Part shown: one piece after another, positions 1 to 54,826 of the stretch
Layout: each line of letters starts with the position of its first letter
How positions within the stretch are numbered: the stretch's first letter is position 1
DNA from: Flavobacteriaceae bacterium
GTDB lineage: Bacteria > Bacteroidota > Bacteroidia > Flavobacteriales > Flavobacteriaceae
NCBI GenBank assembly: GCA_029238215.1
Contig: JAQWGN010000018.1
Location: forward strand, 1-54,826
Length of the DNA stretch: 54,826 nucleotides
Direction: 5' to 3'
Notes under the pieces: generated by a model
What the model saw: the letters and a program-made list of their open reading frames with translations, nothing else
What the model was told of the DNA's origin: nothing
Databases searched by the model: none
Position numbers and translations under genes: made by a program

Positions 1-343
1 TAGGAGTCTGGTCCGTGTCTCAGTACCAGTGTGGGGGATCCCCCTCTCAGGGCCCCTATCTATCGTAGCCTAGGTGAGCCGTTACCTCACCTACTAGCTA
101 ATAGAACGCATGCTCATCTTTTACCGCCGGAGCTTTAATCAAGTATCTATGCAGATATATGATATTATGGAGGATTATTCTTCATTTCTAAAGGCTATTC
201 TCCAGTAAAAGGTAGATTGCATACGCGTTACGCACCCGTGCGCCACTCGTCATCTGGTGCAAGCACCAATGTTACCGTTCGACTTGCATGTGTTAAGCCT
301 GCCGCTAGCGTTCATCCTGAGCCAGGATCAAACTCTTCATTGT
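1..343 (-). rRNA. rrs: 16S ribosomal RNA, 5' part (cut by window edge)
   Basis: Read on the minus strand, 336-317 is the universal 16S 5' primer site AGAGTTTGATCCTGGCTCAG. It is followed by the usual GATGAACGCTAGCGGCAGG and ACATGCAAGTCGAACGG blocks and, near the window edge, by the conserved ACTGGTACTGAGACACGG region. The mature 5' end is placed near 343 by analogy with E. coli, where seven bases precede AGAGTTTG. Only about the first 340 nt of a ~1.5 kb gene are present, and the gene continues off the left edge. The sequence style is that of Flavobacteriaceae. Transcription comes from the tandem promoters at 502-623. Confidence 0.97.
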
Positions 344-419
344 ATAACTTTAAATAAAATTAACAACAAAAAAATTGACAAATTTAGAGCTGTCTCATAA
401 TGGTTTTGCTTTCGTATTT

Positions 420-439
420 TACATTGCTTTCGCAATGTA
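420..439 (-). other. rRNA leader hairpin with GAAA tetraloop
   Basis: Positions 420-427 and 432-439 are perfect 8-bp inverted repeats. In the minus-strand transcript they form a stem capped by a GAAA (GNRA-type) tetraloop. It lies about 77 nt upstream of the mature 16S 5' end and downstream of both promoters, so it is in the transcribed leader. A role in leader folding, antitermination or RNase III processing is inference. Confidence 0.6.
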
Positions 440-501
440 TACGCGCTGTCATTCTCAATAATTCAATGAACTTTTAATTGCCTTCTTTTTGAAAGCGGTT
501 G

Positions 502-531
502 CAAATATACACTGCTTTTCGGTTTACACAA
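502..531 (-). promoter_or_regulatory. rRNA operon promoter, proximal
   Basis: On the minus strand TTG (531-529), a 19-nt spacer and TATATTTG (509-502) match the Bacteroidota housekeeping promoter TTG / TAnnTTTG. The start point should be near 497, giving a leader of about 150 nt before 16S. Sequence around the -7 box is nearly repeated at the distal promoter. Confidence 0.8.
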
Positions 532-595
532 CCCCACATGAAAAAAAAATAAAACTTTTTTTATTTGATGTGGTCCACAGCTTTTTTGCGGATTG

Positions 596-623
596 CAAAT
601 ATACAACGCTTTTACACCTACAA
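596..623 (-). promoter_or_regulatory. rRNA operon promoter, distal
   Basis: A second minus-strand match: TTG (623-621), a 17-nt spacer and TATATTTG (603-596). The -7 boxes of the two copies are 94 bp apart and share most of the surrounding 25 bases. This looks like a duplicated promoter giving tandem rRNA start sites, as is common for rRNA operons. Confidence 0.75.
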
Positions 624-633
624 ACGATATTTT

Positions 634-1236
634 TTAGTTTTTTTTCTCAGGTGGTTCTAAACTACCATCAGCAAATGCGCGCAATAAGATTCCCTCGATT
701 AACGCATCTTCCTCTTTATCAGTAGGATTATAGGTTGTTTTGAGATCTATATCAAAGAATTTAGCTGTTGATTGATACAGAAAAGCACGCCATCCACTAC
801 GTAGATCTTTTATCAAACCATGCGCGGTTTGACCAGTTTCGCGGTGGATAAGTTTAACCAAAATACGCCCTTCCGAGCGCGTTAAACGCTTCAATTCGGC
901 TTTAAACTCATCTTCTAAGTAGCGCTCCACACGTTTTGTATAACGTTTTTTGGCGCGTTTTCGCTTAATAGCTGCTAGGCGTTTGCTTAAAACAACCAAT
1001 CGTTCGGATGCTATTTTGGCGTATGGATACACTTTTAACGTACGTTTACGGAGCCTGTAATACGTCAGGTATTGCTTATAACTTTTAAATTTTAAGTTAG
1101 GAAGCACTATAACTTCCCCCAAATCAACATAAGGATTTGTTAGGGTGTCGCCTTCTACTATATATATAGGATCATTTTGTTGCCCATGCAACATGAGTCC
1201 TACTAAAATTATAAAGGTGTATAAATAGGTTTGCAT
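634..1236 (-). CDS. DUF4294 domain-containing exported protein
   Basis: This 200-aa protein has a short N-terminal signal-like segment (about residues 3-18) and then a very basic middle region (about 60-120) rich in Lys and Arg. Length and the pattern of conserved motifs (VIVLPNLKFKS, YPYAKIASERL, GRILVKLIHRETG) fit DUF4294, a family of unknown function widespread in Bacteroidota and often next to an M42 aminopeptidase, as here. The ATG at 1236 is only 5 nt from a -7 box (1249-1242), so the transcript may be leaderless. The gene ends about 10 bp from the distal rRNA promoter. No activity can be assigned. Confidence 0.85.
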   Translation of the reverse strand: MQTYLYTFIILVGLMLHGQQNDPIYIVEGDTLTNPYVDLGEVIVLPNLKFKSYKQYLTYYRLRKRTLKVYPYAKIASERLVVLSKRLAAIKRKRAKKRYTKRVERYLEDEFKAELKRLTRSEGRILVKLIHRETGQTAHGLIKDLRSGWRAFLYQSTAKFFDIDLKTTYNPTDKEEDALIEGILLRAFADGSLEPPEKKN

Positions 1237-1241
1237 ATGTC

Positions 1242-1282
1242 CAAAAGTACTAAGATTGTTTTAGCTATATATTGTACTTTTG
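1242..1282. promoter_or_regulatory. Back-to-back divergent promoters for DUF4294 and M42 genes
   Basis: GTACTTTTG at 1274-1282 (plus) and its exact inverse at 1242-1250 form a 9-bp inverted repeat. Each arm contains a perfect TAnnTTTG -7 box, one facing each gene. The plus-strand box has a TTG at 1256-1258, 16 nt upstream. The two promoters overlap, so polymerase binding at one should interfere with the other. Confidence 0.65.
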
Positions 1283-1300
1283 AAACTTAATTTTTTTTCT

Positions 1301-2383
1301 ATGAAAAGCATACTCAATGCCAAGTCACATGATTTCTTAGCACAATACTTAAACAACCCCGCACCTACTGGGTATGAATGGGAAAGTCAGAAAATATGGA
1401 TGAACTACTTAAAACCCTATGTGGACGAGTTTATTACAGATGCTTACGGAACTGCTGTAGGCGTTATTAATCCCAAGGCAACATTTAAGGTTGTCATTGA
1501 AGCACACTCTGATGAAATCTCTTGGTATGTTAACTATATTTCTGAAAAAGGATTAATCTCAGTTATTCGAAATGGCGGTAGTGATCATCAAATTGCACCA
1601 TCTAAATGGGTTGATATACACACAAAGAATGGTATCGTAAAGGGAGTTTTTGGTTGGCCTGCCATCCATACGCGTATGCATGGGAAAGAAGAAGCGCCAA
1701 AAATTGAAAATATAACTATAGATGTAGGCGCATCAACCAAAGATGAAGTTGAAAAACTAGGAATTCATGTAGGATGTGTAATTACGTATCCAGACACCTT
1801 CCAAGTATTGAATAAGAATAAGTTTGTTTGCCGCGCATTGGATAACCGCGTTGGCGGGTTTATGATTGCTGAAGTTGCACGACTTTTAAAGAAGAACAAG
1901 ATTGAGCTGCCGTTTGGTTTATACATTACCAATTCGGTGCAAGAAGAAATCGGTTTACGTGGCGCTGAGATGATTACACAACGGATAAAACCTAATTTGG
2001 CAATCGTTACAGATGTATGTCACGACACTTCTACTCCCATGATCGATCCAAAAAAACAAGGCGATAATACTATAGGCAAAGGACCTGTAATATCGTATGC
2101 GCCTGCCGTTCAGCAACTTCTCAGAGATCGTATTATTGAGACTGCCGAGGAGAAAAAGATTCCTTTTCAACGCTTGGCTTCTTCTAGGAGTACTGGAACA
2201 GATACCGACGCTTTCGCTTACAGCAACGGAGGTGTACCTTCAGCATTAATATCTTTACCACTAAAGTATATGCATACTACTGTAGAAATGGTACATCAAG
2301 AAGACGTAGAAAATGTAATAAAACTAATTTACGAAACGCTTCAAACCATCGAAAGCGGAGAAACATTTAGCTATTTTTCTTAA
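1301..2383 (+). CDS. M42 family metallopeptidase (glutamyl aminopeptidase-like)
   Basis: This is a cytosolic di-metal aminopeptidase of clan MH, family M42, which trims N-terminal residues from peptides. Visible metal and catalytic motifs in order are IEAHSDEI (His/Asp), ALDNRVGGF (bridging Asp), VQEEIGLRGAE (Glu pair), DVCHDT and a C-terminal HTTVEM. Length (~360 aa) is normal for the family. An in-frame TTG exists at 1280, but the ATG at 1301 is preferred: it sits 18 nt after the -7 box and gives the usual N-terminus. The 3' end overlaps the convergent acs gene by 17 bp. Exact specificity (glutamyl, other aminopeptidase, or deblocking) cannot be decided from sequence. Confidence 0.93.
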   Translation: MKSILNAKSHDFLAQYLNNPAPTGYEWESQKIWMNYLKPYVDEFITDAYGTAVGVINPKATFKVVIEAHSDEISWYVNYISEKGLISVIRNGGSDHQIAPSKWVDIHTKNGIVKGVFGWPAIHTRMHGKEEAPKIENITIDVGASTKDEVEKLGIHVGCVITYPDTFQVLNKNKFVCRALDNRVGGFMIAEVARLLKKNKIELPFGLYITNSVQEEIGLRGAEMITQRIKPNLAIVTDVCHDTSTPMIDPKKQGDNTIGKGPVISYAPAVQQLLRDRIIETAEEKKIPFQRLASSRSTGTDTDAFAYSNGGVPSALISLPLKYMHTTVEMVHQEDVENVIKLIYETLQTIESGETFSYFS

Positions 2384-4256
2384 TCTCTTCAACCACTTCA
2401 GGGTTCAGTAAGGTAGAAACATCACCAAGACTACCGTGTTCACCTGCGGCGAGTTTACGAAGTATTCTTCGCATGATTTTTCCGCTTCTTGTTTTGGGTA
2501 AACCGCTAACTACTTGTATACGATCAGGTTTGGCAATGGGACCGATTGTTTGAGCAACCAAAGAACGTAGCTCATCAGTCATTTTTGTTTCATCGATAAT
2601 TTTACTGTTTACAATCACATAAGCGTGAAGGGCATTTCCTTTTACATCGTGCGGAAAACCTACTACAGCACTCTCTACTACTAACTCGTGCTCGTTTAAA
2701 GCATTTTCAATAGGAGCCGTGCCCAAATTATGACCAGAAACAATTACAACATCATCTACTCTTCCGGTAATACGGTAATTTCCTTTGGCATCACGAAGCG
2801 CCCCATCACCAGGAAAATAATACCCTGGATACGCACTAAAATATACATTTTTATAACGCTTGTGATCGCCCCAAATTGTACGTGCTATTGAGGGCCACGG
2901 ATGGCTAATCGCCAAAATACCTTCTGCTTCACCTGCTAACTCATTGCCTTCAGCATCTAATAAAACTACCTGAATTCCAGGCATGGGCAACGTAGCGTAG
3001 GTGGGTTTTTGAGGAGTAATCCCTGCTAAGGAAGTAATTAAAATACCACCAGTTTCTGTTTGCCACCATGTGTCTACAATAGGACATTCATGCTTTCCAA
3101 CATATTTGTCATACCAATGCCATGCTTCCTCGTTAATAGGTTCGCCAACAGAGCCTAAAACTCTTAAAGATGATAAATCATGTTTGGTCACCAATTCGGT
3201 AGGATGTTTTTGTAAAGCCCTAATAGCTGTTGGGGCTGTGTAAAACTGATTGACTTTATGTTTAGCACAAACCTCCCAAAAACGGCCATAATCTGGATAA
3301 GAAGGAACTCCCTCAAACATAAGGGTCGTTGCGCCAACGATTAAAGGACCGTAAACAATGTATGAATGTCCAGTAATCCAGCCAATATCTGCTGTACACC
3401 AATACACATCTCCCTTTTGATATTGAAAAACGTTTTGAAATGAATAGGCAGTATAGACCATATAGCCTCCACAAGTATGTACCATCCCTTTAGGTTTTCC
3501 GGTAGAACCAGAAGTATATAAAATAAAGAGTGGATCTTCACTATCCATAACCTCGGCAGGACAAACGTCAGAAGCCTTTTCAACTTCTTCATGCCACCAC
3601 AAATCCTTTTTATTCCAAGACACGTGTTGACCAGTGCGTTTAAGAACTATGGTGTTGTTTATAGATGGGCAATTCAATAAAGCATCATCTGCGATTTCTT
3701 TCAAAGGAGTGACTTTACTCCCCCTAAAACCTCCATCAGCAGTAAGCAGCAAAGAACAATGTGCATCATTTATTCTGGCAGCAAGAGCAGAAGCGGAAAA
3801 ACCAGCAAAAACTACAGAATGAATTGCACCAATACGAGCACACGCAAGTACTGCAATTGTTAACTCTGGAACCATAGGCATATATATGCATATCCTATCT
3901 CCCTTCTTTGCGCCATTAGCTTTCAGCATATTTGCCGCACGACAAACACGTTGATGCAACGTTCTATAAGAAATATGCTGAGCAGCTTCGCTAGGGTCGT
4001 TTGGCTCGAAAATAAGTGAAGTTTTGTCGGGATGTGTAGTTAGGTGACGGTCTAGACAGTTTTCAGTAATATTCAGTTGTCCGCCCAAAAACCATTTTAC
4101 AGAGGGTTGATTGAAATCGTATTCAAGCGTAGTATCCCATTTTTTATGCCAATGAAATCCTTCTGCAATTTTAGACCAAAAACTTTCAGGATTCTCCAGC
4201 GCTTGTTTTACTGCATTACTGTGGTCTTCAATTGACCGGTATGTCAAATCTTTCAT
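2367..4256 (-). CDS. acs: Acetyl-CoA synthetase
   Basis: This enzyme converts acetate, ATP and CoA to acetyl-CoA, AMP and PPi through an acetyl-adenylate. The 629-aa length is close to the family norm (~640-650). An N-terminal ACS domain is followed by the ATP-binding P-loop-like YTSGSTGKPKG, the acetate pocket region DTWWQTETGG, the hinge ITGRVDDVV and the C-terminal KTRSGKIMRR. The last contains the lysine that is acetylated for regulation in characterised Acs. The gene is monocistronic or follows the M3 peptidase gene with a 93-bp gap. It is convergent with, and overlaps by 17 bp, the M42 gene. Identification is firm. Confidence 0.97.
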   Translation of the reverse strand: MKDLTYRSIEDHSNAVKQALENPESFWSKIAEGFHWHKKWDTTLEYDFNQPSVKWFLGGQLNITENCLDRHLTTHPDKTSLIFEPNDPSEAAQHISYRTLHQRVCRAANMLKANGAKKGDRICIYMPMVPELTIAVLACARIGAIHSVVFAGFSASALAARINDAHCSLLLTADGGFRGSKVTPLKEIADDALLNCPSINNTIVLKRTGQHVSWNKKDLWWHEEVEKASDVCPAEVMDSEDPLFILYTSGSTGKPKGMVHTCGGYMVYTAYSFQNVFQYQKGDVYWCTADIGWITGHSYIVYGPLIVGATTLMFEGVPSYPDYGRFWEVCAKHKVNQFYTAPTAIRALQKHPTELVTKHDLSSLRVLGSVGEPINEEAWHWYDKYVGKHECPIVDTWWQTETGGILITSLAGITPQKPTYATLPMPGIQVVLLDAEGNELAGEAEGILAISHPWPSIARTIWGDHKRYKNVYFSAYPGYYFPGDGALRDAKGNYRITGRVDDVVIVSGHNLGTAPIENALNEHELVVESAVVGFPHDVKGNALHAYVIVNSKIIDETKMTDELRSLVAQTIGPIAKPDRIQVVSGLPKTRSGKIMRRILRKLAAGEHGSLGDVSTLLNPEVVEEIKKNS

Positions 4257-4349
4257 GGAATAATTTAATCCTCGAAAATAATAAATTTAATTCTGTATTT
4301 TTTTTCAATAAATTACTTGGTGTTGCAATTATTAGCATTTATGCCAATG

Positions 4350-6476
4350 TTATGGGGTGGTTTCTGTAAAGCCACGAGCACGCATTAGCGCATCTATATT
4401 AGCGTCACGTCCGCGGAACAACCTATATGCTTTTGCAGGATCGATGGAATTACGAGGAGCAAATAAAAAAGCTACAAGTTTTTTAGCCAATTCTTCGTCA
4501 TAAAAACCACCTGGAGCCTCTCTAAAAGCTTCTGTTGCATCTGCAGTAAGAACATCGGCCCACATATATCCATAATAAGCGGTAGCATAACCTTCTCCAG
4601 AAAAAACATGTCCAAAATGAGGTGTACGGTGGCGCATTGGCAATTCAGCTGGCATTTTTAATGCATCCAATGTTTTACGCTCAAACTCTCCAACATCTAA
4701 ATTTGAAGGATCTGCCAAATGAATTTTCATATCAATTAAAGCTGATGCCAAATATTCAGTCGTAGCAAAACCTTGATTAAATGTTGCTGCCTTTTTAATT
4801 TTAGCGATAAGATTTTTAGGCATCGGATCACCAGTTTCTTGATGCACTAAAAATTGATTAATTACTGCATCTGTTGATAACCAGCGTTCAAGTAACTGTG
4901 ATTGAAACTCTGTGTAATCACGAACACCACTATTTAACGTAGGATAAGCAACATTAGATGCAAAAAAATGGAGTGCATGTCCAAATTCATGAAAAAAAGT
5001 AGTGGCGTCGTCCCATGAAATCAACAATGGCTCTCCTAATGCTGGTTTGATGAAATTTGAATTGTTTGAAGCCAAAACATTGGTTTTCCCGTCAAACGTT
5101 GAAAAACTCCGATATGTGGTAGCCCAAGCACCTGAACGTTTTCCTTCACGAGCATAGGGATCCAAATACCATAACCCAATATGCTCCCCAGTTTCTTGAT
5201 CCATTACCTCCCAAACATTTACATCTTCATGGAATACTGGGACAGCACCTTTTGGTACAGGAACAAACTTATATCCAAACAACCTAGCAGCAACATAATG
5301 CATCGCAGCTGTAAGCTTGTCCATTTGAAGGTATTGCTTTACTTCATCTGAATCTAGGTTGTATGTTGCCTTGCGTACTTTTTCAGCATAGAAGCGGTAG
5401 TCCCATGGCTCTATAGTAATATCATCTCCATTGGCATCTGCTATAGCTTGCATATTGGAAACCTCTTCTGCTACACGACCAATAGCAGCTGGCCAAACCT
5501 CCACCATAAGTGCCAATGCATTCTCGGGGGTTTTTGCCATTCTATTTTGTAAACGCCATGCTGCATAATTATCATAACCAAGGATATTCACTTTTTCTCG
5601 GCGCAATTTTAAAATTTCCGTAATTAACGCCTTATTGTCATAAGCATCGCCATTATCGCCACGCGAGTAATAATTTGTCCAAACCTGTTTTCTAAGCATT
5701 CGATTTGTAGAATATGTCAAAAATGGATCCATAGAGGATCGTGTGTTAGTAATCGCATAAGCCCCTTCCCTACCTTTACTTTTAGCAACTTGTGCTGCAG
5801 CTTTAATGTAGTCTTCAGGCAAACCATCAAGTTGATCTTCAGTTAGATATGTAATATAATTTTCTTCATCGTGTAGCACATTGTTTGAAAACTTCGTATA
5901 CAAAGAGGATAGTTTTTTATTGATTGCAGCATAGGCTGTTTTATCTGCTTTATTAAGTGTAGCACCATTCATAGCAAATCCTTGATATACAAGTGCTACA
6001 ACGCGTTGTTGATCTTTAGGAAGTGGCGTTTTTAAGGAGGCATTATAAACTTCTTTTATACGGGTGAAAAGTTTTTTATTCTGCGTGATTTTAGACTGAA
6101 ATTCTGAAAAAACAGGAGCCAACTCTGTTTGAACTGCTCTAAATTCTGAGGACGACATATTACTGCTAAAAATACCATAGTATGCGTAAGCTCTATTAAG
6201 CACGGCGCCTGAACGCTCTAATTCTTCTATAGTATTTTCAAACGTAGGCGGGTTGGTGTTATTTGCAATAATTTCTATTTCGTCAAGCTTCATTTCCATC
6301 GCCTTAAGCATAGCAGGCTTAACATCATCAACCTGCATATTATCAAAAGCAGGGATACCGTGATAAGGGCCCGTCCATTCTTTAAGAAGCGGATTCTGCA
6401 TGCTCGTCTTGGTGCACGAAACACCGCTAAAAATTAAAAGTATTAAAATTGAACGAAGTATTAATGAAGTTTTCAT
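4350..6476 (-). CDS. M3 family peptidyl-dipeptidase, lipoprotein (Dcp-like)
   Basis: A zinc oligopeptidase of 708 aa. The M3 motif HEFGHALH lies in TTFFHEFGHALHFF, and the third ligand region GEGYATAYYGYMW follows about 130 residues later. Overall length and the GQFHDLW-like order fit the Dcp/oligopeptidase A group. The N-terminus is a lipoprotein signal: hydrophobic residues 5-18, then GVSC with Cys near residue 21. The enzyme is therefore probably anchored in the periplasm, unlike cytosolic E. coli Dcp. It probably degrades peptides released from proteins, removing C-terminal dipeptides; this is inferred from the family. Confidence 0.93.
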   Translation of the reverse strand: MKTSLILRSILILLIFSGVSCTKTSMQNPLLKEWTGPYHGIPAFDNMQVDDVKPAMLKAMEMKLDEIEIIANNTNPPTFENTIEELERSGAVLNRAYAYYGIFSSNMSSSEFRAVQTELAPVFSEFQSKITQNKKLFTRIKEVYNASLKTPLPKDQQRVVALVYQGFAMNGATLNKADKTAYAAINKKLSSLYTKFSNNVLHDEENYITYLTEDQLDGLPEDYIKAAAQVAKSKGREGAYAITNTRSSMDPFLTYSTNRMLRKQVWTNYYSRGDNGDAYDNKALITEILKLRREKVNILGYDNYAAWRLQNRMAKTPENALALMVEVWPAAIGRVAEEVSNMQAIADANGDDITIEPWDYRFYAEKVRKATYNLDSDEVKQYLQMDKLTAAMHYVAARLFGYKFVPVPKGAVPVFHEDVNVWEVMDQETGEHIGLWYLDPYAREGKRSGAWATTYRSFSTFDGKTNVLASNNSNFIKPALGEPLLISWDDATTFFHEFGHALHFFASNVAYPTLNSGVRDYTEFQSQLLERWLSTDAVINQFLVHQETGDPMPKNLIAKIKKAATFNQGFATTEYLASALIDMKIHLADPSNLDVGEFERKTLDALKMPAELPMRHRTPHFGHVFSGEGYATAYYGYMWADVLTADATEAFREAPGGFYDEELAKKLVAFLFAPRNSIDPAKAYRLFRGRDANIDALMRARGFTETTP

Positions 6477-6565
6477 TGTATAATAATTTTAAGTTATAGC
6501 TTAAATCAACTATTTACAGCAGATATTTCGAAAATAATAAATTATAATTATCCTTTAATGTAGGC

Positions 6566-6597
6566 AAAAAAAAGGGGTGAAAAATTCACCCCTTTAA
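6566..6597 (-). terminator. Intrinsic terminator of the GlsB-like gene
   Basis: Perfect 10-bp arms (6571-6580 and 6586-6595) with a 5-nt loop. On the minus strand the stem runs into a T tract (complement of the A run at 6566-6573). It lies 10-40 bp beyond the stop of the 81-aa membrane protein and separates it from the M3 peptidase gene. Confidence 0.85.
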
Positions 6598-6604
6598 ACA
6601 GTAT

Positions 6605-6850
6605 TTATTTTTTTATCAAATTAATGATATAGAGCAAGATTATTGCCCCAAGAAAGGCTGTTATTAGTGAGTCAATAAAACCGCCGCCAAATGAAAGTCC
6701 AATAGCTCCAAAAAGCCATCCTCCAAGTATAGCGCCTCCGACTCCAATGATTAAGTTCATTAAAAGACCAAAGCCTTTTCCTTTGATTAAACGTCCGGCA
6801 AGAAAACCAGCAAGAATTCCGATGACAATAAACCAGATAAGATTATCCAT
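6605..6850 (-). CDS. GlsB/YeaQ/YmgE family small membrane protein
   Basis: An 81-aa, highly hydrophobic, Gly-rich protein with three predicted membrane segments (about residues 3-17, 28-50 and 57-78) separated by a short GRLIKGKG loop. Glycine zippers such as GVGGAILGGWLFG are typical of the GlsB/YeaQ/YmgE (transglycosylase-associated) family of stress-induced inner membrane proteins. The name 'transglycosylase-associated' is historical; no enzymatic motif is present. The gene has its own terminator, and pyrD ends 85 bp upstream, so it may be a separate unit. Confidence 0.85.
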   Translation of the reverse strand: MDNLIWFIVIGILAGFLAGRLIKGKGFGLLMNLIIGVGGAILGGWLFGAIGLSFGGGFIDSLITAFLGAIILLYIINLIKK

Positions 6851-6935
6851 AATGTGTAAGATTTAAGGGTTAAATTAAAATACAATGTACAAAAAAATAT
6901 TTTTGTTTAGTTTTTGATAAACAAAACTGTAGTGT

Positions 6936-7955
6936 TTATTGAGCTAAAGCGCTATTTATACGCTTTACAATTCCAGGACCTTCGTAAACAAAACCTGTAT
7001 AAAGCTGGATTAAGGAAGCACCAGCATTTATTTTTTCGATGGCATCATCTGGTGTATGAATACCACCAACTCCGATAATAGGAAAAGCAGCATTACTTTG
7101 CGTATGCAAATAACGAATCACTTCAGTACTTCTTGAAGTAAGAGGTTTACCACTTAGTCCGCCCTTTTGCTCCTTAAGTGCTGTAGTGCTTTGTAGCCCT
7201 TCTCTTGACAAGGTCGTATTCGTAGCGATTACGCCATCAATTTTTGTTATTGCTATAATATCTATGATATCGTCCAATTGAGAGTTCGTAAGATCAGGTG
7301 CGATTTTAAGCAGTATCGGCTTTCGAATACCCTTATGATTATTCCTTGACTGCAATACATTTAGCAACGCTGTTAAGGGTTCTTTTTCTTGAAGGTCACG
7401 TAGATTAGGGGTGTTAGGAGAACTTACATTAACAACGAAGTAATCTACTACATCAAAAAGTGCTTCAAAGCAAATAAGGTAGTCATCCTGTGCTTGGTCG
7501 TTAGGAGTTGTTTTATTCTTTCCAATATTCCCGCCAATAAGCACGTCTTTATTGCGTTTTAGCCGTTTAACCGATGCAACAACACCTTCATTATTAAAAC
7601 CCATTCGATTAATAATTCCTTTGTCTTTTTTTAGACGAAACAAACGTTTTTTTGGGTTCCCGCTTTGTGGTTTTGGGGTAACTGTTCCTATTTCGATAAA
7701 TCCGAAACCAAAATTAGAAAGCTCTTTGTACAGTTTGGCGTCCTTATCGAAGCCCGCAGCAAGGCCCACTGGGTTTGGAAAGCGAATACCAAAAACTTCT
7801 CGGGCAAGAGATTCCTTAGAAACAGTATATAGTTTACGAATCAATATGCCAGTAAAGGGAATACGATGCACCAAACGTATTACAGCAAACGAAAAATAAT
7901 GCACCCATTCGGGGTCAAAGCAGAAAAGGATGGGTCGTATTAATCGTTTATACAT
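6936..7955 (-). CDS. pyrD: Dihydroorotate dehydrogenase (quinone), class 2
   Basis: This enzyme oxidises dihydroorotate to orotate in pyrimidine synthesis, passing electrons through FMN to membrane quinones. At 339 aa it has the class 2 N-terminal helical extension (residues ~1-45, membrane contact). It also has the catalytic serine loop [12 protein letters not shown] and the FMN phosphate loop [12 protein letters not shown]. The start MYKRLIRP matches the family. Its ATG at 7955 follows almost directly after the T tract of the yajC terminator, an unusual arrangement discussed under findings. pyrF, another pyrimidine gene, lies far away at 42942-43751. Confidence 0.96.
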
Positions 7956-7983
7956 AGAAAAAAAGCACCTCGAAAGGTGCTTT
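7956..7983 (-). terminator. Intrinsic terminator between yajC and pyrD
   Basis: The arms 7962-7970 and 7975-7983 (AAAGCACCT and its complement) enclose a 4-nt loop. On the minus strand a run of T follows (7964-7958). It starts 6 bp beyond the yajC stop codon. The T tract ends 2 nt before the pyrD start codon, so the terminator occupies the whole translation initiation region of pyrD. Confidence 0.85.
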
Positions 7984-7988
7984 AGTTA

Positions 7989-8270
7989 TTATTTTTTTGC
8001 ACTTGGATTGCGGCGTTGACTCATTTCATGAGAAATAAACGAACGCTCAATTTTGATTTTACCTGCCATCGTTTCAATAACACAGGAGTCGTTGGTTTCG
8101 TTGACTTCAACAACTTTACCATGGATACCACCTTTGGTGATAACCAAATCACCTTTTTTAAGACTATTTCTAAAGTTTCGTTCTTTTTTGGCACGACGTT
8201 GTTGCGGTAAGATTAAAAATAAAAACATGACCGCGAACATGAGTAGTAAAAAAGGGAGTTGACCTTCCAT
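7989..8270 (-). CDS. yajC: Preprotein translocase subunit YajC
   Basis: A 93-aa accessory subunit of the SecDF-YajC complex in the inner membrane. It has one N-terminal transmembrane helix (about residues 5-22), then the family hallmark ILPQQRRAKKERNFR, and a small cytoplasmic domain with LKKGDLVITKGGIHGKV. The order nusB, DUF1573, yajC on the same strand is a common flavobacterial arrangement. It lies 20 bp after the DUF1573 gene and ends with a strong terminator. Confidence 0.95.
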   Translation of the reverse strand: MEGQLPFLLLMFAVMFLFLILPQQRRAKKERNFRNSLKKGDLVITKGGIHGKVVEVNETNDSCVIETMAGKIKIERSFISHEMSQRRNPSAKK

Positions 8271-8290
8271 AAGAGCTATAAATTAATTAG

Positions 8291-8776
8291 TTAGTTAGAT
8301 TTGTTGCGTGCTGCCTGGCGCTGTTGTTCCTTTACAGGGTCTGGCGTTACTATTGTTTTAATACGTAGAATGTCTCTCCCACGTTCCGTGTTTGTTGTTA
8401 ACGTAACGGTTTTCGCTTGATTTCCAGGTTTATTTGAAGAATCAAACTTCACTTTAATCTCTCCAGACTCACCTGGAGCGATTGGTGTATTTTTTGGATA
8501 TTCAGGAACGGTACATCCACAACTTCCTTTAGCATCAAGAATTGTTAAGTCGCTATTGCCTGTGTTTGTAAACGTAAAAGATGTTTCAACAACATCACCT
8601 TCATTAATGGTTCCAAAGTCATGCTCACTCTTATCAAAGGTCATAACCGCCAAGTCAGAAGTCATTGCTTGTTGTGCCTTTGACTCTTCAACATTCTCTT
8701 TTTTCACTTTAGTAGAAGCGCTGTTATTACAGCTCACTAAAAATATTCCAATAAGTACAAAACTTAGAATTCTCAT
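8291..8776 (-). CDS. DUF1573 domain lipoprotein
   Basis: A 161-aa protein with a lipoprotein signal (hydrophobic stretch, then LVSCNN with Cys at 16). After a charged linker there is a single DUF1573 immunoglobulin-like domain (about residues 45-145) containing FDFGTI-like EHDFGTINEGD, FTNTGNSDL and the characteristic GSCGCTVPEYP. DUF1573 domains are very common in Bacteroidota, and their biochemical role is unknown. A perfect -7 box (TATTTTTG, complement of 8791-8798) lies 14 nt upstream of the ATG, overlapping the nusB end region, so it can be transcribed apart from nusB. Confidence 0.9.
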   Translation of the reverse strand: MRILSFVLIGIFLVSCNNSASTKVKKENVEESKAQQAMTSDLAVMTFDKSEHDFGTINEGDVVETSFTFTNTGNSDLTILDAKGSCGCTVPEYPKNTPIAPGESGEIKVKFDSSNKPGNQAKTVTLTTNTERGRDILRIKTIVTPDPVKEQQRQAARNKSN

Positions 8777-8805
8777 AATTAATGTTTTTTCAAAAATATA
8801 AAATA

Positions 8806-9738
8806 TTACTGCATACCCCGCATATTTTTCCGAATACGATCTTGATCTATAAATTCTTTAACAAGTTTATCTAAAACACCATTAATAAACATACTGCTTT
8901 TAGGTGTAGCGTATTCTTTTGCAATCTCTAAATATTCGTTAATGGTTACATTAACAGGAATGGACGGGAAATACAAAAGCTCTGCCAACGCCATAAGTAA
9001 AAGTGTAAAATCAAGATCTGCAATCCGGTCTGAATCCCAGTTTGGAGTTCTACCTATAATATCATTAGACAACTCGGTTCTATTAAGTGCAACTTTACGA
9101 AACAACTCTAAGGAAAAACGTTGATCTTCATCATCTTTATAGAGTACTGAAATCACTGCATCTTTAGCGTCCACTCTTTGAAGACTATTACGGACAATTG
9201 TGTTCACCAAAGGGATGTCGTCAACCCACGAAATATTGACTTCTTCAATAAACTCTGATAGCCGCTCAAAAGGAACAATTACTTTGGTGAAAACGTTTAC
9301 TAGGAATTCTTTATCCTGTTGCATTGAAGACGTCTCTTCCTCCAAATATTCATTATATACGTCACTTTCAACAATGGCATCCCATAACAAACGGACATAC
9401 TCATCGTGATTTTTCCAATATTTGAGTTTGTGTTTTTTACACTGCGCTGCCAAGACCGGATTCTCCATGAGCATTTTTAATGCCTTATTGTTAAAAAACT
9501 TAGGGTTAATATCATTTGCGCTTCCTTTCAAGTGTTTTTTGGTGTTTTTCAACAATAAGGAAGAACCACAAGCGTGCAGCTCAGAAAATAAATCAAGTAG
9601 TGTGATATACAGCAGATAGAAATCTTGGCTGCTCTTTAAAACCCACGATTCTCCACGATTAATGTTATCGGATTTATCAATGTTTTGTGCATAAAGGGCT
9701 TGCATAACCTTAATACGTAAATGCCGTCTGGTAATCAT
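8806..9738 (-). CDS. nusB: Transcription antitermination protein NusB, long flavobacterial form
   Basis: A protein of about 310 aa. The N-terminal RRHLRIKVMQALYA is the NusB hallmark that binds boxA RNA, and the C-terminal third (about 185-300) holds the canonical all-helical NusB fold, with FTLLLMALAEL and NEYLEIAKEYATPKS. Typical NusB is ~140 aa; Bacteroidota carry a long helical insertion between these parts, as here (roughly residues 15-180). The ATG at 9738 (MITRRHLR) is preferred to an upstream in-frame start at 9765, which would overlap the -7 box. NusB promotes rRNA transcription antitermination, relevant to the rRNA operon at the left edge. Confidence 0.92.
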   Translation of the reverse strand: MITRRHLRIKVMQALYAQNIDKSDNINRGESWVLKSSQDFYLLYITLLDLFSELHACGSSLLLKNTKKHLKGSANDINPKFFNNKALKMLMENPVLAAQCKKHKLKYWKNHDEYVRLLWDAIVESDVYNEYLEEETSSMQQDKEFLVNVFTKVIVPFERLSEFIEEVNISWVDDIPLVNTIVRNSLQRVDAKDAVISVLYKDDEDQRFSLELFRKVALNRTELSNDIIGRTPNWDSDRIADLDFTLLLMALAELLYFPSIPVNVTINEYLEIAKEYATPKSSMFINGVLDKLVKEFIDQDRIRKNMRGMQ

Positions 9739-9762
9739 GAAAGAGAACGTTTGTTGATGGTA

Positions 9763-9770
9763 CAAAAGTA
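9763..9770 (-). promoter_or_regulatory. -7 box upstream of nusB
   Basis: TACTTTTG on the minus strand matches TAnnTTTG and lies 24 nt upstream of the chosen nusB ATG. No convincing TTG was found at the expected -33 distance, so this is a partial match. Confidence 0.5.
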
Positions 9771-9842
9771 CAAGATTTAAAGGATGTTTTAAAGAAGATT
9801 TGATACAAAGAGCTAAAAACTTATCTTCGTAAAAAATAACGA

Positions 9843-11609
9843 TTGCGCGCTTTACAATACCTCAATAGATATTTCACTAAATACCGCTTTTTACTTCTGT
9901 TGGGATTCTTTTTCACGATTTCTTCTAGAGTTTTTGCGGTGCTTGCCCCTAGTCTGGTTGGAGACTCAATAACTAAAATAGAACAGTTTATTCGCAGTGG
10001 CAGTGCTGATTTAACAACCATCAAAGGGGTATTAATAACCAATATTGCGCTTATTGTTGGTGCCGCACTTGTATCCAGTGTTTTTACATTTGCTATGCGT
10101 CAAACTATAATTAATGTATCACGTCATATTGAGTTTGATTTAAAAAACACCATTTACGATCACTACCAGAAACTTTCGCATCGTTTTTATAAGCAAAACC
10201 GTACGGGCGATTTAATGAGTAGAATTAGCGAAGATGTTTCAAGAGTTCGCATGTATGCTGGACCTGCCTTAATGTACAGCGTAAACACAATAACCTTGTT
10301 TGTTATCGTTATTAGCTATATGATTAGTGTTGCGCCTAAGCTTACATTATACACCTTGTTGCCCCTACCCATATTATCCTTCTTAATTTATAAGTTAAGT
10401 AAGTCGATACATGACCGCAGCACTAAAGTGCAACAACTACTAGCGCAACTTTCTACGTTTGCTCAAGAATCATTCAGCGGAATCAATGTAATAAAATCGT
10501 ATGCTATAGAAAATAACAGGCTGACAGAAATGAATCGTATTTCTGAAGACAGCAAAAACAAAAACATGTCTTTAGTTCATGTTCAAGCGTGGTTTTTCCC
10601 GATGATGATTTTACTTATTGGCTTTAGTAACATCTTGGTCATTTTTATTGGTGGTAATCAATACATTAACGGAGAAATTGAACTCGGCCTTTTAGCAGAA
10701 TTTATTATTTATGTAAACATGCTTACTTGGCCAGTAGCAACTGTTGGCTGGGTCACCTCTATTGTACAACAAGCAGAAGCATCACAAAAACGCATAAATG
10801 AATTTTTAGGGCAAGAACCTGAAATACAAGACACCAACAAAAACAAAACGCCTTTAACATCGCTTGATATTGCATTTAAAAATGTTTCGCTAAACTATGA
10901 CGATACCGGAATACAGGCATTGAAAAACATATCATTTGAATTGGAAGAGGGTAAAACACTTGCAGTGATGGGCCCTACAGGTTCTGGAAAAACAAGCTTA
11001 CTTCAATTGCTTGCCAAAACATATTTACCCAGCAGCGGAGAAGTGTATCTTGGTAAAACAGCAATACACAATTATGCGCAAGATGATCTTCGAGCTGTAT
11101 TGGGCATGGTACCACAACAACCTTTTTTGTTTTCAGACACAATTGCCAACAATATCCGCTTTGGCAAAAAAGACGCTACGCAAGAGGAGATTGAAGTTGC
11201 TACAAAGCAAGCGGCTGTTCATGACAACATCATTGATTTTTCTGAAGGGTATGAAACCATGTTAGGTGAACGTGGAATAACCCTTTCAGGTGGACAAAAA
11301 CAACGTGTATCCATAGCGCGTGCTTTAATAAAAAAACCAAAAATATTACTCCTCGATGACTGCCTCTCGGCAGTAGATACAGAAACGGAAGAAACTATAT
11401 TAAATGCGTTAAAAGCCAATACGCAAGAAACTACAACGTTGATTGTTTGCCACAGGGTATCTTCTGCTAAAAATGCAAATATTATTATGGTCTTAGAAGA
11501 TGGTAAGATAACACAGTTTGGTTCCCACGAACAACTACTCAAAAAAGCTGGTTATTATAGAGAGCTTTACAATCAACAACGCCTAGAGAATAAGACTGAA
11601 AACAATTAG
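9843..11609 (+). CDS. ABC exporter, fused permease and ATPase
   Basis: A 588-aa half-transporter. The N-terminal six-helix ABC membrane domain (about 15-320) includes YQKLSHRFYKQNRTGDLMSRISEDV, here cut for length to its key RTGDLMSRI. The nucleotide-binding domain has Walker A GPTGSGKTS, Q-loop VPQQPFLF, signature LSGGQKQRVSIARAL, Walker B ILLLDDCLSAVDT and the H-loop CHRVSS. The substrate is unknown; family members export lipids, peptides or drugs. The start is a TTG at 9843: it gives the N-terminus (M/L)RALQYLNRYF that matches the family, and no ATG is present at that position. It probably acts as a homodimer. Confidence 0.92.
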   Translation: MRALQYLNRYFTKYRFLLLLGFFFTISSRVFAVLAPSLVGDSITKIEQFIRSGSADLTTIKGVLITNIALIVGAALVSSVFTFAMRQTIINVSRHIEFDLKNTIYDHYQKLSHRFYKQNRTGDLMSRISEDVSRVRMYAGPALMYSVNTITLFVIVISYMISVAPKLTLYTLLPLPILSFLIYKLSKSIHDRSTKVQQLLAQLSTFAQESFSGINVIKSYAIENNRLTEMNRISEDSKNKNMSLVHVQAWFFPMMILLIGFSNILVIFIGGNQYINGEIELGLLAEFIIYVNMLTWPVATVGWVTSIVQQAEASQKRINEFLGQEPEIQDTNKNKTPLTSLDIAFKNVSLNYDDTGIQALKNISFELEEGKTLAVMGPTGSGKTSLLQLLAKTYLPSSGEVYLGKTAIHNYAQDDLRAVLGMVPQQPFLFSDTIANNIRFGKKDATQEEIEVATKQAAVHDNIIDFSEGYETMLGERGITLSGGQKQRVSIARALIKKPKILLLDDCLSAVDTETEETILNALKANTQETTTLIVCHRVSSAKNANIIMVLEDGKITQFGSHEQLLKKAGYYRELYNQQRLENKTENN

Positions 11610-11643
11610 GATTTGTTATCTTTAAGGTGCCAAATCTGTTGTC

Positions 11644-11904
11644 ATGTCTAATTTTGAATACCCCCAAAGTGTCCGAGAAGTTTCCATTCATGCGGGTTCT
11701 CGCACGTATTATTTCGATGTTAAAAAAACAAAAGCTTGTGATTATTTTTTGACCATCACAGAGTGCAAAAGAACTAAGGATGGAAAAACCATGAAAAAGC
11801 AAAAACTCTTTTTATATAAGGAGCATTTTGACTCGTTTAGTAAAGTTTTTTTAGATATGGTTTCTTTTGTGAATACCGAAAAAGGGAAACAGGTTATTCG
11901 GTAA
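11644..11904 (+). CDS. DUF3276 family protein (PUR-alpha-like nucleic-acid-binding fold)
   Basis: An 86-aa protein with VREVSIHAGSRTYYFDVKKT, DYFLTITECKR and LFLYKEHFDSF, the motifs of DUF3276. The family has a single PUR repeat (beta-sheet plus helix) related to eukaryotic Pur-alpha, and the Borrelia homologue binds DNA and RNA. The function in flavobacteria is not known; nucleic-acid binding is inferred from the family. It starts 34 bp after the ABC exporter and may be co-transcribed, though a near-match -7 box lies in the gap. Confidence 0.85.
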   Translation: MSNFEYPQSVREVSIHAGSRTYYFDVKKTKACDYFLTITECKRTKDGKTMKKQKLFLYKEHFDSFSKVFLDMVSFVNTEKGKQVIR

Positions 11905-11933
11905 GGTTTAATCGTTATTTTTGAAAAAAAATT

Positions 11934-12491
11934 ATGGCACGTACTCCATCTAACATGCTCGAATTGGGCACACTAGCTCCCAACTTTTCATTAATAAACA
12001 CTGTTGATGAAAAAGTCTTAAGCTATGATGCTATTAAAGGGATCAATGGAACTGTTGTGATGTTTATATGCAATCATTGTCCTTATGTGAAACATGTTTT
12101 TGAGGGTGTGGTATCGCTAGCGAAAGATTATCAAAGCAACGGTTTTGGTTTTGTTGCCATTTCTAGCAATGATGTAATAAACTATCCCGATGACGCTCCA
12201 AGTTTAATGCAGAAAACAGCTGCAGATCAAGGGTTTACGTTTCCTTACTTATATGATGAATCGCAGGAGGTAGCAAAGGCTTATGATGCTGCATGTACCC
12301 CTGACTTTTATTTGTTTGACGCTTCTCAGCGTCTTGTATATAGAGGACAAATGGATGACTCAAGACCTGGAAATGGAATTCCTGTTACAGGAAAAGATAT
12401 TAGAGAAGCACTTGATGCAACACATTTAGGCAATGCCGTAAAAACACTTCAAAAACCAAGTTTAGGCTGTAATATTAAATGGAAAGTCTAA
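11934..12491 (+). CDS. Thioredoxin-fold protein (AhpC/TSA-like), CxxC
   Basis: A 185-aa cytosolic thioredoxin-fold protein. Residues 43-54 read [12 protein letters not shown], placing a CNHC redox motif (Cys46, Cys49) where thioredoxins have WCGPC. A cis-Pro loop ([11 protein letters not shown]) follows, with a third cysteine just before that proline. It belongs to the 'thioredoxin family protein' group with CNHCPYV that is widespread in Bacteroidota; substrates are unknown. A perfect -7 box (TATTTTTG, 11916-11923) precedes the ATG by 10 nt. The gene overlaps the convergent prolyl isomerase gene by 4 bp. Confidence 0.88.
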
Positions 12492-13420
12492 CGGACTGCC
12501 ACTAACTCTACATCAAAAATAAGGGTTGCGTCTGGCGGGATTACACCCCCAGCCCCTTGTGAGCCATAGGCCAAATCACTTGGGATAACAAAGCGTGCTT
12601 TATCTCCAGTATTAAGGAGTTGAATCCCCTCATCCCAACCTGGTATTACTTGCCCAACTCCTAAAGGAAACTCTATCGGCTGATTGCGTTTGTAGGAAGA
12701 ATCAAATACAGTACCGTCTAGCAATTGACCTTTATAGTGAACACTAACTGTTTTCCCTTTTTCTGCTGGGGTACCATCTCCACGTTGAATGTATTGATAC
12801 CGTAATCCAGAAGTTGTCTTTTCAAATCCAGATGCAACTTTGTCAAGTTGTTTGTCCTGTGCTTCTTGAGCTTCTTTTAAACGTTTTTCACGACTGCCCT
12901 CAAAAGTCCTAAAAGCCTCTACAGCATTCCAAGCAACAGCTTCTGACCCTTTACGTTCGATAACAACAGTCTCAATAACATCACTTTGCGCTATTGCATC
13001 AACAACATCTTGACCTTCTTCAACAAAACCAAAAACTGTATGTTTTCCATCAAGCCAAGGGGTTTCGTTGTGTGTAATAAAAAATTGACTCCCATTGGTT
13101 CCTGGACCTGCATTGGCCATAGATAACACTCCTGGTCTGTCATGTTTTAATTCGGAATGAAACTCATCATCAAATTGATATCCTGGACCACCAGTCCCTG
13201 TGCTGAGCGGACAGCCTCCTTGAACCATAAAATCAGCAATAACTCGGTGAAAAGACAACCCATCATAATAGGGAGTTCCTTGTGGTTTTTGATCATTCTC
13301 TAAGTCTCCTTGAGCTAAAGCAACGAAATTCCCAACAGTACCAGGGGTTTCTTTGTGTGTAAGACGGATTTTTATAATTCCTTTTGACGTTGTGAAAACA
13401 GCGTATATTCCTTCGTTCAT
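12488..13420 (-). CDS. Dual peptidyl-prolyl isomerase, cyclophilin-FKBP fusion
   Basis: A 310-aa fusion of two unrelated prolyl isomerase folds. Residues ~5-150 form a cyclophilin domain ([38 protein letters not shown] region). A charged helical linker (~165-195) leads to an FKBP domain (~205-310: [47 protein letters not shown]). There is no signal peptide, so it is probably cytosolic. Both active-site regions look intact. Cyclophilin-FKBP dual proteins are known in some flavobacteria and certain protists. It is probably a protein-folding factor, with neither partner nor client indicated by the neighbourhood. Confidence 0.92.
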
Positions 13421-13462
13421 AAAACAATTTATTAATATGCTGCGAAAGTAGAAATAAAACAG

Positions 13463-15664
13463 CTAGTTTGCTACTTCACTCATAAATTTAATGCGGAAAA
13501 CACGCAGATCGTCTTCTTCATAATCTCCATCAAATTCTTCTACTGCAGCCTGGATGTCATCATTCTCAGCATCCATAAAATATTCGTAAAGCTCTTCTTG
13601 TTGATCTTCGTCAAAAAAATCATCAACGGCATACTGAATATTAACTTTGGTTCCTGAAAAAACAATAGTTTCTAGTTGTTTTACAAATTCGGAAAACTTC
13701 ATGCCTTTAGCATCAGCAATATCTTGAAGGGGTAGTTTTCTATCAATATTTTGAATAATAAACAACTTGAGTCCTGAATTCGCTCCTGTACTTTTAATAA
13801 CTAAATCCTCTGGACGTGTAATGTCATTTTCTTCTGTATAATCGGCTATCAGCTTAATAAAAGGTTTTCCAAATTTAGTTGCCTTACCCTCACCTACCCC
13901 ATGGATATTTTTAAGTTCTTCTATAGTTACTGGATATTTTACAAGCATGTCTTGAAGAGAAAATTCTTGAAAAACCGCATAAGGAGGAACATCAAATTTC
14001 GCTGCTACTTCCTTACGAAGTTGAACGAGCATTTTATAAAGTTTCTCCTCGTATCCTCCTGATTTTACTTTGGATGGGGCAACGGCCAACGCATCGTATA
14101 CGTGATTTTCAGTCATCAAATAACTTACGGGGTTTTCTAAAAATTTTATCCCCTTTTCACTCAACTTAATAATACCGTAGGTTTCTATTTCTTTTGTCAA
14201 GTAGCCTGTAACGAGTAATTGTGTTAGTAAGGCTTTCCAAAACTCTTTTTTATTGGCACTTCCTTGTCCAAATATTGGCGTGGCACTTATGCGATGGGAT
14301 ACTAAAATTGGGGTTTCTTCGCCAACCATGATATGAATTAGCTCCTTAATTTTGTATTGTTGATTTGTTTCACGGACAAGACTCAATAACAGTTCAGCTT
14401 CTTTTTGTGCCTCAACTTTTGGTTTTGGATTTCGGGCATTATCATCCATCTCTACTCCAGCGCCATTGATTTCATCATACTCCTCACCAAAATAATGGAG
14501 AATAAACTTACGCCTAGACATAGAGGTCTCTGCATAAGCCACCATTTCATGCAACAGTGCAAAACCTACTTCTTGCTCAGCCAAGGGCTTTCCTGACATG
14601 AATTTTTCAAGCTTTTCAATGTCTTTATATGCATAGAATGCCAAGCAGTGTCCTTCACCACCATCACGCCCTGCACGACCAGTTTCTTGGTAATAACTTT
14701 CAATACTTTTCGGAATATCGTGATGGATAACAAAGCGCACGTCCGGCTTATCAATTCCCATACCAAAGGCAATCGTAGCCACTATTACATCGCAATCTTC
14801 CTTTAAAAAACTATCTTGATTAAACACGCGTTGTTTAGTGTCCAAACCTGCATGATATGGTAAGGCATTGACACCATTAACCTGCAAGACTTGCGCAAGC
14901 TCTTCTACACGCTTCCGTGATAAACAGTACACGATCCCTGATTTACCATTATTTTGCTTAACAAAAGATATAATATCGCGATCTACTTGCTCTGTTTTTT
15001 GACGGACTTCGTAAAACAAGTTTGGCCTATTAAAGGAGGCTTTATACGTAGTGGCGTTGGGAATATTAAGGTTTTTAAGAATGTCTTCTTGAACCTTTGG
15101 TGTTGCGGTAGCAGTAAGGCCAATAATTGGAATATTATCTCCAATTCGCTCAGAAATTGATTTTAAATTTCGGTACTCTGGTCTAAAGTCGTGCCCCCAT
15201 TCAGAAATACAATGCGCTTCATCAATAGCCATAAAACTAATGGTAATCGTTCGTAAAAAAGCAACGTTTTCTTCCTTAGTAAGCGATTCTGGAGCTACAT
15301 ACAGTAACTTTGTAATTCCAGATGTAATATCTTCAATAACAGTTTGCACTTGAGTTTTACTCAATGAAGAGTTTAAAACGTGTGCAATTCCGTCGTTATT
15401 GGAAACGCCTCGAATAGCATCAACTTGGTTCTTCATTAATGCAATAAGAGGGGAAACAACAATGGCAGTACCGGGCTGTACAAGAGCAGGAAGTTGATAG
15501 CACAATGACTTACCACCACCTGTAGGCATAATAACAAACGTATTCTCTTTATTAAGAACACTGTTAATTACATCTTCTTGAAGTCCTCGGAACTCATTAA
15601 AACCGAAAAATTTCTTTAGTGCAGCCTTTAAACTAAACTGCTTATCTCCGAGCTGTACCTTCAT
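13463..15664 (-). CDS. recQ: ATP-dependent DNA helicase RecQ
   Basis: A 3'-5' DNA helicase of 733 aa acting in recombination and replication-fork repair. The helicase core has Walker A MPTGGGKSLCYQLP, the DEAH box IDEAHCISEWGHDFRP with the RecQ aromatic-rich loop, motif VI QETGRAGRDG, the zinc and winged-helix RQC region (~380-510) and an HRDC domain (~525-600). After HRDC is an extra C-terminal tail (~600-733) that ends in a very acidic stretch, typical of Bacteroidota RecQ. The zinc-cluster cysteines of E. coli RecQ are not obvious (the region reads RRKFILHYFGEEY), as in other Bacteroidota forms. Confidence 0.95.
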   Translation of the reverse strand: MKVQLGDKQFSLKAALKKFFGFNEFRGLQEDVINSVLNKENTFVIMPTGGGKSLCYQLPALVQPGTAIVVSPLIALMKNQVDAIRGVSNNDGIAHVLNSSLSKTQVQTVIEDITSGITKLLYVAPESLTKEENVAFLRTITISFMAIDEAHCISEWGHDFRPEYRNLKSISERIGDNIPIIGLTATATPKVQEDILKNLNIPNATTYKASFNRPNLFYEVRQKTEQVDRDIISFVKQNNGKSGIVYCLSRKRVEELAQVLQVNGVNALPYHAGLDTKQRVFNQDSFLKEDCDVIVATIAFGMGIDKPDVRFVIHHDIPKSIESYYQETGRAGRDGGEGHCLAFYAYKDIEKLEKFMSGKPLAEQEVGFALLHEMVAYAETSMSRRKFILHYFGEEYDEINGAGVEMDDNARNPKPKVEAQKEAELLLSLVRETNQQYKIKELIHIMVGEETPILVSHRISATPIFGQGSANKKEFWKALLTQLLVTGYLTKEIETYGIIKLSEKGIKFLENPVSYLMTENHVYDALAVAPSKVKSGGYEEKLYKMLVQLRKEVAAKFDVPPYAVFQEFSLQDMLVKYPVTIEELKNIHGVGEGKATKFGKPFIKLIADYTEENDITRPEDLVIKSTGANSGLKLFIIQNIDRKLPLQDIADAKGMKFSEFVKQLETIVFSGTKVNIQYAVDDFFDEDQQEELYEYFMDAENDDIQAAVEEFDGDYEEDDLRVFRIKFMSEVAN

Positions 15665-15726
15665 GATTGGTTTTGTACATTTGTATTCACAATATACGTT
15701 AAAACTGAATATTTATCAATAAAGAT

Positions 15727-16692
15727 TTGAATAATTCTGTTTCATTACTGAACACTGCAAAAGCAGTTATACATCAACAGGCACAAGCTGTTGAAGGGCT
15801 TATTCCTCAGCTAAATGATGATTTTGAGCAAGCTGTTACTTGGGCACATCAAAATAAGGGCCGTTTAATCCTTACTGGAGTAGGAAAAAGTGCCATAATT
15901 GGTATGAAAATTAGTGCAACATTAAATTCTACGGGGTCAAAAAGTATTTTTATGCATGCTGCAGATGCGATACATGGAGATCTAGGCATGATTGCAGATG
16001 AAGATATTGTAGTATGTTTATCAAAAAGTGGCAACACCTCAGAAGTTAAAACTTTAGTTCCTTTACTTAAGAGCCGTGGAAATAAACTTGTAGGCATGAC
16101 AGCAAACCCCGATTCGTTTCTTGCACAACACTCCGACGCTGTTTTAAATGTAGGGATTCCCCATGAAGCGGATCCAAACAATCTTGCACCAACAACAAGT
16201 ACAACAGCGCAGTTAGTGATGGGCGATGCCTTAGCGATTTGTTTAATGGAGTTAAACGGATTCAAGCCTGAAGATTTTGCACGTTCGCACCCAGGGGGGG
16301 CGCTTGGAAAGGCGCTTCATATTGAACTCGGGCATTTAATTCATGAAAACAAAAAACCCCTTGTTCGCCAAAACACAGCTGTTAACGAAGTGATATCTGA
16401 AATATCCTCTAAACTAGTTGGAGCTACTGCCGTTTTGGAAGATAACACTGTTGTAGGGATTATTACAGACGGTGATTTGAGAAGAATGATGCAAAAGCAC
16501 AGTGATTTTTCTTCACTTGTCGCTTCGGATATTATGAGTAAAAACCCAAAGACTTTAAACAGTAACACCTTGGCAAAAACAGCTTTGTCGTTAATGCGTG
16601 AAAAAGAAATAAGTCAAGTTATTGTAACGGAGTCTGACAAATATCTAGGGTTTGTACACATACACGATATTTTAAACGAAGGTATTCAATAG
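15727..16692 (+). CDS. kdsD: Arabinose-5-phosphate isomerase (KpsF/GutQ family)
   Basis: This enzyme interconverts ribulose-5-phosphate and arabinose-5-phosphate, the first step to KDO for lipopolysaccharide. Its 321 aa contain a SIS domain (~35-170; TGVGKSAIIGMKISATLNSTG region, CLSKSGNTSEV) and two CBS motifs (~205-321; GIITDGDLRRM). The start is a TTG at 15727, chosen because it gives the expected N-terminus and no ATG is nearby. tatC and lptB follow on the same strand with a gap of 3 bp and an overlap of 4 bp, so KDO supply, protein export and LPS transport genes form one operon. Confidence 0.93.
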   Translation: MNNSVSLLNTAKAVIHQQAQAVEGLIPQLNDDFEQAVTWAHQNKGRLILTGVGKSAIIGMKISATLNSTGSKSIFMHAADAIHGDLGMIADEDIVVCLSKSGNTSEVKTLVPLLKSRGNKLVGMTANPDSFLAQHSDAVLNVGIPHEADPNNLAPTTSTTAQLVMGDALAICLMELNGFKPEDFARSHPGGALGKALHIELGHLIHENKKPLVRQNTAVNEVISEISSKLVGATAVLEDNTVVGIITDGDLRRMMQKHSDFSSLVASDIMSKNPKTLNSNTLAKTALSLMREKEISQVIVTESDKYLGFVHIHDILNEGIQ

Positions 16693-16695
16693 CTT

Positions 16696-17520
16696 ATGCG
16701 GGAAAAACCCATGCCTTTTCTGGATCACCTAGAAGAACTGCGGTGGCATCTTATCCGAAGCATTTTGGCCATAATTATTGCAGGAAGTATTGCATTTGCT
16801 GCAAAGGATTTTATTTTTGATTACCTCCTGTTTGGACCAAAAAAGCAAGACTTTCCAACATACAAATGGCTTTGCAATGCAGCTCAATATTTGGGATTTA
16901 ACGAAGGTTTTTGTTTAGACGAACTTCCTTTTAGAGTTCAAAGCAGAACAGTTGCAGGGCAGTTTTCAGCTCACATATGGACATCGATAACTGCTGGGTT
17001 TATAATTTCATTTCCGTACGTAATTTATCAACTTTGGTCGTTTATAAGTCCCGGTTTATTAAAATCCGAACGCCGAAATGCACGTGGGTTTATTTTTATT
17101 TCCTCACTACTTTTTTTCTTGGGTGTTTTGTTTGGGTATTACATCATCACGCCATTGTCTTTGCGATTCCTTGGAACATACAGTGTAAGTGCTGAAATAT
17201 TCAATGACTTTGATCTTGGGAGTTACACCGCTCTGATTCGGGCATCCGTTCTTTCTGCCGGCTTTATATTTGAATTACCAATATTGGTATACTTTTTAAC
17301 AAAAATCGGCCTTATCTCCCCAGATATAATGCGGAAATATCGAAAAATATCTTTAGTACTCGTTCTTACACTATCTGCAATTATTACACCCCCAGATATT
17401 GCTAGCCAAGTTATTGTAGCCATCCCTATTATGATTTTGTATGAAATAAGTATTTTTATTTCAAAATCCGTATTTAAAAAATCGCAACAAACGCCACAAA
17501 CACCAGCGAAAAAATCATGA
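16696..17520 (+). CDS. tatC: Twin-arginine translocase subunit TatC
   Basis: A 274-aa inner membrane core of the Tat pathway for folded proteins, which recognises the twin-arginine signal. The N-terminal [16 protein letters not shown] contains the conserved HLEELR signal-binding motif. Six hydrophobic segments follow, with the conserved FEFPILVY-like [10 protein letters not shown] and [16 protein letters not shown]. The segment around residues 50-75 includes an extra periplasmic insertion seen in Bacteroidota. No tatA is in the window, so it must be elsewhere. The stop overlaps the lptB start by 4 bp (ATGA), suggesting translational coupling. Confidence 0.96.
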
Positions 17521-18257
17521 AATTACACGCAAAAGAAATCACTAAAACCTATAGAGGAAGAAAAGTAGTTGACAAAATTTCAGTGGCTGTTGAGCAAGGA
17601 GAAATTGTCGGGCTATTGGGGCCAAATGGTGCGGGAAAAACTACATCATTTTACATGATTGTTGGGCTGATAAAACCGTTAAGCGGAAATATCTATTTAG
17701 ATGACAAGGATATAACGCGATACCCCATGTATAAACGTGCTCAAAACGGAATAGGGTATTTGGCTCAGGAAGCGTCCGTATTTCGCAAACTTACTGTAGA
17801 ACAAAATATCAAAAGTGTATTGGAGTTAACAGATTTATCTGCCAAAGAGCAACAAAGCAAAACTGAAGCGCTTTTAGAGGAATTTGGCCTAACACACATC
17901 CGAAAAAGTCGTGGTGATTTACTTTCTGGTGGAGAGCGCCGAAGAACAGAAATTGCCAGAGCACTTGCTACTGATCCAAAATTTGTGTTATTGGATGAGC
18001 CTTTTGCAGGAGTAGACCCTGTTGCAGTTGAGGACATTCAAAAAATTGTTGCACACCTAAAAAAGCGAAACATCGGTATTTTAATAACTGACCACAATGT
18101 TCAGGAAACATTAGCTATTACCGACAGAACATACCTCATGTTTGAAGGCAAAATTTTAAAAACAGGAACTCCAAAAGAATTGGCTGAAGATGAAATGGTT
18201 CGTAAAGTATATTTAGGGCAAAATTTTGAACTAAGAACAAAAAAGCTTAGCCTTTAA
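17517..18257 (+). CDS. lptB: LPS export ABC transporter ATP-binding protein
   Basis: LptB is the cytoplasmic ATPase of the LptBFGC complex that extracts LPS from the inner membrane. Its 246 aa show Walker [12 protein letters not shown]-loop YLAQEASVF, signature [16 protein letters not shown] and Walker [15 protein letters not shown], all typical of LptB rather than other ATPases. It is translationally coupled to tatC and in the same operon as kdsD, whose product feeds KDO synthesis. The 3' end overlaps the convergent pssA gene by 11 bp. Confidence 0.95.
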
Positions 18258-18912
18258 TCCGCATATAAATTGCTCCAAAAAAGCCATAAGACAGTATTAC
18301 AGCAGATAGGGCCTCAGCCTTATAAAACAACAATACAGGGATAACAATCAAAGCGAAAACCAAGGCAAAAGCTTTTGGCTTTCCTCTGACAAACTTTTGG
18401 CTAGGTAGCATCTGTTTTGAGACCATCAAAAGTGCTAATAACGCCGTAATAAAGAGAATGATCTCATAATTTACTTTAATAGGAATGTAAGGAATCCCTA
18501 CCACAAAAAGAGCGAACGCGGGAGTTGGCATTCCCTCAAAATCCAGTTGACTAGAAGGGGTGATGTTAAAACGAGCGAGTCGATAAACTGCAGCAAGAGT
18601 AACTAAAAAACCTAAAGGAGAAAGAAAAACATAATCATATGGAAGGTTATCAGAAAGATACTGATTTAAGAAAAATCCAGGAACAACTCCAAATGAAATG
18701 ACATCACTTAAAGAATCGAGTTGTTTGCCAATTTCTGAAGTTACCTTTAGCCCTCTTGCAAACAAACCATCAATACTGTCAAAAAAAACACCAATTAATA
18801 CCCAAGTAAGTGTCATTTTATAGTCTTGACCAACAACTGACAATAATGCCATACAGCCAGAAAAAGCATTTAGAAGTGTTAGTGTGTTAGGAATGAAAGA
18901 TGAAAATCGCAT
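18247..18912 (-). CDS. pssA: CDP-diacylglycerol-serine O-phosphatidyltransferase
   Basis: A multi-spanning membrane enzyme making phosphatidylserine, the precursor of phosphatidylethanolamine. The 221-aa protein carries the CDP-alcohol phosphatidyltransferase motif DG-x2-AR-x8-G-x3-D-x3-D as [20 protein letters not shown] with the final Asp just after (LSD). The first helix, [20 protein letters not shown], and about seven hydrophobic segments match the PssA type II family. Phosphatidylserine synthase is favoured over phosphatidylglycerophosphate synthase by overall similarity to PssA. Confidence 0.9.
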
Positions 18913-18954
18913 GATTATTTTTGGTTAAGTTTATACAAACTTATACAATAATTG

Positions 18955-18962
18955 TACTTTCG
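18955..18962 (+). promoter_or_regulatory. -7 box just before lnt
   Basis: TACTTTCG differs from TAnnTTTG at one position and ends 4 nt before the preferred lnt ATG (18967). If used, transcription would start at or next to the ATG (leaderless). No clear TTG at -33. Confidence 0.45.
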
Positions 18963-18966
18963 TCAC

Positions 18967-20529
18967 ATGCCAAACAAATTATTGCTAACTATTCTTTCAG
19001 GACTTCTTCTTGGTCTTTCTTGGCCCGTAAGTGGTTTTGCTCCATTACTTTTTGTTGGATTTGTTCCGATGTTATGCTTAATAAATAGTAGTAAAACCGA
19101 ACATTTTTGGCCGTTTTTCGTAAAGGTCTTTATTGGGTTTTTAACATGGAATGCCATTGCTACCTGGTGGCTTTGGAATGCTACTGTTTTTGGAATGTTC
19201 TTCGCAATGACAGTAAACAGCGTACTAATGGCGTTAATTATAATCCTTTGGAGGCGTGTAAATCGTACGTTAGGTGAAAAATCAGCTCTTATTTTTTTGC
19301 CTCTAGCGTGGATTAGCTTTGAGAAAATGCACTTAGGTTGGGATTTTTCATGGCCTTGGTTAAATCTTGGAAATGGCTTTGCTGCCTATCCAAATTGGAT
19401 ACAATGGTACGAATACACAGGGAGTTTTGGAGGGACGCTTTGGATTTGGGTAGTAAACATTATGGTTTACAAAGTATTCGTTCGATTTAACAAATCAAAA
19501 AGAATGGGCTTTGCTTGGATACAACCTGTTTTAGTGATTTTGATTCCAATACTGTTGTCTTTCTACATACGCTTGTCCTATGAAGCTGAAGATAATGCTC
19601 CTTTCAATGTTACAGTTGTTCAGCCTAATATTGACCCTTATAAAGATAAATATTCACTAACAAATCAAGAATTATACACTGACTTAATCGCGCTAATTAC
19701 TCCAGAGCTTTCAAAGAATCCACATCTTATCGTAACTCCAGAAACTTATTTCTCTGAGGGTGCTGGTACATTTCTCCCTACATTCGATCAAAACACACTT
19801 TACACTAAAATGTTGGGCTTTTCATCGAAAAACAATACCCAATTTTTAAATGGTATACAGTTTTACAACACTTATGGTGACATAAATAAAACCGAAACAG
19901 CCAACAAGATTAAAAATGGCGTTTGGGCTGATTTTTATAACAGTGCTTTTTTAACAGACACTACAGAACTTCGTGTTTATCATAAATCAAAGCTTGTTGT
20001 GGGTGTAGAAACCCTTCCATATAGAAATATTATTGAGCCATTACTAGGGAATGTTATGCTAGATTTTGGGGGAACATTATTTGTTCGAGCAACACAAAAA
20101 GAGCGGGCTGCATTTAAACTTTATAATGGAGATCGTGTTGGACCAATAATATGCTATGAATCAGTATATGGAGAATTTGTAAACGAGTATGTCCGTAAAG
20201 GCGCAACAGTATTGGCTATAATGACAAATGATGCCTGGTGGGGTAATACGCCAGGGCATAAACAACACCTTGCATATGCTAGCCTACGCGCAATAGAAAC
20301 ACGCAGACCCATTGTACGATCAGCCAATACAGGAATTTCTGGGTTTATTAATCCGTTAGGTGAAATCAAGGGGACCCTTCCATATAACAGCAAGGGAGTA
20401 CTTACAGCAACTGTAATTCCACAAACAAAACAAACACTCTATGTACGGTTTGGTGATTATATTTTCCGCATCGGTGCTTTTCTTTCAGCATTTATCTTGA
20501 TTTTTACATTTGCACGTAAGAAAAACTGA
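18967..20529 (+). CDS. lnt: Apolipoprotein N-acyltransferase
   Basis: An inner membrane enzyme that adds the third acyl chain to lipoproteins. The 520-aa protein has about six N-terminal membrane helices (~5-215) and a periplasmic nitrilase-like domain (~225-490). The catalytic triad is visible: Glu in TPETYFSEG, Lys in YHKSKLVVGVE and Cys in GPIICYESVYGE. A last helix is at the C-terminus. The ATG at 18967 (MPNKLLL) is preferred to an in-frame TTG at 18952, which falls within the promoter region. It serves the many lipoproteins of this organism. Confidence 0.95.
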   Translation: MPNKLLLTILSGLLLGLSWPVSGFAPLLFVGFVPMLCLINSSKTEHFWPFFVKVFIGFLTWNAIATWWLWNATVFGMFFAMTVNSVLMALIIILWRRVNRTLGEKSALIFLPLAWISFEKMHLGWDFSWPWLNLGNGFAAYPNWIQWYEYTGSFGGTLWIWVVNIMVYKVFVRFNKSKRMGFAWIQPVLVILIPILLSFYIRLSYEAEDNAPFNVTVVQPNIDPYKDKYSLTNQELYTDLIALITPELSKNPHLIVTPETYFSEGAGTFLPTFDQNTLYTKMLGFSSKNNTQFLNGIQFYNTYGDINKTETANKIKNGVWADFYNSAFLTDTTELRVYHKSKLVVGVETLPYRNIIEPLLGNVMLDFGGTLFVRATQKERAAFKLYNGDRVGPIICYESVYGEFVNEYVRKGATVLAIMTNDAWWGNTPGHKQHLAYASLRAIETRRPIVRSANTGISGFINPLGEIKGTLPYNSKGVLTATVIPQTKQTLYVRFGDYIFRIGAFLSAFILIFTFARKKN

Positions 20530-20619
20530 AAGCTTTTGAAAATGAGCGATTTAGCAAAGAAAAAGTTTTATCATGCCATTCAAGTTATGTATTTTTGATT
20601 CGCGTTAAATCAAACTGCT

Positions 20620-21165
20620 ATGAAGATTTACACCAAAACAGGTGATAAGGGCCAAACCTCCCTAATTGGAGGGGATCGAGTTTCTAAGAGTGACTTGCGC
20701 ATAGAATCCTATGGCACTATAGATGAATTAAACTCTTGGCTAGGACTGCTGGTAGAGTACTTACCAAAAGACCGAAAAGAAGAAGTACAACAAATTCAGC
20801 AGTTGTTGTTTGCAGTTGGTGCTATGCTTGCAAGCAAATCAGCAGAGCATAAACGCCCTTTTGCTATAATTCAACAGGAAGATGTTTTAGCATTAGAAAA
20901 ACATATAGACTATTACGAAGATTTGTTACCCAGCATGACACATTTCATCTTGCCTGGCGGTTCTAAGGCGTCTGCACAGACGCATATTGCACGTTGCGTA
21001 TGTCGCCGAGCAGAGCGAATCATTGTTCAACTTAGTAGGCTTGAGCACGTTGATTTATTATTGCTTGCCTTTATCAACAGGTTATCAGACTATTTATTTT
21101 GTCTCGCCAGAGCCTTTTCATACTGGGAAAAAGCAGAAGAAATTAAATGGATTCCAAATAAATAA
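20620..21165 (+). CDS. Cob(I)alamin adenosyltransferase, PduO type
   Basis: This enzyme transfers the adenosyl group from ATP to reduced corrinoid to make adenosylcobalamin. The 181-aa four-helix-bundle protein starts with the ATP-binding MKIYTKTGDKGQTSL and contains SYGTIDELNS, FILPGGS and a C-terminal CRRAERIIVQL and FINRLSDYLFCLAR. All conserved ATP and cobalamin contact regions appear present. No cobalamin riboswitch or other B12 gene is adjacent, so it probably serves a scavenged cofactor. Confidence 0.95.
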   Translation: MKIYTKTGDKGQTSLIGGDRVSKSDLRIESYGTIDELNSWLGLLVEYLPKDRKEEVQQIQQLLFAVGAMLASKSAEHKRPFAIIQQEDVLALEKHIDYYEDLLPSMTHFILPGGSKASAQTHIARCVCRRAERIIVQLSRLEHVDLLLLAFINRLSDYLFCLARAFSYWEKAEEIKWIPNK

Positions 21166-21172
21166 TATTTTC

Positions 21173-21202
21173 TTGGAAAATTGAGATAAAAATTTATTTT
21201 TG
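21173..21202 (+). promoter_or_regulatory. Promoter of the DUF2795 gene
   Basis: TTG at 21173-21175, a 19-nt spacer and TATTTTTG at 21195-21202 match the Bacteroidota consensus well. The box is 23 nt upstream of the ATG at 21226. Confidence 0.7.
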
Positions 21203-21225
21203 CAGCTCATTAAAACAACAACTTT

Positions 21226-21447
21226 ATGTACTGGACTTTAGAACTTGCATCGTATCTGAGTGACGCGCCTTGGCCAGCGAATAAAGACGAGCTGATTGAC
21301 TACGGAATTCGAACAGGAGCTCCACTAGAAGTGGTAGAGAACTTACAATCAATTGAGGATGAAGGAGAAATCTATGAAACCATTCAGGAGATTTGGCCCG
21401 ACTACCCCACTGATGAAGATTATCTGTGGAACGAAGACGAATACTAG
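21226..21447 (+). CDS. DUF2795 domain-containing small acidic protein
   Basis: A 73-aa protein rich in Asp, Glu and Tyr with YLSDAPWPANKDELIDYGIRTG (key core: ANKDELIDYA-type) and LQSIEDEGEIYETIQEIWPDYPT. It matches the short DUF2795 family of Bacteroidota, whose members are small, acidic and of unknown function. It is preceded by its own strong promoter. secA follows 60 bp later with a separate -7 box at 21481-21488, so the two can be transcribed independently. Confidence 0.85.
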   Translation: MYWTLELASYLSDAPWPANKDELIDYGIRTGAPLEVVENLQSIEDEGEIYETIQEIWPDYPTDEDYLWNEDEY

Positions 21448-21507
21448 TATTCATATTATCCACTCATCCGTTTTTTTCCTTACTTTTGAACTCCTAGATT
21501 CTTCCCT

Positions 21508-24500
21508 ATGAGTGTATTAAGTGGTATTCTAAAAACATTTGTTGGCGATAAAGCCAAAAAGGACCTTAAAGGGATATATCCTTTGGTTGATAAGATTCAT
21601 CAAGCTTCTACAACTTTAAACACTCTCACACACGATCAATTACGAGAGAAGACAGCAGCTTTTAAGGCCGAAATAGCAACTATTAGAGCGCCCTTTTATG
21701 AAGAAATAACTGCGCATAAAACTGCTATTGATTCCTTAAGCGATATTGATGAAAAAGAAGATCGCTATACAGAAATTGATCGGATTACGCAGTTAGCACA
21801 CGACGCTGTTTCATCTTACTTAGATGATATTTTACCTGATGCTTTTGCTGTGGTAAAAGAAACAGCACGTAGATTTAAAGAAAATGAGCAACTAGAAGTT
21901 ACTGCAAATGCTTTTGATAAATCAATTTCAGTAAAGAAAGGGAATGTTAAAATTAAAGGCGATAACGCCTATTGGGCAAATGCTTGGGATGCTGCAGGTA
22001 AATCAGTAACCTGGGACATGGTGCATTATGATGTACAGCTTATCGGAGGAATCGTGTTACACCAAGGCAAAATTGCCGAAATGCATACAGGGGAAGGGAA
22101 AACTCTCGTAGCCACATTGCCCGTTTATTTAAATGCCCTATCAGGAAATGGAGTTCACTTAGTAACGGTTAACGATTACTTAGCGAAGCGCGATAGTGCT
22201 TGGATGGCTCCGATTTTTGAATTCCATGGTATGTCTGTTGATTGCATCGACTATCACAAGCCTAACTCTGAAGCGCGTAGAAATGCCTATAAAGCTGATA
22301 TAACTTATGGAACAAACAATGAGTTTGGCTTTGATTACTTGCGCGACAACATGGCGCATGCAATGGATGATTTGGTGCAGCTTCCCCATCACTTTGCTAT
22401 TGTAGATGAGGTAGATTCTGTTCTTGTAGATGATGCTCGAACTCCACTTATTATTTCTGGACCTGTTCCAGATGGTGACCGGCATGAATTCCAAGCCCTA
22501 AAACCGAAGGTTGCTGCGCTAGTTTCTCAACAACGTCAACACCTAACAGCAGTATTGGCAGAGGCAAAAAAAATGATTAGTGCAGGTGACACCAAAGAAG
22601 GAGGTCTACTCCTATTGCGTGTCTTCAGAGGACTTCCAAAAAACAAAGCACTCATAAAATTTTTAAGTCAAGAAGGGGTGCGTCAGTTATTACAAAAAAC
22701 GGAAGCGCATTACATGCAAGATAACAACAAAGAAATGCCAAAAGTAGATGCAGATTTGATGTTTGTTATTGACGAAAAAAACAATCAAATTGAACTCACA
22801 GACAAGGGAGTAGAATACTTATCCAAAGACGGTGATGATGCCGATTTCTTTGTGTTGCCTGATTTAAGTGGTGCTATTTCAGCAATTGAAAAAAAGGGGA
22901 ATAACCCTGAAAAAGAAGCTGAAGAAAAAGAGCAGTTATTTAAAGAATATAGCATAAAAAGCGAACGCATTCATAGCATGAACCAATTGCTAAAAGCATT
23001 TACGCTATTCGAAAAAGATGTTGCTTATGTAGTTATGGACAATCAGGTAAAGATTGTTGATGAACAAACAGGGCGTATAATGGACGGCCGCCGTTATTCT
23101 GATGGATTACACCAGGCAATTGAGGCTAAGGAAAATGTAAAAATTGAAGCCGCTACTCAAACCTTTGCTACAATTACGTTGCAAAACTACTTCCGAATGT
23201 ACCGTAAACTAGCGGGGATGACAGGTACAGCAATAACAGAAGCTGGTGAGTTTTGGGAAATTTACAAATTAGATGTTATAGAAATCCCTACCAACAGACC
23301 TATTGCGCGTAAGGACGAAGACGATCTTATCTATAAAACAAAAAGAGAGAAATACAACGCAGTAATCGATCATGTTACTGAGCTCTCACAAGCAGGGCGA
23401 CCTGTACTTATTGGTACGACCTCCGTAGAAATATCCGAGTTACTCAGTCGCATGCTTGCAATACGAAAGGTGCATCACAATGTTCTTAATGCAAAATTGC
23501 ATAAAAAAGAGGCAGATGTTGTGGCAGAAGCAGGAAACCCTGGCATTGTGACTATTGCTACCAACATGGCAGGTCGTGGAACAGATATCAAAATTAGTGA
23601 TGCGGTAAAAGAAGCTGGTGGACTGGCCATAATTGGAACAGAGCGCCATGACTCCAGACGAGTTGACCGTCAATTACGTGGTCGCGCTGGACGACAAGGT
23701 GACCCAGGAAGCTCTCAGTTTTACGTATCGTTAGAAGATAATTTAATGCGTTTGTTTGGATCAGAGCGAATTTCTAAAATGATGGACCGCATGGGCCATA
23801 AAGAAGGAGAAGTGATTCAAGCTGGGATGATGACACGTTCTATTGAACGTGCTCAAAAGAAAGTAGAAGAAAATAACTTTGGTATTCGTAAGCGTCTTCT
23901 TGAGTATGATGATGTAATGAATGCACAGCGAGAAGTGATTTATAAGAGGCGGTACAATGCGTTAAATGGAGAACGTCTACAAGTAGATATTGCAAACATG
24001 TTATATGAAACATGTAGCGAAATATGTGCGTCTAATTTGGCGAACAAAGATTACAAACAGTTTGAGTTTGAAATTATTCGATTATTTTCACTGACTAGTC
24101 CCGTTAGTCAAGAACTTTTTGAACAACAAAACGAAACAGAACTCACCGAAACAGTATATCAAGCCGCCATTGCACACTATCAAAAAAAGATGGAAGAGAA
24201 TGCTGCGCGTGTATTCCCAGTTGTTAAGGATGTGCATCAGAACCCGAGCAACACGTTTAAACGTATCGTAGTTCCCTTTACAGATGGTGTAAAAACACTT
24301 AATGTGGTTAGTGATTTAGACAAAGCCTTTGAGAGTGAAGGGAAAAATCTTATTCGTGATTTTGAAAAAAATATAAGCTTAGCCATAATTGATGAGTCTT
24401 GGAAAGATCATTTACGTAAAATGGATGAACTTAAGCAGTCGGTTCAACTTGCTGTACATGAACAAAAAGACCCCTTATTGATTTATAAATTTGAGTCGTT

Positions 24501-24870
24501 TGAATTATTCCGTGCTTTTATAGATCAAGTAAATAGAAATATTATCTCTTTCTTATTTAAAGGGGAACTGCCTACGCAAGACCCTAAAAATATCCGAGAA
24601 GCGAGAAGCATTCGTAGAAAAGATCGTGTAAGCACTTCCAAAGAAGAAGTACTAAATCAAGACCAACAAGCCATGCGCCAAGCGGCACAACAATCTGGAA
24701 GAAGCGCTGTTGAAAAAGCTGAGACGGTTGTTAGAGAACGTCCAAAAATTGGGCGAAACGAACGTGTGACAATTCAACATGTGGTTAGTAGCGAGAAAAA
24801 AACAGTTAAATTTAAGCAAGCAGAGCCCCTATTAGACAAAGGAGAATGGATGCTTATTGAGGAACAGTAA
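21508..24870 (+). CDS. secA: Preprotein translocase ATPase SecA
   Basis: SecA is the motor that drives unfolded proteins through SecYEG. At 1120 aa it is longer than E. coli SecA (901), as usual in Bacteroidota. Extra segments include about residues 330-420 of NBD1/PPXD and an N-terminal insertion (~60-110). Walker A is MHTGEGKTL, Walker B IVDEVDSVLVDDARTPLIISG region, and NBD2 has ATNMAGRGTDIK and RQLRGRAGRQGD. The C-terminus ends in the Bacteroidota type GRNERVTIQHV and GEWMLIEE, without the SecB-binding zinc finger CxCxSGxxxxxC(H/C). A -7 box TACTTTTG (21481-21488) precedes the ATG. Confidence 0.97.
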   Translation: MSVLSGILKTFVGDKAKKDLKGIYPLVDKIHQASTTLNTLTHDQLREKTAAFKAEIATIRAPFYEEITAHKTAIDSLSDIDEKEDRYTEIDRITQLAHDAVSSYLDDILPDAFAVVKETARRFKENEQLEVTANAFDKSISVKKGNVKIKGDNAYWANAWDAAGKSVTWDMVHYDVQLIGGIVLHQGKIAEMHTGEGKTLVATLPVYLNALSGNGVHLVTVNDYLAKRDSAWMAPIFEFHGMSVDCIDYHKPNSEARRNAYKADITYGTNNEFGFDYLRDNMAHAMDDLVQLPHHFAIVDEVDSVLVDDARTPLIISGPVPDGDRHEFQALKPKVAALVSQQRQHLTAVLAEAKKMISAGDTKEGGLLLLRVFRGLPKNKALIKFLSQEGVRQLLQKTEAHYMQDNNKEMPKVDADLMFVIDEKNNQIELTDKGVEYLSKDGDDADFFVLPDLSGAISAIEKKGNNPEKEAEEKEQLFKEYSIKSERIHSMNQLLKAFTLFEKDVAYVVMDNQVKIVDEQTGRIMDGRRYSDGLHQAIEAKENVKIEAATQTFATITLQNYFRMYRKLAGMTGTAITEAGEFWEIYKLDVIEIPTNRPIARKDEDDLIYKTKREKYNAVIDHVTELSQAGRPVLIGTTSVEISELLSRMLAIRKVHHNVLNAKLHKKEADVVAEAGNPGIVTIATNMAGRGTDIKISDAVKEAGGLAIIGTERHDSRRVDRQLRGRAGRQGDPGSSQFYVSLEDNLMRLFGSERISKMMDRMGHKEGEVIQAGMMTRSIERAQKKVEENNFGIRKRLLEYDDVMNAQREVIYKRRYNALNGERLQVDIANMLYETCSEICASNLANKDYKQFEFEIIRLFSLTSPVSQELFEQQNETELTETVYQAAIAHYQKKMEENAARVFPVVKDVHQNPSNTFKRIVVPFTDGVKTLNVVSDLDKAFESEGKNLIRDFEKNISLAIIDESWKDHLRKMDELKQSVQLAVHEQKDPLLIYKFESFELFRAFIDQVNRNIISFLFKGELPTQDPKNIREARSIRRKDRVSTSKEEVLNQDQQAMRQAAQQSGRSAVEKAETVVRERPKIGRNERVTIQHVVSSEKKTVKFKQAEPLLDKGEWMLIEEQ

Positions 24871-24871
24871 C

Positions 24872-25978
24872 ATGGTTGTCGTTGTTGCACCCAGCTACCC
24901 CTACAGAGGAGGTATAGCAGACACTACGGATGCTTTTGTTGAAACACTCTTAAAACAGAATCAAAAGGTTGTTGTTGTTTCTTTTTCAGTCCTCTACCCT
25001 AAATTACTTTTTCCTGGCAAAACACAGTTTTCAGAAGAACATAAGACACTATCTTACAAGTCTGTTCGACTTATAAACACCCTAAACCCATACAGCTGGT
25101 GGAAAACAGCAAAATACATCAACCTCCTTAACCCTAATACTGTTGTATTTCGATATTGGTCTCCTTGGCTAGCACTTTCATATGGCACTATAGCACGGCT
25201 GTTAAAAAGTAAAAAAATTGCATGGATTGACAATGCACTGCCCCATGAACGAAAATTAGGGGATAAAATCTTATTAAAATTCTTTCTTGATAAAATCAAC
25301 GTAATTGCGTCGATGTCAGAAAAGGTTTCATCTACACTGAAAGTATACACCAAAAAACCTATAAAAACACTTTTCCATCCAATAAATAATAGGCTACCTG
25401 ATCCCATAGATAAAGCAACGGCTGTTACAACTCTAGGATTGGACAGCAAAATAAAACACCTTTTATTCTTTGGTATTATTCGGCCCTACAAGGGACTAGA
25501 CATCCTTATAAAAAGCCTCCCTACTCTATTGAAGAAAAGGCCTAATACTCAAGTTTTAGTTGTTGGTGAGCCCTATGAATCCATGAAACATTATCGTGCA
25601 CTAGCTGTATCATTAAACGTTTCTGATTATATACTTTTTCACGATAGCTTTGTCCCAAATACTGAAATTCCTTTGTGGTTCTCTGCTTGTGATTGGGTTA
25701 TTCAGCCCTATAAATCCGCTACGCAAAGTGGTATTACTCCTATGGCAATTCATTACTCAAAACCAACGATAGTAACTGATGTCGGAGGCTTAGCAGAAGG
25801 AATCACAGCAGAAACTGGTTTAGTTTCAAAGGCAGACCCAGAAAGCTTTGGAAAAACACTTATAAAAGCACTTGAAAAATCTGAAGCTTTTCAAAATCCA
25901 AAAGCCTTTTCAAAACTTAAGAAAGAAAAAAGTTGGCATGCATTTTGTCAAGAATTTATAAGTGATTTTTTAAGCTAA
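24872..25978 (+). CDS. Glycosyltransferase, GT4-type
   Basis: A GT-B fold glycosyltransferase of about 368 aa. The N-terminal domain contains APSYPYRGGIAD (donor-side glycine loop), and the C-terminal domain has LLFFGIIRPYKGLDIL and the nucleotide-sugar region SATQSGITPMAIHYSKPTIVT in short pieces. The E-x7-E element is modified (Ser/Thr in place of the first Glu). Donor and acceptor are unknown; surface polysaccharide or glycolipid synthesis is likely. The ATG at 24872 begins 1 nt after the secA stop, so translation is probably coupled to secA. An alternative TTG at 24857 overlaps secA and is not preferred. Confidence 0.85.
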   Translation: MVVVVAPSYPYRGGIADTTDAFVETLLKQNQKVVVVSFSVLYPKLLFPGKTQFSEEHKTLSYKSVRLINTLNPYSWWKTAKYINLLNPNTVVFRYWSPWLALSYGTIARLLKSKKIAWIDNALPHERKLGDKILLKFFLDKINVIASMSEKVSSTLKVYTKKPIKTLFHPINNRLPDPIDKATAVTTLGLDSKIKHLLFFGIIRPYKGLDILIKSLPTLLKKRPNTQVLVVGEPYESMKHYRALAVSLNVSDYILFHDSFVPNTEIPLWFSACDWVIQPYKSATQSGITPMAIHYSKPTIVTDVGGLAEGITAETGLVSKADPESFGKTLIKALEKSEAFQNPKAFSKLKKEKSWHAFCQEFISDFLS

Positions 25979-25982
25979 AGCT

Positions 25983-26642
25983 ATGCAACTATTTATTTCA
26001 ATTATTTTGAGTAGTACCATCTTGGCATGTACAATTGCAGCGCCAAAAGCAACAGACAACACACTTCCCGCTAGTTCACAATCATATAGTGTGGCACAAC
26101 ACTTAGAGGTAGCTTATTTTGCCTCAGGTTGTTTTTGGTGTGTTGAGGCCGTTTTTGAACAAGTAGACGGTGTTGAGGAAGTCATTTCAGGCTATGCAGG
26201 AGGAGAAACTGTAAACCCCACCTATAATCAAGTAATAACAGGAAGAACGGGGCATGCCGAAACCACAAAAGTAATTTATGACCCAAAAAAAATAGCCTTT
26301 GAAACTTTGGTTACAGTCTTCTTTGGATCTCATGACCCTACTACACTAAACCGACAAGGTCCAGACAAAGGCACCCATTATCGTTCCATCGCTTTTTATC
26401 AAAATGATATTGAAAAATCAATTATTAGCAAGCACATTGAAAAGCTAACAAAAGCTGAACGGTATATAAACCCCATAGTCACTGAAATAAAGGCATTTGA
26501 TGTGTTTTATCAAGCTGAGGATTACCATCAAGATTACGAAAAAAACAATCCCAATAACCCCTACATAAAGGCCGTTTCTAAACCAAGAGTAAGTTCATTT
26601 TTACAAGCCTATCCTGAGCTTCTTAAAAAGGATTTGGAATAA
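25983..26642 (+). CDS. msrA: Exported peptide-methionine (S)-S-oxide reductase
   Basis: This enzyme reduces methionine-S-sulfoxide in proteins. The catalytic motif ASGCFWCVEAVF places the nucleophile at Cys50, with Cys53 beside it. Other MsrA blocks are VISGYAGGE, TGRTGHAETT, FFGSHDPTT and YHQDYEKNNP. Residues 1-20 form a signal sequence with a possible lipobox (ILAC, Cys16), so it probably acts in the periplasm. There is no MsrB domain. The gene starts 4 nt after the glycosyltransferase and overlaps the convergent PAP2 gene by 20 bp. Confidence 0.94.
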   Translation: MQLFISIILSSTILACTIAAPKATDNTLPASSQSYSVAQHLEVAYFASGCFWCVEAVFEQVDGVEEVISGYAGGETVNPTYNQVITGRTGHAETTKVIYDPKKIAFETLVTVFFGSHDPTTLNRQGPDKGTHYRSIAFYQNDIEKSIISKHIEKLTKAERYINPIVTEIKAFDVFYQAEDYHQDYEKNNPNNPYIKAVSKPRVSSFLQAYPELLKKDLE

Positions 26643-27183
26643 TCTTTTTATAAAGTTTAGCAAAGCCCCATCCACCGAACATTCCAAACAAAGTGCCGCT
26701 TATCGTATCAAGAGGATAGTGTACTCCTATATAAATTCTACTGTATGCAACAACAGAAGCTACTACAAACAGAAGATACATTGATCGGAAGCGTGCTGCG
26801 AAAATTGTAACAAAAAATGTTGCCATAGCAAAGGAATTTGATGCATGGCCAGAAAAGTATCCGTATTTACCCCCACAGCTTGGTTTTACCCTACGCATGA
26901 TATCCATAAGTTCTGGTTCATGGCATGGGCGCAAACGCTGAAAGCTACTTTTGAATAGGTTTGTTACTTGATCTGTAAATATAATGAGTAATGCAATTGT
27001 AAGCATCAGCCAAAGGGTGTTTTTCCACCCCAGCCAATTGGAAGAAAAAAGAGTTAAAACTAGGTATAAAGCAATGGTGTATTCCTTTTCTGTTATTTGC
27101 ATCCACAACGCATCAAAAGATTGGCAACCTAGTCCGTTAAGCCACAAAAAAAGTTCTTGATCCCAAAGTAAAAGTGTTTCCAT
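26623..27183 (-). CDS. PAP2 family phosphatase, membrane-bound
   Basis: A 186-aa integral membrane lipid phosphatase with about five helices. The three-part PAP2 signature is present: KSSFQRLRP (KX6RP), YFSGHASNSF (SGH) and SRIYIGVHYPLD (SRX5HX3D). Candidate substrates are phosphatidate, undecaprenyl pyrophosphate or phosphatidylglycerophosphate; the sequence does not decide. It is last in the operon, overlapping the 77-aa gene by 1 bp. Confidence 0.9.
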   Translation of the reverse strand: METLLLWDQELFLWLNGLGCQSFDALWMQITEKEYTIALYLVLTLFSSNWLGWKNTLWLMLTIALLIIFTDQVTNLFKSSFQRLRPCHEPELMDIMRRVKPSCGGKYGYFSGHASNSFAMATFFVTIFAARFRSMYLLFVVASVVAYSRIYIGVHYPLDTISGTLFGMFGGWGFAKLYKKIIPNPF

Positions 27184-27416
27184 TAGTCTTTATAACGATT
27201 AATCTCATTATCATAAAAAGCTGTTGCACGCTCAATCCATAAAGCAACTTCTTCAGTAGCACTTTCTTTGTCTTCTTCTGACAAAGTTTCCCACCATTCT
27301 AGGTTGTCGTCCGCTAAATTAAGTACAAAGCGTGGAAAGCGTGTGTGAACAACAAAAACGGCATCGGGAAAGTCTGCATTATCAGCAAGTAAAAATTCTG
27401 GAAGTGTTTCAGTCAT
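27183..27416 (-). CDS. Conserved small acidic protein, function unknown
   Basis: A 77-aa, acidic, soluble protein with no signal or membrane segment. It contains FPDAVFVVHTRFPRFVLNL followed by a Trp-rich acidic helix (EWWETL) and a final helix (VALWIERATAFYDNEI). I do not recognise a domain. It is real because it overlaps MATE upstream by 8 bp and PAP2 downstream by 1 bp in frame-changing junctions typical of coupled genes. Its short length and position suggest a cytosolic accessory factor, but nothing shows its role. Confidence 0.8.
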   Translation of the reverse strand: MTETLPEFLLADNADFPDAVFVVHTRFPRFVLNLADDNLEWWETLSEEDKESATEEVALWIERATAFYDNEINRYKD

Positions 27417-28773
27417 GGATATGAATCATTTTATTGGTTAAATAGCGAAAGCGAAGATACAATAACAAGGATGAAACAACGAGTCCAAAACACAAGCCTA
27501 TCCAAACACCTTGCGCACCCATCGCTCTTGTCAAGCTCAAATAAAGCATCACAGGGACGCCTGTAAGTCCATAGGCTAAGAATGTTATCCATGTAGGAAT
27601 ACGCACGTCTTGCAAGCCTCGTAAGCTTCCTAAAGCAACAACTTGAGCACCATCAAATATTTGAAAAAAAGCAGCAATAAAGAGCAGCGATGCAGCCAAT
27701 TTGGCTACTGTAAAGGTGTCAAGTCCTGTAGCTGGATCTAGGTATAACCAAGGTAAAAAATCATTAAAAAGAATAAAGAATCCAGCAAAAAGAATGTCTA
27801 ACAAAAAGGTTAATAGAAAAATTGAAAGCGCAATTCGCTTAAGCTCTCGAAACGCACCCAAGCCTTTTTGATTGCCCACACGTATTGTAGCGGCAACGCT
27901 TAAGCCCATAGCCACCATAAAGGTCATGGAAGAGAGGTTGAGCGCAATTTGATTGGCTGCCTGTGCATCTTTACTTAAGAATCCACATACCCAAACAGCA
28001 AACGTAAAAAAACTAACTTCAAAAAACACTTGCAGTGAAGAAGGAAGTCCCAATTGAATTAATCGCTTTCTTTCTTTGAGGTGTGAAGAGAATAAAACCA
28101 GTTTTTGAATATAAAAAGATGTTCTTGGGTCTTTGTACAATAAATAAATCAAAAATACCAACATAGTAATTCGAGAAAGCAGCGTTCCTATGGCGGCACC
28201 AGTGACACCCCATTTGGGAAATACCCAAACTCCAAAAATTAAAAAATAATTGACCAATACATTAATAACATTTGCTAAAAGTGTCGCATACATGCTGTAA
28301 CGTGTTAAGGACATTCCATCAGAAAATTGCTTAAATGCTTGAAAAATAACTAAGGGAATAAGTGAAAATGCCACCCAATTTAAATATGGAAAAGCAAGTT
28401 CTACTACGGAAGCTTCTTGTCCCATTTGAAATAAAAGAGGCTTAGCGATATACACCGCCAAAAAAAGAACCACGCCTAAAATGATACACAAACGAAGACC
28501 TTCACGCAATACATACTGTATTGATGTGGTGTCGTTTGATGCGTCTGAAGAAGCTACTAATGGGGTGATTGCGGTGGAAAAACCAATTCCAAAAGCCATG
28601 GCAATAAAAACAAAACTGTTTCCTAAGGAAATAGCTGCAAGCTCGGTAGTACCAAGTTGACCTACCATAATATTATCTACAAACTGAACTAAGGTGTGCC
28701 CTACCATTCCCAGCATAACAGGCCAAGCCAAGCGAATGTTTGTTTTAAATTCTTTTGTATATCCTTGAAACAT
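27409..28773 (-). CDS. MATE family efflux transporter
   Basis: A 454-aa protein with twelve predicted helices in two homologous halves, of the MATE (MOP superfamily) type. The N-half motif WPVMLGMVGHTLVQFVDNIMVG carries the family pattern for the first helix (key Gln/Asp near 28-31), and SLGNSFVF and GATTP-like AITPLVAS follow. It exports cationic drugs or metabolites using H+ or Na+. It lies 9 bp after the M28 peptidase gene. The substrate is not predictable. Confidence 0.93.
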   Translation of the reverse strand: MFQGYTKEFKTNIRLAWPVMLGMVGHTLVQFVDNIMVGQLGTTELAAISLGNSFVFIAMAFGIGFSTAITPLVASSDASNDTTSIQYVLREGLRLCIILGVVLFLAVYIAKPLLFQMGQEASVVELAFPYLNWVAFSLIPLVIFQAFKQFSDGMSLTRYSMYATLLANVINVLVNYFLIFGVWVFPKWGVTGAAIGTLLSRITMLVFLIYLLYKDPRTSFYIQKLVLFSSHLKERKRLIQLGLPSSLQVFFEVSFFTFAVWVCGFLSKDAQAANQIALNLSSMTFMVAMGLSVAATIRVGNQKGLGAFRELKRIALSIFLLTFLLDILFAGFFILFNDFLPWLYLDPATGLDTFTVAKLAASLLFIAAFFQIFDGAQVVALGSLRGLQDVRIPTWITFLAYGLTGVPVMLYLSLTRAMGAQGVWIGLCFGLVVSSLLLYLRFRYLTNKMIHIHD

Positions 28774-28782
28774 AGATTAATT

Positions 28783-30186
28783 CTAGCGGTCTAAGGAATT
28801 TGGGATAGGACCTACAAGACCGTATGTGTCATACAAATAGATTAATGAAGTCATGGTTGCTGCACCGAGTTCAAGCTCGCGTTTGTTTACAGCATCAAAG
28901 GTGTCATTTTCAGCATGATGATGATCAAAATAACGCTGAGAGTCTGGACGCAGTCCTGCCAAAACGTTATAGTTGTTTTTGAGTGGCCTGATATCAGCAC
29001 CACTTCCACCCTGTTCAAAATAATGAATTAAATAGGGTTTGAATAGCGGTTTCCACGATTGCACCTGAGCAAATTCTGAGTCGGAACATGAAAATGAAAA
29101 ACCTCTAGGAGTAAAACCTCCTGCATCAGATTCAAGAGCAAATATGTGCTGCTCATTAGACGATAAGGCACTCTGAGCGTATGCATTTCCTCCACGCAAA
29201 CCATTTTCTTCATTCATGAATAATACAACTCTAATGGTGCGTTTTGGCTGATATCCAGTAATCTTAAACAAGCGAAGTACTTCCATGGATTGTACTACAC
29301 CAGCTCCATCATCATGAGCGCCATCTCCCAAATCCCAGGAGTCTAAATGACCTCCCACAACTATAACTTCGTTAGGAAATACACTGCCCTGTATTTCTCC
29401 TATAACATTATTTGACCATACATCTGGATAAGTTTTACACTGTTGGCGAAATAAAAATTTTAGCTTAGGCTCTAGTCTTAACAGATAACTCAATTTTTCA
29501 GCAGCATTGGTGCTAATTGCTGCGGCAGGGATTCGTTGAGACACTTGTTGGTCGCCATAACTCATAGCTCCCGTATGTGGCAAATCATCCAATCGTAAAT
29601 TCATTGAGCGAACAATAACTCCAACAGCACCGTATTCACTTGCCTCACGCGCGCCGTCATAACGTTGATCTACACACCCTGAATACGCTTGAAAGGTGCT
29701 AATTAAGTCTGCTTGCATTGGGCGGTTGTAAAAAACAATTTTACCCTCAATATTCTCTTTGCCCAGAGCTTTTAATTCTTCAATTCCATGCACTTCGATC
29801 ACAGGTGCCTTTAAACCAACAGAAGGTGTCGCTACAGATCCACCAAGAGCAGTAATAGGAACATTAAAAGTCACACCAGGAGCTGTTTCAATTAATGCAA
29901 ACTCTTTAGGACCTCTAACCCACTTTGGAACCTTAACAGCTTGTAAATAAACGCGATCTAACCCCATAGAGTCAAGTGCTTCCTTTGTCCAAGCTACAGC
30001 ACGTTCTGCTCCTAAAGAACCCGAGAGGCGACTCCCGATGCGATTGGATAAATAATCAAGCCATTCGTAAGAATTACCTTCCAATAAGGATGTTTTGAAA
30101 AATTTTTCAATTTGCTTTTCATCATTTTCATTAGGCTGTGAAAAAAGGAATGTACTGAAAAACAGGGCAATTAATATACGTATCAT
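28783..30186 (-). CDS. M28 family metallopeptidase (carboxypeptidase Q-like), exported
   Basis: A secreted di-zinc exopeptidase of 467 aa with a cleavable signal peptide (residues 1-16, ending FLFSQ). A PA-like insert is followed by the catalytic domain: VVGGHLDSWDLGDGAHDDGAG (zinc His and bridging Asp), MNEENGLRGG (catalytic Glu), ALESDAGG and a final HHHAENDTFD (zinc His). The order fits PGCP/carboxypeptidase Q-like M28B enzymes. Its start overlaps the response regulator stop by 4 bp (ATGA). Likely role: periplasmic peptide degradation. Confidence 0.92.
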   Translation of the reverse strand: MIRILIALFFSTFLFSQPNENDEKQIEKFFKTSLLEGNSYEWLDYLSNRIGSRLSGSLGAERAVAWTKEALDSMGLDRVYLQAVKVPKWVRGPKEFALIETAPGVTFNVPITALGGSVATPSVGLKAPVIEVHGIEELKALGKENIEGKIVFYNRPMQADLISTFQAYSGCVDQRYDGAREASEYGAVGVIVRSMNLRLDDLPHTGAMSYGDQQVSQRIPAAAISTNAAEKLSYLLRLEPKLKFLFRQQCKTYPDVWSNNVIGEIQGSVFPNEVIVVGGHLDSWDLGDGAHDDGAGVVQSMEVLRLFKITGYQPKRTIRVVLFMNEENGLRGGNAYAQSALSSNEQHIFALESDAGGFTPRGFSFSCSDSEFAQVQSWKPLFKPYLIHYFEQGGSGADIRPLKNNYNVLAGLRPDSQRYFDHHHAENDTFDAVNKRELELGAATMTSLIYLYDTYGLVGPIPNSLDR

Positions 30187-31334
30187 ACAGTATTGGAGAT
30201 ATATGTTAAAACATCATGTTTTGTGATTTCATCTCCACCCAAAATAGATAAACGCTCAACAGCATTACGCAATTGACGAATGTTTCCCGACCATTGCATC
30301 GCTTGCAAAGACTCTATTGCATCTTTACTGATCTCCTTTTTTGGGCTTAATGTCTTTAAAAAATGTGTGACTAACGCTGGAATATCTTCACTGCGTTCAT
30401 TTAAAGAGGGCACATTAATTTCAATTACGGCAAGGCGATGGAATAAGTCTTCACGAAAATGGTGTTGAGAAATCGCATTTTTAACATTTTTATTTGTTGC
30501 CGCAATTACTCGAACATCGACAGGGATTGATTTATCGCTACCCACACGCTGAATTTTGTGTTCCTCTAGCGCGCGCAAAACTTTGGCTTGTGCAGCAAGG
30601 CTCATATCTCCAATTTCATCTAAAAACAGTGTTCCTCCATGCGCTTGTTCAAAAGTTCCTTTTCTGTCCTTATGGGCCGATGTAAAAGACCCCTTAACAT
30701 GACCAAACAATTCACTTTCAATAAGTTCAGCAGGAATTGCGGCACAATTGACTTCAACAAAAGGGGCCTCAGATCTAGTACTGTTATAATGCAATGCTCG
30801 CGCTACGAGTTCTTTACCACTTCCGTTGGGACCTTGAATAAACACACGAGCCATTGTAGGAGCAACTTTATCGATCATTGAGTAAATAAGCTGTATCGGG
30901 GGAGAATTACCAATCATGGTATATTTCTTAGGAAGCGCTTTTACTTTGAGAGAAGGTGTAGGCTTATTTACTACTTGTAATGCCGATCGAACTGTTTGGA
31001 GTAAATGATTTAAATCGGGTGGCTTAGAAATATAGTCGTATGCTCCCAAGCGCATTGCCTGAACTGCAGTTTCTAGATCTCCATGTCCTGAAATCATTAC
31101 AACAGGGGTATGAATGTTTTTTTCTTTTATATACTTAAGAACATCCAGACCGTCCTTTTTTGGCATTTTAATGTCACATAAAACTAAATCAAAAGAAGTG
31201 CTATTCAATTGGTTAATTGCATCTACGCCATCAACAGCTTCAGTAATGATGAGCTTCAAATCTTGTTCTTGAAGCACCTTTTTCATTACACGACGAATAT
31301 TTGCTTCATCCTCGACTAATAGTAAATTTGCCAT
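30183..31334 (-). CDS. Sigma-54-activator-type response regulator without HTH
   Basis: A 383-aa two-domain regulator. The receiver (1-120) has the acidic pair VEDE, phospho-acceptor Asp54 in LCDIKMPKKDG and a conserved Lys in YISKPP. The AAA+ domain (~145-375) has Walker A GPNGSGKE, Walker B LFLDEIGDM and an arginine finger region. The loop that contacts sigma-54, normally GAFTGA, reads GSFTSA. The protein ends right after the AAA+ domain (ISNTV), so the Fis-type DNA-binding domain is absent. It is sandwiched between MscS and M28 genes with 0-4 bp junctions; no histidine kinase is adjacent. Confidence 0.93.
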   Translation of the reverse strand: MANLLLVEDEANIRRVMKKVLQEQDLKLIITEAVDGVDAINQLNSTSFDLVLCDIKMPKKDGLDVLKYIKEKNIHTPVVMISGHGDLETAVQAMRLGAYDYISKPPDLNHLLQTVRSALQVVNKPTPSLKVKALPKKYTMIGNSPPIQLIYSMIDKVAPTMARVFIQGPNGSGKELVARALHYNSTRSEAPFVEVNCAAIPAELIESELFGHVKGSFTSAHKDRKGTFEQAHGGTLFLDEIGDMSLAAQAKVLRALEEHKIQRVGSDKSIPVDVRVIAATNKNVKNAISQHHFREDLFHRLAVIEINVPSLNERSEDIPALVTHFLKTLSPKKEISKDAIESLQAMQWSGNIRQLRNAVERLSILGGDEITKHDVLTYISNTV

Positions 31335-32153
31335 TTAGCTTGATGTATGAATAACACGTTGAGGGAAAGGAATTTCAATATTATTCTCACGTAAAGTTTT
31401 ATCAATAACGAAACGAATATCGCTTTTTACTAACTCAGTTTTAAAGCCATCTTTTAAGGTAAAAACAAGCTCAAAATCTAGACTGCTGTCGCCAAAATTT
31501 TTAAACAAGAGAAATGGAGCTGGAGATTTTACAATTTCGCTATGGCCCAAAGCAACTTTTACAAGCAAAGCCTTAAGATTATCTAAATCTGTACCATATG
31601 CTACACCAAGTGAAACTGACTCACGAGTTTGCTTTTCGTTTTCTGTCCAGTTAAACAAGGTGTTTGTTAGATACATGTGATTAGGTATAATAAGCACTTT
31701 ATTATCTGGCGTTACTGCTCGGGTGGTTCGTAGAGTAATATTTTCTACACGACCAACTTTGTTGTCTAATTCAATAATATCACCTACATGCACCGTTTGA
31801 TCGATAAGAATAAAGACTCCTGATATGATATCTTGAAAAAATGTTTGTAATGCAAATCCAATACCTACTAACAAGGCGGCAGAAGCGGCAAGTAAAGCAT
31901 TTAGGTTTACACCTGCGTTTTGCAAAACCAATAAAACTACCACTGTATATAGGGAGTAATTAAAAAACGCAAAAATAGGTTTGAATTTATTCCTTCTATC
32001 TTCTGATAGTTTACGTGTCAATAATTTACGTAAAAAACGGGTTGTAAAAATTAGGGCTATAAAGACAAAAATCCAAACCAAAAAAGAGGCAACACTCATT
32101 TCAGCACCACTAAAACCAATGTTGTATTGAAAAATAGATTTAATTTTTTCCAT
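31335..32153 (-). CDS. Small-conductance mechanosensitive channel, MscS family
   Basis: A 272-aa inner membrane protein that opens under membrane tension to release solutes on osmotic downshock. Three helices (~20-38, 60-80, 85-115), the third being the Gly/Ala-rich pore helix (AASAALLVGIGFALQ), lead into the beta domain (VGDIIELDNKVGRVENITLRTT region) and the C-terminal domain. Length is typical of short MscS. It begins the MscS-response regulator-M28-MATE-77aa-PAP2 operon, in which all junctions are 10 bp or less. Confidence 0.93.
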   Translation of the reverse strand: MEKIKSIFQYNIGFSGAEMSVASFLVWIFVFIALIFTTRFLRKLLTRKLSEDRRNKFKPIFAFFNYSLYTVVVLLVLQNAGVNLNALLAASAALLVGIGFALQTFFQDIISGVFILIDQTVHVGDIIELDNKVGRVENITLRTTRAVTPDNKVLIIPNHMYLTNTLFNWTENEKQTRESVSLGVAYGTDLDNLKALLVKVALGHSEIVKSPAPFLLFKNFGDSSLDFELVFTLKDGFKTELVKSDIRFVIDKTLRENNIEIPFPQRVIHTSS

Positions 32154-32180
32154 TCTCTAATATAGACAAAAAAGGAGATA

Positions 32181-32213
32181 AAAAAGAAAACCCACCCTCA
32201 AAAAGAGGATGGG
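32181..32213 (-). terminator. Intrinsic terminator of grpE-dnaJ
   Basis: Arms 32191-32199 and 32205-32213 form a 9-bp stem with one mismatch. On the minus strand it is followed by a T-rich tract (complement of 32181-32190). It lies about 90 bp beyond the dnaJ stop codon. Confidence 0.7.
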
Positions 32214-32302
32214 AAAAAATTGCTATGAAAAAGAAAAATAACTATAGATAAATCTATTGTTATCTCAAATATATAAACTTTATAGCAAATACATTAACAA
32301 AA

Positions 32303-33412
32303 TCATGAAAACATGTCTTTAACTTTATCAAAAAAGGATTTATGCCCAGATTTTGGATTTGGCTTAAAATTATCGTGTTTCTGTTGTTGCTCAAAAAATT
32401 GTTTCTGTTCTTTAGTAAGCTGCTCTGGAGTCCAAACATTTACATGAACTAACATATCCCCAGTTCCATACTGGTTTAAACTAGGTATACCTTTGCCCTT
32501 TAATCGTAAAATCTTTCCTGACTGAATTCCTGATTCTAAACGGATACGCACAGAACTCCCCACCGTTTCAATTTCTTTGTATGTTCCCAAAACCGCTTCA
32601 GAAATAGAAATATATAAATCAAAATGTAAATTATTTCCTTCGCGCTTAAGGTATGAGTGCTCTTTGACAGAAATTTGTACAATCAAATCTCCTGATATCC
32701 CTTGTCCTGGTGCTTCATTTCCTTTTCCTGACACCTTGAGCTGCATACCGTCTTCAACTCCTGCAGGAATTTTAATAGAGACCGTTTCTTCTTGAGACAA
32801 CATCCCATAGGCATCGGCACCTGAAGGACGATGACGTAAGGTTTGACCTGCACCATTACAGGCTGAACAAGTAGCCGCAGATTGCATACGTCCAAGAATC
32901 GTATTGGTTATACGCATTGTCTGTCCAGAGCCTTGACATGTTTTGCACGTTGTATAACTTACCCCAGGGGCTTGTTTTTTTCGTTTTACTTTAATCTTTT
33001 TTTCTACGCCTAGTACCAGTTCCTCTAAGGTAAGAGTCACCCGTACTCTAAGGTTTGTTCCTTTAGCACGGCGTTGACCGCCACCAAAACCGCCAAAGCC
33101 ACCGCCGCCAAAAGCACTTCCGAAAATATCTCCAAATTGACTGAAAATATCATCCATATTCATTCCTCCGCCTCCAAAGCCTTGTTGACCATCAAAAGCA
33201 GCATGGCCATATTGATCGTACTTCGCGCGTTTTTGCTCATCACCAAGAATTTCATATGCCTCAGCAGCCTCTTTAAATTTATGCTCAGCTGTTTCGTCGT
33301 CAGGATTCTTATCCGGATGATAAGCAATCGCTTTTTTGCGATATGCTTTTTTAATTTCGGCAGCTGAAGCAGATTTACTTACGCCGAGAATATCATAATA
33401 GTCTTCCTTCAT
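32303..33412 (-). CDS. dnaJ: Chaperone DnaJ with reduced zinc domain
   Basis: DnaJ is a co-chaperone stimulating DnaK ATPase activity. The J domain has [11 protein letters not shown] and HPD at residues 32-34. A Gly/Phe-rich region (~76-113), a cysteine region and two C-terminal beta domains follow. Only two CxxCxGxG-type motifs occur (Cys156/159 and Cys182/185) where E. coli DnaJ has four; the first and fourth are missing, the fourth position reading [11 protein letters not shown]. One zinc site may therefore remain (motifs 2 and 3). Flavobacteria commonly show this. The gene follows grpE by 2 bp. Confidence 0.96.
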
Positions 33413-33414
33413 AT

Positions 33415-33939
33415 TTATTGAGCTACTACTACCTTAGGGTAGCGAATAATTAAATCTCCAAGTTTATATCCTGCGCCAACAACATCAATAATAGTCCCTT
33501 TAGGATGCTCATCAGTAGCGGGCAGTTGAGTTATGGCTTCATGTATTTCAGCATCAAAAACTTCTTTAGCCACAACTTCTAGTTTTGTTAAACCTTGATT
33601 CTTTAAAGAATCAAACAATTTGTTGTAAATCAGTTGGATCCCTGCTGTACTTTCATCTTTATCGTCCAATTCCGCTAAGGCCCGCTCAAAATCATCAAGC
33701 ACAGGTAGTAAAGCAACCATAACTTCTTGGGATGCTGTTTTAAATAACTCAATACGTTCTTTGGCGGTGCGCTTTTTGTAGTTTTCAAATTCAGCAAACA
33801 AGCGCAAAAACTTATTTTTCTCTTCCTCTATAGCCTTTTGAGCTTCAATTAAGGGGTCTTTTTCAATTTGTTGTTGTGTTGATTTTTCGTCTTGAATTAT
33901 TTCTTCTTCAACAACTTTTTTTTCTTTCTTTGATGCCAT
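33415..33939 (-). CDS. grpE: Nucleotide exchange factor GrpE
   Basis: GrpE releases ADP from DnaK. The 174-aa protein has a charged disordered N-terminus (1-40), a long coiled coil (~41-100; [18 protein letters not shown]) and a C-terminal beta domain with the family end motif [17 protein letters not shown]. It forms a two-gene operon with dnaJ. The upstream -7 box TACTTTTG suggests the housekeeping sigma factor; I see no CIRCE element. Confidence 0.95.
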
Positions 33940-33961
33940 GCTTAATTTTACTGTTGGATGG

Positions 33962-33993
33962 CAAAAGTACTGCCAATTTCATTATTATGTCAA
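33962..33993 (-). promoter_or_regulatory. Promoter of grpE-dnaJ
   Basis: On the minus strand TTG (33993-33991), a 21-nt spacer and TACTTTTG (33969-33962). The -7 box is perfect and ends 22 nt before the grpE ATG; the spacer is slightly long. Confidence 0.6.
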
Positions 33994-34000
33994 ATTGACA

Positions 34001-34915
34001 CTACTTTTTAGCACCTAATGGCAATAAATCGTTTAACGCCTCTTCTATAGTAGAGAATTGAAAGCTAAATCCCTTTGTAACCGCATAAGCACTCGATACG
34101 CAAATACTATCATAAAGGATTTTTGACATAGCACCCATACCAAGCTGCAAAACAACTTTGGGGATTCCTGGCAACCATTGTGGTTTGTTATACACTCTTG
34201 CAATAGCCTTAATCAAATTTTTCTGTGAAATTGGGTTAGGGGCAACACCATTATAACAACCTGGATGCTCCAAAGCAAAAACAAAAAGACGTGCTATATC
34301 ATCAATATGTATCCAAGACTGCCATTGTTTACCAGAACCAAACCAAGCACCAAATCCAAAAGATGCAGGCAATGCCAATGGTATTAAAGCGCCTCCTTCT
34401 TTGGCAAGTACTAATCCAATTCGAATTTTGCTGCAATGTGGAACCACACCTAAAAGGCTGTCTACTTCATTCTCCCATGCATGTACTAACTGGCCTAAAA
34501 AATCTTGCGAGATTAAAGTAGATGTTTCAGTGTAAATCGTATCAGGATGTGCAGGGTAAACTCCAATCGCAGAAGCAGAAATAAAATGACTTACATTATG
34601 GTTGCTGTTTTTCAAACTTTCAGCAAGCAAACGAGTGCCTAAAACTCTACTTTCAAAAATGGCTTTTTTATTTTTAGCCGTCCATCGTTGCGCAACGGTA
34701 GCCCCAGCCAAATTAATAATAACCTCAACCCCATTCAATGCATTTATATCAATTTTACCTTTTTCTGGACTCCAATGAAAAGATGAAATTGAAGTTGAAA
34801 ATGTATTGGGATTATCCTGTGTGCTTAGCACAGAAACCTGATGACCAGCATGTTGTAAGATTGGTATAAGCCGCTGGCCTATAAGACCGCTTGCACCAGC
34901 AATTAAAATATGCAT
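34001..34915 (-). CDS. TIGR01777 family NAD(P)-binding epimerase-like protein
   Basis: A 304-aa extended short-chain dehydrogenase fold. The N-terminal dinucleotide loop is GASGLIGQRLIP, then NLAGATVAQRWT and FISASAIGVYP, the position where the catalytic YxxxK of epimerases would lie but is modified. The C-terminal DUF1731 block includes a KGF(S/T)F element (TKGFSFQF). The family (SulA-like/SDR39U1-type) is widespread but its reaction is unknown. It is divergent from ilvE with about 60 bp between starts. Confidence 0.88.
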   Translation of the reverse strand: MHILIAGASGLIGQRLIPILQHAGHQVSVLSTQDNPNTFSTSISSFHWSPEKGKIDINALNGVEVIINLAGATVAQRWTAKNKKAIFESRVLGTRLLAESLKNSNHNVSHFISASAIGVYPAHPDTIYTETSTLISQDFLGQLVHAWENEVDSLLGVVPHCSKIRIGLVLAKEGGALIPLALPASFGFGAWFGSGKQWQSWIHIDDIARLFVFALEHPGCYNGVAPNPISQKNLIKAIARVYNKPQWLPGIPKVVLQLGMGAMSKILYDSICVSSAYAVTKGFSFQFSTIEEALNDLLPLGAKK

Positions 34916-34945
34916 TATTTTTTTTGTAAATGTACATTAGATGTG

Positions 34946-34974
34946 TTGCACACAACAAGATTTTCCTACTTTTG
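34946..34974 (+). promoter_or_regulatory. Promoter of ilvE
   Basis: TTG (34946-34948), an 18-nt spacer and TACTTTTG (34967-34974): a near-ideal Bacteroidota promoter. The box ends 4 nt before the ATG at 34979, so the transcript should start at or beside the start codon (leaderless). Confidence 0.75.
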
Positions 34975-34978
34975 TTAT

Positions 34979-36040
34979 ATGGACATGCCTTTACATATAA
35001 ATCCAGTTAAAACATCAAATATTGATGCTGTAGATTTTGACAACCTAGCTTTTGGTTCAACTTTTACGGATCACATGTTTGTTTGTGATTACCGCAATGG
35101 AGCTTGGGAAACACCCCAGATTGTTCCATATGCTCCAATGGATATGTCGCCAGCAGCAAGTGTTTTGCATTACGGACAAGCTGTTTTTGAAGGTATGAAA
35201 GCTTTCAAAGATGATAATAATGGGGTTTGGCTATTTCGCCCAGAACAAAACGCAAAACGCATCAACCATTCTGCTAAGCGACTTGCAATCCCAACATTTC
35301 CTGAAGCACACTTTTTGGAAGGAATGAAAAAGTTAATATCCATGGATAGCCAATGGGTAAAACAAGGATTGGGAAATTCATTGTATGTGCGTCCTTTTGT
35401 ATTTGCTTCTGGTGCAGGAGTTCAAGCATCTGCCGCAACCGAATATCGCTTCATGATTATATGTGCTCCCGTTTCCAGTTATTATGGAGGTGAAGTTCGT
35501 GTGAAAATTGCTGATCATTACAGTCGTGCGCCACAAGGCGGTACAGGTTATGCGAAAGCCGCAGGAAATTATGGTGGGCAGTTCTACCCTACCCAACTTG
35601 CCAACGCAGAAGGTTTTCAGCAAATAATATGGACCGACGCTGCTACACATGAATATATTGAGGAAGCAGGAACAATGAATTTGTTTTTTCGCATTGGAGA
35701 CACGCTTTTAACAGCTCCAACAAGTGATAGCATTTTGGATGGTGTAACACGAAAAAGCATTTTAGACTTGGCTAAGCATTTAGGAATCAAAACAGAAGTG
35801 CGTCCCATACGTGTAGATGAACTTTTAGCTGCAAAAAAATCAGGGGAACTACTAGAGATTTTTGGTAGTGGGACTGCTGTTGTCGTTCAACCAATTATTG
35901 GGTTTGGCTATAAAGATGAAAAATTTGAAACACCGCTTCCTGAAAATAGTCTTGCACTCAGACTCAAAGAGCACTTGATGGATATTCAGTATAATAAAAC
36001 TGAAGATCCTTTTGGTTGGCGCTTTAAAGTATGTGACTAG
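34979..36040 (+). CDS. ilvE: Branched-chain amino acid aminotransferase
   Basis: A PLP enzyme moving the amino group between glutamate and Leu, Ile or Val keto acids. The fold-type IV protein (~353 aa) shows YGQAVFEGMKAF, the PLP-lysine region TGYAKAAGNYGGQ, IEEAGTMNLFF and FGSGTAVVVQP. This is the longer type II/eukaryote-like BCAT, normal for Bacteroidota. Start choice: ATG 34979 (MDMPLHINPVK) is favoured, with another ATG at 34985. The longer reading frame from 34910 would begin upstream of the promoter and is rejected. Confidence 0.94.
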   Translation: MDMPLHINPVKTSNIDAVDFDNLAFGSTFTDHMFVCDYRNGAWETPQIVPYAPMDMSPAASVLHYGQAVFEGMKAFKDDNNGVWLFRPEQNAKRINHSAKRLAIPTFPEAHFLEGMKKLISMDSQWVKQGLGNSLYVRPFVFASGAGVQASAATEYRFMIICAPVSSYYGGEVRVKIADHYSRAPQGGTGYAKAAGNYGGQFYPTQLANAEGFQQIIWTDAATHEYIEEAGTMNLFFRIGDTLLTAPTSDSILDGVTRKSILDLAKHLGIKTEVRPIRVDELLAAKKSGELLEIFGSGTAVVVQPIIGFGYKDEKFETPLPENSLALRLKEHLMDIQYNKTEDPFGWRFKVCD

Positions 36041-36041
36041 T

Positions 36042-36425
36042 CTAGTCTACAAACTGCTTCAAATCAGGTCGTTTGTAATTAGGTCCTTTCATCACCTTAC
36101 CATCTTCTCGATAAATTGGTTTGCCATCTGCTCCGAGTTTACTCATATTACTATCTTGAATTTCCGAAAAAACAGCTTCAATAACATGTTGCATCCCATG
36201 GGTTAGTATCGTTCCACACAAGATGTAGAGCATATCGCCAAGGGCATCTGCTACTTCAACTAGGTCGTTATCATTAACCGCTTCTAGGTACTCTTCATTC
36301 TCTTCTGCCATCAATCTATGACGAAGATTTGCTATGTCAGCAGTAATGTTTGTAGTGGGTGTTTGAGCGACTTCTACACCAAAGGCTTTATGAAATGCTG
36401 CAACAGCATTAAGTTGGTCTTGCAT
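36042..36425 (-). CDS. MazG-like nucleotide pyrophosphohydrolase domain protein
   Basis: A 127-aa all-alpha NTP-PPase fold. The metal-binding motif of this superfamily is visible as EENEEYLEA (ExxE-type acidic cluster) on one helix and EVADALGDMLYI (ExxD) on the next. The C-terminal tail, KVMKGPNYKRPDLKQF, is typical of the phosphoribosyl-ATP pyrophosphohydrolase-like subgroup, so a dNTP- or NTP-cleaning role is likely but the substrate is unknown. It is convergent with ilvE, separated by 1 bp. Confidence 0.85.
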   Translation of the reverse strand: MQDQLNAVAAFHKAFGVEVAQTPTTNITADIANLRHRLMAEENEEYLEAVNDNDLVEVADALGDMLYILCGTILTHGMQHVIEAVFSEIQDSNMSKLGADGKPIYREDGKVMKGPNYKRPDLKQFVD

Positions 36426-36454
36426 TTTTTTATAGTTTCGCTAAAAATAACGCT

Positions 36455-36637
36455 ATGTTCAGCACCGGTCAATTGATTTTTGCACTTTTTTTTGTTGTTA
36501 GCTTTACTGCTATCATTATATACTCTTATAATAAGGACAAAAAGAAAAGCCAACAGTATTTCAAAGGAAGCTTTTGGGTTCTTATTGGATTTTTGATTTT
36601 CGTAGCGCTCTTAGTAGGGCTTAAAAGCATTGTATAA
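36455..36637 (+). CDS. Small two-helix membrane protein, function unknown
   Basis: A 60-aa protein with two hydrophobic segments (about residues 5-23 and 39-57) joined by a basic loop (NKDKKKSQQYFKG). The family is not recognised by me beyond being a common small flavobacterial membrane protein. The stop codon overlaps the crcB start (TAATG), so the two are translationally coupled. A functional link to fluoride export is inference from that coupling. Confidence 0.75.
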   Translation: MFSTGQLIFALFFVVSFTAIIIYSYNKDKKKSQQYFKGSFWVLIGFLIFVALLVGLKSIV

Positions 36638-37014
36638 TGAAAGTAACATCGCTTTTGTTGGTTTTTGTGGGTGGTGGCCTGGGCAGTTTACTCCGTTATA
36701 TTATAGGTGTCGTCCTAAAGCCAATAAATACACAAATACCATATGCCACTTTATTAGCCAATGTAATTGGTTGTACTCTGCTTGGCCTTTTTATGGGATT
36801 CATAGCATCAAAATCACCAGTCCCTGGTACACAACATCTTTTTTTTGCGGTAGGGTTCTGTGGTGGCCTAACCACATTTTCAACATTTACCCTAGAAAAC
36901 ATGCGTTTTCTGGAACAAGGTAACCTGTTAACCTTTTTGTTTTATGCCGTTGGAAGCTTTGCCTTAGGGATTTGCTTTTTGTATCTAGGCATGCTACTAC
37001 ACCGATTTCTGTAA
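36637..37014 (+). CDS. crcB: Fluoride efflux channel CrcB (Fluc)
   Basis: A 125-aa four-helix membrane protein acting as a dual-topology dimer that exports fluoride. Visible Fluc motifs: GGGLGSLLRYIIG (first helix with the conserved Arg), ATLLANVIGCTLLG (conserved Asn) and VGFCGGLTTFSTFTLE (the Phe-box GGxTTFSTF). No fluoride riboswitch was seen upstream; the coupled 60-aa gene occupies the leader. Downstream begins the operator region of the porin-amt operon. Confidence 0.95.
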   Translation: MKVTSLLLVFVGGGLGSLLRYIIGVVLKPINTQIPYATLLANVIGCTLLGLFMGFIASKSPVPGTQHLFFAVGFCGGLTTFSTFTLENMRFLEQGNLLTFLFYAVGSFALGICFLYLGMLLHRFL

Positions 37015-37049
37015 AAATAGATTCGTAAAATTAACGTCTTGTTTTTAAC

Positions 37050-37071
37050 ATACCCCCATTTTTTAGGGGGT
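37050..37071 (+). promoter_or_regulatory. 22-bp ATACCC...GGG element, distal copy (porin-amt operon)
   Basis: The element begins ATACCCCC, has an AT core and ends AGGGGGT, a near-palindrome. The same 22-bp pattern (read on the other strand) occurs twice between the glutamine synthetase genes at 49461 and 49514. Position is 69 bp upstream of the predicted porin -7 box. It could instead be the crcB terminator, but the sequence after the stem is not T-rich. Interpreted as a regulator binding site (inference). Confidence 0.55.
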
Positions 37072-37102
37072 TCGTTGTTTAAAAGCATAAAAATTAAGTA
37101 TA

Positions 37103-37124
37103 ATACCCCATTTTTTTTACACTT
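37103..37124 (+). promoter_or_regulatory. 22-bp ATACCC element, proximal copy (left half only)
   Basis: ATACCCCA followed by a T run; the right GGG half is degenerate. Its start is exactly 53 bp from the distal copy, the same spacing as between the two copies in the glutamine synthetase region. It covers the place where the -33 TTG would be for the -7 box at 37140. The pattern fits a site for an activator or repressor touching polymerase. Confidence 0.5.
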
Positions 37125-37139
37125 ATATAAAAATTAGGA

Positions 37140-37147
37140 TATGTTTG
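37140..37147 (+). promoter_or_regulatory. -7 box of the porin-amt operon
   Basis: TATGTTTG matches TAnnTTTG. There is no TTG at the -33 position, where instead the proximal ATACCC element lies. The leader to the porin ATG is about 55 nt. Confidence 0.55.
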
Positions 37148-37206
37148 TAAGGATTTCTAAGAAAATCAAAAACTAATTAAACTATTAATTTTTAAAAAAC
37201 AATACG

Positions 37207-38220
37207 ATGAAAAAATATACAATTTCATTTTTAACAATTACATTAACTGTTCTTATGATTGCCACATTAGGTACTCAAAGTGCAGTTGCTCAAGAAGATC
37301 CAACATTTAGTGTGTCGGGTACTGTTGATGCATATTACAGAAGCAGCGAATTTGCTCCTGGAACATCTTTTGCTAACCTAAATGGTTTTGCACTAGGTAT
37401 GGCCAACATTGTTCTTTCTTATGAAGGAGAAAAGTCTGGTTTTGTTGCTGACTTAGTATATGGACCAAGAGGTGCCGATGCTGTATTTGGATCACAAACA
37501 ACACTTTTTAAAGGTACACCTGAAGAGACGGTAATTAGCGGACAATCATCTATAGTTAACCAATTATATGTATACTACAATGTAAGTGATAACTTTACGT
37601 TGACATTAGGTAACTTTAATACATTCCTAGGTTATGAAGTAATCTCACCTGTTGGAAACTTTAACTACTCTACTTCGTACATGTTCTCAAATGGACCTTT
37701 TTCACACACGGGAATCAAGGCTGACATAGCCCTTTCTGAGGATGTGTCTTTGATGTTAGGAGTGCTTAACACTACTGATGAAACAGAATATCAGCCAGCT
37801 GATGACGACTACATGTTTGGAGCTCAGTTGGGTCTTTACGGACAGTACATCAATTTATTAACTGGACAAGGAGCTACACAATTAGACTTTACAGGTGGGA
37901 TTGACTTATCTGACAGCTTCTTTGTTGGAGTCAACGCTACTACTTACGAAGATGACAACAGTGAATGGTCTGGTTTAGCACTATATCCACAAATTTCAGT
38001 GTCTGATTCTTTCGCTCTTGGACTAAGGGGTGAAACTTTTGATATTAAAGACTCTAACACCTTTACTTCGTTAACACTTACGGGAAGCTATACCTCAAAT
38101 AATTTCACACTTAAGCCTGAAATTAGAATTGACAGTGCTGATGAGGCTGTTGCTGCATGGAGTGCAGATGGAACAGATAGCTTGTCTTCATTCGTGTTAG
38201 CTGCTATTTACTCTTTCTAG
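37207..38220 (+). CDS. Outer membrane beta-barrel porin linked to ammonium transport
   Basis: A 337-aa protein with a signal peptide (residues 1-28, ending AVAQ) and then alternating hydrophobic/polar strands rich in Gly, Asn and aromatic residues, ending in the outer membrane signature AIYSF (C-terminal Phe). This is a probable 16- to 18-strand barrel of the Bacteroidota 'outer membrane beta-barrel/porin' type. It lies 20 bp before amt, which suggests it admits ammonium or small nitrogen compounds across the outer membrane, an inference from context. A TMAO-, phosphate- or sugar-type specificity cannot be read from sequence. Confidence 0.85.
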   Translation: MKKYTISFLTITLTVLMIATLGTQSAVAQEDPTFSVSGTVDAYYRSSEFAPGTSFANLNGFALGMANIVLSYEGEKSGFVADLVYGPRGADAVFGSQTTLFKGTPEETVISGQSSIVNQLYVYYNVSDNFTLTLGNFNTFLGYEVISPVGNFNYSTSYMFSNGPFSHTGIKADIALSEDVSLMLGVLNTTDETEYQPADDDYMFGAQLGLYGQYINLLTGQGATQLDFTGGIDLSDSFFVGVNATTYEDDNSEWSGLALYPQISVSDSFALGLRGETFDIKDSNTFTSLTLTGSYTSNNFTLKPEIRIDSADEAVAAWSADGTDSLSSFVLAAIYSF

Positions 38221-38240
38221 AATCTTAAATAGTTAACAAT

Positions 38241-39518
38241 ATGTCTTTATTAACAACACTTCCTAATTTCATAAGCACGACAGCAGCTGTTGATGCAAAT
38301 GAAGACTTTACAATCCTTTGGATTCTTTTATCAGGTATTCTTGTTTTCTTTATGCAAGCAGGTTTTACCCTAGTAGAATCAGGAATGACTCGCGCTAAAA
38401 ACGCAGCAAACATCGCCATGAAAAACTTCATGGATATTAGTGTAGGAACAATCAGCTTTTGGGCTCTTGGTTACGGACTAATGTACGGAGGAAAAGATGC
38501 TTCTGGTTTCTTTTCTGTAAGCGATTTATGGTTTAACCCTGGTGCTGGTGCACACGATGTATTCTTCCAAACAGTATTTGCTGCTACAGCGGCAACCATT
38601 GTTTCTGGAGCAGTTGCAGGTAGAACTAAATACAGCACTTACATCATATTCACACTTTTCCTTACAGCGATTATCTACCCTATTTCTGGTGGATGGCAAT
38701 GGTACGGAGATGGTGCATGGTTAGCTGATTTAGGCTTTATTGACTTTGCTGGTTCTTCAATTGTTCACTCTGTTGGTGGATGGGCTGCATTAGTAGCTGC
38801 TTGGATGGTAGGTCCAAGAATTGGAAAATATGTTAACGGTAAAGCGGTGGCAATTCCAGGAAGTAATTTATTACTTGGAACATTGGGTGTATTTATCCTT
38901 TGGTTAGGATGGTTCGGTTTTAACGGAGGTTCACAACTTGCCTGGGGTGGAGATGATTCTATCGCTGCTTCAGCTGTTGTAATGGTAACGAATATTGCTG
39001 CTGCTGCAGGAGCACTGGGAGCCTTATTTACTTCTTGGTTATACCTTGGAAAACCTAGCTTATCGCAAACACTTAACGGTGCAATTGCTGGACTTGTAGC
39101 TATTACTGCTGGTTGTGGAAACATGACAATGGCAGGAGGTTTCTTTGCTGGTCTTATTGGTGGTGTCATTGTAGTTTTCTCTATCGAATTTATTGAGAAA
39201 AAACTAAAAATTGATGATGCTATTGGAGCAGCCTCTGCACATGGTGTTGCTGGAGCATGGGGAACACTAGTAATTGGACTTTGGGGCGTAGATGGCGCAA
39301 CAGGGATTGGTCTATTAAACGGCGGTGGCGCTTCTCAGCTTGGTATCCAAGCTATTGGAGTTGCTGCATACGGAGCATGGGCAATCTTAACGTCTATCAT
39401 TGTATTAGGTGTGTTGAAGAAAACTATTGGCCTTCGTGTTTCTGAAGAAGACGAAAAGGCTGGTTTAGACATGGCTGAGCACGGTGAAAATGCTTTTAGC
39501 AGTGAATTATTACCTTAA
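38241..39518 (+). CDS. amt: Ammonium transporter, first copy
   Basis: A 425-aa, eleven-helix Amt/MEP/Rh protein. Conserved features: FFMQAGFTLVESGMTR (first helix), the periplasmic Asp in FIDFAGSSIVHSVGGWAAL with pore His in VHSVGG, and the second pore His in ASAHGVAGAWG; both pore histidines are therefore present. The cytosolic C-terminal tail (LRVSEEDEKAGLDMAEHGE) is the part that interacts with PII in AmtB. A hairpin terminator or attenuator lies between it and the PII gene. Confidence 0.97.
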   Translation: MSLLTTLPNFISTTAAVDANEDFTILWILLSGILVFFMQAGFTLVESGMTRAKNAANIAMKNFMDISVGTISFWALGYGLMYGGKDASGFFSVSDLWFNPGAGAHDVFFQTVFAATAATIVSGAVAGRTKYSTYIIFTLFLTAIIYPISGGWQWYGDGAWLADLGFIDFAGSSIVHSVGGWAALVAAWMVGPRIGKYVNGKAVAIPGSNLLLGTLGVFILWLGWFGFNGGSQLAWGGDDSIAASAVVMVTNIAAAAGALGALFTSWLYLGKPSLSQTLNGAIAGLVAITAGCGNMTMAGGFFAGLIGGVIVVFSIEFIEKKLKIDDAIGAASAHGVAGAWGTLVIGLWGVDGATGIGLLNGGGASQLGIQAIGVAAYGAWAILTSIIVLGVLKKTIGLRVSEEDEKAGLDMAEHGENAFSSELLP

Positions 39519-39576
39519 TTAGAGTGGTTTTTTAGTTAATATTTTGTTTTTATAACTTATCTAATTATTTATTAGG

Positions 39577-39603
39577 AGGGGGCAGTGGTAACTGTTCCCT
39601 TTT
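39577..39603 (+). terminator. Hairpin between amt and PII genes (terminator or attenuator)
   Basis: Stem 39577-39586 with 39591-39600, 10 bp including two G-U pairs, and a GGTA loop, followed by TTT then AATTATT. The T tract is short, so termination is probably partial; it would lower expression of the PII and second amt genes relative to porin and first amt. Confidence 0.65.
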
Positions 39604-39632
39604 AATTATTATTGCAAATCAAATATTTTAAT

Positions 39633-39971
39633 ATGAAAAAAATAGAAGCACTCATTCGAAAAACTCAGTTTGAGGATGTAAAAAACAAACTCCACGAGGT
39701 TGGAGTAAATTTCTTTAGTCATTGGGATGTTACAGGAATTGGTAACGAAAAAATTGGACGCGTTTACAGAGGCGTCTCATACAGCACTTCTGCCATTGAA
39801 CGCAAAATGCTATCCATTATCGTAAATGATGAATTTTTAGAGCCTGCAATTCAGGCCATTATTGAAGCTGGCGGAACGGGTCACGTTGGCGATGGAAAAC
39901 TATTTGTCCTCCCCGTTGAGGAAGCCTACCGCATTCGAACAGGTGAAAAAGGTGGAGAAACTCTAAACTAA
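39633..39971 (+). CDS. glnK: PII family nitrogen regulatory protein
   Basis: A 112-aa trimeric signal protein sensing ATP/ADP and 2-oxoglutarate that normally gates AmtB. The T-loop is present with the uridylylation-type tyrosine at Tyr50 (YRGVSY), and the second signature is TGHVGDGKLFVLPVEEAYRIRTGE in short form GDGKLFVLPV. Differences from E. coli GlnB: position 39 is Glu rather than Gln, and the Lys58 position is Arg57; both are ligand-contact sites. The ATG at 39633 is preferred over an upstream one at 39612. It lies between two amt genes, a strong sign that it regulates both. Confidence 0.95.
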   Translation: MKKIEALIRKTQFEDVKNKLHEVGVNFFSHWDVTGIGNEKIGRVYRGVSYSTSAIERKMLSIIVNDEFLEPAIQAIIEAGGTGHVGDGKLFVLPVEEAYRIRTGEKGGETLN

Positions 39972-39980
39972 AAAATTATT

Positions 39981-41219
39981 ATGGATAGTGCATTATTTAC
40001 AGCAAACAACGTATGGATGATGATCTGTACGGCATTAGTCTTCTTCATGCATATGGGATTTTCCCTTCTTGAAGCAGGACTAACACGACAAAAAAACACC
40101 GTAAACATTTTATTTAAAAACTTCTTTGTGATTACCGCAGGCCTCCTGCTGTATGCATTGGCTGGATTTAATTTAATGTATCCCGGTTTTGAAGAAGGAG
40201 CAACTGGCTTTTTTAAATTCGCAGGATGGGGCATAGCTCCACCAGAAAATGGCATGACTATCGCTTATGCCGATGGAGGTTATACATGGTGGACTGACTT
40301 TTTATTCCAAGGAATGTTTGCAGCAACAGCAGCAACAATTATTTCTGGAGCCGTGGCAGAACGTATTAAACTTGAAGCATTTATGCTCTTAGCTGTTCTA
40401 TACGTTGGACTCGTATACCCAATCGTTGGATCATGGCAATGGGGTGGTGGATTTCTAAGCAATTGGGGATTCTATGACTTTGCAGGATCAACCCTTGTAC
40501 ACTCTGTGGGTGGATGGGCAGCTTTAGTAATCATTTACTTTTTAGGCGCTCGGATTGGCAAATACAATGCTGATGGTAGTTCTAACCCTATTTTTGGACA
40601 CAACATGCCTTTAGCAGCCGGTGGTGTACTTATTCTTTGGTTAGGATGGTTTGGTTTTAATGGAGGTTCAGTACTTTCAGCAGATCCTCAAGCAACATCA
40701 TTAGTACTTGTTACTACAAGTCTAGCAGCAGCAGCTGGTGGATTAGTCGCCTCTGTTTTTTCGCATATTTTATACAAAAACTACGATTTAACCATGTTTA
40801 TGAATGGGGTACTTGGTGGTTTAGTTGCCATCACTGCTGGAGCCGATCAAATGTCTACAGGAGATGCCATGCTTATCGGTGGTATAGGTGGAATCGTAGT
40901 AGTACTGGCTATTGCACTTCTTGAAAAATTAAAACTAGATGATCCAGTAGGTGCTATTGCAGTACATTTATTCTCAGGAATGTGGGGTACACTTGCAGTA
41001 GGATTATTCGGAGCGCTTCGTGGTTTTGACCAATTTATGGTACAACTTGCAGGAGTAGGCATTGTTGGTGCGTTCTGTGTAGCTAGTACACTTATCCTTG
41101 TGTTTGCTGTTAAAGCCCTTGTGGGTCTTCGCGTGAGCAAAGAAGAGGAAGTTGGTGGACTAGATGATGCCGAACATGGCATGTCAGCTTACGCTGATTT
41201 TAGTGTATCCAAAGAATAA
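39981..41219 (+). CDS. amt: Ammonium transporter, second copy
   Basis: A 412-aa Amt family protein, clearly related to but divergent from the copy at 38241. Features: FFMHMGFSLLEAGLTR, pore His in FYDFAGSTLVHSVGGWAAL and second pore His in AIAVHLFSGMWG, plus a C-terminal PII-docking tail (LRVSKEEEVGGLDDAEHG). The gene starts 9 bp after the PII stop. Two transporters flanking one PII may differ in affinity or conditions of use; that is inference. It is followed by a strong terminator. Confidence 0.97.
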   Translation: MDSALFTANNVWMMICTALVFFMHMGFSLLEAGLTRQKNTVNILFKNFFVITAGLLLYALAGFNLMYPGFEEGATGFFKFAGWGIAPPENGMTIAYADGGYTWWTDFLFQGMFAATAATIISGAVAERIKLEAFMLLAVLYVGLVYPIVGSWQWGGGFLSNWGFYDFAGSTLVHSVGGWAALVIIYFLGARIGKYNADGSSNPIFGHNMPLAAGGVLILWLGWFGFNGGSVLSADPQATSLVLVTTSLAAAAGGLVASVFSHILYKNYDLTMFMNGVLGGLVAITAGADQMSTGDAMLIGGIGGIVVVLAIALLEKLKLDDPVGAIAVHLFSGMWGTLAVGLFGALRGFDQFMVQLAGVGIVGAFCVASTLILVFAVKALVGLRVSKEEEVGGLDDAEHGMSAYADFSVSKE

Positions 41220-41242
41220 CTTGTATATATTCTACAATAACG

Positions 41243-41286
41243 AAAACCCGGATGTTGAATTCTCAGCACCCGGGTTTATTTTTTGT
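41243..41286 (+). terminator. Intrinsic terminator of the porin-amt-PII-amt operon
   Basis: A long hairpin: AACCCGG paired with CCGGGTT, extended by a further six pairs (one mismatch, one G-U) around an ATTC loop, then TTTATTTTTT. It ends the nitrogen operon and lies directly before the purU -7 box. Confidence 0.85.
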
Positions 41287-41287
41287 G

Positions 41288-41295
41288 TACTTTTG
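41288..41295 (+). promoter_or_regulatory. -7 box of purU
   Basis: TACTTTTG, a perfect TAnnTTTG, 14 nt before the chosen ATG (41310). The -33 position falls within the terminator arm of the upstream operon and has no TTG. Confidence 0.55.
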
Positions 41296-41309
41296 CAGCA
41301 AAATTTTTC

Positions 41310-42164
41310 ATGTACGCTATAACACTTGTTATTCAATGTCCCGACAAAAAAGGTATTATTGCCGATGTTACCTCTTTTGTTTATGCGCATAAAGGTAACA
41401 TTCAGTACATTGACCAGTATGTAGACCGTGAAAATGGTGCTTTTTTTATGCGCCTTGAAGCAGAGTTAAACGAAGATAACTGCTCTTACGACGCTTTTAT
41501 AAATGCGTTCCAAAGCGGGCCTGCTACAGCATTTAACATGGATTGGAGTCATCAACCACTTGACTATAAACCCAGAATGGCCGTTTTTGTTTCTAAATAT
41601 GACCATTGCCTATACGACCTTTTAGGTCGCTATAAATCGGGTGAACTCGCCGTTGAAATTCCATTTATTTTAAGTAATCATGCAGATTTGGCACATGTTG
41701 CCAAAGCATTTGAAATTCCATTTTACCATATACCAGTTACTGCAAACACCAAAACTAAAGCTACTGAAGAACAATTGGCAATGCTTGAACAGCATCAGAT
41801 AGATTTCATAGTATTAGCGCGTTATATGCAAATTGTACCTCCCGCATTAATCGATAAATACACCAGTAACATCATCAATATTCATCATTCCTTTTTACCT
41901 GCATTTCCAGGTGCTAAGCCTTATCATTCTGCATTTGAACGTGGGGTTAAAATTATTGGAGCTACTAGCCATTATGTTACTGCAGAACTTGATGCTGGCC
42001 CTATTATTGAACAAGACGTAGCTCGTGTATTACACAGTCATAAAGTAGCGCAATTAGTTGCTAAGGGTCGTGATTTGGAAAAAATCGTTTTAGCAAACGC
42101 CGTGAAACACCACATTGCCAAAAAAGTACTGGTGTACGGAAACAAAACCGTAGTTTTTATCTAA
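41310..42164 (+). CDS. purU: Formyltetrahydrofolate deformylase
   Basis: This enzyme hydrolyses 10-formyl-THF to THF and formate, supplying formate for purine synthesis and balancing one-carbon pools. The ~284-aa protein has an N-terminal ACT domain (LVIQCPDKKGIIADVT) and a formyltransferase-like domain with NIHHSFLPAFPGAKPYH, GATSHYVTAELDAGPIIEQ (catalytic His and Asp). An in-frame upstream start at 41283 would lie over the -7 box; ATG 41310 (MYAITLVIQ) fits homologues. It is convergent with the hydrolase gene, with an 8-bp overlap. Confidence 0.95.
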   Translation: MYAITLVIQCPDKKGIIADVTSFVYAHKGNIQYIDQYVDRENGAFFMRLEAELNEDNCSYDAFINAFQSGPATAFNMDWSHQPLDYKPRMAVFVSKYDHCLYDLLGRYKSGELAVEIPFILSNHADLAHVAKAFEIPFYHIPVTANTKTKATEEQLAMLEQHQIDFIVLARYMQIVPPALIDKYTSNIINIHHSFLPAFPGAKPYHSAFERGVKIIGATSHYVTAELDAGPIIEQDVARVLHSHKVAQLVAKGRDLEKIVLANAVKHHIAKKVLVYGNKTVVFI

Positions 42165-42942
42165 CAATATTTTTCAAAAACCCTAAGGTTGTTGAATTAA
42201 ATACCTCGGGTTGTTCTACATTAACCACATGTCCACACTCGGGCACAACAGCTAGACGTGCAGAAATATGATTCTGCGTTAATTGTTGGACACCTGGTAA
42301 AAACATATAATCTTCTTCACCCATTATATAAAGTGTAGGAATACCTGCGTCTCCCTGCCGAAAAAAGCGTAATAAAGGGGTTAATTCTGTAGTGAGCTTA
42401 TACCACCGTAAAAACTCTTTGTGGTAAAGTTTTTTTGCCTCACGAACAAAAAGCAATCTTGACTCACGGTGATTTTTCTTTGGCATGATGATAAATGCAA
42501 AAAAACGATACAACCACAAGTATGGAATAATCGACTTTACCACATTCCCAAAACGCATCAGGATTCTAGAACGTATATTTAGCTTCATTATCGCACCTCC
42601 CATAACCATGCTAAGTACTCGGATTGGGTAAGACTCTGCCAATTGACGAATAAGAATTGTTCCCAATGATATTCCAACAAAATGTGATTGTTGAATTTTC
42701 TCATGATCTAACACCTCAATAATATCGCCCACAATCGAATCAAACGTGTATTGTGGCTCAAAAACATGCTTTAATGATGGTTTAGAATTACCATGACCTC
42801 TTAAGTCAAGAAGTAAAACGTTATAATGCTTTGTGTAAGCGCGTATTTGCTTAAACCAAATAGAAGAACTCCCCCCTGCTCCATGAACGAAAGTTACCCA
42901 TTCTTTTGAAGACTCATGTGGATATAAGGTATAGTGTAGCAT
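42157..42942 (-). CDS. Alpha/beta hydrolase
   Basis: A 261-aa alpha/beta hydrolase fold protein. The oxyanion loop is VHGAGGSSS, the nucleophile elbow GISLGT (Ser in G-x-S-x-G), the acid lies in MGEEDYMF and the catalytic His in ECGHVVNVEQP. Substrate unknown (esters, lactones or similar). It is the last gene of the GSIII operon; the pyrF stop overlaps its ATG (TAATG), so it is coupled. Confidence 0.88.
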   Translation of the reverse strand: MLHYTLYPHESSKEWVTFVHGAGGSSSIWFKQIRAYTKHYNVLLLDLRGHGNSKPSLKHVFEPQYTFDSIVGDIIEVLDHEKIQQSHFVGISLGTILIRQLAESYPIRVLSMVMGGAIMKLNIRSRILMRFGNVVKSIIPYLWLYRFFAFIIMPKKNHRESRLLFVREAKKLYHKEFLRWYKLTTELTPLLRFFRQGDAGIPTLYIMGEEDYMFLPGVQQLTQNHISARLAVVPECGHVVNVEQPEVFNSTTLGFLKNIVR

Positions 42943-43751
42943 TAACGTAAAAGTTGTTCCATCTGTTGTTGTAGTACTAAAGCGGCCTGAGTGGCAGCTT
43001 CAGTATAATCTTCTCCGCCACTTGCATACAAGATTCCCCTAGAAGAATTCACTAATAAACCGACTTGTTTGTTAGCGCCATGATTAAAAACTTCTTCCAA
43101 ACTGCCTCCTTGAGCCCCTACGCCTGGAACCAATAAAAAGGAATCGGGAATTAAGGTCCTAATGTGTTGCAAATGTGTTGCTTTCGTTGCACCAACAACA
43201 TACATTAAACGGTCAGCATGCTTCCATGTTTTAGATGTACTCAAAACAGATTTGTAAAGTGCGCCTTCATTAGTTAATTGAAAATCGGTTGCGCCTTGAT
43301 TTGAGGTAAGAGCTAAGAGAATGGCGTGTTTATTTTTATAGCTCAAAAAAGGTTCAACAGAGTCTTTACCCATATAAGGAGCAATTGTAATTGCGTCAAA
43401 AGGTAATGCTTCATAAAAAGCCTTAGCATAGCGTAAGGAAGTATTTCCAATATCACCGCGTTTTGCGTCTGCAATGGCAAACAAATCAGGGTAATGAGAC
43501 TTGATATATTTAATAAGTCTTTCAAGTGATTTATAGCCCGCTACACCATAAGCTTCAAAAAAAGCAGTGTTAATTTTAACTGCAATGCAAAGATGTTGGA
43601 CATGATCGACGATTCCCTTACAGAAATCAAAAAGCGGGTCTTCACTTGAACTTACCAAATGAGATGGCATTTTTTCAAGATCTGGATCTAGTCCCAAACA
43701 CAAAAAGGACTTTTTTAATGTTATTTGTTCAAAGAGTTGTTCTTGCGTCAT
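42942..43751 (-). CDS. pyrF: Orotidine-5'-phosphate decarboxylase, type 2
   Basis: The last step of UMP synthesis. The 269-aa protein has FLCLGLDPDLEKMP and the active-site loop FAIADAKRGDIGNTS (Lys and Asp residues of the D-x-K-x-x-D signature), then LLVPGVGAQGG and SSRGILYAS. The larger, type 2 (mycobacterial/Bacteroidota) form. It is 1 bp downstream of prfA and coupled to the hydrolase. Confidence 0.95.
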   Translation of the reverse strand: MTQEQLFEQITLKKSFLCLGLDPDLEKMPSHLVSSSEDPLFDFCKGIVDHVQHLCIAVKINTAFFEAYGVAGYKSLERLIKYIKSHYPDLFAIADAKRGDIGNTSLRYAKAFYEALPFDAITIAPYMGKDSVEPFLSYKNKHAILLALTSNQGATDFQLTNEGALYKSVLSTSKTWKHADRLMYVVGATKATHLQHIRTLIPDSFLLVPGVGAQGGSLEEVFNHGANKQVGLLVNSSRGILYASGGEDYTEAATQAALVLQQQMEQLLR

Positions 43752-43752
43752 A

Positions 43753-44832
43753 TTACAATAATTCGTCTGTGAATTTAAGCTTCTCCGTATTTTGATGCAG
43801 TTGCATTTCGTCTATTAACTTTTGGATATCCCCATTAATGATGTTTTGCAAATCGTATAAGGTTAGGCCAATACGATGATCTGTTACACGTCCTTGTGGG
43901 TAGTTATACGTTCTAATTTTAGCAGAGCGATCCCCAGAAGATACCATACTTTTTCTTTTTTCGGAATCAGCGGCTTGTTTCTTGGCAAGCTCCATGTCGT
44001 ATAATCTGGAGCGTAATACTTTTAATGCCTTTTCTAAGTTTTTGTGTGAAGATTTTTGATCTTGACAACTCACAATCATCCCTGTTGGCTCGTGATGTAA
44101 TTTGATTGCCGAATAGGTTGTATTAACCGATTGTCCACCAGGTCCTGTGGATGTAGTCCGCTCAATGCGAACTTCTGTCATGTCAAGTTCTACATCAAAC
44201 TCCTCAGCTTCTGGCAATACCATTACTGTTGCGGCAGAAGTATGTACACGTCCTTGAGTTTCGGTCTGAGGAACACGTTGCACACGATGTACACCAGATT
44301 CAAACTTTAAGGTACCGTAAACATTTTCACCACTAACTTCAACAATGACCTCCTTAAAGCCACCAGAAGTTCCTTCGCTCATATCAACCACACTTACTTT
44401 CCAGCCTTTACTTTCGCAATACTTAGTATACATGCGATATAAATCACCTGCAAAAATACTAGCCTCATCGCCTCCTGTACCTGCACGTAATTCCATCATT
44501 ACGTTTTTGGTATCCTCAGGATCTTTAGGGATTAACATATAACGAATTTCTTCCTCAAGAACAGCAAGTTTATTAGATGCTTCTTCTAGTTCTTCCTTGG
44601 CCATAGCCAACATTTCAGGATCTTTTTCTTCAGCAATTAACTCTTGAGCCTCGTTTTTATTTTCAAACAAACTTAAATAGGCCGCTCGCTTTTCCATTAA
44701 AGCGTTTAATTCCTTGTATTCGCGGTTTAGTGCCACGTAACGTTTTTGATCAGCAATAATATCAGGTTGAATGATAAGATCTGACACCTCGTCAAAGCGT
44801 TGTTTTACAATTTGTAATTTTTCCTGTAACAT
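43753..44832 (-). CDS. prfA: Peptide chain release factor 1
   Basis: RF1 reads UAA and UAG stop codons. The ~359-aa protein has [14 protein letters not shown], the stop-codon recognition PxT element as PQT in [10 protein letters not shown], and the universally conserved peptidyl-hydrolysis loop GPGGQSVN. Two consecutive Met codons occur at the start (44835 and 44832); the second is the usual N-terminus. It sits inside the GSIII operon 6 bp after the YceI gene. Confidence 0.96.
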
Positions 44833-44838
44833 CATGTG

Positions 44839-45375
44839 CTAGGGTGTAAAGGTACGTAACTCCATTCGAAAGCTAAGCTGTATAGCGTCTCGCATTTTTA
44901 CTAGCATAAACGATGGCAATGTTATCCCAAATGATGAGGGCTGTATATCAAAAGTGCCCTGAAGAACCCAAAAATCTTTAACTCGAACCCAACTGGCTGT
45001 GGTTTGCAGGGGAATCGAAACACCATGAAATTGTAAAGAGCCGGAAAGAGTTAAAACATTATCGTTAATTGAGATATCGTCTGAATAAAACGATACTTTT
45101 GGAAATAGTAAGGCTTCCAAAACTTCAAGGGCATGCGCATCGCGATTGCTGTTTTTTGAATCAAATGAATATACTGGAGCCGTAAAAGCCATTCGTGTAG
45201 GCACATTCATTTCATTAACAACTACAACGCCTTGAACTTCTTTAGAAGTACCAGACCAATCATGAATGGCATGAGAGGCTTCATAGGTTATGTACGAAGA
45301 ATTTGTATCAACTCGAAGTTGTTGCGCACTAACGAAAGTCGACACAAGTAAGATAAAAAAGAGACTATTTTTCAT
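44839..45375 (-). CDS. YceI family periplasmic protein
   Basis: A ~178-aa protein with a cleavable signal peptide (residues 1-18, ending VSAQ) followed by the lipocalin-like YceI domain (SYITYEASHAIHDWSGTS, then FHGVSIPLQTTASW). YceI proteins bind isoprenoid lipids such as polyprenyl quinones. The ATG at 45375 is used because a longer frame lacks the signal peptide. It is 1 bp after the preceding b561-like gene, a recurrent YceI-cytochrome b561 pairing. Confidence 0.88.
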   Translation of the reverse strand: MKNSLFFILLVSTFVSAQQLRVDTNSSYITYEASHAIHDWSGTSKEVQGVVVVNEMNVPTRMAFTAPVYSFDSKNSNRDAHALEVLEALLFPKVSFYSDDISINDNVLTLSGSLQFHGVSIPLQTTASWVRVKDFWVLQGTFDIQPSSFGITLPSFMLVKMRDAIQLSFRMELRTFTP

Positions 45376-45376
45376 G

Positions 45377-45979
45377 TTAGAATTTAAATACCAAAACAGC
45401 CAAGGCGTAACTACCAAATGCAGTATATGCTGCTCCTTTGTGAACTTCTTTGTTTTTGTCTTTATAAATATTTGTAACCACCATTGCTGAAAAGTGAATT
45501 GTAGCCAAAGTTTTGTGTGCCTTTATCGAAGTAAATCCCTTAACCTTTTTGTTAATTAAAGGCGGTGGTGTAAACAACGAAAGACCTGCTGTAGTAAAGT
45601 ATCCGACGTTAACTACAGTAGCCATGTCTTTATGCAGTTCATATAAATCATTTTGACCTGTATATAGTTTCCCCCCAATAATACCTTGAGCTATCATAGC
45701 AGCTAAGGTTGTATATCCAAGAACTTGATGTGCTGTAAGCATGGTGCGGCGCAACTTCAGTTCTTTTTGCCGTTGTTCCAATGTTAAGGGAGCGATACCG
45801 GAAGTTCTTAAAATTCCTTTTTCACCCCAAAGCAATCGTTGGGTAACAAGCATCCGATCAGGTAATAAACTAGGTGCTTCAGTAGGCTCTTCAAGCATGC
45901 TAAAAAGGTCTGAACCGTCCTGTGAGAAACTCATCAAACTTGAAAGAAACAATATGCCAATTAGAAAATACCTATTCAT
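45377..45979 (-). CDS. Membrane protein, cytochrome b561-like by His pattern
   Basis: A 200-aa protein with a signal-like N-terminus (ending SFSQ), a soluble linker (21-75) and four hydrophobic segments (~81-103, 119-137, 153-172, 183-199). Conserved-looking histidines lie at 84, 116, 155, 162 and 180, near helix ends, as expected for two bis-His haems of a b561-type electron-transfer protein. E. coli yceI also neighbours a b561 gene (yceJ). I see no domain I can name with certainty; the b561 idea is inference. Its start overlaps the purM stop by 8 bp. Confidence 0.7.
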   Translation of the reverse strand: MNRYFLIGILFLSSLMSFSQDGSDLFSMLEEPTEAPSLLPDRMLVTQRLLWGEKGILRTSGIAPLTLEQRQKELKLRRTMLTAHQVLGYTTLAAMIAQGIIGGKLYTGQNDLYELHKDMATVVNVGYFTTAGLSLFTPPPLINKKVKGFTSIKAHKTLATIHFSAMVVTNIYKDKNKEVHKGAAYTAFGSYALAVLVFKF

Positions 45980-47156
45980 ATTCAAAAGTGCCATTTGGTG
46001 TTTCTAAGGTAAGTTTCTTGGTACTGCTAGCTTCCACACGACCAACAATTTTCGCCTCAATATTAAATGACTTAGCCATTGCAATAATTTTATCGGCATG
46101 TTTTGAATCTACATACAATTCCAATCGATGTCCCATATTAAAGACTTTATACATCTCACGCCATTCGGTTCCTGATTCTTTTTGTATCATTTCGAACAGT
46201 GGCGGAATGGAAAATAAATTATCTTTTATAACGTGAACATCATCAACAAAATGCAACACTTTAGTTTGAGCACCACCACTACAATGGACAGCTCCATGTA
46301 TAGCAGGACTACCCAGTTCTTCTATGACAGCCTTCATTACTGGGGCATAGGTCCTTGTTGGCGACAATACCAATTTTCCTGCGTTTAAAGAAACCCCATC
46401 TACGGAATCTTCTAATCTTTTTGTTCCAGTATACACAAGGTCATCTGGCACGAGTGGATCAAAACTTTCTGGAAAAGTAGTAGCCAGAGATTTATGAAAA
46501 ACATCATGCCTTGCAGAAGTGAGTCCATTACTTCCCATGCCGCCATTATAAGCACTTTCATATGATGCTTGCCCAGAAGATGACAATCCTACAATAACAT
46601 CGCCTGGTTGTATATTCGCATTGTCTATCACCTTATTTCTAGCCAATCTTGCAGTCACTGTAGAGTCTACAATTATAGTCCTAACTATATCACCAACATC
46701 TGCAGTTTCACCTCCAGTAAGTGTAAGCTTCATGCCATGAGTATTAAGCTCATCTACAAGTTCTTGGGTGCCCTCGATAAGTGCTTTAATAACTTCTCCG
46801 GGAATCAGGTTTTTATTACGTCCAATGGTAGAAGAAATTAGGATTTCATCGACTGCACCTACACAGAGCAAATCATCAAGATTCATAATTAAGGCGTCTT
46901 GTGCTATTCCCTTCCAAACAGATAAATCGCCAGTTTGTTTCCAATACATGTATGCCAAGGATGATTTTGTACCTGCACCATCAGCATGCATAATCAAGCA
47001 ATATGCATCATCATTTGTGAGATAATCAGGAACAATTTTACAGAACGCTTTCGGAAAGAGTCCCTTATCAATGTGTTTGATGGCTGCGTGTACATCTTCT
47101 TTATCGGCAGACACCCCACGCATTTGGTATCGTTCGTTTGAAGGCTTTTTTGCCAT
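45972..47156 (-). CDS. purM: Phosphoribosylformylglycinamidine cyclo-ligase, PurM-like
   Basis: AIR synthetase closes the imidazole ring in purine synthesis, using ATP. The 394-aa Bacteroidota form is recognisable by the glycine-rich ATP loop MHADGAGTKSSLAY, DDLLCVGA, LTGGETADVGD and GLSSSGQASYES. It is longer and more divergent than E. coli PurM (345 aa), but the motif order is preserved. It lies 1 bp after GSIII, linking glutamine synthesis with purine synthesis in one transcript. Confidence 0.9.
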   Translation of the reverse strand: MAKKPSNERYQMRGVSADKEDVHAAIKHIDKGLFPKAFCKIVPDYLTNDDAYCLIMHADGAGTKSSLAYMYWKQTGDLSVWKGIAQDALIMNLDDLLCVGAVDEILISSTIGRNKNLIPGEVIKALIEGTQELVDELNTHGMKLTLTGGETADVGDIVRTIIVDSTVTARLARNKVIDNANIQPGDVIVGLSSSGQASYESAYNGGMGSNGLTSARHDVFHKSLATTFPESFDPLVPDDLVYTGTKRLEDSVDGVSLNAGKLVLSPTRTYAPVMKAVIEELGSPAIHGAVHCSGGAQTKVLHFVDDVHVIKDNLFSIPPLFEMIQKESGTEWREMYKVFNMGHRLELYVDSKHADKIIAMAKSFNIEAKIVGRVEASSTKKLTLETPNGTFEYE

Positions 47157-47157
47157 A

Positions 47158-49344
47158 TTAACGTAAAAATAATAGTTCTCTAAACTTTGCTAAGGGCCAA
47201 GAAGAATCATCAATAATGAGCTCCAAGCCGTCAGCAGCTTTTCGTATGGTATCAAAAATGGGTAGCACGTTAGATGCATACATCTGTGCTTTATCATCGA
47301 GCTTACTCATACTGTTTGCCTTTGTTCGTGCATCACGCAAGTCATCACATGAAGAATTAAGTGCATCTAACAAAGCACTAATTTTTTCAATGCTCCCTAA
47401 GGCAACGTGTGCATGTTTACTAAAGTTCTTTTCATAAATATGCTTTAATCCTTCAACATTTTGAATTAACATATGCTGATATTTGAATGATGCTGGTAGA
47501 ATCTGATCATTAACCAAGTTTTCAAGAATTAGGCTCTCAATCTCAATACGTTGCACATATTGTTCCATCTGAATTTCATACCGTGCCTTTTGTTCTACCG
47601 GGTTCATAACTCCCATTGAATCAAAGAGGTTAATAACTGTCTCGTCTAATCGAATACGTAGTGCTTCTGGTGTGGTTTTTAGATTTGACAATCCACGACG
47701 AGCGGCTTCTTTTTGCCAAGAATCGCTGTAACCATCTCCGTCAAATAAAATATTTTTTGTGTTTTTAATATATTCTCTCAATACATTAAAAATGGCATCA
47801 TCCTTCTTTAATTTCTTGGATTTGATAAGTGCATCTACTTCCTTTTTAAAATCTATCAATTGCTTAGCAACAATTGTATTAAGAACCGTCATAGGAATGG
47901 CGCAGTTCTGATTTGAGCCAACAGCACGAAACTCAAATTTATTCCCAGTAAAAGCAAAAGGTGAAGTACGATTACGGTCTGTATTGTCAAGCAAAATCTC
48001 TGGGATTTTACCCACTACATTCAGTTTTAAATCTGTTTTCTCTTGAGGAGATAATTTTCCCTTAGAAACATTTTCTAAGTCGCTTAAAACTGCTGAAAGT
48101 TGTGAGCCGATAAAGACCGATATAATAGCAGGAGGTGCTTCATTTCCTCCCAATCGATGGTCATTACCTGCACTCGCTATAGAAGAACGAATGAGAGACT
48201 CATAATTTTGAACTGCCTTTATCGTTGTAATAAAGAATGTTAAAAACTGTAAATTACTCATGGGAGTTTTTCCAGGACTTAACAGGTTTACTCCAGTGTT
48301 GGTTAACAACGACCAATTGTTGTGTTTGCCTGAACCATTAATACCTGAAAAAGGTTTTTCATGTAGCAAGACCTTAAACTGATGCTTACTAGCTATTTTG
48401 CCCATAATATCCATTAATAGGGCGTTATGATCAACGGCAAGATTGGCTTCTTCAAATATGGGAGCTAACTCAAACTGATTTGGAGCGACCTCGTTATGCC
48501 TTGTTTTTACAGGGATACCTAACAACATTGAATTGTACTCCAATTCACGCATAAAGTTAATCGCTCGGTTGGGAATAGATCCGAAGTAATGGTCATCTAG
48601 CTGTTGTCCTTTTGGGGGGGGATGTCCAACCAAGGCTCTTCCAGCCAACATAATATCGGGTCTTGTGGAGGCCAAGGCTTTATCGACAAGGAAATATTCT
48701 TGCTCCCACCCTAGTGTCGCTTGTACACGGGTAACATTTTTATCAAAATACTTTGCTACTTGTGTGGCAGCAACATCAACAGCACTTAAAGCTCGAAGCA
48801 AAGGGGTTTTGTTATCAAGAGCCTCACCTGTGTAAGAAACAAAAATAGTAGGAATACAGAGTGTTGTGTCATAAATAAAAGCAGGAGATGAAGGATCCCA
48901 GGCGGTGTATCCTCTTGCCTCAAAAGTGTTGCGAATACCTCCATTCGGGAAACTTGAGGCGTCTGGTTCTTGTTGAACCAGCTGAGAACCGTCAAAATGT
49001 TCTAAGCCTTCGCCGTTAGCATCAATATCAAAAAAGGCATCGTGTTTTTCGGCAGTTGCTCCAGTAAGGGGCTGAAACCAGTGTGTGTAATGTGTAGCAC
49101 CCATTGACATAGCCCAATCTTTCATAGAGGCGGCTACGTGATCAGAAACCGCTCGGGTAATTTTAGTTCCCTTTTCAATCGCTTCATCAACCTCAAGGAA
49201 GGCTTGCTTTGTTAAGAACGTCCGCATTGCTTTTTTAGTGAATACATGGCTTTCAAAAAGAGTTGATTTTTTTTCCTCTACATGAAACGAATTTGTGGGA
49301 CGGTTTACCGCGTCCCGAAGGGCTTGAAAACGCAGTTTATTCAT
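47158..49344 (-). CDS. glnN: Glutamine synthetase type III
   Basis: This enzyme makes glutamine from glutamate, ammonium and ATP. At about 728 aa it is the large GSIII form typical of Bacteroidota and some cyanobacteria, with a double-ring dodecamer. Motifs: GWEQEYFLVD (metal-binding Glu), HNEVAPNQFE, NGSGKHNNWS and NRTSPFAFTGNKFEFR. The ATG at 49344 (MNKLRFQAL) is preferred to an in-frame one at 49371, which would lie over the -7 box. It leads the seven-gene operon and is divergent from the type II enzyme. Confidence 0.96.
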   Translation of the reverse strand: MNKLRFQALRDAVNRPTNSFHVEEKKSTLFESHVFTKKAMRTFLTKQAFLEVDEAIEKGTKITRAVSDHVAASMKDWAMSMGATHYTHWFQPLTGATAEKHDAFFDIDANGEGLEHFDGSQLVQQEPDASSFPNGGIRNTFEARGYTAWDPSSPAFIYDTTLCIPTIFVSYTGEALDNKTPLLRALSAVDVAATQVAKYFDKNVTRVQATLGWEQEYFLVDKALASTRPDIMLAGRALVGHPPPKGQQLDDHYFGSIPNRAINFMRELEYNSMLLGIPVKTRHNEVAPNQFELAPIFEEANLAVDHNALLMDIMGKIASKHQFKVLLHEKPFSGINGSGKHNNWSLLTNTGVNLLSPGKTPMSNLQFLTFFITTIKAVQNYESLIRSSIASAGNDHRLGGNEAPPAIISVFIGSQLSAVLSDLENVSKGKLSPQEKTDLKLNVVGKIPEILLDNTDRNRTSPFAFTGNKFEFRAVGSNQNCAIPMTVLNTIVAKQLIDFKKEVDALIKSKKLKKDDAIFNVLREYIKNTKNILFDGDGYSDSWQKEAARRGLSNLKTTPEALRIRLDETVINLFDSMGVMNPVEQKARYEIQMEQYVQRIEIESLILENLVNDQILPASFKYQHMLIQNVEGLKHIYEKNFSKHAHVALGSIEKISALLDALNSSCDDLRDARTKANSMSKLDDKAQMYASNVLPIFDTIRKAADGLELIIDDSSWPLAKFRELLFLR

Positions 49345-49368
49345 GATGAATTGTTTTTGGATGAGTAA

Positions 49369-49376
49369 CAAATATA
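49369..49376 (-). promoter_or_regulatory. -7 box of GSIII operon
   Basis: TATATTTG on the minus strand matches the consensus and lies 24 nt upstream of the GSIII ATG. No TTG at the -33 position, which is consistent with activator dependence. Confidence 0.55.
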
Positions 49377-49460
49377 CATCAAAATATATGTTTTTCTAAG
49401 GATGTAATGTTTTTAGATTTTGACATGAATCTGGCTTGATTTTAAACAATTATCAAAAAA

Positions 49461-49482
49461 CACCCCTTTAAATTAGGGGTAT
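49461..49482 (-). promoter_or_regulatory. 22-bp ATACCC...GGG element, distal copy (glutamine synthetase region)
   Basis: Read on the minus strand: ATACCCC, AT-rich core, GGGGTG. It lies between the divergent GSIII and GSII genes, 85 bp from the GSIII -7 box and 64 bp from the GSII -7 box, so it could act on both. Its sequence is shared with the site at 37050. Confidence 0.6.
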
Positions 49483-49513
49483 AGCAAAAATTACAGTATT
49501 CTTTATAAAAAAA

Positions 49514-49535
49514 CACCCATAAACCACTAGGGTAT
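49514..49535 (-). promoter_or_regulatory. 22-bp ATACCC...GGG element, proximal copy (glutamine synthetase region)
   Basis: Read on the minus strand: ATACCC, core, TGGGTG. Starts 53 bp after the distal copy. It covers the -33 zone of the GSII promoter, 11 nt before its -7 box. Confidence 0.6.
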
Positions 49536-49546
49536 GTATAAAATTT

Positions 49547-49554
49547 TATTTTTG
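49547..49554 (+). promoter_or_regulatory. -7 box of the GSII gene
   Basis: TATTTTTG (TAnnTTTG), 19 nt before the ATG. The -33 TTG is missing and replaced by the proximal ATACCC element, as in the porin-amt promoter. Confidence 0.6.
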
Positions 49555-49573
49555 TAATTCATAATACATAATC

Positions 49574-50581
49574 ATGAATAAATCGAAACTCGAATATATT
49601 TGGTTGGACGGTTATAAGCCAACTGCAAATTTAAGAAGCAAAACTAAAGTTGTTAGTGACTTTTCAGGGAAACTTGAAGACGTTGAAATGTGGTCTTTTG
49701 ATGGGAGTTCTACCAAACAAGCAGAAGGCGGATCTTCAGACTGTTTATTAAAGCCAGTGGCTGTATATCCAGATCCTGAACGTAGAAATGGATATTTGGT
49801 AATGACCGAAGTTCTTAACGCTGATGGATCGGCGCATGTATCAAATGGTCGTGCCTCAATTGATGACGATGATGATGACTTCTGGTTTGGATTTGAACAA
49901 GAATATTTCCTATGGGATCCTGAAACAAATCTACCTCTTGGATTTCCAAAAGATCAAACTCCTCAAGGTCAGTACTACTGTTCAGTTGGTGCAAAAAACT
50001 CTTTTGGACGTGAAATTATGGACCGTCACCTAGACGTTTGTTTAGATGCTGGACTTAATGTTGAAGGAACAAATGGTGAAGTTGCTCCAGGGCAATGGGA
50101 ATTTCAAATTTTCGCAAAAGGAGCTGCCGAAGCTGGAGATCAAATTTGGATTGCTCGTTATCTTTTAGAGCGTATCGCTGAAGATTACGGTCTAGCTATT
50201 GATTACCACCCAAAACCACTTGGAGCAACTGACTGGAATGGATCGGGAATGCATGCTAATTTCTCAAATACTACACTAAGAACTTGTGGTTCTAAAGAGA
50301 CGTATGAGAAAATATGTGAAGCTTTCCGTCCTGTTGTAAAAGAACACATCGAGGTTTACGGTGCTTACAATGATCAACGACTTACTGGAGACCATGAAAC
50401 ACAATCTATTGATGCGTTTAGTTTTGGTGTATCAGATCGTGGAGCATCTATCCGTATTCCAATTATGACTGTTGAAAAAGGTTGGAAAGGATGGTTAGAA
50501 GACCGTCGTCCAGCTTCAAACGGAGATCCGTACAAAATTGCAGCACGAATCATTAAAACGGTTAAAACTGCTGACGTATAA
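49574..50581 (+). CDS. glnA: Glutamine synthetase type II (beta-Grasp domain form)
   Basis: A 335-aa glutamine synthetase of the short, eukaryote-like GSII type. Motifs: EMWSFDGSSTKQAEG, GFEQEYFLWD (metal-binding Glu), GTNGEVAPGQWEFQ, DWNGSGMHANFS (catalytic loop) and DRGASIRIP. An acidic run (DDDDDD at about residues 97-102) precedes the first motif. It lacks the Tyr adenylylation site of GSI. Having GSII and GSIII divergent from one control region makes this the centre of ammonia assimilation here. It has its own terminator. Confidence 0.95.
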   Translation: MNKSKLEYIWLDGYKPTANLRSKTKVVSDFSGKLEDVEMWSFDGSSTKQAEGGSSDCLLKPVAVYPDPERRNGYLVMTEVLNADGSAHVSNGRASIDDDDDDFWFGFEQEYFLWDPETNLPLGFPKDQTPQGQYYCSVGAKNSFGREIMDRHLDVCLDAGLNVEGTNGEVAPGQWEFQIFAKGAAEAGDQIWIARYLLERIAEDYGLAIDYHPKPLGATDWNGSGMHANFSNTTLRTCGSKETYEKICEAFRPVVKEHIEVYGAYNDQRLTGDHETQSIDAFSFGVSDRGASIRIPIMTVEKGWKGWLEDRRPASNGDPYKIAARIIKTVKTADV

Positions 50582-50603
50582 TTTTAACTGCGTTATATTT
50601 AAG

Positions 50604-50636
50604 AAAAAGCTCCTCTGCAATGAGGGGCTTTTTTTA
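50604..50636 (+). terminator. Intrinsic terminator after GSII
   Basis: AAAAAGC and GCTTTTT arms extended by CCTC/GAGG with one G-U pair and a TGCAAT loop, then a T run. The matching A tract on the other side may let it act also on the convergent gene at 50659. Confidence 0.85.
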
Positions 50637-50658
50637 TGGTTTTCCAAAAAAAACGCAC

Positions 50659-51267
50659 TCAATCCAAAAAGATAATATCATTGGTTTTTTGTGTAAATAT
50701 TTTACCGGAATCCAGCGTAATCGTTAGTGTAAAGACAGCATTGCTTGGAATGTTTTTCTTTTCAGTAAGATCCAATTGCCAACTTAGATAATCCAGTTTT
50801 TGTGTTTTGTATTCTTGTAATAACTCTAAAATAGTAACATGCCTATCTCCATAATTTGTGGTAAAATTTGACGTTACATCCACTTCTTTTTGGGTGGCGG
50901 TATCTGTAGCCGCAATTTGAATTGATTTTATGGGATCAGGGAAATGGTATTTGGGAGTGATACAACTACATGACCACGCATAGGCAATACCATAACTTGC
51001 ATAGGAAGTGTGTTTGGATTGACGAACAAACGCAATGCCATTTTGGTCATATTTTACATATATTTTAATGCCGAAAGCATTTTTATATGCCGCACCTTCC
51101 ACTTCTATCTCTTGAAATTTTGAAGTGTCCCAAGCAGAAAATTCCACGCCTTTATATACAATATCATATTCGCTATAGTCTTCGCAGCCACAGCCCCCAC
51201 AATCTGTTGCCATTAACAACGGAGCTAAGTGTATTACTAATAAGGTTTTTATAGGTATACGTTTCAT
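50659..51267 (-). CDS. Secreted protein with N-terminal Cys cluster, function unknown
   Basis: A 202-aa protein with a signal sequence (about residues 1-20) followed by DCGGCGCEDYSEYD. The cysteines at ~23, 26 and 28 just after the signal could be a lipidated or metal-binding site, but the lipobox is not canonical. A second CSC pair (~100) lies in a YAWSCSCITPKY segment. The rest looks beta-rich, ending NDIIFLD. I recognise no domain; Bacteroidota have many such short secreted families. It is convergent with the GSII gene and separated by the terminator. Confidence 0.65.
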   Translation of the reverse strand: MKRIPIKTLLVIHLAPLLMATDCGGCGCEDYSEYDIVYKGVEFSAWDTSKFQEIEVEGAAYKNAFGIKIYVKYDQNGIAFVRQSKHTSYASYGIAYAWSCSCITPKYHFPDPIKSIQIAATDTATQKEVDVTSNFTTNYGDRHVTILELLQEYKTQKLDYLSWQLDLTEKKNIPSNAVFTLTITLDSGKIFTQKTNDIIFLD

Positions 51268-51518
51268 AGTTGGGTTTTATTTAGTGTTACATTTATGTTA
51301 GGCTGGTTGTGCAGCTTTAAATAGTCAGACGTTTTGCGTGGGACTAAAAATCTATAATATGACATTCCGCATGCTTTGAAGCACTGTATTTGACTGTAAT
51401 TTTTGGTAGAATTTTTTTAAAAACCAACTTTTATCTTGCTTCAAAATGTTAAAATTGACAAAAAAGAATAAAAGAGTGGGTAAAAGCGTGAAAATTTAAT
51501 GACTATAAAATAGCTTTT

Positions 51519-52451
51519 TTATGTTAGCGTAACTATAATGTAACCCAAATAGGTTCCCAGCAAAATAAGCCCTTCGCGCCACCTAAACGTCATTTGCTTT
51601 GGTATAAAAACCAAAGGCAACAGCAGAAAAGCAAATCCTAGCATTACCCAGATATCGAATTGCATCAGACGGGCATCCATAACTTGTAGTGGGTGAATAA
51701 CAGCGGTAACACCAAGTACGGTTAGTATATTGAATAGATTAGATCCTATCAAATTACCAATTGAAATACCTTGTTCCTTTCGATACATAGCCAAACCGGA
51801 AGCTACCAACTCAGGCAAACTTGTTCCAATAGAAACTAGAGTGACTCCTATAATGCGCTCACTAACCTCATAGGTACGAGCCAAGCCAACAGCACCTTTT
51901 ACCAACCATTGTGAACCCAAGGCAAGTCCTAAAGTTCCTAAGCTAGCAAAGGCAATAATCCACCACCACGACTTTTTTGCTTCATCAGAGGGCATTGTTT
52001 GAGCGACAACAGGAGGTTGAAACTTAATTAAATATATCATTACAACAATGAGCACCGAAACAAGTAGTATGCCTTCAGTTTGGCTAATTCCTCCATCCAA
52101 AAGAAGTAGTAACAGCAGTACGGAAACAGTAAACACAATGGGAAGGTCAAATTTGTAAAAACTTTTTTGCACCGTAATAGGTCCAAAAAGCAACACTGTA
52201 CCCAAAACAAATCCGAGATTTGCAATATTTGAGCCAACAACATTACCCAAAGAAAGATCTGGATACCCATCCAAAGCCGCGCGTATACTAGTCATTAATT
52301 CTGGAAGCGAGGTGGCAAAAGAGACGAGAGTCATGCCAATAATGACTTTAGGCACCTGCCATCGAGCCGCTGCAGCTACAGAAGCGCGTAATAGAAACTC
52401 TCCGCCCAAAAGCAATACTATAAGACCGACTATAAGCAAAAGTATATTCAT
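51519..52451 (-). CDS. Calcium/sodium antiporter, CaCA family
   Basis: A 310-aa inner membrane exchanger of the YrbG type with ten helices in two inverted halves. Each half carries the ion-binding alpha repeat: SFATSLPELMTS with LGNVVGSNIANLG, and SIGTSLPELVAS with IGNLIGSNLFNIL. This duplicated GN-x2-GSN pattern is diagnostic. Upstream, a -7 box (52470-52463) overlaps the divergent promoter of the 50-aa gene. The 251 bp between its stop and the gene at 51267 show no gene or clear terminator. Confidence 0.95.
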   Translation of the reverse strand: MNILLLIVGLIVLLLGGEFLLRASVAAAARWQVPKVIIGMTLVSFATSLPELMTSIRAALDGYPDLSLGNVVGSNIANLGFVLGTVLLFGPITVQKSFYKFDLPIVFTVSVLLLLLLLDGGISQTEGILLVSVLIVVMIYLIKFQPPVVAQTMPSDEAKKSWWWIIAFASLGTLGLALGSQWLVKGAVGLARTYEVSERIIGVTLVSIGTSLPELVASGLAMYRKEQGISIGNLIGSNLFNILTVLGVTAVIHPLQVMDARLMQFDIWVMLGFAFLLLPLVFIPKQMTFRWREGLILLGTYLGYIIVTLT

Positions 52452-52462
52452 AATTTAAAGAA

Positions 52463-52470
52463 CAAATATA
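52463..52470 (-). promoter_or_regulatory. -7 box of the antiporter gene
   Basis: TATATTTG on the minus strand, 11 nt before the antiporter ATG at 52451. No TTG at -33. Confidence 0.5.
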
Positions 52471-52487
52471 AGGTCTGCTAGGTTTTG

Positions 52488-52495
52488 TATCTTTG
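52488..52495 (+). promoter_or_regulatory. -7 box of the 50-aa gene
   Basis: TATCTTTG (TAnnTTTG) ends 4 nt before the ATG at 52500, predicting a leaderless transcript. The promoter is divergent from, and within 20 bp of, the antiporter promoter. Confidence 0.55.
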
Positions 52496-52499
52496 GTCT

Positions 52500-52652
52500 A
52501 TGCAGAAAAACTTTTTTAAACTGTTAGCAAAATGCAACAAACTACTACTGCCTAGTCTTACAAAAAAACGTTTGGACATTGGCAAAGCGAGTAAGGCACA
52601 ACTACTGTTGGTTGCATGGCGTTCTTATGTTACAATGCGTGCTTTACCGTAG
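52500..52652 (+). CDS. Very small basic protein (50 aa), conserved-looking
   Basis: A 50-aa reading frame starting MQKNFFKLLAKCNKLLLPS and ending WRSYVTMRALP, basic and amphipathic. It resembles, from memory, a family of ~50-aa flavobacterial proteins sometimes mislabelled 'SsrA-binding protein' in databases; it is not SmpB, which is three times longer. Support is the good -7 box immediately upstream, an ATG at the predicted start point and a normal codon pattern. Function unknown. Confidence 0.65.
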   Translation: MQKNFFKLLAKCNKLLLPSLTKKRLDIGKASKAQLLLVAWRSYVTMRALP

Positions 52653-52790
52653 TATTGCATGTATATCATATTCATAATAACGTAAACAATTTGGATGCTA
52701 ACTCTAAGCAACTAAATTACTAAACTTGTTTTGAGATAGTCTCAATTTGCTGTTGTCAAAGACTTGCATTAAAGATGGGAAATAGGCTGT

Positions 52791-52907
52791 TTAATCCTTT
52801 TTCTTGCGTTTCTTATTTGAAGAACCAAATACAACAATTCTCAGGTAGAAATAGATATAACTTACAAATATTGCCAATCCAATAATAAACATCAACTTAT
52901 TATTCAT
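52791..52907 (-). CDS. Very small membrane protein (38 aa)
   Basis: The frame reads MNNKLMFIIGLAIFVSYIYF and continues YLRIVVF to a basic tail (NKKRKKKD). One transmembrane helix (about residues 4-27) has positive charges inside. It follows the 56-aa gene by 5 bp on the same strand, like an operon partner. No domain recognised; function unknown. Size and coupling suggest a membrane-complex accessory subunit. Confidence 0.55.
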   Translation of the reverse strand: MNNKLMFIIGLAIFVSYIYFYLRIVVFGSSNKKRKKKD

Positions 52908-52912
52908 AGCTA

Positions 52913-53083
52913 TTAATTGTCTTTTCTCCTTTGTCTAATTGCAATCGCAAAACCAAGAATAGTTATAGGCCAAAGACCAACGTAAATGCCATCTAATTCA
53001 TTCCCTGTGAACCAAAGAAATATGGAATATAGAAAGCTTAAAAAAGCTAATATAATTGGGTAATATTTTTCTAAAAATTTCAT
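52913..53083 (-). CDS. Very small membrane protein (56 aa)
   Basis: A 56-aa reading frame starting MKFLEKYYPIILAFLSFLYS with two hydrophobic segments (about residues 8-26 and 35-50) joined by a short GNELDG loop, and a basic end (RQRRKDN). It is placed 5 bp upstream of the 38-aa gene and is followed by no other gene. Unrecognised. The hairpin topology with a positive C-terminus is typical for small inner membrane proteins; a real gene is likely but not proven. Confidence 0.55.
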   Translation of the reverse strand: MKFLEKYYPIILAFLSFLYSIFLWFTGNELDGIYVGLWPITILGFAIAIRQRRKDN

Positions 53084-53385
53084 CTTTAAATATAAATAAA
53101 ATCACGAGAATTATGGGGAATATAAAATTAAATAGTTAGCAACGCTATTTATTCTTGGTAACTCTTTTTTTACAACCTTACAGAAAAGCTATTCATTGTT
53201 GAACTAATAGATTGCTTGTATAAGCTATATGGTTTTAAATAACATGCGACATTACTTTTTTGATTATCCTAATAACATTATATTTGCCACCGCAGTTGAT
53301 AAAAATTAGATTGTGTAACGCTTATATAGGTACAAAATGATTTTGTATCTATTTGATAGCAGCCCCAATTTTCAATCAACTAAAA
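53084..53385 (+). other. Stretch without a gene, upstream of tRNA-Arg
   Basis: About 300 bp of AT-rich sequence. I see no coding frame of credible length. It contains the promoter at 53260-53286 for the tRNA and presumably the minus-strand promoter of the two small membrane genes, for which I found no consensus match. Confidence 0.5.
53260..53286 (+). promoter_or_regulatory. Promoter of tRNA-Arg
   Basis: TTG (53260-53262), 16-nt spacer, TATATTTG (53279-53286). It lies 100 bp upstream of the tRNA in the same direction; the spacer is slightly short. Confidence 0.5.
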
Positions 53386-53459
53386 GGCCTCGTGGCGCAA
53401 CTGAATAGCGCATCTGATTACGGCTCAGAAGGTTGCAGGTTTGAATCCTGCCGAGGTCA
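53386..53459 (+). tRNA. tRNA-Arg (anticodon ACG)
   Basis: A 74-nt cloverleaf. Acceptor GGCCTCG pairs with CGAGGTC (one G-U); the D arm is GCGC/GCGC; the anticodon stem TCTGA/TCAGA holds the loop TTACGGC (anticodon ACG); the T arm is GCAGG-TTTGAAT-CCTGC; the discriminator is A. CCA is not encoded. ACG is the standard wobble-modified arginine tRNA reading CGU, CGC and CGA. tRNA 3' ends are frequent integration sites, and accessory-looking genes follow. Confidence 0.97.
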
Positions 53460-53467
53460 CATCTATT

Positions 53468-53501
53468 GGGGGCAGGAATTTATCTTGCTCCCTTCTTTTT
53501 T
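53468..53501 (+). terminator. Intrinsic terminator of tRNA-Arg
   Basis: A 10-bp stem (53468-53477 with 53483-53492) including two G-U pairs and a 5-nt loop, followed by TTCTTTTTT. Located 8 bp after the tRNA. Confidence 0.85.
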
Positions 53502-53536
53502 GTATACTACTATGTATACTACATCGTATTTGGTAA

Positions 53537-53821
53537 TTAGTTTTTTTCGGCATTATAATCAACTGTTTTACCTACATATTCAACTCTAAATGTTTTTTGC
53601 TTGTTATCAACCTCCTTGTACGTGTGTGCAAGTTTAGGCAACGTATAATTTAAAGCTAACTCAAGCAGTTTCAGCTTGTGAGATACACTCAAATTTGCAG
53701 TTATAAGTTCGTCTATGGTTTTATCAATAAGTAGCTGAAGCTTTTCTTTTACCTGACTACTTATCTTGTTGGGAGTGCCTTTAGTTCTACCTCCGTACTT
53801 CTTTCCTGTATTATTAGCCAT
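53537..53821 (-). CDS. Phage-type small protein (GGRxKGTPNK motif)
   Basis: A 94-aa basic N-terminus with KKYGGRTKGTPNKISSQVKEKL. A GGRxKGxPNK(x)S opening is frequent in small DNA-binding or terminase-small-subunit-like proteins of phages and mobile elements. The rest is a helical segment (LQLLIDKTIDELITANLS, LLELALNYTLPKLAHTYK). I cannot name a family with certainty. It is the first gene after tRNA-Arg, which supports an integrated origin; integrase or other phage genes are not visible in this window. Confidence 0.7.
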   Translation of the reverse strand: MANNTGKKYGGRTKGTPNKISSQVKEKLQLLIDKTIDELITANLSVSHKLKLLELALNYTLPKLAHTYKEVDNKQKTFRVEYVGKTVDYNAEKN

Positions 53822-53866
53822 ACTATTTTAAACTATTATTGGTTAAGTTAATGATGAGTTAGGGGT

Positions 53867-54628
53867 TTAGTAATATTCAACAGCCAATGTAGCAAAGTCA
53901 CTTCCATTATCTGTAACTGTTATATTTCTTGGATAACCGTTTTCGTTGTAATCGTAAGCATAATCAAAATCTCCATCAGAAGTAACATTGTTAATTCCCG
54001 AAGGATACTCAATGTTGCCTTGAAACGTATAGTCATATTGGAAGAACCAATTAAATCCCTCAATATTAGCAAAAGCGTTTTTATTATTATCATAAGTTAT
54101 ATTACCTGTATATCCAATTGTTTGGCATTCATCATCATCGTATTCTGTAAACGAGATAATTTGATTGTTTTGTAACTCAAAAGATGTACAATAATTAGAA
54201 GTAACAATATTCCCATTGTATTTAAAGTTTTCAGAAAACTCTTCATAACCTTTATAAATATACTCTGTCAATTTGTTATTATTATCATATCTGAAAAAAG
54301 TTGTCGAATTGTATTGGTCGTTACTTTCATCTATTGAATTGTACTGTGAGATGAGATTATTAATATAAGTGAAGTTGTATGAGTATCTTAAATTATCGTT
54401 AAGATATTCTTTTATTGAAACAATTTTATTTTCATCATAGGTATAATTAACAACATAAATATCAGGAGTACCATTGCTGTTATCATTGTAATATTCTGTT
54501 ATGCTTTTAATAAGAACAGTTGTATCGCCGTTTGTATTATCATTGTTTCCTGTATCATCATCAGAAGAACAAGAGAATAATAGTAGTGCTGTAAATAATA
54601 GTAGTGTTGATTTAATCTGTGTTTTCAT
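53867..54628 (-). CDS. Lipoprotein with YD-like repeats
   Basis: A 253-aa protein with a lipoprotein signal (LLLFSCSSDDD, Cys near 20), then an Asp/Asn-rich linker and a series of repeats with aromatic-Asp/Asn spacing (YTYDENKI, FTYINNLI, FFRYDNNNK, FKYNGNIV, ITYDNNKN, YDYNENGYP). The repeats resemble the short YD/RHS-type beta repeats of Bacteroidota surface lipoproteins. Very Asn/Tyr-rich and AT-rich compared with the core genes. Function unknown; it is outward-facing or periplasmic. Confidence 0.75.
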   Translation of the reverse strand: MKTQIKSTLLLFTALLLFSCSSDDDTGNNDNTNGDTTVLIKSITEYYNDNSNGTPDIYVVNYTYDENKIVSIKEYLNDNLRYSYNFTYINNLISQYNSIDESNDQYNSTTFFRYDNNNKLTEYIYKGYEEFSENFKYNGNIVTSNYCTSFELQNNQIISFTEYDDDECQTIGYTGNITYDNNKNAFANIEGFNWFFQYDYTFQGNIEYPSGINNVTSDGDFDYAYDYNENGYPRNITVTDNGSDFATLAVEYY

Positions 54629-54693
54629 ATGTGTATTTAATATTATTGTCTAAATAGTTCTATTATAGGTAAGTAAGTTATGGGGGTGTGTTT

Positions 54694-54826
54694 TCATAAA
54701 CTATCAATTTTTTTTGCAGGAACTAAAGGAATAGTATCTTTTTCTGCAGCTTGTTTTTTGATTTCCATCATTCTATCAACGGCTCTTTGAGCAGCTTCTT
54801 CAGTTACTTTATCTGTATAATTTTTG
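54694..54826 (-). CDS. Partial gene, C-terminal end (cut by window edge)
   Basis: The open frame enters from the right edge and ends with TGA at 54696-54694. The last 44 residues read as a charged helix (VTEEAAQRAVDRMMEIKKQA), then DTIPLVPAKKIDSL. The remainder is outside the window. No family is assignable from this piece. Confidence 0.5.
   Translation of the reverse strand, partial: KNYTDKVTEEAAQRAVDRMMEIKKQAAEKDTIPLVPAKKIDSL

What the first reader, a model, noticed from the sequence alone, without database searches (positions are those of the whole stretch)
49461..49535. Paired 22-bp ATACCC...GGG elements shared by glutamine synthetase and ammonium transport promoters
Four copies of one element occur in two control regions 12 kb apart: 37050-37071 and 37103-37124 before the porin-amt-PII-amt operon, and 49461-49482 and 49514-49535 between GSIII and GSII. 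Start-to-start spacing is 53 bp (about five helical turns) in both pairs. In both, the proximal copy covers the -33 zone of a promoter that has a perfect TAnnTTTG -7 box but no TTG. Three copies have both halves; the one at 37103 has only the left half. The elements are near-palindromes, so a dimeric regulator is suggested. Together they outline a nitrogen regulon of unknown regulator in Bacteroidota.
Basis: partly seen in the sequence, partly recalled or inferred. Interest (0 to 1): 0.85.

Follow-up and report, generated by a model that had tools for sequence, protein, structure and literature searches.

The report
Paired nitrogen-gene switch in flavobacteria
Two short mirror-image DNA boxes, about 52 letters apart, sit at a fixed distance from the start of ammonium-capture genes in many flavobacteria, so an unidentified protein probably docks there to switch these genes with nitrogen supply.

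Summary
The four copies are at the stated places, in two pairs 53 bp apart. Relatives carry the same pair: 26 of 81 glnII upstream regions, against 2 of 1048 other gene upstreams in the same loci. CCC-to-CCC spacing is 51-53 bp in 43 of 46 curated pairs. A perfect TAnnTTTG box follows 31-38 bp after the proximal CCC in 32 of 46; about 1 is expected.

A sequence model of the pair, run on 34 genomes, gave 20 places of 25 bits or more outside its training set: 18 before ammonium-assimilation genes, 2 at terminator-like hairpins. Where the pair lies between divergent genes, the box is in register only on the glnII or amt side.

Best reading: a symmetric dimer binds both sites and activates promoters that mostly lack a -33 TTG. 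The binder is unknown. Crp-type proteins are unlikely: 6 of 17 congeners have one, 17 of 17 have the element. The NtrC-like protein in the window lacks a DNA-binding domain. AsnC/Lrp proteins and a short MerR remain candidates. Binding, activation and ligand are untested.

The parts
37050..37071 (.). distal operator of the porin-amt-PII-amt operon, full palindrome ACCCCC-N8-GGGGGT
   Evidence: same place in congeners
37103..37124 (.). proximal operator of the amt operon, left half-site only, over the -33 zone
   Evidence: pair spacing and box distance
37140..37147 (+). -7 box TATGTTTG, 34 bp after the first C of the proximal CCC
37207..38220 (+). outer-membrane porin, BBP2 family (PF07642), first gene of the operon
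38241..39518 (+). ammonium transporter Amt
39612..39971 (+). PII nitrogen regulatory protein (PF00543)
39981..41219 (+). second ammonium transporter Amt
47158..49371 (-). large glutamine synthetase, GSIII/glnN by length and similarity (737 aa; weak matches to GS models, below their cut-offs)
   Evidence: the GSIII name is mine
49460..49482 (.). distal operator of glnII, full palindrome ACACCCC...GGGGTAT
49513..49535 (.). proximal operator of glnII, ACACCC-N11-GGGTAT, over the -33 zone
49547..49554 (+). -7 box TATTTTTG, 31 bp after the first C of the proximal CCC
49574..50581 (+). type II glutamine synthetase, glnII
   Evidence: NF041605, 372 bits, below its cut-off of 500

Best explanation
The elements are a twin operator for a symmetric (dimeric) DNA-binding regulator of ammonium assimilation. 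One dimer binds the strong distal palindrome (CCC-N10..12-GGG, A/T-rich centre). A second binds, probably cooperatively, the weaker proximal site five helical turns away on the same face of the helix. The proximal site covers the place where the sigma factor would read a -33 TTG, which is mostly missing, so the bound protein probably recruits RNA polymerase to the TAnnTTTG box and turns on glnII and the porin-amt-PII operon when nitrogen is short. Shown: the sites, their pairing and spacing, their register to the -7 box, and the genes. Inferred: that a protein binds, that it is a dimer, that binding is cooperative, that it activates, and that nitrogen status is the signal. The binder is unknown; an AsnC/Lrp-type protein is my leading but weakly supported candidate.
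For: Strict pair in 26 of 81 glnII upstreams against 2 of 1048 other upstreams and 0.1 of 81 in shuffles. CCC-to-CCC spacing 51-53 in 43 of 46 curated pairs. TAnnTTTG 31-38 bp (mode 34) after the proximal CCC in 32 of 46, about 1.1 expected from mononucleotide shuffles. 18 of 20 new model hits of 25 bits or more lie before ammonium-assimilation genes. All 29 loci handed out for the genus lie in the glnII, amt or gltB control regions. TTG at N17-21 before the box in 3 of 32 element promoters against 16 of 87 control boxes. The A-run of the centre points either way in different promoters, as expected for a symmetric binder.
Against: No protein, footprint, start site or expression data. The missing TTG is only a weak argument (3 of 32 against 16 of 87). 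The proximal site overlaps the core promoter, which also suits a repressor. Pairs were curated by a rule that asks for two CCC about 46-62 bp apart, so some of the regularity is built in. 55 of 81 glnII upstreams lack a strict pair, mostly in other families and streamlined lineages. The raw pair pattern was barely enriched genome-wide in 14 genomes (97 rows against 76 for its control). In 14 of 46 pairs no perfect -7 box was found. The nine gltB|transporter regions of the genus have no box in register on either side.
Confidence: 0.68

Rival explanations
1. The same twin operator is bound by a repressor: when nitrogen is plentiful a loaded regulator sits on both sites, bridges them and blocks RNA polymerase at the -33/-7 region; nitrogen shortage releases it.
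For: The proximal site overlaps the core promoter in register, and two sites five turns apart suit a bridged or looped repressor.
Against: The distal site is the better conserved one, and the promoters mostly lack a -33 TTG (3 of 32), so they should be weak unaided; a control set has few TTG too (16 of 87).
Confidence: 0.22
2. A Crp/Fnr-family protein (NtcA-like) is the binder, with sites in a CRP-like tandem arrangement.
For: The dyad CCCTA-N6-TAGGG and the roughly 52-bp tandem spacing resemble CRP arrangements (recalled, not tested).
Against: A Crp-type domain passes the cut-off in 6 of 17 congeners while all 17 have element matches; these are incomplete genomes (64-89%), but not incomplete enough to explain 11 absences. 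The one Crp of the window's genome has no full-length relative in 16 congeners. Others in relatives sit beside sulfur-transport genes.
Confidence: 0.05
3. A short MerR protein (106-136 aa, similar in size to GlnR/TnrA) is the binder.
For: Present in 12 of 12 element-bearing genomes tested and in 5 of 9 others.
Against: It lies beside an envelope peptidase gene and alaS or der, not nitrogen genes; its best curated match is HspR, and the TnrA model scores 34 bits against a cut-off of 140.
Confidence: 0.12
4. The repeats are transcription terminators or another RNA structure.
For: GC-rich inverted repeats can end transcripts; some low-scoring model hits look like terminators (L319, L342, L345).
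Against: The glnII pair lies between divergent genes; both sites are upstream of the -7 box; two repeats keep a fixed spacing and register; Rfam finds only rRNA and tRNA in the window.
Confidence: 0.02

Closest known systems
NtrC / sigma-54 nitrogen regulon
   Same: Dyad sites upstream of glutamine synthetase and amt-PII genes.
   Different: Promoters here have a TAnnTTTG box; a TGG-N9/10-TTGC signature is in 4 of 112 upstreams. The NtrC-like protein of the window has no DNA-binding domain. A published survey reports that sigma-54 enrichment on nitrogen genes is confined to certain classes (PMC12316311, passages seen).
NtcA (Crp family) regulon of cyanobacteria
   Same: Dyad with a similar overall span next to the core promoter of glutamine synthetase genes (recalled).
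   Different: Different half-site; Crp-type proteins are missing from 11 of 17 congeners by the curated cut-off.
GlnR/TnrA (MerR family) regulon of Bacillus
   Same: A/T-rich centre between short half-sites; controls glutamine synthetase and transport genes (recalled).
   Different: Half-site CCC/GGG, not TGT/ACA; the short MerR here is not called TnrA.
Sa-Lrp of Sulfolobus acidocaldarius
   Same: An Lrp-type protein with glutamine as cofactor that binds promoters of ammonia-assimilation genes at A/T-rich sites (PMC3584215, abstract and section list seen). AsnC group B is in 12 of 12 element-bearing genomes tested; AsnC group A lies near ald in three genomes.
   Different: An archaeon; no CCC/GGG motif was seen in what I read. 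No binding evidence here; group B also occurs where glnII lacks the element.

Membership tests
NtrC / sigma-54 nitrogen regulon | sigma-54 -24/-12 promoter at the target genes | tested here: not met
   TGG-N9/10-TTGC in 4 of 112 upstreams, a looser pattern in 14 of 112, no shuffle control; TAnnTTTG in register in 32 of 46 pairs
NtrC / sigma-54 nitrogen regulon | AAA+ activator with DNA-binding domain encoded nearby | tested here: not met
   window 30183-31334: receiver plus AAA+ and lid, no helix-turn-helix; a second activator read in a congener (L391) has one and keeps GAFTGA, so this excludes only the nearby one
NtcA / Crp-type regulon | Crp-type regulator present wherever the element is | tested here: not met
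   6 of 17 congeners over cut-off, 8 of 17 at E 0.001; element matches in 17 of 17
GlnR/TnrA regulon | TGTNAN7TNACA operator (recalled) | tested here: not met
   consensus ACCCC...GGGGT
GlnR/TnrA regulon | GlnR/TnrA-type MerR protein | tested here: inconclusive
   short MerR in 12 of 12 element-bearing genomes but TnrA model 34 of 140 bits
Lrp/AsnC regulon | AsnC/Lrp protein present wherever the element is | tested here: met
   group B in 12 of 12 element-bearing genomes, 19 of 21 overall; group A in 11 of 12, 16 of 21 overall; not specific, since B is also in genomes without the element
Lrp/AsnC regulon | protein binds the element | not testable with these tools
   needs a pulldown or gel shift
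intrinsic terminator / structured RNA | element lies inside a transcript | tested here: not met
   both sites precede the -7 box; no Rfam match there; start sites not mapped

The most novel reading that the evidence does not exclude
Flavobacteriales have their own nitrogen-control system, distinct from NtrC, NtcA, GlnR/TnrA and AmtR: a protein of a family not known to run bacterial nitrogen control (for example a glutamine-sensing AsnC/Lrp protein) binds a twin palindrome five turns apart and stands in for the missing -33 contact of the unusual Bacteroidota RNA polymerase.
Probability: 0.35. Interest if true: 0.82.

Novelty: new variant of a known kind. Interest (0 to 1): 0.66.

Why it matters
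Flavobacteria are major degraders of algal matter in the sea and often face low nitrogen (general knowledge). In the listings of eight searches of the held open-access library I saw no named transcriptional regulator of ammonium assimilation for them (most subscription papers and all preprints are outside that library). A conserved, promoter-anchored operator turns that open question into one pulldown experiment, gives a list of probable targets for each genome, and offers a test case for how activators work on promoters with a TAnnTTTG -7 box and no -33 element.

Tried and rejected
Crp/Fnr as binder: first favoured for its geometry, then made unlikely. Sigma-54 route. AsnC group A as sole binder: not found in the element-bearing Flavobacterium genome G116, whose elements are weaker. 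Short MerR: present where needed but beside unrelated genes. Regulator gene with its own element: 20 weaker places (15.7-22.0 bits) were opened; 1 (L410) was an extra element before glnK inside an ammonium operon, 19 were outside nitrogen genes, being coding sequence, terminator-like repeats or unclear; none was a clear promoter of a regulator, though L399 (unannotated gene) and L396 (a single palindrome before an aquaporin-like gene) were left unresolved. Conserved regulator beside glnII: neighbour clustering showed only a BlaI-type gene and, in other lineages, an AsnC-type gene. A single-palindrome search of 70 family genomes gave, by eye, a modest excess over its control, and its list was cut. 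The pair pattern in 14 genomes gave 97 rows against 76 control rows; I opened the 10 A/T-rich places that were not yet known, and 9 of the 10 were before nitrogen genes, the tenth (L179) lying downstream of gltD.

Rows dropped and choices made: one search found 49 pairs among 112 upstreams; three (L032, a near duplicate; L120, which repeats L186; L177 gltB) were left out, giving 46. Of these, 37 went into the model. The upstream set was built partly from places where the motif had already been seen (amt, glnK, ald), so only the glnII count (26 of 81) is free of that choice. The 40 places of 25 bits or more (20 training, 20 new) were counted by me from the printed list; one of the 18 nitrogen places is a second match about 100 bp from a training pair (G038). 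Three of the 18 (G034 before amt, G112 and G111 before glnII) were assigned partly by their distance to genes placed. Model hits of 21-25 bits that I opened: four at nitrogen genes (L336 ald, L337 gltB, L348 glnK, L349 amt) and three not (L345, L347 terminator-like; L346 unclear, in the window's own genome); other weak hits were not opened. For the genus I read only the 29 loci handed out (26 places); three of them end near the element, so only the neighbouring gene is seen.

Error corrected: the element part (TTG in 0 of 9, proximal scan) used a window cut too short; one search replaces it (3 of 32). The control (16 of 87) stands.

Full report
CHECK OF THE OBSERVATION. The window is contig C9 of a 1.67-Mb flavobacterial genome, 88% complete. 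The two glnII copies read ATACCC...GGG on the minus strand; since the sites are near-palindromes this makes little difference. The genes are as described: a BBP2 porin, two Amt transporters and a PII protein in a row, and a type II glutamine synthetase divergent from a large one that I take as type III. On the window's plus strand a strict pair has five overlapping start positions, that is two places; 200 dinucleotide shuffles average 0.1 start positions, maximum 3.

CONSERVATION. Eighty loci with the closest glnII relatives were fetched. Many of their upstream regions show the same array: a full palindrome, a second CCC about 52 bp further, then TAnnTTTG. A strict pair is in 26 of 81 glnII upstreams (80 loci plus the window). 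The same test on 1048 upstreams of other open reading frames in those loci gave 2, and shuffles of the glnII upstreams a mean of 0.1. Named records with the pair include Allomuricauda, Flagellimonas, Winogradskyella, Jejuia, Cellulophaga, Sediminicola, Sinomicrobium and Croceivirga. I did not see it in Spirosoma, Dyadobacter, Mucilaginibacter, Balneola or several streamlined marine flavobacteria.

The ammonium transporter was then sought in 60 relatives; 41 have a match. Several upstreams of porin-amt or glnK-amt operons carry the array, in the window's genus, in other genera and in one genome of another family of the order. A pattern for the pair in 14 genomes was barely enriched as a whole (97 rows, control 76), but 9 of the 10 A/T-rich places I opened lie before nitrogen genes, including alanine dehydrogenase, ald, in three genomes.

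ANATOMY. The aligned consensus of the distal site is ACCCC-n-AAAAAAATA-GGGGT (37 sequences). The dyad is CCC-N10..12-GGG; the A-run of its centre points either way in different promoters. In 46 curated pairs the CCC-to-CCC distance is 53 (20), 52 (14), 51 (9), 54 (2) or 50 bp (1): five helical turns within a base or two. The proximal site has both halves in 13 of 46. A perfect TAnnTTTG begins 31-38 bp (mode 34) after the first C of the proximal CCC in 32 of 46; mononucleotide shuffles give about 1.1. A TTG 17-21 bp before the box is present in 3 of these 32, against 16 of 87 control boxes in the same loci: the right direction, but a small difference.

THE SET OF GENES. A sequence-only model of the pair was run on 34 genomes. 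I count 40 distinct places at 25 bits or more, 20 of them in the training set. Of the 20 new ones, 18 lie before glnII/glnN, porin-amt|gltB, glnK-amt or gltB, and 2 are hairpins between convergent genes. Of 20 weaker places opened, 1 is an extra element before glnK and 19 are outside nitrogen genes. In the window's genus all 17 genomes have matches, and the 29 loci handed out (26 places) all fall in three control regions: glnN|glnII, porin-amt, and gltB|CitMHS-type transporter. The third region is in the window's own genome too. At good scores the set is small and confined to ammonium assimilation.

WHICH PROMOTER. Many pairs lie between divergent genes. The -7 box is in register on the glnII side in 9 of 13 regions and on the glnN side in 0 of 13; on the amt side in 5 of 9 and on the gltB side in 0 of 9; on neither side in the 9 gltB|CitMHS regions. 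The pair is therefore tied to glnII and amt. Control of glnN and gltB, if any, works differently or through promoters I did not recognise.

WHO BINDS. Crp/Fnr: the window's genome has one, without a full-length relative in 16 congeners (one weak partial match). Only 6 of 17 congeners have any over the cut-off while 17 of 17 have the element. NtrC type: the window encodes a receiver-AAA+ protein about 6 kb from the amt operon (30183-31334), but it has no DNA-binding domain. A second activator, read in one congener, keeps GAFTGA and so should need sigma-54, whose signature is in 4 of 112 upstreams (14 of 112 by a looser pattern). AsnC/Lrp: of 21 genomes, group B is in 19 and group A in 16; among the 12 element-bearing ones B is in 12 and A in 11 (the group A fork is weakly supported). 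Group A lies near ald in three genomes. A short MerR protein is in 12 of 12 element-bearing genomes and 5 of 9 others. These tests exclude or weaken; they do not identify. Other regulator families were not searched. What moves me towards AsnC/Lrp is a precedent: Sa-Lrp of Sulfolobus, a glutamine-responsive regulator that binds promoters of ammonia-assimilation genes (PMC3584215, abstract and section list).

MECHANISM. Shown: sites, pairing, spacing, register, genes. Inferred: a dimer on each site, cooperation across five turns, contact with RNA polymerase from the -33 position, activation in nitrogen shortage. Repression is the main rival. In Prevotella ruminicola a glutamine synthetase, GOGAT, Amt and PII gene set rises with plentiful ammonium (PMC5552732, passages seen), so the sign must be measured.

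NOVELTY. Eight full-text searches aimed at this question listed no paper that I recognised as describing a nitrogen operator or regulator for Flavobacteriales; I saw listings, and passages of two papers. A ninth was aimed at Sa-Lrp. Subscription papers and preprints are not held. A sigma-54 survey reports nitrogen enrichment only in certain classes (PMC12316311, passages). Nitrogen regulons are a known kind; this operator and its promoter arrangement look like an undescribed variant. Comparisons with CRP, NtcA and TnrA sites rest on recalled consensus sequences.

Noticed in passing
window 30183-31334 (-): A receiver plus AAA+ protein with no DNA-binding domain and GSFTSA in place of GAFTGA. 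Its likely counterparts lie about 6-8 kb from the ammonium operon also in G111 and G118, but not in G030.
   Followed up: partly
window 45972-47156 (-): A PurM-like protein below the curated cut-off (106 of 236 bits) directly after the large glutamine synthetase gene; a related family is in 41 of 75 glnII loci clustered. Role unknown.
   Followed up: no
L188 7173-8501; L418, L419, L432 and others: A CitMHS-type transporter gene shares the gltB control region and its element pair in the window's genus.
   Followed up: partly
L219, L220, L225, L226, L234 and others: A Crp/Fnr subfamily sits beside sulfur-transport-like (TauE/YeeE-like) and metallo-hydrolase genes in several genera; names are mine from the sequences.
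   Followed up: no
L171, L176, L336: leuS, ald, a zinc peptidase gene and an AsnC group A gene lie close together in three genera; in the window's genome ald is missing from this neighbourhood while the AsnC gene stays (L297).
   Followed up: partly
L410 3476-3528: An additional weak element before glnK inside a porin-amt-glnK operon of Winogradskyella.
   Followed up: no
L396 about 3080-3100: A single perfect dyad ACCC-N11-GGGT just before an aquaporin-like gene; weak score, could be chance.
   Followed up: no
window 1-343 (-): The contig begins inside a 16S rRNA gene, a common place for assemblies to break.
   Followed up: no
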